Source: a virus. Taken from it: a stretch of DNA of 25,112 nucleotides. The notes beneath the pieces are model-generated. The model did no database searches, was not told where the DNA came from, and saw only the letters and a list, made by a program, of their open reading frames with translations. Location of the stretch: positions 1 to 25,112 of IMG/VR virus record IMGVR_UViG_3300034073_003445; one strand, 5' to 3'. The translations under genes were made by a program, and so were the position numbers. Of the stretch, positions 1 through 25,112 are shown one piece after another (position 1 is the first letter of the stretch; each line of letters opens with the position of its first letter).

Positions 1-3000
1 GGCGGCATGTCCACTGCACTGATAGCAGGCGGAATGAAAGCGGGTACCGCGATAGCTCCTTTTACGGGGCCTTTTGCTCCGTTTATGCCCGTGGCAGGGA
101 CATTAGCAGGGCTTGGGGCGTCGTTGTATGGTCGAAGCCTTTTGGAAGAAGACTTCGAGGCTAGACGCCCAAAAGAGGCGGAGTTGCAGCCCATATACTC
201 AGGCGTTCGCACAGCGACTGAGAGTGCTTTAAGTGCCCCTTTAGCGTTTGTGTTTCCCGCCGCATCTGCTCAATCGGGTCGCTTTGGGCAGTTAATCGGG
301 CAGTTGGGTAATTTTGCTCGAACCAACCCTCACACTTACTTGGCGCGTGAAGCACTTATCAGCGCCTATGCAGGTATCTATGGAGGAACAGCGGTTGCGA
401 CCCTCCCTCCAGATCAGTTCCCCGTTGGGGGCCCCTTAGCGCAATTTTTGGCAGAGAGTGCTGCCGGTGTATTGAGTCCCGGCAAGTTTATCTTTGATGG
501 ATTCATGGTTGGGCAGTCCGGCCTTGACCTAAAAACCGAGCGTAAGGTTGCGGAGCTCCTTCAGCGCGTTGTTGCAACGGAAAGCGAAGGCGGCAGGGGC
601 ATAAGAACCGCAAATCAAATTGCAGACGAGCTTACCGCCGCTATTGCAGATTTGCCTATTGATCCAAAGACAGGCCGCCCTGTCCGTTTAACGCCTGCCC
701 AATTAATCGACTATCGCCCGTTAACGGCGTTTGAAAGGTTGTTGGCACAGAGAAATGCGCAATTTTCTGGCGAAACAAAAGAGATGGGCGAGCGAGGGCT
801 TCAGATCTATGCTGGTGTCCTTCAGGCCCTGACGGAAAGCGGTAACCCTGACCTTGTTCTCAAGGCGGTAAAAGCACGCGAAATCCATCTGCAAAATCTG
901 TTTCAAATGGCCTTTGACCAAGCGGCCTTTGTCGCTGCGGACAAAGCACAAAGGCTCGGTCGAGGCGGATCCAGGCTTAATGAAGAAATTGCGAATGACC
1001 TAACGACCGATTTGGAAAAGGTCGTACGGGCCGCTCAAGATACAATGCATGCGTTGTATAAGGAGAGAACCCTTGCTGCTTTCCGCTTAAACAAGGCAGG
1101 AACTCGGTATGTTCCAAATAGGGTCAAGGCCAGTAACTTGGCAGAAACCTATTTAGATCTCACCGCCGGGCTCGACCCCGTCTCAAAAGGCCAGCGAAGA
1201 GGCCTTGTCACGGACATGCGTGGGCTTGGTTTTAAGGACCTTCGCGAGCTTGGAACTTCTTATAGGAAAAACGCACGTACTCCCGAATACGTAGAGTATT
1301 TCAACAACAACAAGACAGGCCCTAACCCCGCAATGGCGGGCTTAGAGGTTCCTAACTTGCAAGCGGATCGCCTTGCTAAAGCGGCGGGCGAGTTTAGGGA
1401 AAAGGCTCGCCTCGCTGCTAGTCAGAATGACGCTAACAGTGCGCGTGTCTATCACTTACTGGCAAACGCCGCCATTCGTGACCTAGAAACGTTGGATGAC
1501 CCTATCTTTTCGGAAGCAAGAAGCTTCTCAAAAGTTTTCCACGACGTTTTCACGCGGACCTTTGCTGGCAAGTTTGACGATGTAGATGGGTCAGGAAGAC
1601 TGATCATTCCTGCTGAGACGCTTGTCCGTCGTACCGTTTCGGGCGGAGCGGATGCGGCTTACATGAGGATGCGTGAAATCTCGGATGCGGCACGGTTTTC
1701 TGAAAAGCTAGTCGCAGACTCCACGGCGCAAGACGTGGTGCAGGCCGTTTATGCGCAGGAGGCACGCGATATTTTTAATTCGCTGCGCAGAACAAAAGCG
1801 ATCGACCTCAACAATCCTGCTCAGGTTAGCCGAGCCGTTTTCTCTGTCGCCGAACGAAAGGCAGGAGCTTCCGCGGTTCCTTTGGCTGAATTCATTAAGC
1901 GCACGGGAGGGATCGCAGATGTAGGGGGAGAACTTGCAGCGCAAGACATCACCAACCGCACGTTGCGGGGCCTCGTGCGGCCCGTTGAAAACGTCGGTGG
2001 GCGGTTAATCGTTCCCCCTGAAGCCGGCATGGATGCTGTTCGTCAACGTGTATTTGATGCGGGATACTTCCCTCAAAAGCAGGACTACAACGAGATAACC
2101 GATAGCGAAATCGTTGATGCGCTGCGTCAAGACCTTTTCGTCAACAGGGTCTGGACCGGGGTGGTTCGCGATCGTCTTTCGCCTTTTATCGGCAATATTG
2201 AGTCGATTAACGAGCTGGCGGCGAAAGGCATCACTCGAGACATGTCTATCGAGGACATCACTTCTCAACTACTTCGGGTGGATGAGCAGGCGCGTGCCCA
2301 GGGGTTGCCGACCCTCGTTCCTGAATCAGCACTAGACGATTTTTCAAAAAAGCGCAGGCCCGGAACCCTCGATCCGAGTGAAATCATTAACTCCGTGCTG
2401 GGGTCACAGCAGCGGTTGATGCGTAGCTTGGCTTCGGAAACAACGGAGCTGAAAGACGGGCGGCGGCTTATTAACCTGAAGAAGTTTGATACCTTCAGGG
2501 AACGTAATCGTGATTTGATTGAAGAGCTTGGGCTGGCGGAAGAGTTTTCCAATATTTCTCGTGCTCAACAGGCGCTTGAAGAGGTTATGGATCCGGCCAG
2601 CAAAGCCAACTACACGCTGCGTAACCAGAAGATTTTTGCGGATTTAATAGGCGCAGACGGGAAGAACGAAGATCCGTTTGGTCCCGTGTACGATGCATTA
2701 AGTAGCAATCGACCGGTTGGGGCTATTAAGGATCTCCTGTTCGAGATCAACAGCTCTACCACGGCTACCGCGGCAGAAAAGCTGCAAGCCAGAGAAGGGC
2801 TACAGTCCATTTTAATGAGCTACGCTTTCGCTAAGGCTAAAGGGTTTGACACCAGGACCCTTCCCGATGGCGAAGTCGTTTCTTTGTTTGACCCCCAAGC
2901 ATATCGGCAGGCGTTGTATAGTCCCTTAAAGGGGGCAGGTCAGAGAACGTTTCCGACTTTGATGTCACTAATGGTCCAAGAAGGGCTGGTGACAGCAGAG

Positions 3001-3735
3001 CAAGCCGCAAACATGAAGAAGCTTTTAGATGCTTCTCTTCAGATCGAAAAAAGGCTCAGGTCTGGGGTGGTGTCGGGCGCTGAAAACTTGCCCACGTCTA
3101 ATATGAGTACTCTTGAGGAGCTTGCAATTACACAGCTCTCCGCTCGATTTGCAGGAATGATTAGCCCCGGAGGCCCGGGTTCTCTGAGCTTTGCGTCCCG
3201 CGTTATTAAAAACGCAGAACGTATCTTTAAGAGAATGCCGTCTCAGCAGCAGATGACTATGCTCCTCGAGGTTGCCAAAGACCCGGAGCTGACGGCACAA
3301 CTGTTGCGAAAGGACTTGAGCAATGACGAGAAGCGCAATCTCGGAAGGATTGTCTTCGGCTTGCTGTTTTCCCCGACAGTAGCCCCCGGCGCTGTTCAGC
3401 GTTACGTGCAAGCTCCCACTGAGGAGGAGCGAGAAGCAGAACGGCAAGAACTGCTACAACGACGTCGGGAGGCCAGGGGCGGGACCGCAAGTGAACAGCT
3501 TCAAACCTTGGACGACGTCTACAATCGACTGCGCGGGAGACCCTCTCCCCCCGCTCCGGCGACCCGTGGCATGCCGGGCATGCCGTCCGGGGCACCTCCT
3601 GCGGGCGGGCCTCCAGCCGGAGGCGGCGCTCCACCGACCACGCAAAGCCGGATGATGCTCCAGCAGCTCTTCCCGTTTGATCCGATTACGGGGGCGGCTG
3701 CGGTTCAGGCGGGGATGCCGCCGATGGCGGGTTAA
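1..3735 (+). CDS. Large phage virion-type protein, 5' end probably outside the window
   Basis: The frame is open from the first base. The first ATG is at 7 and gives 1242 residues, but no ribosome site can be judged, so the gene probably starts upstream. The visible N-terminus is rich in Gly, Ala and Pro and hydrophobic (about residues 5-45). A long, mostly helical charged body follows, without a motif I recognise. The last 100 residues are low complexity: a charged helix (EEEREAERQELLQRRREAR), then a Pro/Gly/Ala tail with repeated GMPG and PPAGG, ending near MLQQLFPFDP. Size, composition and position at the end of a rightward block fit a structural or internal (ejected) virion protein; this is inference. 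No transglycosylase or peptidase motif was seen. Its last 50 bases overlap the convergent nuclease gene. Confidence 0.75.
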   Translation, partial: GGMSTALIAGGMKAGTAIAPFTGPFAPFMPVAGTLAGLGASLYGRSLLEEDFEARRPKEAELQPIYSGVRTATESALSAPLAFVFPAASAQSGRFGQLIGQLGNFARTNPHTYLAREALISAYAGIYGGTAVATLPPDQFPVGGPLAQFLAESAAGVLSPGKFIFDGFMVGQSGLDLKTERKVAELLQRVVATESEGGRGIRTANQIADELTAAIADLPIDPKTGRPVRLTPAQLIDYRPLTAFERLLAQRNAQFSGETKEMGERGLQIYAGVLQALTESGNPDLVLKAVKAREIHLQNLFQMAFDQAAFVAADKAQRLGRGGSRLNEEIANDLTTDLEKVVRAAQDTMHALYKERTLAAFRLNKAGTRYVPNRVKASNLAETYLDLTAGLDPVSKGQRRGLVTDMRGLGFKDLRELGTSYRKNARTPEYVEYFNNNKTGPNPAMAGLEVPNLQADRLAKAAGEFREKARLAASQNDANSARVYHLLANAAIRDLETLDDPIFSEARSFSKVFHDVFTRTFAGKFDDVDGSGRLIIPAETLVRRTVSGGADAAYMRMREISDAARFSEKLVADSTAQDVVQAVYAQEARDIFNSLRRTKAIDLNNPAQVSRAVFSVAERKAGASAVPLAEFIKRTGGIADVGGELAAQDITNRTLRGLVRPVENVGGRLIVPPEAGMDAVRQRVFDAGYFPQKQDYNEITDSEIVDALRQDLFVNRVWTGVVRDRLSPFIGNIESINELAAKGITRDMSIEDITSQLLRVDEQARAQGLPTLVPESALDDFSKKRRPGTLDPSEIINSVLGSQQRLMRSLASETTELKDGRRLINLKKFDTFRERNRDLIEELGLAEEFSNISRAQQALEEVMDPASKANYTLRNQKIFADLIGADGKNEDPFGPVYDALSSNRPVGAIKDLLFEINSSTTATAAEKLQAREGLQSILMSYAFAKAKGFDTRTLPDGEVVSLFDPQAYRQALYSPLKGAGQRTFPTLMSLMVQEGLVTAEQAANMKKLLDASLQIEKRLRSGVVSGAENLPTSNMSTLEELAITQLSARFAGMISPGGPGSLSFASRVIKNAERIFKRMPSQQQMTMLLEVAKDPELTAQLLRKDLSNDEKRNLGRIVFGLLFSPTVAPGAVQRYVQAPTEEEREAERQELLQRRREARGGTASEQLQTLDDVYNRLRGRPSPPAPATRGMPGMPSGAPPAGGPPAGGGAPPTTQSRMMLQQLFPFDPITGAAAVQAGMPPMAG

Positions 3736-4402
3736 ACGCCTCCACGCGTTTCATCCAAGCTTCTTTATACCGCTCAAATTCGGCGCCACTGGTGCTGAAT
3801 TCCTGCGTGCCTCCGCTCTGTAGCGCGATCAGCACGTAGCCGTGTTTGATGGTGGTGCCATGCACCGCATCGTGCGCAAGCGCGTAGGCGGCAAGCTGGT
3901 GGAAGTAGTCCTCAATCCACTCGTGCTTTTTGGGCTTGAGCGACTGTTTGAAGTCGACGATCGCAGGATTCCCGCGGTAAATACCGACCAAATCCGTGGT
4001 TCCTGCGTACTTAGCCGGGTAATACAGCGGCACTTCTGAGCCCCAGATCTCGTTAAGGTTCAAGAAATACTCGTTTATGAGCCGATAACCCATCTCATAA
4101 CCACGGACCATGAGCCAGTTAGTGGGCCTCGGCAGGTCACGGTAGGCGATCATCCGCTCGATGACGTTATGCATGTGCGTGCCGACCGCGGCAGCTTCGT
4201 TCTTAATCCGGTTCGCTTCCGCAGCACCAACCCTCGCGGCCCACGCGTCAAGGCCCGACTTGTCCTTCGTTCCCGACAGGATGGTGGTGACGCTAGGCAA
4301 TGCATTCGCATTACCGTCCACGTACCGCCGGCCCTCTGGGCTATCGACCCGCTCGAGGCGTTCGTACTTGTAGAGTCTACGGATAGGGATCAGATCAACC
4401 AT
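3686..4402 (-). CDS. PD-(D/E)XK superfamily nuclease (RecB/phage exonuclease-like)
   Basis: A 238-residue probable DNA exonuclease of the RecB-like PD-(D/E)XK fold. Motifs in order are SVTTIL (37-42), GTHMH (74-78), an acidic residue in SEVPLYY (E123), GTTDL with D137, the core D150-F-K152 and the Q169-x3-Y173 pair, which together match the active-site layout of phage and RecB nucleases. The tail (223-238) is Pro-rich and encoded antisense to the end of the large rightward gene. The start ATG lies directly after the stop of the upstream HNH gene, with AGAGGTGG as ribosome site, so the two are cotranscribed. The likely role is DNA end resection, recombination or host DNA degradation alongside the SNF2 helicase in the same leftward block; the role is inferred, the family is clear. 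Confidence 0.85.
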   Translation of the reverse strand: MVDLIPIRRLYKYERLERVDSPEGRRYVDGNANALPSVTTILSGTKDKSGLDAWAARVGAAEANRIKNEAAAVGTHMHNVIERMIAYRDLPRPTNWLMVRGYEMGYRLINEYFLNLNEIWGSEVPLYYPAKYAGTTDLVGIYRGNPAIVDFKQSLKPKKHEWIEDYFHQLAAYALAHDAVHGTTIKHGYVLIALQSGGTQEFSTSGAEFERYKEAWMKRVEAFNPPSAASPPEPQPPP

Positions 4403-4888
4403 TCACCACCTCTTTGCATAGTCAGGCTTGGTAAAAACCGCGGCTTTAGCGGGAATGCCTTTGTTAAGGCGATAAATGATAGTTTTTGGTCCGACCCCAC
4501 TGACCTCAGACCACTGTTGTACTGTCCTACGTACGCCGTCTATCTCAACCCAGCGGTTGGTCCTTCTGTTATTCCCCTGCTCTTTTGCGGAGGCCCATCG
4601 ACAATTCTCTGGGCTGTATCCCTTTGTTGAATCAATACGATCAATGGTGGCCTTTTCAAACGGGGGTTCTCCTATGTCCGCCAAAAAACACTCAAACCCC
4701 GTCAGGCCATCCTCTCCTTTTAGCCAGCGATCGCAAACCGTGATGCCTTTTGCTCCGTATCTAATGTAATCCGGATCGCTAGGCCGAACGCAACGGGCCT
4801 TCAGGTTCATGAAGCGAATGTACAGACTAGACCATCTGCGCTTGCCGTTTACTTCTCGTGCCCGCGTATGCCCGTGACGAAGTGCCAT
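4403..4888 (-). CDS. HNH-type (homing-like) endonuclease with C-terminal DNA-binding region
   Basis: 161 residues. The phage family signature is clear: YGAKGITVCDRW (44-55), FECFLADIG (65-73), TIDRID (81-86) and YSPENCRWAS (91-100). The C-terminal 114-150 (EIDGVRRTVQQWSEVSG and following) resembles the NUMOD/helix-turn-helix DNA-binding segments of homing endonucleases. I chose the ATG at 4888 because GGAGAGG sits six bases upstream; a GTG at 4927 would add 13 residues but has no good site. It lies between the SNF2 helicase gene (42-base gap) and the nuclease gene (no gap). Such genes often insert between essential phage genes as selfish elements. Cleavage activity is not proven by sequence. 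Confidence 0.8.
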   Translation of the reverse strand: MALRHGHTRAREVNGKRRWSSLYIRFMNLKARCVRPSDPDYIRYGAKGITVCDRWLKGEDGLTGFECFLADIGEPPFEKATIDRIDSTKGYSPENCRWASAKEQGNNRRTNRWVEIDGVRRTVQQWSEVSGVGPKTIIYRLNKGIPAKAAVFTKPDYAKRW

Positions 4889-4930
4889 AGGAAACCTCTC
4901 CGATATACCATAGGGCAATCCTACCACATG

Positions 4931-6382
4931 TCACTTGATCCAGTCACGTGCATCCTCCCCCAAAACCAGGTTTGCGATATCCATTTTCTTCTGAAGGGCC
5001 TCGACGATTTTCTCGTCCACCGTATTAGGCGAGACCAAGTCGATGTAGGTCATCTTGTTTGTTTGTCCATACCGATCAATGCGGGCCTCTGACTGGAGAC
5101 GTACCTCGAGGTCATAGCTATTGGAATAGTAGATCATGGTATGTGCGGCGGTTAACGTGAGGCCGTATCCCCCCGTCCTGGGTTGGCCGACAAAAAACCG
5201 AAGTTCATCTTCAGGGTCCTGAAAACGGTTTACTATCTCTGCTCGCTCCTCGCCTCCGGTGTCACCGAAGTAAGTGGCTACGGAGTTCATTCCGTACTTC
5301 TTAGAAAGCGCCAACTTGATGGCCTCGATGTCTTGTCTAAAGTGCGCCCAGATGATGACTTTTCCATCCGCCTCTTCGATCGCGGCAAGCATTTCATCAA
5401 TACGCCCATTTCGCAAAGACACAGTCTGCCCGTTATCTAACGTGACGTGCCCACAAACTATCTGTTGCAAGCGCATGATTTGAGTAAGCACGTTAACCGT
5501 GCTGCTCAAACCCTGCTCTAACGTAACCAAAGCCTGGTGAACCATTTGATCGTAGGCTTTTCTTTGTTCAGGGGTGAGCTCCACCTCACGCTTCAGGAAA
5601 ATCTTATCAGGAAGGTCAAAACACTCCTCTTTGCGAACGCGGAAACTAAATCTATCCAGCTTTTCTTTGAGTTCATCTAATCTTTGATAACCCACAATCT
5701 TCTTAAAGCTATGCGTAGCAACTCGTTTTTCTATCGTTAAAGCGTAGCGGGCTTGAAACGCGTAATAAGACGGAGAATCAAGACACGCGTCGGACAAGAA
5801 GGCGCACTGTTGATAAAGATCCAACGGAGACTTTGTCACAGGGGATCCCGTCATGATGCGCCGGTATCTTGCCTCTTTGCCTGTTTTTTCAGTATTTTTG
5901 CTGCGTTTGCTGTTTGGTGTCTTAATCGTTGTTGACTCGTCGATCGCCATCATTGCGTCATGCGCAAACAAAAACCTTTGAGCAAACTTTGTGCCCTTAG
6001 TGGTTGAAAAAGCTTCTATGTTCATTATGAGGATTTTTAAGTCCTCAGTGACCTCGAACAAAGAATCAAGCGCCGCCTGCTCTGCCTTGCGTGGCGTTGC
6101 TGACCACAGCGCTACACGATGCTCAACGTGCGTGGGCATGTGCTTAGGGATTTCAATGCCGCTCCAGTTGCGGTACACGCCCTTGGGCGCCACGATCAAT
6201 GCGGCGTTTATTTTTCCCTGGTCGTACAACATTGCTATGTTGTTGATTAACATGAAACTTTTCCCCGTTCCGGTGTCCGCGAACAACGCGGCAACAGGAA
6301 AATCCCAGAAACGCTGCAAATACGCAGCCTGGTGGACAAACGGCTTATTCTTAAACGGATACGTTTCCAAAAACTTACTCAT
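4931..6382 (-). CDS. SNF2-type SF2 DNA helicase/ATPase
   Basis: 483 residues, a DNA-dependent ATPase of superfamily 2. Seen motifs: Walker A DTGTGKS (36-42), Ia-like APKGVYRNW (65-73), Walker B AIDEST (147-151, a DExx variant), motif III TGSP (178-181), helicase C-terminal strand KVIIWAHFRQDIEA (341-354), motif V region GGYGLTLTAAHTMIYY (404-419) and motif VI SEARIDRYGQ (431-440). The ATG at 6382 follows GAGAGG by six bases; an upstream ATG at 6412 lacks a site. It is the first gene of the leftward block and is divergent from the gene at 6466. Phage relatives are placed with replication or recombination genes; strand remodelling, fork processing or recombination is the likely role. Closely related to the phage helicases called DEAD/SNF2-like. 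Confidence 0.9.
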   Translation of the reverse strand: MSKFLETYPFKNKPFVHQAAYLQRFWDFPVAALFADTGTGKSFMLINNIAMLYDQGKINAALIVAPKGVYRNWSGIEIPKHMPTHVEHRVALWSATPRKAEQAALDSLFEVTEDLKILIMNIEAFSTTKGTKFAQRFLFAHDAMMAIDESTTIKTPNSKRSKNTEKTGKEARYRRIMTGSPVTKSPLDLYQQCAFLSDACLDSPSYYAFQARYALTIEKRVATHSFKKIVGYQRLDELKEKLDRFSFRVRKEECFDLPDKIFLKREVELTPEQRKAYDQMVHQALVTLEQGLSSTVNVLTQIMRLQQIVCGHVTLDNGQTVSLRNGRIDEMLAAIEEADGKVIIWAHFRQDIEAIKLALSKKYGMNSVATYFGDTGGEERAEIVNRFQDPEDELRFFVGQPRTGGYGLTLTAAHTMIYYSNSYDLEVRLQSEARIDRYGQTNKMTYIDLVSPNTVDEKIVEALQKKMDIANLVLGEDARDWIK

Positions 6383-6421
6383 GTTGGCCTCTCGCTTTCT
6401 AGGGGCTTGCATTGCCCGTTG

Positions 6422-6430
6422 TGTTAGTCT
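6422..6430 (+). promoter_or_regulatory. Possible extended -10 promoter for the replication block
   Basis: TGTTAGTCT (TGn plus TAGTCT at 6425-6430) lies 35 bases before the GTG start at 6466 in the divergent gap. No convincing -35 is visible. Downstream, TCGTTC (6435-6440) and GAACGA (6458-6463) could pair and place the AAAGGAG ribosome site in the loop. Confidence 0.35.
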
Positions 6431-6465
6431 ACTCTCGTTCCTCGTTTTGAGAAAGGAGAACGAAC

Positions 6466-6810
6466 GTGCCTACAGTTTACGTAGTTTCTGAGACGCTGCA
6501 ACACAACATTGCGAGCGCATTGGACTACGGCAAGATTGAAACCATTCTGCCGCCTAATGCGCAGATTGCTTTTTCCGTCGCCCCGACAGTCAGGCGCATC
6601 CAGCGCAAACTTGACAAGTTCACGGACGACGACTATTTATTGTTGATCGGCGATCCATCTGCGATAGGCTTGTGCTGCGCAGTGGCGGCGTTCAAGAATA
6701 ACGGGCGCTACAAGTGCCTGAAGTGGGATAAACGCGAACGGCGCTATATCCCGTTAGAAATCGACCTCTTCAAGAAAGGAGAATATGATGACTCTCACGA
6801 GTTTATTTGA
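6466..6810 (+). CDS. Small conserved phage protein, function unknown
   Basis: 114 residues from a GTG start preceded by GAAAGGAGAA. The core TVRRIQRKLDKFTDDDYLL followed by LIGDPSAIGLCCAVAA and RYKCLKWDKRERRYIPLE resembles a small protein often encoded just before phage replication genes; I know no function for it. There is no membrane segment or catalytic motif. It is the first gene of the rightward replication operon and overlaps the next gene by 26 bases. The initiation codon is supported by ribosome site spacing and by the conserved N-terminal VYVVSE strand. Confidence 0.8.
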   Translation: MPTVYVVSETLQHNIASALDYGKIETILPPNAQIAFSVAPTVRRIQRKLDKFTDDDYLLLIGDPSAIGLCCAVAAFKNNGRYKCLKWDKRERRYIPLEIDLFKKGEYDDSHEFI

Positions 6811-7342
6811 AAATGATGCTGGCGCTTTAAAGGTTCAAGACGATGATATCTCTGGGATATCGGCCCTCGCACGACGGGCCAAGCTCTTAGAGAAGGAGAT
6901 CGACGACCTCGAAGAAACGGTGAAGGAGCGGAAAAACCAGTACCGCAAGATCACCGAAGAAGCGCTGCCCGAGGCTCTGGCTCAGCTCGGCATGTCGTCC
7001 TTCAAGATGGAAGACGGCAGCAGCATCGACATCAAGCCGTTCTATAGTGCTTCAATCAGTGAGGCCCGCCGCGCAGAGGCGTTCCAGTGGCTGCGCGATC
7101 ATGGCTTCGACGACATCATCAAAAACACCGTCAGCGTCCGTTTCGGCCGCGGCGAAGACGAGCTTTGTGTTCGTCTACTGGATCTCCTCGGTCAGCAAGG
7201 CTACCCCGCTGCGCAGGCTGAGAAGGTAGAACCCCAAACCCTCAAGGCTTGGGTCAAAGAGCGAGTGGAGCGTGGCGAAGAGTTCCCCACAGAACTGTTC
7301 GGTGCCTTCATTGGCAAAAAAGCGACGATTAAATCTGTTTAA
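6785..7342 (+). CDS. Phage coiled-coil protein of the replication block, function unknown
   Basis: 185 residues. Residues 24-60 form a strongly predicted coiled coil (ALARRAKLLEKEIDDLEETV and following). Next comes an alpha/beta part with MEDGSSIDI and a C-terminal KVEPQTLKAWVKERVERG segment, a pattern I recognise from uncharacterised proteins of podo- and siphovirus replication modules. AAGGAG lies just upstream; spacing suits the second ATG (6788) slightly better than the first. The coiled coil suggests a dimeric scaffold or DNA-binding accessory; this is inference. It sits between the gene at 6466 and the SSB-like gene and is cotranscribed with them. Confidence 0.8.
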   Translation: MMTLTSLFENDAGALKVQDDDISGISALARRAKLLEKEIDDLEETVKERKNQYRKITEEALPEALAQLGMSSFKMEDGSSIDIKPFYSASISEARRAEAFQWLRDHGFDDIIKNTVSVRFGRGEDELCVRLLDLLGQQGYPAAQAEKVEPQTLKAWVKERVERGEEFPTELFGAFIGKKATIKSV

Positions 7343-7362
7343 CTAACCAAGGATCACGAAAC

Positions 7363-8133
7363 ATGGCTAAATCAGCACTTGCAGAGAAGGTGGAGCAATC
7401 CACCGCATTGGTACTTGCCTCAGCTTTTGAGGAGGATGCTCGCGATAGTTTTGCGGGCATGAATCAGGAAGACTTTGCGCTTCCGTTTCTTCGTCTTTTG
7501 ACGAACACCTCCCCCGAAGTCGGCGCGATCGATGGCGCTCTTCCCGGCATGATCTACAACAGCGTCACCGGCCAGCTCTATGATGGCAAGAAAGGCATCA
7601 CCGTCATCCCTTGCGCGTACGTCCGTCAGTACATTGAATGGGCGCCACGTGGCAGCGGATCGGGTGCGCCGATCCATATCTACCCCTCGACGAGCGATAT
7701 CTTGTCAAAGACCCATCGCGAGCCAGGGGAGAACAAGGACTATTTGGATAACGGCAACTACATCGAGAACACCGCCAATCACTACGTGATGGTGGTAGAA
7801 GCAGACGGCTCCCCCTCGCCTGCTTTGATTGTCATGAAGTCCACGCAGCTCAAGAAGAGCCGCAAGTGGAACAGCATGATGCAGTCGGTGAAACTGACCG
7901 GCCGTAACGGTCTTTTCACCCCGCCGATGTACAGCCAAATGTACCGCTTAACCACTCAACCGGAGTCGAATGACAAAGGTAAGTGGTTCGGTTGGGAAGT
8001 GGAGCGCATTGGCACCGTGGAAGACCAAGGTCTTTACGAGACCGCCAAGGCATTCTCGCAATCGGTTTCCTCTGGCACCGTCAAGGTGAAGCATGAGGGT
8101 GAGGAAGGCTCCTCGGAGTCGGCTCCTTTCTAA
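7363..8133 (+). CDS. Putative phage single-stranded DNA-binding protein
   Basis: 256 residues, no enzymatic motif. The body is beta-rich with conserved-looking aromatic and basic patches (KGITVIPCAYVRQYIEW, about 79-95; MKSTQLKKSRKWNSMM, about 155-170; NGLFTPPMYSQMYRLTT, about 179-195). The C-terminus is an acidic, Ser/Gly-rich tail ending ESAPF. Acidic tails with a final Phe are the hallmark of phage and bacterial SSBs (Pro-Phe in E. coli SSB, Phe in T7 gp2.5), used to recruit replication partners. The position just before primase and polymerase fits. Ribosome site is AAGGA nine bases before the ATG. The alternative is an unrelated conserved replication-module protein; the SSB role is inferred from tail and context, not from a recognised OB-fold. 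Confidence 0.65.
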   Translation: MAKSALAEKVEQSTALVLASAFEEDARDSFAGMNQEDFALPFLRLLTNTSPEVGAIDGALPGMIYNSVTGQLYDGKKGITVIPCAYVRQYIEWAPRGSGSGAPIHIYPSTSDILSKTHREPGENKDYLDNGNYIENTANHYVMVVEADGSPSPALIVMKSTQLKKSRKWNSMMQSVKLTGRNGLFTPPMYSQMYRLTTQPESNDKGKWFGWEVERIGTVEDQGLYETAKAFSQSVSSGTVKVKHEGEEGSSESAPF

Positions 8134-8150
8134 GAACCGGGGGCCGAAAG

Positions 8151-8159
8151 TGGTATCTT
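8151..8159 (+). promoter_or_regulatory. Possible extended -10 promoter before the primase gene
   Basis: TGGTATCTT (TGn plus TATCTT, 8154-8159) lies in the 71-base gap between the SSB-like and primase genes. It has no good -35. A short hairpin TTCTC-TTGC-GAGAA lies directly before the AAGAAGAA ribosome site. Confidence 0.3.
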
Positions 8160-8204
8160 CCCCTACCCCGCCACGAGTAGGCCTTCTCTTGCGAGAAAGA
8201 AGAA

Positions 8205-9737
8205 ATGACGGACATTACACGTTTCAAAGCAATATTCTCGGGCTTGGACATCGCCTATGGAACGTACAGGATCGAAGGTGACAAGAGCAACGGCAAGAAG
8301 GCAGGCAAAGCTGTCGTTGTACGTAAGCCTCCGACGGACGACCTTTGGCAGAAGCATCTTGAGGGCGTTGAGCCCTCGCTCGGCATCATCCCCATCCGGG
8401 CAGACAACTCTTGCATCTGGGGATGCATCGACATTGATCAATACCCTCTTGACCATGCGGGTCTGATCAAAAAGATCCGTAGCCTCGAGCTCCCCCTCGT
8501 TGTGTGCCGCAGTAAGTCAGGCGGCGCGCACGTATTCCTATTTGTCAAAGAACCCATCCCCGCGGCAGATATGCAGCGGTATCTGAAAGCCGCTGCGGCG
8601 CTACTGGGCGAAGCAGGCCGTGAGATCTTCCCGAAGCAGGCGGAGATTCTCGTCGAACGTGGCGATACCGGTAACTTCCTGAATCTGCCGTATTTCGGCG
8701 GCGATGACACGATGCGCTATGCCTTTGACGACGAAGGCAACGCGGTAACGCTCGAAGAGTTCTATGCCCTTTACGACAAGTTCGTGCAGGACAAAGATAT
8801 CAAGTTCCCTGAAGAGCCCAAGGCGCCTGAATCACCGATCAAGGATGGTCCGCCGTGTCTACAGGCCATCTGCGCACAAGGCGTGCCTGAAGGAACACGG
8901 AACAACGCGCTATTTAATATCGGTTTGTATCTCAAGCGGGCGCAATCTGCGACCTGGGACAACTTGATGGTGGAGTACAACTACAAGTATGTCAGTCCAC
9001 CATTGCCCAACCATGAAGTGCAGACACTGATCAAACAGATCAGCAAGAAAGAGTACAAGTACCGGTGCAAAGACGCGCCGCTCAATAGTTTTTGCAATAG
9101 TGGTCTTTGCAGGACTCGTAAGTATGGGATCGGGGCTCACGGGCCAGACTCCCCAGAGCTCTCTGCGTTATCCAAGTACGCAAGCGAACCGCCTCTGTGG
9201 TTCTTGGATGTCAACGGCAAGCGTATCGAATTGGATACAGAGAGCCTCTTCAACCAGATCGCTTTCCAAAAGGCGTGCGTCGAGCGATTGAACGTCCTCC
9301 CGCCAGCCGTGAAGAAAGCTGACTGGGAGCAGCTCCTGAATGCATTGCTGACCGAGATGGTGGAGACCGAGCAGATCACCGTAGCCAGTGAGGACACGAC
9401 GCTCACCGGCCGCTTCAATGATTTGCTTGAAGAGTTCTGCACGCACTTGCAGCAGGCGATGGATCGCGACGAAGTCCTCTTGGGCCGGCCTTGGACGAAC
9501 GACGAAGAGGGCCGCACCTACTTCCGTATGAAGGACCTCGAAGCGCATCTCAACCGTAACAACTTCAAAGGCATGACGCTGCCCAAGATGGCGCAGCGCT
9601 TACGTGAGATGGGCGGTGAGCCGATTAGCCTTTTCCTAAAGAACCGCGCGACACGGTGTTGGCGGATACCGCGTTTTGAACGGCAGGATGCACCGTTTGA
9701 CACGCCTGAGCAAAAACGCAGCAGGAGTCCTTTCTAA
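8205..9737 (+). CDS. Archaeo-eukaryotic-type (AEP/TOTE-like) DNA primase
   Basis: 510 residues. The N-terminal half is an AEP catalytic domain: WGCIDIDQYP gives the metal-binding D76-x-D78, CRSKSGGAHVFLFV gives the SGGAH motif with H109, and ERGDTGNFLNLPYFGG (151-166) is the third core segment. This pattern is the AEP type labelled TOTE in domain databases. Residues 224-310 form a helical primase C-terminal region with C288, C297 and C302 (and C218, C223 nearby), a likely zinc or Fe-S cluster. The last 200 residues are charged and helical. The protein ends SRSPF. It replaces a DnaG-type primase, would lay primers for the family A polymerase two genes downstream, and its TAA overlaps the ATG of the next gene. 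Confidence 0.88.
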   Translation: MTDITRFKAIFSGLDIAYGTYRIEGDKSNGKKAGKAVVVRKPPTDDLWQKHLEGVEPSLGIIPIRADNSCIWGCIDIDQYPLDHAGLIKKIRSLELPLVVCRSKSGGAHVFLFVKEPIPAADMQRYLKAAAALLGEAGREIFPKQAEILVERGDTGNFLNLPYFGGDDTMRYAFDDEGNAVTLEEFYALYDKFVQDKDIKFPEEPKAPESPIKDGPPCLQAICAQGVPEGTRNNALFNIGLYLKRAQSATWDNLMVEYNYKYVSPPLPNHEVQTLIKQISKKEYKYRCKDAPLNSFCNSGLCRTRKYGIGAHGPDSPELSALSKYASEPPLWFLDVNGKRIELDTESLFNQIAFQKACVERLNVLPPAVKKADWEQLLNALLTEMVETEQITVASEDTTLTGRFNDLLEEFCTHLQQAMDRDEVLLGRPWTNDEEGRTYFRMKDLEAHLNRNNFKGMTLPKMAQRLREMGGEPISLFLKNRATRCWRIPRFERQDAPFDTPEQKRSRSPF

Positions 9738-10027
9738 TGAAAAAGCTGGATGGGTTTGATGCCGCAATGTTTGGCGTGGCGTCTGTGTGGCAGCGAGACG
9801 AGGACGGGGGCTCGACGCAAGTCGACACGTTGATCTATGACGGCGATGCCATCATCAGTATTTTGATGGCCCGCGACAACGCGACCTTTGAAGAGGCTGC
9901 GGAGTACGTCGACTTCAACATCCTCGGCGCCTATGTCGGCGAGGACACGCCATTGATCGTCTGGCCTTTGGGCTGGGATGAACTCGAAGAAAGGTTTGAT
10001 GACGAAGATGACGACGAAGATAACTAA
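9737..10027 (+). CDS. Small acidic conserved phage protein
   Basis: 96 residues. The start overlaps the primase stop (TAATG). Core segments VDTLIYDGDAIISILMARD and YVDFNILGAYVGEDTPLIVW resemble a small protein common in phage replication modules. The C-terminus ERFDDEDDDEDN is extremely acidic. Function unknown; an acidic tail could contact a basic replication protein or mimic DNA (inference). The downstream helicase gene starts inside its 3' end. Confidence 0.8.
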   Translation: MKKLDGFDAAMFGVASVWQRDEDGGSTQVDTLIYDGDAIISILMARDNATFEEAAEYVDFNILGAYVGEDTPLIVWPLGWDELEERFDDEDDDEDN

Positions 10028-11513
10028 GGTCTTTGGCCCGCCGGGCTCAGGCAAGACGACCTACCTCCTCTCCGTCGTTCAAGAGGAATTGTCCGCCGAG
10101 ATCCACCCGACGAAGATCGGTTACTTTGCGTTTACTCGTAAGGCCGCAACCGAAGCGCGCGATCGGGCGATTCGGAAGTTCCCTGCGTTAAATCCGGATT
10201 TAGACTTCCCGTGGTTTCGCACCCTGCACTCACTTGCCTACCGCTGCCTGGGTATCACAGGCAAAGACATGATGGGCCCTGAGCACTATGCAGAGTTCGC
10301 TAAAGAGGCGGGGATTGAGCTGGGCATTGAGCAGGGTGAAGAGGAGTTTGCCGTCAAGGCGACGCACCCTGTCCTGAACGAAGTCAACATCGCCCGTGTG
10401 CGGGGCAAGGACCTGCGCCAGCACTACAACGAAAGTAGCATGTCGATCGAGTGGTATCATTTTGAATATGTAGATCGGGCCTATCGGCATTACAAAGCCT
10501 CACGGGGATTGCTGGATTTTACCGATCTTTTGGAGAAGATTTTAGATGAGCCCGACCGGCTGCCTTCGCTTAAAACGCTGATCATCGACGAAGCGCAGGA
10601 CCTCTCCCGCTTGCAGTGGGCGCTGGTGAAGGAGCTGATTGAACGAGCCCAGCATACGTACATCGCAGGCGATGACGACCAGGCGGTCTACACGTGGGCA
10701 GGCGCCGATGTCGATTCGTTCTTGACCTTGGAGGGCGACGTCAGAGTCCTCGAGCAATCCTACCGCGTGCCGTCAAAGATCCACGCGCTCGCCGATCAGA
10801 TAGTGAACCGGATTCGCAAACGCCAACCGAAGGTGTGGAAGCCTCGTACCGAAGGCGGGACGATTACGTACTACAACGACTTCCATCACGTCGATATCAC
10901 CCAGGGCGAGTGGCTCGTCCTCGCTGCCGCAAACTACATGCTGACCGACATGCATGAGTGGCTGAAGTCCCAAGGGCTACTCTTCGAGCGCCACGGACAA
11001 CGGAGCATCCCAGAGTCTGTGCTTCAGGCCGTCATAGGCTGGGAGCGTCTGCGCAAGGGCGGTGAAGTGCCTTACGACACCGTGAAGATCATCTACAAAT
11101 ACCTCGACTCCTCCGCGGTGAAGCGTGGGCATAAGGGGCTGAAGACGGCGAGTGTAGATACATTGTATACACACGAGTCACTGACCACGGACCATGGCCT
11201 ACAGACCGATGCGATCTGGCACGAAGCGCTGACCAAGATCGCTGAAGACAAGCGCAATTATCTGATCGCGCTTCTTCGCCGCGGCGTGAAGGTCACGGGC
11301 AAGGTGCCGATCAAGCTCTCGACGATCCACGGTGCCAAAGGCGGTGAGGCGGATAACGTCTTACTGATCACGGATCTCTCGATCAAGTTCGCGCAAGAGT
11401 ACGAACGCAACGCGGACGACATCAACCGTTTGCTGTACGTCGGCATCACGCGAGCGAAGCAGACCCTGCATCTCGTTCTTCCCAAAGACTTTAGAAAAGG
11501 CTTTCGTCTATGA
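9999..11513 (+). CDS. UvrD/Rep-like SF1 DNA helicase
   Basis: 504 residues. All SF1A motifs are visible: Walker A GPPGSGKT (13-20), Ia AFTRKAATEARDRA (44-57), Walker B IIDEAQD (195-201), III GDDDQAVYTWAGA (224-236), IV LEQSYRVP (251-258), V STIHGAKGGE (441-450) and VI LYVGITRAK (479-487). It is shorter than cellular UvrD (about 720), with reduced 1B/2B insertions, as in phage helicases such as T4 Dda. The ATG at 9999 has AAAGG four bases upstream; ATGs at 9978 and 10008 in the same frame are alternatives. It is translationally coupled on both sides, overlapping the polymerase start by four bases (ATGA). Likely the replicative or accessory helicase of the phage fork. Confidence 0.92.
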   Translation: MTKMTTKITKVFGPPGSGKTTYLLSVVQEELSAEIHPTKIGYFAFTRKAATEARDRAIRKFPALNPDLDFPWFRTLHSLAYRCLGITGKDMMGPEHYAEFAKEAGIELGIEQGEEEFAVKATHPVLNEVNIARVRGKDLRQHYNESSMSIEWYHFEYVDRAYRHYKASRGLLDFTDLLEKILDEPDRLPSLKTLIIDEAQDLSRLQWALVKELIERAQHTYIAGDDDQAVYTWAGADVDSFLTLEGDVRVLEQSYRVPSKIHALADQIVNRIRKRQPKVWKPRTEGGTITYYNDFHHVDITQGEWLVLAAANYMLTDMHEWLKSQGLLFERHGQRSIPESVLQAVIGWERLRKGGEVPYDTVKIIYKYLDSSAVKRGHKGLKTASVDTLYTHESLTTDHGLQTDAIWHEALTKIAEDKRNYLIALLRRGVKVTGKVPIKLSTIHGAKGGEADNVLLITDLSIKFAQEYERNADDINRLLYVGITRAKQTLHLVLPKDFRKGFRL

Positions 11514-13378
11514 ATAGTGTCCCTCTCTTCCAACGCCCGTCTGAGTGGGTGCCTCCTTCTTCTTTCCCCGACCTTTCCGCGGCGACAGAGATTGCGATCG
11601 ACTTGGAAACCTGCGATCCGCACATGGAGTCGATGGGCCCAGGCTGGCCTCGCAAGGATGGCTTCATCGTCGGCTACGCGGTGGCAGTGGATGGCTGGAA
11701 GGGCTACTTCCCGATCGCGCACCAAGGTGGTGGCAACCTCGATGAGAGGATCGTCAATCGTTGGATCAAGAAAGTCCTTGAATTACCCTGCGATAAGATC
11801 ATGCACAATGCGGCCTATGATTTAGGCTGGCTTCGCGCTTCAGGGTTCACGGTCAATGGTAACATATACGATACTATGCTGGCGGCGCCGCTCTTGGATG
11901 AGAACCGCTACAGCTATGCGCTCAACAGTCTGGGGTTTGATTACCTCAAAGAGGTTAAGTCCGAACAAGGACTCAAAGACGCCGCCTCCGACTTTGGCGT
12001 GCACGCAAAGAAAGAGCTTTGGAAGCTCCCCGCGATGTACGTCGGCGACTACGCCGAGCAAGACGCCGCGCTAACGCTCAAGCTTTGGCATCACCTAAAG
12101 CCGCTCCTGCGCAAAGAGGAAGTGGAATCCATCTTCACGCTCGAGACAGAGCTCCTGCCCGTCTTAATCGACCTCACCTATCAAGGTATCCGTTTCGATA
12201 GAGACCACTGCGAGAAGCTGATTCAGGATTTCAAACGTCAAGAAAACGAACATATCAAACAGATCAAGTTAATTTCTGGCGAAAAAGTTGACATCTGGGC
12301 CGCGGCGAGCATCGCCAAGGCCTTTGACAAGCTCGGGTTGCCGTACCCCAAGACCGCGACCGGCCTTCCAAGCTTCACGAAGACCTTCTTGGACTCCCAC
12401 GAGCATCCTGTGGCCAAGCTGATTATCGAAGCGCGGGAGTTCAACAAGACGCACGGCACGTTCTTGGGGCCGTATCTCGACCACAGTAGCGCTGATGGGC
12501 GGATCCATCCGCATATTAACCAGCTCCGCTCCGAGGGCGGCGGCACGGTGACAGGGCGTCTGTCGATGAATAACCCCAACCTCCAGCAGGTGCCCGCTCG
12601 CCATGAGGTGATCGGCCCGATGGTCCGCTCGCTCTTTCTTCCCGAAGAGGGCCAGCTCTGGGCGGCGAATGACTTCTCGGCTCAAGAACCACGGCTCTTG
12701 GTGCACTACGCGGCGCTACTGGAGCTTCCTGGGGCGGAACGTATGGCCGATGCCTATCGCACCAACCCCGACACCGACTTCCACCAAATGGTAGCGGACC
12801 TCGCAGGTATTTCCCGTAAGGCCGCCAAGACCATTGGCCTTGGCCTCATGTACGGCATGGGCAAGCAGAAGTTAGCTAACTCGCTTGACCTACCCTTGGA
12901 TGAAGCCGGCGAGCTGATTGGGACCTTCCATGCCAAGGTGCCTTTCCTTCGCGGGACGATCGATGCGGTCATGCGTCGCATCGAGCATCCTGCCTCCAAT
13001 GGTTCGATCCGCACGCTCTTGGGACGCAAGTGCCGCTTCCCGCTCTGGGAACCGATCGAATGGGGCGTGAACAAGGCACTGCCGCGTGAGCAAGCCGTCG
13101 TGGAATACGGACCAAGGATCAAGCGGGCGATGACCTACAAGGGCCTCAACCGCCTCATTCAGGGATCCGCCGCGGATCAGACCAAAGCCGCGATGGTGGC
13201 GCTCAACAAAGCCGGCTTTCGTCTTCTCCTTCAGGTGCATGACGAAGTAGCCGTCAGCGTCAACACCCGCGAAGAAGCGGAGGAAGCCGCACGGATCATG
13301 CGGGAGGCTGTGACGCTCGAGGTCCCCTCCCGAGTGGATGTTGAGATTGGTCCTTCGTGGGGCGAAGCGAAATCGTAG
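11510..13378 (+). CDS. polA: Family A DNA polymerase with 3'-5' exonuclease domain
   Basis: 622 residues. The exonuclease domain has D31-x-E33 (IDLETC), HNAAYDLGW with D104 and YAEQD with D185, so proofreading residues are intact. The polymerase domain has TGRLSMNNPNLQQVPAR (348-364), motif A NDFSAQEPR with D388, motif B RKAAKTIGLGLMYG (436-449; R436, K440, Y448) and motif C QVHDEV (575-580; D578). No 5'-3' exonuclease domain is present, as usual in phages. At the position of E. coli Phe762 the residue is Leu444, a variant known from many environmental viral polymerases. ATGA overlap couples it to the helicase. It is the last gene of the replication operon. Confidence 0.96.
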   Translation: MNSVPLFQRPSEWVPPSSFPDLSAATEIAIDLETCDPHMESMGPGWPRKDGFIVGYAVAVDGWKGYFPIAHQGGGNLDERIVNRWIKKVLELPCDKIMHNAAYDLGWLRASGFTVNGNIYDTMLAAPLLDENRYSYALNSLGFDYLKEVKSEQGLKDAASDFGVHAKKELWKLPAMYVGDYAEQDAALTLKLWHHLKPLLRKEEVESIFTLETELLPVLIDLTYQGIRFDRDHCEKLIQDFKRQENEHIKQIKLISGEKVDIWAAASIAKAFDKLGLPYPKTATGLPSFTKTFLDSHEHPVAKLIIEAREFNKTHGTFLGPYLDHSSADGRIHPHINQLRSEGGGTVTGRLSMNNPNLQQVPARHEVIGPMVRSLFLPEEGQLWAANDFSAQEPRLLVHYAALLELPGAERMADAYRTNPDTDFHQMVADLAGISRKAAKTIGLGLMYGMGKQKLANSLDLPLDEAGELIGTFHAKVPFLRGTIDAVMRRIEHPASNGSIRTLLGRKCRFPLWEPIEWGVNKALPREQAVVEYGPRIKRAMTYKGLNRLIQGSAADQTKAAMVALNKAGFRLLLQVHDEVAVSVNTREEAEEAARIMREAVTLEVPSRVDVEIGPSWGEAKS

Positions 13379-13407
13379 TTGCATCTCTGGTATCGAGCTG
13401 TTAGGGT
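13379..13407 (+). promoter_or_regulatory. Probable sigma70-type promoter
   Basis: TTGCAT (13379-13384), a 17-base spacer ending in TGT, and TAGGGT (13402-13407). It directly follows the polymerase stop and drives the gene at 13431, whose ribosome site is AAGAAAGGAGA. Confidence 0.5.
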
Positions 13408-13430
13408 AGAAATCAAGAAAGGAGACACTT

Positions 13431-13865
13431 ATGAGTTCACCCAAACCACAAGCTTCCAAAAAGCCTTTGCCAAAGGGCTTGAAGTGGATGAATCTTAACT
13501 ACGACGACTTCAACAAGCGTTTCCCGCGGCTCGGGGTCCAGCGCTTAACCAAGCGCGTCGAGGAAGGCGATGAGTCTGCGCGCGAGCGCCTTCAAGAGCT
13601 GAAGGCGTACACATGGCGCAATCGACGGAAGCGAAAGTACCGGTACCCAGGCCGCTACTCGCCTTCCAAGCGAACGCGGGTAAGTTTCAAGACGATCTCC
13701 ATCCATATGGAGACGTACCACAAGATCAAAGAGCTTCAGAAGTTCTACAAGGCGGGGATGGGCGCCATTATCACGCCTTTGATCGATGAGCTGTTTGAAA
13801 AGACCTACAAAGAAGCGGAGCTTCTAGCGCGAATCAATGCACGGGAGACACGCGATGAAGCATGA
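13431..13865 (+). CDS. Basic protein with C-terminal ribbon-helix-helix-like domain
   Basis: 144 residues. Residues 60-90 are strongly basic (TWRNRRKRKYRYPGRYSPSK). Residues 86-125 have the strand-helix-helix pattern of a ribbon-helix-helix DNA-binding domain (FKTISIHMETYHKIKELQKF then AGMGAIITPLIDELFEK). The N-terminus contains a short helical segment. A DNA-binding regulator or genome-organising protein is likely; the target is unknown. It is first in a new operon with its own promoter and a strong AAGAAAGGAGA site. Its last 11 bases overlap the next gene. Confidence 0.75.
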   Translation: MSSPKPQASKKPLPKGLKWMNLNYDDFNKRFPRLGVQRLTKRVEEGDESARERLQELKAYTWRNRRKRKYRYPGRYSPSKRTRVSFKTISIHMETYHKIKELQKFYKAGMGAIITPLIDELFEKTYKEAELLARINARETRDEA

Positions 13866-14085
13866 CACCGAACTTACCCTAGACGTCGAGGTGCTCTATG
13901 AGAATCTGGATCCGCTTTATGTCAGTGGTGCAGTCCTGCCGGGTATGGTGGACATTACGGAGATTAACGTTCTCTTTAAACAGAAAAACGGCAAAACTAA
14001 GAAGATCAATATTACGAAGGCCATCCCAGAGGAACAGAGGATGTTGATCGAAGATGAAATATTAGAGTTTTATACCAAAGAGTAA
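13855..14085 (+). CDS. Hypothetical small phage protein
   Basis: 76 residues from the ATG at 13855, with GGGAG seven bases upstream; a start 18 bases earlier in frame has no better site. Predominantly beta N-terminus (ELTLDVEVLYENLDPLYVSG) and a charged helix at the end (EEQRMLIEDEILEFYTKE). The N-terminal half looks like a DUF-type small phage protein; no function is recognised. It overlaps the preceding gene. Confidence 0.65.
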   Translation: MKHDTELTLDVEVLYENLDPLYVSGAVLPGMVDITEINVLFKQKNGKTKKINITKAIPEEQRMLIEDEILEFYTKE

Positions 14086-14088
14086 AAA

Positions 14089-14283
14089 ATGAATATTTTT
14101 CCTGATAGGATTGTGGATGATTCAGGACAGATTAAATTACACGGTGGGCTGACGTTACGCGATCACATGGCGATCGAAGCGATGAAAGCAATCATCGCCA
14201 AGACCAAGCTCGAGAATGAGCTTTTGATCGCGGAGCGGGCCTACTTTATGGCCGATGCAATGCTAGGAGAAAGAGAGAAATGA
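14089..14283 (+). CDS. Small conserved phage protein (LTLRDHMA...ADAMLGERE type)
   Basis: 64 residues. The segments LTLRDHMAIEAMKAII and AERAYFMADAMLGERE match a very common helical phage protein of unknown function (usual form: LRDYFA, then AY.IADAMLAER). The ribosome site is weak (AAAGAG before a run of A). Its stop overlaps the start of the zinc-finger gene by four bases, so translation is probably coupled. Confidence 0.75.
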   Translation: MNIFPDRIVDDSGQIKLHGGLTLRDHMAIEAMKAIIAKTKLENELLIAERAYFMADAMLGEREK

Positions 14284-14462
14284 CGACACCCAGAGTTCGA
14301 CGATGTACGGAATGCAAACAGGTGTTTGCTAATCCCGATAGTTTCCGGTTGCATAAGCGCAAGGACGGCTATTGCCGTAGCGAAGAGGCGCTCGTGGCGG
14401 TGGGTTATCGGCCCACGGCCAATGGCTGGCTGCATACCAAAGCGTTGAGGGAAAAGCGATGA
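14280..14462 (+). CDS. Phage zinc-finger protein of the FDxHR type
   Basis: 60 residues. C9-x2-C12, then DSFRLHKRKDGYC supplies H25 and C32, a four-ligand zinc site. The F-x-x-H-K/R pattern followed by SEEALVAVGYRPTANGWL is the layout of the small phage FDxHR zinc-binding family. Function unknown; nucleic-acid or protein binding is likely. ATGA overlaps on both ends place it in the coupled chain of tiny genes. Confidence 0.75.
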   Translation: MTTPRVRRCTECKQVFANPDSFRLHKRKDGYCRSEEALVAVGYRPTANGWLHTKALREKR

Positions 14463-14575
14463 TGCGAACCTTGCGACGACTGTGGCGGGAGTTTAAGGCG
14501 TGTCGGGATTATTCCTGGCGGCATGTGCCTAACCCCAACTGGCGCTGTTCTCGAGGAGGGAGGGATTACTTTTGA
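14459..14575 (+). CDS. Very small basic protein
   Basis: 38 residues (37 if the second ATG is used): MMRTLRRLWREFKACRDY then SWRHVPNPNWRCSRGGRDYF. It is rich in Arg and Trp and overlaps both neighbours (ATGA upstream; stop inside the next start). No function recognised; the tight packing and absence of another frame across this stretch support it as a gene. Confidence 0.5.
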   Translation: MMRTLRRLWREFKACRDYSWRHVPNPNWRCSRGGRDYF

Positions 14576-14751
14576 AGGACCTCTACGAACGGATCACGGA
14601 GCTTGAAGCAGAAGTGGAGTACATGCAGCAGGTGATCCTCGCCTACCGAGATCGGGAGAAGGACGGGATTGCTGTGGAGATTGCCTTACTGCTAGTGGGG
14701 CTTTTGGTTGGAGTGGCACTTGGCTATTACGCGGCACGGGGGTTTTTATGA
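14572..14751 (+). CDS. Small coiled-coil plus single-span membrane protein
   Basis: 59 residues from a TTG start preceded by GGAGGGAGGG seven bases upstream. Residues 1-30 form a charged coiled-coil helix (KDLYERITELEAEVEYMQQ). Residues 34-57 are one membrane span (AVEIALLLVGLLVGVALGYY). No signal peptide is seen; N-terminus inside is likely given the charged helix. It could be an inner-membrane accessory or a spanin/holin-like or exclusion protein, but nothing decides this. The stop overlaps the next ATG. Confidence 0.6.
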   Translation: MKDLYERITELEAEVEYMQQVILAYRDREKDGIAVEIALLLVGLLVGVALGYYAARGFL

Positions 14752-14945
14752 TGGTGGACAAAGAATCCGAGGCGGGCGCATGGGAGCGTGAGTGGGATGC
14801 GCGATCGCATACGGTCAGTGAGTATCAGCATGAGATTCGGGATCTTCGTGAACGGATCAAGTACTATGTCTCACGGATCAAGGACCTCGAGGAGCAGCTC
14901 CGAGACGAGCAGGCCCGAAACAATGAATGGGTGAGAGAGCCTTAA
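14748..14945 (+). CDS. Small coiled-coil protein
   Basis: 65 residues (start at 14748 or 14751; both are ATG). Nearly all helix, with heptad pattern from SEYQHEIRDLRERIKYYV to KDLEEQLRDEQARNNEW. Highly charged, no membrane segment. Function unknown; it starts in the stop of the membrane protein gene, so the two may act together. Confidence 0.65.
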   Translation: MMVDKESEAGAWEREWDARSHTVSEYQHEIRDLRERIKYYVSRIKDLEEQLRDEQARNNEWVREP

Positions 14946-14965
14946 GTATAGAAAGGAGAAAGACG

Positions 14966-15142
14966 ATGAGCGATTTACGCAACGCCGCAGAAGATGCGCT
15001 GAAGTTACTCGAGAGATGGGCTGTCATGATCGACGCCGAGTGGGGTAGCTGTCGGGATTTGGAAGAGATCGAGCAGGACGGGGATCTTTCGGAGAAGATC
15101 CTGAACCTTCGTGCTGCGCTGGCTCAGGAGGACAAGCCATGA
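14966..15142 (+). CDS. Small helical phage protein
   Basis: 58 residues. The ATG at 14966 follows TAGAAAGGAGA with good spacing; an in-frame start at 14927 lies before that site and is less likely. The pattern NAAEDALKLLERWAVMIDAE, an acidic middle and SEKILNLRAALAQEDKP at the end recalls a common uncharacterised phage protein (ALEALE...LR.ALA). The stop overlaps the next ATG. Confidence 0.65.
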   Translation: MSDLRNAAEDALKLLERWAVMIDAEWGSCRDLEEIEQDGDLSEKILNLRAALAQEDKP

Positions 15143-15222
15143 CCCGCGAAGAATGGATAGATGCAGCCCTGTGTGTAGTGTCTTTCATGCTTGGTTTTGC
15201 ACTGATGAGGGCGGTGCTATGA
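15139..15222 (+). CDS. Tiny single-span membrane protein
   Basis: 27 residues: MTREEWIDAALCVVSFMLGF then ALMRAVL. One hydrophobic helix (9-24) behind a short charged N-terminus. ATGA overlap upstream and stop overlapping the next ATG. It shares its first 11 bases (ATGACCCGCGA) with three neighbouring genes. Function unknown. Confidence 0.5.
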   Translation: MTREEWIDAALCVVSFMLGFALMRAVL

Positions 15223-15431
15223 CCCGCGACTACAGTATCGGATGGGCGATGGAAGGAGATCGTATGGTCATTGTGCAACCCGAATACGATTGCCCCGTTC
15301 ACGGGACGATCACCAGCGTCGTTACATTCAACCGCGTTGCCGACGGCAATGTCAGGCATTTCTGCATGGAGTGCTGCTTTGAAAAGATAGTTGGGCTTGG
15401 TGTGTCTGAAGTCACGGAGAAGAAGCCATGA
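15219..15431 (+). CDS. Small Cys/His-rich phage protein
   Basis: 70 residues from the ATG at 15219, chosen for the ATGA overlap and the shared ATGACCCGCGA start. C25-P-V-H28 and a C-terminal HFCMECCFEK (C48/C51/C52) could form one zinc site. The central TITSVVTFNRVADG is beta. No known function; likely a small zinc-binding protein. Confidence 0.65.
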   Translation: MTRDYSIGWAMEGDRMVIVQPEYDCPVHGTITSVVTFNRVADGNVRHFCMECCFEKIVGLGVSEVTEKKP

Positions 15432-15667
15432 CCCGCGACGACATCATCCGACTGGCGCGAGAGGCAGGAGCGGCGACAGGTCGCCACAGCCCGTACCAGA
15501 AAAATGAATCGATTATGCCGTTGTGTATGGACGTTGAACGCTTTGCCGCCCTCGTTGCCGCAGCCGAGCGTGAGGCGTGTGCGTTGGTGGCTGAGAGTTA
15601 CGAGCCAACTTGTGAGTCATGTCCGAGTGGTGTGGCCAATGCCATCCGTGGGAGGAAAGCGTCATGA
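15428..15667 (+). CDS. MTRD-family small phage protein, copy 1
   Basis: 79 residues. MTRDDIIRLAREAG, then VERFAALVAAAEREACALVAE and a C-terminal CESCPSG...AIRGRK segment. This is a small helical family common in phages and prophages, function unknown. It is paralogous to the gene at 15664 (same N-terminus, same FAALVAAAERE helix). Two Cys near the end may bind metal. ATGA overlaps on both sides. Confidence 0.75.
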   Translation: MTRDDIIRLAREAGAATGRHSPYQKNESIMPLCMDVERFAALVAAAEREACALVAESYEPTCESCPSGVANAIRGRKAS

Positions 15668-15879
15668 CCCGCGATGAGATCATTGCCATGGCCCAAGAGG
15701 CGATCCTCTTGCACGGTAACGACAACCCGTTTGACTTTAGGTTGACGACCGTCGAGCAATTGGAGACCTTCGCGGCGATGGTGGCCGGCGCAGAGCGGGC
15801 GGAGTGTATTAAGATTGCGGAAGAATGGGATGCCCCGATTGTCGTGTTTGAGATTCGGAAACGAGGGATAGCGCCATGA
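15664..15879 (+). CDS. MTRD-family small phage protein, copy 2
   Basis: 71 residues: MTRDEIIAMAQEA, then LETFAAMVAGAERAECIKIAEEW and a C-terminal IRKRGIAP. Clear paralogue of the gene at 15428, but lacking its Cys pair. The start is fixed by the shared ATGACCCGCGA and GGAGGAAAG upstream. Stop overlaps the next ATG. Function unknown. Confidence 0.75.
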   Translation: MTRDEIIAMAQEAILLHGNDNPFDFRLTTVEQLETFAAMVAGAERAECIKIAEEWDAPIVVFEIRKRGIAP

Positions 15880-16097
15880 AGACGATCATCCACGTGAACC
15901 AGCACGTCATCCGCAAGAACCTGAAGAACGGGACGCAGGAGCCGGTGCTGACGATTAAGAACTATAAATCCAATACCTACGCCAAGGACGTCGTCATTAA
16001 CGGCCCGTCGCGGGTGGTCTACTCCCCTGACAAGCCGCTCTCCTGCGGCGCTCGGGTGTGGATCGAGACGGAGTCCCACGTGGAGGTCCTGTCATGA
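15876..16097 (+). CDS. Small conserved phage protein (MKTIIHVNQHVI type)
   Basis: 73 residues. IIHVNQHVIRKNLKNG, PVLTIKNYKSNTYAKDVVI and PDKPLSCGARVWIETE match a widespread small phage protein that I know only as uncharacterised. It is mostly beta, possibly a compact barrel. Both ends overlap neighbours by four bases (ATGA). Confidence 0.8.
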   Translation: MKTIIHVNQHVIRKNLKNGTQEPVLTIKNYKSNTYAKDVVINGPSRVVYSPDKPLSCGARVWIETESHVEVLS

Positions 16098-16393
16098 GCC
16101 GCCAAGCGGTGCTCGAGAAGATCCTCGGCAAGGACCACCCTGAGACCAAGAAGGCCCGTAAGCAGAAGGTCCCAAAAGGGGACTATCTGATTGAGCTTCC
16201 GGTGGAGTTCATGGAGCACTGTACGCTTTACATGCTGAACCAGACGCTGGATAACCTGAAAGCGGACCGTCGCAAACGTGCCACGGGCCGTGGCACGGCG
16301 GTCTTTTCCCAAGACAAAGCCGCCGACCTTGCGGAGCTCGACCGCTATATCGCCGCGGTCCAATTGGTCATCGACTACCACTCCCCGATCTAA
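16094..16393 (+). CDS. Hypothetical phage protein
   Basis: 99 residues; ATG at 16094 overlaps the previous stop. Basic N-terminus (SRQAVLEKILGKDHPETKKA), then helical segments FMEHCTLYMLNQTLDNLKAD and AADLAELDRYIAAVQLVIDY. No recognised domain. It closes the chain of coupled small genes that began at 13431. Confidence 0.65.
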   Translation: MSRQAVLEKILGKDHPETKKARKQKVPKGDYLIELPVEFMEHCTLYMLNQTLDNLKADRRKRATGRGTAVFSQDKAADLAELDRYIAAVQLVIDYHSPI

Positions 16394-16411
16394 CTTTTTA
16401 TTTTATACTTT

Positions 16412-16431
16412 CCCCCGTTATGGGGGGTTTT
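16412..16431 (+). terminator. Weak hairpin terminator
   Basis: CCCCC-GTTAT-GGGGG followed by GTTTTC, just after the small-gene chain. The ATG of the next gene (16420) lies inside the loop, so it could instead affect translation of that gene. Confidence 0.35.
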
Positions 16432-16848
16432 CGGTGTTATCGCATCTCGGCGAAGGGCGACGCTGGGCGACGCCTTTTGACGACGCTACAGAAGGCCTGT
16501 CTTCCTTCGGATCGGTTGTACTTTCCGGAAGACGGCGTCTGGTGGCTCATGGACCACGGCTCGTTGCACGTGGGGTTTGCCTGTGCGACGCCCTCCCTCC
16601 AGCACGCCCGCGGGATTTACCTCTCCCGATCTGGGCTCCTGCCCGCGTACCGAGGGCAGGGCTTACAGAAGCGTCTTATCCGCGTGCGGCTCAACTGGGC
16701 ACGGCGAGCGGGCTACAAGCTTGCGGTGTCCGATACGACGGATAACCATCCCAGCGCCAATAACCTCATCGCCTGTGGCTTCAAGCTTTACACCCCGCCG
16801 ATCGAGTACGCTTACGCCAAGACGCTCTATTGGAAGCGGGCGCTTTAG
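16420..16848 (+). CDS. GNAT-family N-acetyltransferase
   Basis: 142 residues. Motif A LLPAYRGQGLQKRLIRVRLNW (73-93) carries the acetyl-CoA pyrophosphate loop (R78-G-Q-G81; the last Gly/Ala of the usual pattern is Gln83). Motif B is NHPSANNLIACGFKLY (109-124). GIYLSRSGLLP is the beta4 strand. The substrate is unknown; phage GNATs may acetylate host proteins, small molecules or peptides. The start at 16420 has no Shine-Dalgarno and sits in a hairpin loop; TATACT (16404-16409) is placed so that the transcript could begin almost at the ATG, so a leaderless mRNA is possible. Confidence 0.82.
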   Translation: MGGFRCYRISAKGDAGRRLLTTLQKACLPSDRLYFPEDGVWWLMDHGSLHVGFACATPSLQHARGIYLSRSGLLPAYRGQGLQKRLIRVRLNWARRAGYKLAVSDTTDNHPSANNLIACGFKLYTPPIEYAYAKTLYWKRAL

Positions 16849-16851
16849 GTC

Positions 16852-17226
16852 ATGCCGTACAAGGACCCTGAGACACGGCGCGAGCGCCAGAGGGCGTATT
16901 CCCGCCGGCATTATCTCAAGAATAAGGCGCAGCAGATCCGGCGATCGAGGCAGCAGAAGGATCGGATACGGGCGGAGTGGACGGCGTTTAAGGCGAAGCA
17001 GCGATGCGCGCATTGTGGGATGCAGCACCCTGCGGTGATCGACTTTCACCACCCAGGGACCAAGGAGCATGCGGTGCAGGAGCTTGTGAGCCGAAACAAT
17101 AACCTTCCGCTTGCCATCAAAGAAGCGACAGAGAATTGCATTCCGCTTTGTGCTAATTGCCATCGAATCCTGCACTGGAACGAGCACCGTACGCGCCATC
17201 GCAAAAGAAAGAAGTTGAAGCTTTAA
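16852..17226 (+). CDS. HNH endonuclease
   Basis: 124 residues. Basic N-terminal arm (PYKDPETRRERQRAYSRRHY), then C52-x2-C55, D64-F-H66-H67 (IDFHHPG) and the second half IPLCANCHRILHW with C100-x2-C103, H104 and H108. Zinc ribbon and HNH catalytic residues look intact. This type is frequent in phages, either as a nicking/cleaving enzyme for packaging or as a selfish element. The C-terminus is a basic tail (RTRHRKRKKLKL). Starts three bases after the GNAT stop. Confidence 0.88.
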   Translation: MPYKDPETRRERQRAYSRRHYLKNKAQQIRRSRQQKDRIRAEWTAFKAKQRCAHCGMQHPAVIDFHHPGTKEHAVQELVSRNNNLPLAIKEATENCIPLCANCHRILHWNEHRTRHRKRKKLKL

Positions 17227-17244
17227 TTCGTTTCATGCTACAAA
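17215..17244 (+). promoter_or_regulatory. Probable sigma70-type promoter
   Basis: TTGAAG (17215-17220), 18-base spacer ending in TGC, TACAAA (17239-17244), extended -10 form. It overlaps the end of the HNH gene and drives 17276 onward. Confidence 0.5.
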
Positions 17245-17245
17245 G

Positions 17246-17270
17246 GCTCTCCCACATGAGAAAGGAGAGC
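17246..17270 (+). promoter_or_regulatory. Hairpin that buries the Shine-Dalgarno of the next gene
   Basis: GCTCTCC (17246-17252) pairs perfectly with GGAGAGC (17264-17270) across an 11-base loop. The GGAG ribosome site of the 17276 gene is inside the stem. Confidence 0.5.
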
Positions 17271-17275
17271 GAGGG

Positions 17276-17752
17276 ATGAATGAGCCAACACCGCTTCAGG
17301 AGATGACTCCTGAGCTTAAAGTTTTGATCAGGCAGTATTTCTTTGATAACCCTGCTGCGACGATTGCCTCAGTATGCGGTCATTTTAATGCTAGTTTTTC
17401 CGATGTTTTCTGCATTCGCGACGAGATGAACAAAGAATCCGATGAGGACGGCGTGGCCTTGACTTTCAAAGAGGTCTTCTCAGAGATTGACACGATCCTC
17501 GGCTCACGGGCCAAGGACTACGGTCTCTTTGTGGACAATGCGCGACTTGCGCAGAAGCTCAAATCGGTGATCACGGACCATGCTCACGAGGCAGGGACGG
17601 TGATGGGGGAGGACCAATGGGAGGCGCTTGAAATGATTGCGACGAAGCTTTCTCGCATTGTGAACGGCAATCCCAATAAGATTGACAACTGGGATGACAT
17701 TGCCGGTTACGCGACACTTGTCGCCGATCGATTACGGGGGACGCCACGATGA
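17276..17752 (+). CDS. DUF6378-like phage protein
   Basis: 158 residues. The C-terminal part (74-155) has ILGSRAKDYGLFVDNARLAQ, EALEMIATKLSRIVNG and DNWDDIAGYATLVADRL, the pattern of the phage DUF6378 family (helical, related in look to MazG-like nucleotide pyrophosphohydrolase bundles; acidic and Asn residues are arranged similarly, but activity is not shown). The N-terminal 60 residues may be a winged or helix-turn-helix segment (NPAATIASVCGHFNASFSD). The start follows AAAGGAGAGCGAGGG. ATGA overlap with the next gene. Confidence 0.8.
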   Translation: MNEPTPLQEMTPELKVLIRQYFFDNPAATIASVCGHFNASFSDVFCIRDEMNKESDEDGVALTFKEVFSEIDTILGSRAKDYGLFVDNARLAQKLKSVITDHAHEAGTVMGEDQWEALEMIATKLSRIVNGNPNKIDNWDDIAGYATLVADRLRGTPR

Positions 17753-17934
17753 AGCCCTTCTTAAATTGGACGACCGAGGATCCGCCGATTCAGGTGGAGA
17801 ATGTTCTCTTGAGGGAGTATATCTACGGGTTGCGGCGACGCATTGAGGTACAGGCGGTCTTCGCGGAGGCGCTGACCGAGGAGCTCACGCGGTTACGCAA
17901 GCAGCTTGCAGGGATTGAGGAGAAGACGGGATGA
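17749..17934 (+). CDS. Small coiled-coil protein
   Basis: 61 residues, with a C-terminal helix of heptad character (EALTEELTRLRKQLAGIEEK). Overlaps both neighbours by four bases. Function unknown. Confidence 0.65.
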   Translation: MKPFLNWTTEDPPIQVENVLLREYIYGLRRRIEVQAVFAEALTEELTRLRKQLAGIEEKTG

Positions 17935-18158
17935 ATCTCGTGACGACAGAGGACGACGATCGGCTGGTGCAGGTCACGGTGGTGACGCTGGATGGCGTGC
18001 AGTACGCCATGATCGGGCCGGTGCTGTATATCCCCGGCCTCCTACAGGGGCCGCGGGAGTTCTCTGACATTGAGTTTGGGGACGTCATGCCTGCCAGTAT
18101 GGCGGCGAGGATGCTGGAGGGGCGTTTTCGCGAGGCGATGGGAGGGGACGTCCAGTAG
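17931..18158 (+). CDS. Hypothetical small phage protein
   Basis: 75 residues; starts with ATGA overlap. Beta-rich N-terminus (RLVQVTVVTLDGVQYAMIGP) and a helical C-terminus (MPASMAARMLEGRFREAM). No family recognised. Last gene before the terminator at 18209. Confidence 0.65.
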   Translation: MNLVTTEDDDRLVQVTVVTLDGVQYAMIGPVLYIPGLLQGPREFSDIEFGDVMPASMAARMLEGRFREAMGGDVQ

Positions 18159-18162
18159 GTTG

Positions 18163-18206
18163 CGTGGCCGCTACCACTTGTGAGCAACCCCTGCTCACGT
18201 GCCACG
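18163..18206 (+). ncRNA. Nested stem-loop, possible small RNA or 3' stability element
   Basis: Outer stem CGTGGC (18163-18168) with GCCACG (18201-18206); inner stem GTGAGCA (18180-18186) with TGCTCAC (18192-18198) and loop ACCCC. It sits directly before the terminator at 18209, an arrangement typical of 3'-end-derived small RNAs; no direct evidence of expression. Confidence 0.35.
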
Positions 18207-18208
18207 GA

Positions 18209-18237
18209 CCCCGCCTCGAGAGAGGCGGGGTTTTTTT
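18209..18237 (+). terminator. Strong rho-independent terminator
   Basis: Perfect 9-bp stem CCCCGCCTC / GAGGCGGGG with GAGA tetraloop and seven T. It ends the rightward operon; the stop codon of the leftward gene 18236-18544 lies in the T-tract. Confidence 0.9.
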
Positions 18238-18544
18238 ACCGCCCTGGGCCCTCGCGGCGGTGAGTTTCTTCTAGGTTGTCGATTCGGATGTCGTCGTAGT
18301 CGAGATTGACACGGCGGAGACGGTTCTCGGGCCACCAGCCAAGGACCAAGAACCAGACGATCTTGGCGGCGGACAGGGACTGGCCGTTAACGCGTACGCG
18401 AAGCTCTTTGTGGGGGCCGACGAAGGACCCTGCGAGTTCGCCTTTCTTGCGGCCGATCTTCCAGATGAGGGCGCCGACGGCGGTGTCGTGGTATTCCAGC
18501 GAGGCGCGGATGGTTTCTAGGGTGTTATCATCAGGTCTGCTCAT
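18236..18544 (-). CDS. Degenerate HNH-type endonuclease-like protein
   Basis: 102 residues, the only leftward gene in the right two thirds. The framework is that of the HNH_3-type phage endonucleases: LEYHDTAVGALIWK, then ELRVRVNGQSLSAAKIVWFL and LGWWPENRLRRVNLDYDD with IRIDNLEE. But the usual His of the LAH helix is Ala (SAAKIVW) and the DHINGD catalytic segment reads RVNLDYDD, so the nuclease is probably inactive or has become a DNA-binding protein. The ATG at 18544 has GGAG nine bases upstream; longer frames start in DNA without a site. Confidence 0.65.
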   Translation of the reverse strand: MSRPDDNTLETIRASLEYHDTAVGALIWKIGRKKGELAGSFVGPHKELRVRVNGQSLSAAKIVWFLVLGWWPENRLRRVNLDYDDIRIDNLEETHRREGPGR

Positions 18545-18678
18545 GCGGTTGTGCTCCATACAACGGCTGGGAAGTGAAGCCCGAGTGTTTGCAGCACTTG
18601 GGCTTTGCGCATTATGGGGGAGGGGGAGGCGGAAAGGCAAGTTTGTTGTAGAAAGGAGACAAGAGAGGGGGTTTTGTT

Positions 18679-18759
18679 GTGTGGATGAGACAGAAAGGGC
18701 CGCGGATCACGGGTCAAGGGCATTACAGGGGGTTTCTTATAGCCTCTCAGCCACTTTAG
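18679..18759 (+). CDS. Possible very small peptide
   Basis: 26 residues from GTG: MWMRQKGPRITGQGHYRGFL then IASQPL. GAGAGGGGG is seven bases upstream and a second site, TAGAAAGGAGA, is at about 18650. The only support is these sites; it may be noise. Confidence 0.25.
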   Translation: MWMRQKGPRITGQGHYRGFLIASQPL

Positions 18760-18770
18760 ACACGTTCAAA
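18759..18770 (+). repeat. Inverted repeat, left arm
   Basis: GACACGTTCAAA; exact reverse complement at 18907-18918, 136 bases away, enclosing both 14-base direct repeats. Confidence 0.75.
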
Positions 18771-18793
18771 AGCAACAAATAGTAGTAGTGCAA

Positions 18794-18807
18794 TGTAATG
18801 GTGTAAT
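18794..18807 (+). repeat. Iteron-like direct repeat 1
   Basis: TGTAATGGTGTAAT, itself two TGTAAT hexamers with 8-base period; exact copy at 18858, 64 bases on. Confidence 0.8.
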
Positions 18808-18857
18808 AACCTAATAGAAACAATGAGTTAAGTATGGTTACAGTATGTTTTTAGAAG

Positions 18858-18871
18858 TGTAATGGTGTAAT
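18858..18871 (+). repeat. Iteron-like direct repeat 2
   Basis: Exact copy of TGTAATGGTGTAAT. A degenerate relative, TGCAATGGCGT, follows at 18882. Confidence 0.8.
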
Positions 18872-18906
18872 TTCTCTGGGATGCAATGGCGTCTCAAATT
18901 GCTACG

Positions 18907-18918
18907 TTTGAACGTGTC
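18907..18918 (-). repeat. Inverted repeat, right arm
   Basis: TTTGAACGTGTC, exact reverse complement of the arm at 18759-18770. Confidence 0.75.
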
Positions 18919-18995
18919 CAATGTCTAGAAATAGCTATATAAAATCGCCTCAAATAGGCTGGACGCCCTGAAGTTGCCTCCGTTACACTAGTTAC

Positions 18996-19211
18996 ATGTT
19001 GATAGTTGACTCTGGAATCCCGATTCCGACGGAAACCCAGCGGGAGAAATACCCCTTCCCTGTCATGCAGATCGGGGACAGCTTTTTGCTACCGGACGTG
19101 GAGTCCGCCAAGAACGCCCGCAGCGCCGCGTGGATGTACTCCAAGCGCCATGGGACCAAATTCTCTTGTCGACGCGTCGAGAATGGCTGGCGGGTCTGGA
19201 GAGTGGCATGA
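18996..19211 (+). CDS. Small conserved phage protein (KYPF/GDSF type)
   Basis: 71 residues. The pattern IPIPTETQREKYPFPVMQIG then DSFLLP and a C-terminal KFSCRRVENGWRVWRV belongs to a small protein found repeatedly in phages and prophages near replication or packaging genes; function unknown. There is no Shine-Dalgarno: the ATG directly follows a TGTAAY-type repeat pair in reverse orientation (18982-18996), and TACACT at 18984 could act as a -10 for a leaderless transcript. The stop overlaps the next ATG. Confidence 0.7.
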   Translation: MLIVDSGIPIPTETQREKYPFPVMQIGDSFLLPDVESAKNARSAAWMYSKRHGTKFSCRRVENGWRVWRVA

Positions 19212-19924
19212 AGATGCGCAGCAAGGCCGACAGGGAGTTCAGCAGCAAGATAGGTAGGGGCATACAGCCTAAGACCCTAGAGAAGCTCTCACGGCCTGTG
19301 AAGCCGCATAAACGCAAGGAGCTTACGACGCAGGAGTGGAAGTTCGTTAACGAGTTCGTGGCAGGAGACGGTCACGTGACGTTGCAGGAGGCCGTGATCC
19401 GTGCAGGGTGGAACGTCAAGAGCGCTAAGAAGAAAGCCGAGGAGCTGACCGACCCTGATAAGAACCCGCACATTGTCGCGGCCATCCAGAAGGCGCGAGC
19501 CGAGATGGCAGAGAAGTACGGGACGACGTACGAGCGACACATGCGCGACCTACAGGTGATTCGCGATCAGGCACTGGCGGCAGGAGCCTATGGCGCTGCG
19601 GTACAGGCCGAGTATCGCCGTGGGCAGGCCCTTGGGACGATCTACATTGATCGCAAGGAGATCAGGCACGGCACGATCGATTCCATGAGCAAGGAAGAGG
19701 TCATGCGCAAGCTCGAGGAAATCAAGAAGCTCTACGGCGGCGGTCCGATCATCGACGTCACGCCAGAGCAAGTGCGCGACAGCGTCGAAGAGCCTCTTGT
19801 CATCGAGCATGAGGACGCAGACGTTGAGGAAGCCGAGGAAACAGTAGATGCCAGCGAAACCCGAGACGAGCCTGTACCAGAGGCTGAAAGAAAACCTCCC
19901 AAACTGCCTTATTACCCGAATTGA
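19208..19924 (+). CDS. terS: Probable terminase small subunit
   Basis: 238 residues. After a basic arm (to 39), TTQEWKFVNEFVAGDG and TLQEAVIRAGWNVKSAKKKA (58-77) form the helix-turn-helix typical of small terminases, followed by PHIVAAIQKARAEMAEKYG (87-105) and a helical oligomerisation region (108-175). The C-terminal 55 residues are acidic and Pro-rich, as in tails that contact the large subunit. The role would be recognition of the packaging site. The ATG at 19208 overlaps the previous stop and follows GGAGAG. No large terminase follows; a nuclease gene starts inside its 3' end. Alternative: another HTH-type oligomeric phage protein. Confidence 0.72.
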   Translation: MKMRSKADREFSSKIGRGIQPKTLEKLSRPVKPHKRKELTTQEWKFVNEFVAGDGHVTLQEAVIRAGWNVKSAKKKAEELTDPDKNPHIVAAIQKARAEMAEKYGTTYERHMRDLQVIRDQALAAGAYGAAVQAEYRRGQALGTIYIDRKEIRHGTIDSMSKEEVMRKLEEIKKLYGGGPIIDVTPEQVRDSVEEPLVIEHEDADVEEAEETVDASETRDEPVPEAERKPPKLPYYPN

Positions 19925-20270
19925 ATCACGGGTAAATCTTGGCATTCCGGATTGTTTTATTGCCCTGAAGCAATCGGGCGAGTTCGTCCCTGTTGAGCTG
20001 AAAGTGGTCAAGCACGGCCGCAAGGTCCGACTGTCCCCGCATCAGATCGCCTTCCATCACCGGCACGCGGAGCAGGGCTTTAGGACCTTCATTCTGGTGT
20101 TGTTCGTTCCGTTTGGTAAACCCGCAAGCAAAGAAGGCGTGCTGCTTTTGTATTCTGGCGCGCAGGTCATGGACCTTGTGAAGGCGGGCGTCGACACGCA
20201 GCCGATCGCCGCGTGGCACTATGGGGAAGTCCCGTGGGCAATGGTGGGCTATACACTTGCAGAGGCCTAG
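19848..20270 (+). CDS. PD-(D/E)XK nuclease (VRR-NUC/Holliday resolvase-like)
   Basis: 140 residues. ETSLYQRLKENLPNCLITRI is the first helix, GIPDCFIAL carries D35, VELK carries E50 and K52, and LSPHQIAFH carries Q66, the catalytic layout of small VRR-NUC type nucleases. These act on branched DNA or flaps. The conserved first helix requires the start at 19848, so the gene overlaps the terminase-like gene by 77 bases in another frame. The context suggests a role in resolving or trimming DNA at packaging or recombination (inference). Confidence 0.8.
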   Translation: MPAKPETSLYQRLKENLPNCLITRIESRVNLGIPDCFIALKQSGEFVPVELKVVKHGRKVRLSPHQIAFHHRHAEQGFRTFILVLFVPFGKPASKEGVLLLYSGAQVMDLVKAGVDTQPIAAWHYGEVPWAMVGYTLAEA

Positions 20271-20284
20271 CAACCTGTTATAGA
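20257..20284 (+). promoter_or_regulatory. Probable sigma70-type promoter
   Basis: TTGCAG (20257-20262), 16-base spacer ending in TGT, TATAGA (20279-20284). Drives the accessory genes from 20334. Confidence 0.5.
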
Positions 20285-20291
20285 TTTGAGT

Positions 20292-20309
20292 TGCTGGGAT
20301 GTTCCAGCA
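20292..20309 (+). promoter_or_regulatory. 5' leader hairpin
   Basis: TGCTGG-GATGTT-CCAGCA, perfect 6-bp stem between the promoter at 20257 and the TAGAAAGGAGA ribosome site. Confidence 0.45.
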
Positions 20310-20333
20310 GAGAAAGATAGAAAGGAGACCTAG

Positions 20334-20495
20334 ATGAAAACCTATGCAGTCACAGTCGACGCACGCGTTCTGCGTACCGTCATTGTCGAAGCAGATACCG
20401 AAGAGCAAGCAGCTGTCGAAGCGAAAGCCGAGGCGGCTGCGCTACTAGGTACCGATCGCGTCGAAACGCAAGAGGTCGAGGAGGTGCAGTCATGA
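20334..20495 (+). CDS. Small DpnD/PcfM-like protein
   Basis: 53 residues: MKTYAVTVDARVLRTVIVEA then DTEEQAAVEAKAEAAALLG. The strand-strand-helix pattern with V(I)VEAD(S)EEEA is that of the small DpnD/PcfM-like family of mobile elements, function unknown. Start follows TAGAAAGGAGA; ATGA overlap downstream. Confidence 0.65.
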   Translation: MKTYAVTVDARVLRTVIVEADTEEQAAVEAKAEAAALLGTDRVETQEVEEVQS

Positions 20496-20698
20496 GATAC
20501 AAAGATTTCACGAAAGAACAGGCCGCGGATGCTTTGGCCAGTGAATTGATCGACTACCTGATGACCGAAGACAGGGATAATGGCCATGTAGTACTTAAAA
20601 GCTATTTGCAGCATGGCTTCGCTGGATTTGAGACCCGATCGGATGAGGACCTTGCGGAAGAATGGCGGCGGGTGTTCGGTGAGGACGAGGAGGGCTAG
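20492..20698 (+). CDS. HGFxGF-family small phage protein, copy 1
   Basis: 68 residues, acidic. Helical N-terminus (TKEQAADALASELIDYLM) and the motif LKSYLQHGFAGFETRSDEDL (35-54), shared with the gene at 20827. Function unknown. The start overlaps the stop of the previous gene. Confidence 0.7.
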   Translation: MRYKDFTKEQAADALASELIDYLMTEDRDNGHVVLKSYLQHGFAGFETRSDEDLAEEWRRVFGEDEEG

Positions 20699-20700
20699 TT

Positions 20701-20808
20701 GTGGTTGTCAGAAAAAAGCCAAGTCCTGATCGCGTATCGTTTTGGGAATGGGTCAAGCTGGCGGCCTACATGGGCTGGCTTGCACTTATTAGCAACAGAA
20801 ACAAATGA
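20701..20808 (+). CDS. Very small basic/hydrophobic protein
   Basis: 35 residues from GTG: MVVRKKPSPDRVSFWEWVKL then AAYMGWLALISNRNK. GAGGAGGG lies six bases upstream. Basic N-terminus, amphipathic or membrane-seeking helix (14-30). Chosen over a longer frame beginning two bases earlier because that one runs into the next gene and looks random. Confidence 0.45.
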   Translation: MVVRKKPSPDRVSFWEWVKLAAYMGWLALISNRNK

Positions 20809-20826
20809 ACAGAAAGTGAGAAAACC

Positions 20827-21006
20827 ATGCGAACCATTCGACAAAAGAACATCGACCTACTGGTCAATGAAATCGCCGGCTCGATCCTGAACGGCGAAGA
20901 CGATCTATTGCTGCTGCACTATCTGGAGCACGGCTTCCGCGGTTTTGCCAATATGAGCGATGAGGACCTAGGGCACCTTGTGGCTGCGATGGAGGTGCAC
21001 GTATGA
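20827..21006 (+). CDS. HGFxGF-family small phage protein, copy 2
   Basis: 59 residues. MRTIRQKNIDLLVNEIAGSI, then HYLEHGFRGFANMSDEDLGH (31-50), the same motif as the gene at 20492. Function unknown; ends with an ATGA overlap. Confidence 0.65.
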   Translation: MRTIRQKNIDLLVNEIAGSILNGEDDLLLLHYLEHGFRGFANMSDEDLGHLVAAMEVHV

Positions 21007-21365
21007 GCAAGACATTTGTGCGCACAGGCTGGGCCAATGTCACGGATACGCTTTCTGGCGCGTTCGTTTCTTTGGAGACTGACGAGCACGGCGAGAGCCA
21101 GCCCCTGCTGTTTGACACTAAGGCCGAAGCGGAAACAGAGCGCGATGAATACATCGAAGCGATCATGGAAGCGCGCCGGCTGGATTGTGACGCGGACGAA
21201 GGCGAGCTCGAGGCGCTGCTAGAAGCTGAGCTCGAGGCGTTGGAGTCCAGCGAGTGGGTATGTTTTGCCGGCGTCGATGCCGCGGGCGACGTGTACGAGC
21301 TCGGCTCACCTGAAAGGCTGGAGGCGGTGCGCCAGCTTCAGCGATCCGATCGGGTGCAGTGGTGA
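21003..21365 (+). CDS. Acidic phage protein, function unknown
   Basis: 120 residues. Strongly acidic, with DCDADEGELEALLEAELEAL (58-77) at its centre. A beta N-terminal part (GAFVSLETDEHGES) and YELGSPERLEAVRQLQ at the end. No family recognised. The charge would fit a DNA mimic or anti-defence protein, but this is only a possibility. ATGA overlap upstream; its TGA overlaps the next start. Confidence 0.65.
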   Translation: MSKTFVRTGWANVTDTLSGAFVSLETDEHGESQPLLFDTKAEAETERDEYIEAIMEARRLDCDADEGELEALLEAELEALESSEWVCFAGVDAAGDVYELGSPERLEAVRQLQRSDRVQW

Positions 21366-21550
21366 GCCCCGAAGCGATCGGCGAGCTGGTGGACGCGTTG
21401 AGCTGGGCCCTCGATCAAATTGAGGATGATCCGGACCCCGACCACATTGCGGCATTGGCCGCGGCGCGTGCACTGGTTGACACGTACAGCGCTCAGGTTC
21501 AATATTGTGAACAGATCGCCGCCGGCGATTACTTAGAAAGGAGAAATTGA
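21362..21550 (+). CDS. Small helical phage protein
   Basis: 62 residues from the second of two adjacent GTG codons (21359 is also in frame). IGELVDALSWALDQIEDDPD and HIAALAAARALVDTY resemble uncharacterised small phage proteins. The TGA of the previous gene overlaps the start. The ribosome site of the next gene lies in its last codons. Confidence 0.6.
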   Translation: MSPEAIGELVDALSWALDQIEDDPDPDHIAALAAARALVDTYSAQVQYCEQIAAGDYLERRN

Positions 21551-21551
21551 C

Positions 21552-21989
21552 GTGGATATTAATCCGATTATCGAGGCTTTAGTTCAATCTTTGGCGCGTG
21601 AAATCACGCCGTTGGTGCTCACCGAAGTTAAGAAAACAATCGGCGAGCAGCCCCCAGCCCTCAACCCTGACGAAGTGATCGACCGCGTGACTGATCGAAT
21701 CGCGACCGATCTTGACATGAGCGAAGTGGCCGACAATGTGGCGCGCAAGATATACCTGACCGCCTCTGATGTTGCCGAAGCGATGGATGCGGACGAAGTC
21801 GCGGAGCGTGTCGCAGAGAATATTTCTTTGCGGGATGTTTCCGAGTATTTCAATGTCGCCGATATTGCCGAAGCGATCGGGGCCGACGAAGTCGCGACGC
21901 ATATCGATCTTGATGATCTCGCCGCGGCACTGATCAAAAGGCTGGCGGCCTCGCGGCTGTCTGTTTCGATTCTTGCGGAGGGGACCTAG
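21552..21989 (+). CDS. Repeat-containing acidic helical protein
   Basis: 145 residues from GTG with AAAGGAG eight bases upstream. From residue 40 on, the protein consists of irregular short repeats of the type (D)ADEVAxxVA and DVAEAM: DEVIDRV, MSEVADNVA, ASDVAEAMDADEVAERVAEN, NVADIAEAIGADEVATHI. No family recognised; probably an alpha-solenoid-like or oligomeric protein. Followed by a terminator. Confidence 0.65.
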   Translation: MDINPIIEALVQSLAREITPLVLTEVKKTIGEQPPALNPDEVIDRVTDRIATDLDMSEVADNVARKIYLTASDVAEAMDADEVAERVAENISLRDVSEYFNVADIAEAIGADEVATHIDLDDLAAALIKRLAASRLSVSILAEGT

Positions 21990-22016
21990 TCCTGAGCTGT
22001 AGTAACTAACCGATCG

Positions 22017-22045
22017 GGCCGCCACTTGTGCCGGCCTTTTCTTTT
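22017..22045 (+). terminator. Rho-independent terminator
   Basis: GGCCG (22017-22021) pairs with CGGCC (22032-22036), with CAC/GTG able to extend the stem after a mismatch, then TTTTCTTTT. Closes the 20334-21989 operon. Confidence 0.7.
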
Positions 22046-22052
22046 GTGCCAG

Positions 22053-22091
22053 TATTAGCGCTCGGGCCCATGGCGGGCCTACCTAAGAAAG
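22053..22091 (+). promoter_or_regulatory. Promoter-hairpin leader module, copy 1
   Basis: TATTAGCGCTCGGG (22053-22066), nearly the same as TATCAGCGCTCGGG at 23308. The stem GGCCC (22065-22069) / GGGCC (22075-22079) follows, then AAGAAAGGAG. It lies directly after the terminator, so a new transcript probably starts here. Confidence 0.5.
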
Positions 22092-22103
22092 GAGAAAGCA
22101 ATC

Positions 22104-22235
22104 ATGCTCGGTTGGAAAAACTGGAAGCGCGGCGACATTTGTGTTGCTCGTGAAGTTAACGGTGTTTGGTGCGTCCTGCGGATTGAAGACCAGCGCGCCT
22201 ATCGTGAATGGCTCGGCTGTTTTTCTATTGTTTGA
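22104..22235 (+). CDS. Small Trp-rich protein
   Basis: 43 residues: MLGWKNWKRGDICVAREVNG then VWCVLRIEDQRAYREWLGCF. Start fixed by AAGAAAGGAGA. Two beta hairpins likely; no family recognised. Confidence 0.5.
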   Translation: MLGWKNWKRGDICVAREVNGVWCVLRIEDQRAYREWLGCFSIV

Positions 22236-22247
22236 GGAGTACGAGCG

Positions 22248-22409
22248 ATGGAAGTCAGAGAGATTACAACGGCAATCGTGCAGGAGATCGGCAAGCGCGA
22301 TGCGCGGATATATGAGTTGGAGTTGCGGGTTAAGGATTTGGAGCAGGAGGTCGAATTCCTGACTAAAACGTTGGACATCATGAGTGCCGAGGCAGAGGGG
22401 GGAGTGTGA
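22248..22409 (+). CDS. Small coiled-coil protein
   Basis: 53 residues. One long heptad helix from REITTAIVQEIGKRDARIYE to LEQEVEFLTKTLDIM. GAGGAG 10 bases upstream of the ATG; the stop overlaps the next ATG. Function unknown. Confidence 0.55.
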   Translation: MEVREITTAIVQEIGKRDARIYELELRVKDLEQEVEFLTKTLDIMSAEAEGGV

Positions 22410-22597
22410 TGGACGGAAAATCAACCCTGTTTGCAGTCGGTAACCGACTGCTTTTATTGGTTGAGCCTGTAAGGCAAGAGCCGTCCCGCGGAGAATGGCT
22501 GCGACGTGAGCGCGTTGCAGTCGGTCGGATATGTGGGTGCGGCGATTGTTTTTGCTGTGAGGAACTTAAACGAGAAAGGAGAAAACCTGCATGTTAA
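22409..22597 (+). CDS. Small Cys-cluster protein
   Basis: 62 residues. STLFAVGNRLLLLVEPV and then GRICGCGDCFCCEELK, five Cys spaced C-x-C-x2-C-x-C-C, a likely zinc site. The start overlaps the previous stop (TGATG). The frame 22506-22739 in another phase overlaps the next gene and is less likely. Function unknown. Confidence 0.5.
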   Translation: MDGKSTLFAVGNRLLLLVEPVRQEPSRGEWLRRERVAVGRICGCGDCFCCEELKRERRKPAC

Positions 22598-23277
22598 AAA
22601 CCGTCAGACAATCCGCGAACCGGAAAACCGGACCCATTGCGGTGACATACCGCGCCGGCGCCGTGAACATGTTCGGCACGTGTCCTGCGTCGTGCCCGCT
22701 GAATCCCCAGCCAGCCGCGGCCGTGCGCAAAATCGATAAGCGCTATTTGTCGGCCCTGCGCCGTGCAGTCCCTCGGAACGGGAAGGCGTTCACCTATTCA
22801 CACTTTCCCGCCGAAAAGTTACCCGCACCGGTCGCGGGCGAGACCGTTATAAACTTTTCGGCCGATTCTCTTGCGAGCGCGCTACATGCGCGCAAGCTCG
22901 GCCGGCCGGCCGTGCTCACGGTTGCGAAGGGCGAGCGCTGGGCTAAAAAGGTCGAGGGCGTGCGGTTCGTTCGCTGTCCTGCTGAGGTGTCGGATCGGAT
23001 CACGTGCTCGAATTGCGGGAACGGCGATCCGCTATGTGCTCGCCCTGATCGTGATTTTGTTGTTGTCTTTGAAGCTCACGGCCAGCAAGCGGCGCGCGTG
23101 GGAACGGATCAAAAGGGCGGGTGCTACGGCGCTGGCGGTCCGGTCGCCATGCAGTGGCGCGCTACGGTTGGCGCTGGGGCCCCTGATGATGCGGCCGCGC
23201 TCGAACGCTTCGCGCGTGAGCTCCCCTCGGGCTCATTGTTGCGTCATCACGTCGTCGGCGACATTGGCGCGCCGTAA
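22591..23277 (+). CDS. Cys-rich phage/plasmid protein, possibly Gp88-like
   Basis: 228 residues. N-terminal GPIAVTYRAGAVNMFGTCPAS gives C31-x3-C35; C129, C139-x2-C142 and C149 (ITCSNCGNGDPLCARPDRD) form a second cluster, followed by FVVVFEAHGQQAARVG and GGCYGAGGP. This is a phage/plasmid family of the Gp88 kind that I cannot tie to a function; metal binding is likely from the Cys pattern. GAGAAAGGAGA upstream of the ATG. GC-rich and codon use differs from the replication genes. Confidence 0.72.
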   Translation: MLKTVRQSANRKTGPIAVTYRAGAVNMFGTCPASCPLNPQPAAAVRKIDKRYLSALRRAVPRNGKAFTYSHFPAEKLPAPVAGETVINFSADSLASALHARKLGRPAVLTVAKGERWAKKVEGVRFVRCPAEVSDRITCSNCGNGDPLCARPDRDFVVVFEAHGQQAARVGTDQKGGCYGAGGPVAMQWRATVGAGAPDDAAALERFARELPSGSLLRHHVVGDIGAP

Positions 23278-23280
23278 GGG

Positions 23281-23310
23281 TTGTTTACTTTTTATTTTTT
23301 AGGCTAATAT
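23281..23310 (+). promoter_or_regulatory. Probable sigma70-type promoter
   Basis: TTGTTT (23281-23286), T-rich 18-base spacer and TAATAT (23305-23310). The spacer contains ACTTTTTATTTT, a 12-mer also found at 16393-16404 before the GNAT gene. Drives the DUF932 gene. Confidence 0.6.
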
Positions 23311-23350
23311 CAGCGCTCGGGGTAATTTCGCCCCGAGCATACAGCTAGAA
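23311..23350 (+). promoter_or_regulatory. 5' hairpin leader, copy 2
   Basis: Perfect 8-bp stem GCTCGGGG (23315-23322) / CCCCGAGC (23331-23338), expected at the start of the transcript, then ATACAGCTAGAA (23339-23350), shared exactly with 24749-24760. Confidence 0.6.
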
Positions 23351-23365
23351 AAGAGGATTAAAACC

Positions 23366-24454
23366 ATGACCACATTAATGCAAGCTTCTCGCCAATGGGC
23401 TACCCGTCCGGCCGAAGAGCGATTTACCAGCCTCCCGCAAATGCGCGCAAAGCTTGAGGACCTGCGCGCGAATTCTCGGGCGCTGGTTGTGAGCTCGCGC
23501 CGGCTGGGCGTCGTCCCAACCGACGATAATAAGGGCCTTGTGATCGAGGGTCCGCAGGGTAACCCAGCGGCCCCCAGCAATTGGGCATTCGGCCAGCTGG
23601 CCGCGCTCAGTGGCGCGCCGGCCGCGTACCTTCGGAGCCTGCCCGCCCCGCTCGCTGCGGATTGTTTAAATTACGGGCTCAGGGTCGAGCGCGACGCGAT
23701 CGACACGGGCGTGCTGCTCACGCGGGGCTCGGATGGTGTCGAGCTCAGGGCGGCCACAGGCCCGCGCTACGGCCGCATTTGGAACGTGGACGTGGTGCGC
23801 GCCCTCGAAGATCGGTTCGGGGATGGTGTCACCGGCGACTTTCGCGTGCCGGCCGAGTTTGGCCAGCGTGTCCCGATCACTCAGGCTAATACGACGCTTT
23901 TTGCTGGCGATCGCGATATGTTCGTTTTCTTGGCCGACGAAGTTAACCGGATCGAACTACCCAACCGGCGTGACGGCAAGACCGGAGAGCTCGCCCGCGG
24001 GTTTTTCGTTACCAATTCCGAGACCGGTGCGAGCGCGCTAAAAATTAAAACTTTCCTTTTTGACTACGTCTGCGCGAATCGGATTGTCTGGGGCGCTCAC
24101 GAGCTCGACGAAATTTCAATCCGTCACACTGCCAGCGCTCCGGATCGGTTCCTCGAAGAGGCCGCGCCGGCCCTGCTGGAGTATTCACGCGCAAGCGCCG
24201 CGAACGTCACGACGGCCTTGCGTGCTGCGCAGTCGGCGAAGCTCGAAAAGGTCGATCAATTCTTGGCTAGCCGGTTCGGGCCTCGCGTGGCCGCGCGGAT
24301 CAAGGCCGTGCACGAGCAGGAAGAGGGCCGCCCGATCGAGACCGCATGGGATGCGGTAACCGGCGCGACCGCGTACGCACGCTCGATCCCGTGGACGGCC
24401 GACCGCGTGGAATTTGAAGCCAGCGCCGGCGACATTCTGGACTGGGCGGCATGA
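23366..24454 (+). CDS. DUF932 family phage/plasmid protein
   Basis: 362 residues. NWAFGQLAALSGAPAAYLRS, then ATGPRYGRIWNVDVVRALED, RDMFVFLADEVNRIEL, ARGFFVTNSETGASALKIKT and FDYVCANRIVWGAHELDEIS are the characteristic run of the DUF932 family, common in phages and conjugative plasmids; biochemical role not established. Full length. Expressed from its own promoter-hairpin leader. Its stop overlaps the next start. About 68% G+C in the sampled line 23761-23820. Confidence 0.9.
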   Translation: MTTLMQASRQWATRPAEERFTSLPQMRAKLEDLRANSRALVVSSRRLGVVPTDDNKGLVIEGPQGNPAAPSNWAFGQLAALSGAPAAYLRSLPAPLAADCLNYGLRVERDAIDTGVLLTRGSDGVELRAATGPRYGRIWNVDVVRALEDRFGDGVTGDFRVPAEFGQRVPITQANTTLFAGDRDMFVFLADEVNRIELPNRRDGKTGELARGFFVTNSETGASALKIKTFLFDYVCANRIVWGAHELDEISIRHTASAPDRFLEEAAPALLEYSRASAANVTTALRAAQSAKLEKVDQFLASRFGPRVAARIKAVHEQEEGRPIETAWDAVTGATAYARSIPWTADRVEFEASAGDILDWAA

Positions 24455-24648
24455 GCTCGGCCGGTTCCCGCTGGGCGTGTCCGGAGTGCTCGGGCCCCGC
24501 TCAGGTCGCGATCCCGAGCTGGTACGTCGAGCGCCTCGATCACGAGCTGGTCTACGTCGAGCCGGATGACGGCGCGGCCCCGCTCTATTGGTACTGCGCA
24601 GCTTGCGAGACCTCGGGCGACGGCCGGCCAATCGACTGCGCGGCGTGA
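24451..24648 (+). CDS. Small zinc-ribbon-like protein
   Basis: 65 residues. C10-P-E-C13 near the start and C49-A-A-C52 (YWYCAACETSG) near the end form a zinc-ribbon-like pair. ATGA overlap with the DUF932 gene implies coupled translation. Function unknown. Confidence 0.7.
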   Translation: MSSAGSRWACPECSGPAQVAIPSWYVERLDHELVYVEPDDGAAPLYWYCAACETSGDGRPIDCAA

Positions 24649-24666
24649 TCCCGCGCTCGCCTTCGA

Positions 24667-24691
24667 GGGCCCCTCACGGGGCCCTTTTTTT
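24667..24691 (+). terminator. Rho-independent terminator
   Basis: Perfect 7-bp stem GGGCCCC-TCAC-GGGGCCC followed by seven T. Closes the DUF932 operon. Confidence 0.88.
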
Positions 24692-24723
24692 ATGGTGCAG
24701 GCTTTGCGATACTTGACATCCCC

Positions 24724-24760
24724 CCGCGGGGCGCGGTGCCCCGTGGATATACAGCTAGAA
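24724..24760 (+). promoter_or_regulatory. 5' hairpin leader, copy 3
   Basis: Stem CCGCGGGGC (24724-24732) / GCCCCGTGG (24738-24746, one G-U pair), then ATACAGCTAGAA (24749-24760), identical to 23339-23350. The promoter is not clear; GATACT at 24708 could be a -10. Confidence 0.5.
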
Positions 24761-24769
24761 GGTGAAAAC

Positions 24770-25060
24770 ATGACTCAGAAAATTCTTTCGTTTAACACCG
24801 GCCGTTGGTACACCGAAGCCGGCCAGCGGATCGCAGCGACCCAGCTGGACGACGGCCGCGTCGTTTTTGTCGACGTCGACCGCGGCATTCGGTACGTGAC
24901 GGCCACGCCTTGCGAGCTCACTCAGCGGGCCGTTATGCGCGCTTACGACTATAACGAGACGGGCTGCGAGTGGGCGGCGATCCCCGATTACGCGATGCGT
25001 GATCGCATCATCGGCGAGCTCGAAGCCGCGGCGCGCGCCGTGCAGGGGGTGCGGTCGTGA
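24770..25060 (+). CDS. Hypothetical phage protein
   Basis: 96 residues from the ATG at 24770, after AGAAGGTGA. Beta-rich N-terminus (RWYTEAGQRIAATQLDDGRV, then VFVDVDRGIRYVT) and a C-terminal helix (MRDRIIGELEAAARAVQG). No family recognised. In-frame codons before the ATG cross the terminator at 24667 and are not coding. The stop overlaps the next start. Confidence 0.65.
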   Translation: MTQKILSFNTGRWYTEAGQRIAATQLDDGRVVFVDVDRGIRYVTATPCELTQRAVMRAYDYNETGCEWAAIPDYAMRDRIIGELEAAARAVQGVRS

Positions 25061-25112
25061 GCGAGCGGAAAACGTACACGTGCGGCGCGTACCGTCTTGA
25101 GCTCGACAGCAG
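25057..25112 (+). CDS. Start of a small gene, cut by the window end
   Basis: GTG overlapping the previous TGA; 18 residues visible (MSERKTYTCGAYRLELDS). Too little to name. Confidence 0.4.
   Translation, partial: MSERKTYTCGAYRLELDS

Follow-up and report, generated by a model that had tools for sequence, protein, structure and literature searches.

A conserved repeat element next to terS, a probable packaging-initiation site in uncultured phages related to DSL-LC04

What function does a dense cluster of short repeats perform in the AT-rich gap beside the small terminase gene of an uncultured phage? The whole stretch of DNA considered here (25,112 nt; hereafter the window) shows complete identity, across 10,792 nt of comparison, to part of a 59,211-nt IMG/VR phage contig (G001). 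Among named phages, DSL-LC04 (OR003939; 61.5 kb) was the closest that we found; it is described as metagenome-assembled from Dishui Lake, with a predicted Pseudomonas host and a proposed family 'Dishuiviridae' (PMC10611076); the main text of that paper contains none of the terms 'packaging', 'intergenic' and 'origin of replication'. The gap (18545–18995) has on its left a divergent ORF encoding an HNH endonuclease-like protein (18236–18544, minus strand; phrog_99, E 3.9e-13). On its right lies a 71-aa ORF (18996–19211, plus strand; phrog_10287 of unknown function, E 1.5e-7), overlapping the start of terS (19208–19924, plus strand), which encodes the 238-aa small terminase subunit, the proposed binder of the repeats. 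Searches of the window for RNA elements gave neither an Rfam match at gathering score nor a tRNA. A 1,242-aa ORF at 7–3735 has no PHROG match; a similarly placed ORF in DSL-LC04 carries the annotation DNA transfer protein.

The first-pass annotation had reported eight TGTAAY hexamers within 275 nt, and all eight are present where it placed them, representing 8 of the 15 copies in the window. This clustering is beyond chance: shuffles of the 275 nt contain 0.48 copies on average and at most 4 in 5,000 rounds, and no 275-nt window outside 18500–19200 holds more than one. We also recovered the two exact TGTAATGGTGTAAT copies (at 18794 and 18858), the framing inverted repeat formed by GACACGTTCAAA (18759–18770) and its reverse complement (18907–18918) at a spacing of 136 nt, and the G+C content of 30% and 37% in the two lines called AT-rich. 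The inverted repeat proved longer than described, with a gapped match of about 49 against 52 nt (18727–18775 and 18899–18950), its ungapped part being 26 nt. An IHF-like site and the concerted change of the inverted arms had both been overlooked.

A GGATCACGG box (18704–18712, plus strand), matched by GGAYCRNGG in relatives, lies to the left of the element. The element itself comprises the left inverted arm (18727–18775, plus strand); tandem R boxes TGTAATGGTGTAAT with a spacing of 8 nt (18794–18807, plus strand), matched by a tandem GTAA pair in relatives; an IHF-like site AAACAATGAGTTA (18818–18830, plus strand); an inverted R box (18837–18842, minus strand), matched by TTAC at a fixed offset; a second TGTAATGGTGTAAT pair (18858–18871, plus strand), whose GTAA counterpart in relatives is mostly a single box; a conserved CTGGGATGC-type segment recognized by alignment to the right of the boxes (18876–18884, plus strand); and the right arm (18899–18950, plus strand), which matches the left one in inverted orientation. 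The IHF consensus used in our scans is WATCAANNNNTTR, to which the site in the window has one mismatch; a longer, different consensus is printed in PMC11447400. Next to the ATG of the 71-aa ORF, and abutting it, a weak promoter-like segment TGGACG-18-TACACT (18960–18989, plus strand) was picked out by eye from the sequence and alignment; a sigma-70 consensus scan, which left this segment unscored in the window, gave nothing on the terS side of the gap. In some relatives, the 71-aa ORF has a promoter-like segment TTGGCA-17-TAGACT that ends 6–7 nt ahead of its ATG, a placement that would yield a nearly leaderless transcript.

Relatives were selected by the TerS protein alone, as the best 80 of 376 loci; 72 of them have at least 560 nt upstream, 54 are distinct and 36, including the window's phage, differ mutually by more than 10%. 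The tandem GTAA pair is present in all 36 of these elements (1.1 in shuffles). By the relaxed consensus, 31 of 36 have an IHF-like site starting no more than 25 nt to the right of this pair, and by the strict one 20 of 36 do; the relaxed combination of pair and IHF site never arose in 200 shuffle rounds. In 35 of the 36, GGAYCRNGG precedes the first R box by 78–128 nt (shuffle mean 0.67), and 27 have at least two copies left of the element. The narrower GGAYCACGG was rejected as an element-specific box, with eight copies across each of G001 and DSL-LC04; in the window, it is found at 14591, 16551 and 18704 (plus strand) and at 19400 (minus strand). Among 70 distinct elements gathered by the relaxed IHF requirement, TTAC occurs at a single shared offset in 43, GTAA at a single shared later offset in 45 (mostly as one box) and GCGCG after the CTGGGATGC-type segment in 62; in the window, GCGCG does not follow that segment. 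The usual order is three or two boxes on the plus strand, the IHF site, a box on the minus strand and a box on the plus strand.

Conservation of the originally reported hexamers is partial. Many relatives have boxes corresponding to those at 18794, 18802, 18837 and 18866, as a rule with GTAA in place of the full TGTAAY, and the one at 18858 has an exact counterpart in a few (L049, L053 and L054). The hexamer at 18722 has none among the relatives aligned, and those at 18982 and 18991 sit in the promoter-like segment directly before the ATG, outside the conserved GTAA-box element. The inverted box lies 35 nt past 18802 in the window, a distance that is 43 nt in several relatives. The cluster of repeats is a genuine DNA element, and its layout is much alike beside terS in many uncultured phages.

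With the TerS of locus L066 as the query, the box-box-IHF core was found at 67 loci and missing from 8, and with that of L145 it was found at 37 and missing from 32 (the loci counted as lacking it having at least 650 nt upstream). The 36 distinct loci without the core include 26 with a tandem GTAA pair and 10 with none (shuffling all 40 gave a mean of 1.2 and a highest value of 5), and any IHF-like match within 700 nt was seen in only 2. In a more distant sub-lineage, that of G012 (L165 and L463), boxes and matched arms are kept in the gap before terS without the IHF consensus. The frequent lack of this consensus makes a packaging function slightly less likely and a replication origin slightly more so. 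The 8,142-nt contig L064 carries, besides a core at 3490–3525 (plus strand), a different second core in inverted orientation at about 70–105 (minus strand), which may represent a chimeric assembly or a genuine second copy.

Both the anatomy of the element and its link to terS are conserved. Among the pattern matches listed on viral contigs, terS lies 177–469 nt downstream in 110 of 116 copies (distances extrapolated to TerS residue 1), and in the remaining six the contig ends within about 400 nt, before terS. The distance is just 177–193 nt in 22 of the 110 listed copies; the four short-gap elements that we read keep the array, and terS follows directly without the 71-aa ORF.

Read from 19130, the terS ORF matches phrog_51 (E 5.6e-7) and also phrog_641; its score of 22.6 with Pfam Terminase_2 is under the cut-off of 26.1. 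A structure model of low confidence (18-sequence alignment, mean pLDDT 61.9) has a helical part, residues 37–104, whose best alignments are to small terminases over 56–59 residues, with Z of 8.1–9.3, a range below the value of about 13 under which unrelated helical folds can share such scores. They include SF6 (4zc3, Z 9.3 over 57 residues at 1.3 Å; 2cmp, Z 8.9), PaP3 (6w7t, Z 8.3) and an SPP1-like protein (3zqq, Z 8.1); a Bacillus cereus phage protein (2ao9) reaches Z 8.3 as well, and a Foldseek search with the model returned nothing below E 0.001. TerS is thus predicted to possess an N-terminal helix-turn-helix DNA-binding domain of the small-terminase (Terminase_2/SF6-like) type. The DNA-binding domain of SF6 is reported to bind DNA weakly and with little sequence specificity (PMC4737164), which counts against a packaging site.

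The inverted arms were compared in 34 distinct elements with A/T runs masked, two of the 36 having been dropped for want of a core match. Own left–right pairs score 25.4 on average in inverted orientation, against 17.8 for arms re-paired among phages (sd 0.93; the highest of 2,000 re-pairings is 21.0) and 16.3 in direct orientation. Taken individually, only 15 of 34 elements have an own pair scoring above the 90th percentile obtained with foreign right arms. Across the set, the flanking arms change together between lineages. Those of DSL-LC04 match each other at 84% over 45 nt, with a sequence unlike the arms of other elements; no convincing third copy was found elsewhere in G001 or DSL-LC04.

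The likeness of the arms could be kept by selection or by template switching. By the second route, quasi-palindrome correction would hold the arms alike and the core alone would be functional; this would likewise produce arms that change together. However, the inverted arms span the range from the window's type to DSL-LC04 and, weakly, Pelagibacter phage HTVC023P, and we regard template switching as a conceivable but not a probable source of their likeness. It is compatible with a packaging site, for which symmetric arms are in any case a point against, being unnecessary for packaging in one direction.

HTVC023P, a cultured phage, has a TerS 36% identical over 58% and a TerL 57.5% identical to that of DSL-LC04. 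Its 546-nt gap before terS contains five exact copies of CTAGGAAA in 92 nt, out of seven in the whole genome (60.9 kb); in 1,000 shuffles of this gap, any 8-mer reaches at most two copies. The first two copies are spaced by 8 nt and the third lies 44 nt further, the block is framed by 27-nt inverted arms (78% complementary; shuffle fraction 0.018), and a GGACCACG box is located left of the array. HTVC023P therefore resembles the window's element in its 8-nt tandem pair, later box, inverted arms, GGACCACG box and adjacent terS, and differs from it in the sequence of the boxes, weaker arms and the presence of only half an IHF consensus, the last of which counts against a packaging site. A perfect 12-nt hairpin GGAATAGGCATT with a 6-nt loop is also found left of the CTAGGAAA array (L354:5587–5616).

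The core was sought in the terS gaps of three other phages. The gaps of 023Pt_psg01 and of Burkholderia phage DC1, whose TerS matches that of the window weakly (28.6%), contain no tandem pair, and that of HTVC027P contains one tandem pair and no IHF-like match. In the stretches of these phages scanned, the strict IHF consensus occurs once, outside the HTVC027P gap, and the CTAGGAAA-type array is absent from HTVC027P and 023Pt_psg01. Phage JC1, which like DC1 belongs to the Bcep22-like phages, is described as circularly permuted, with headful packaging suggested (PMC9144972).

Contig ends provide a further line of evidence. With terS as the anchor and duplicates removed, a left end lies within 3 kb in 99 unique contigs. 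Of these ends, 14 fall in the interval from 40 nt on the right of the first box to 130 nt on its left, where the 130–2,500 nt background predicts 4.9 (local p 6e-4, scan-wide p 0.06; set-wide medians gave the box position for contigs starting inside the core or having none). Nine contigs start in the left-arm zone versus one in the right-arm zone. A pattern-found set of 131 whole contigs among the matches listed, which overlaps the terS-anchored sample, has 11 left ends within 100 nt of the first box on either side and no right end within 200 nt of it, the first 36–94 nt being hidden by the pattern itself. A left-anchored search over just 22 loci saw no right ends at the left arm. The ends of nine near-complete contigs overlap by 116–127 nt in four cases, by 25 nt in one and not at all in four, and the element stands at various positions in those that overlap.

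This cluster of ends could stem partly from assembly breaks; a break caused by a homopolymer or hairpin would be expected at the right arm too, which is met first from terS. A one-sided cut in or near the left arm is suggested. The spread, one-sided ends, together with some circular assemblies, incline us to a pac site over a precise cos, a leaning that concerns ends of assemblies and not of virions.

Taken together, the conserved boxes and IHF-like site, the link to terS, the order resembling lambda cosB, the TerS model, the contig ends and the parallel in HTVC023P favor a packaging-initiation site of pac or cos type, with a probability that we put at roughly 0.6. Of the three functions proposed in the first-pass annotation, recognition by the terminase has fared best, given the position before terS, the cosB-like box order, the likeness of the TerS model to small terminases and the one-sided contig starts. 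We infer that TerS, encoded 0.4 kb to the right, would bind the GTAA boxes, and that host IHF, in lineages possessing its site, would introduce a bend between the inverted box and the tandem boxes on its left, allowing the boxes of both sides to face one TerS assembly. TerL would thereby be placed to cut within the left arm or next to it, and the end on the terS side would be the first to go into the capsid.

The main rival is a replication origin, in which the boxes would act as initiator iterons, IHF would bend the DNA and the AT-rich arms would serve as melting regions, one for each direction. Its general look is what speaks for it: iterons, an IHF-like site and AT-rich flanks are all present, and two mirror-image arms of T/A tracts would suit two-sided opening. 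However, GC skew has no inflection here in the 59-kb G001 or in DSL-LC04, although in both it follows gene orientation and is little informative with co-oriented genes. The array adjoins terS in every listed copy where terS is visible, and among 20 proteins scanned none adjoining the array is named as an initiator, its neighbor being terS. Moreover, 023Pt_psg01, with a primase 47% identical and helicase and polymerase A in the same order, has no box-box-IHF core within the 20 kb searched. We therefore consider an origin unlikely at this locus.

Very improbable is an operator or promoter, where a phage regulator (possibly TerS) on the boxes would control the divergent HNH gene and the terS operon: divergent genes do flank the gap, and in relatives the 71-aa ORF has a promoter-like segment directly against its ATG, but the array lies about 90–165 nt away from this segment in the window, short-gap elements keep the array though the 71-aa ORF is absent, and an IHF-like site with inverted arms exceeds the needs of an operator. 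The protein encoded at 13431, earlier named as a candidate regulator, matches no PHROG or Pfam family at E 0.01 and finds no support in an array that stands beside terS wherever terS is visible in the copies listed. TerS could nevertheless regulate its own expression alongside packaging.

If the element is a packaging site, we may speculate, very tentatively, that it works as a modular address. The layout of arm, tandem boxes, bend, inverted box, box and arm would be kept, and the arms, between groups also the boxes, would be swapped as matched sets. A joint part of this proposal, which we hold just as loosely, is that the bend would unite the mirror arms as one symmetric site setting the TerL cut. 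Phages sharing a host would then package their own concatemers only. To our knowledge, few phages have a packaging site that is understood in detail. A review describes the recognition of DNA by TerS as unclear and controversial (PMC9611059). A large set of natural elements that resemble each other in layout and differ in sequence would offer a direct route to what is read, be it boxes, bend or arms, and a sequence rule for locating where packaging begins in uncultured relatives of DSL-LC04.

At title and abstract level, we found no published description of this element, which may still have been published. In phage lambda, cosB (R3-I1-R2-R1) lies between cosN and the terS gene Nu1. Its R2 has the reverse orientation of R3 and R1, with the IHF site situated between R3 and R2 (PMC4669245). 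Compared by layout alone, the element is similar to cosB in that repeats flank an IHF site, the box after this site is inverted and the whole lies upstream of terS. Candidate TerS boxes surrounding an IHF-like site, with the middle box inverted, can thus be recognized from the sequence, except for the IHF part in the distant sub-lineage. Unlike in lambda, boxes of the element come as tandem pairs 8 nt apart, long inverted arms lie outside them, no cosN or cosQ was recognized, and the starts of contigs scatter across more than 100 nt.

In P1, the pac site spans about 160 bp, contains hexamer repeats (HEX4 and HEX3) as well as an IHF site, and is bound by PacA and PacB (PMC10028697); the element likewise combines hexamers with an IHF-like site. 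However, the hexamers of P1 are Dam sites (TGATCA/G) located within pacA, whereas those of the element are intergenic TGTAAY repeats outside terS without GATC, and a pac of the P1 type, with TGATCA Dam-site hexamers inside terS, was accordingly rejected. The SPP1/SF6 pac (pacL-pacC-pacR) is described as containing direct repeats in a region spanning promoters and the start of terS, in a paper that does not mention IHF (PMC4737164); its TerS-bound pacL and pacR are reported to have no sequence identity between them (PMC4856287), unlike the two arms here, which share sequence. Direct repeats beside terS, and a TerS model resembling the SF6 DNA-binding domain, are what the element has in common with this system. 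We do not assign the element to any of the three types; it combines features of lambda cosB, P1 pac and SPP1 pac.
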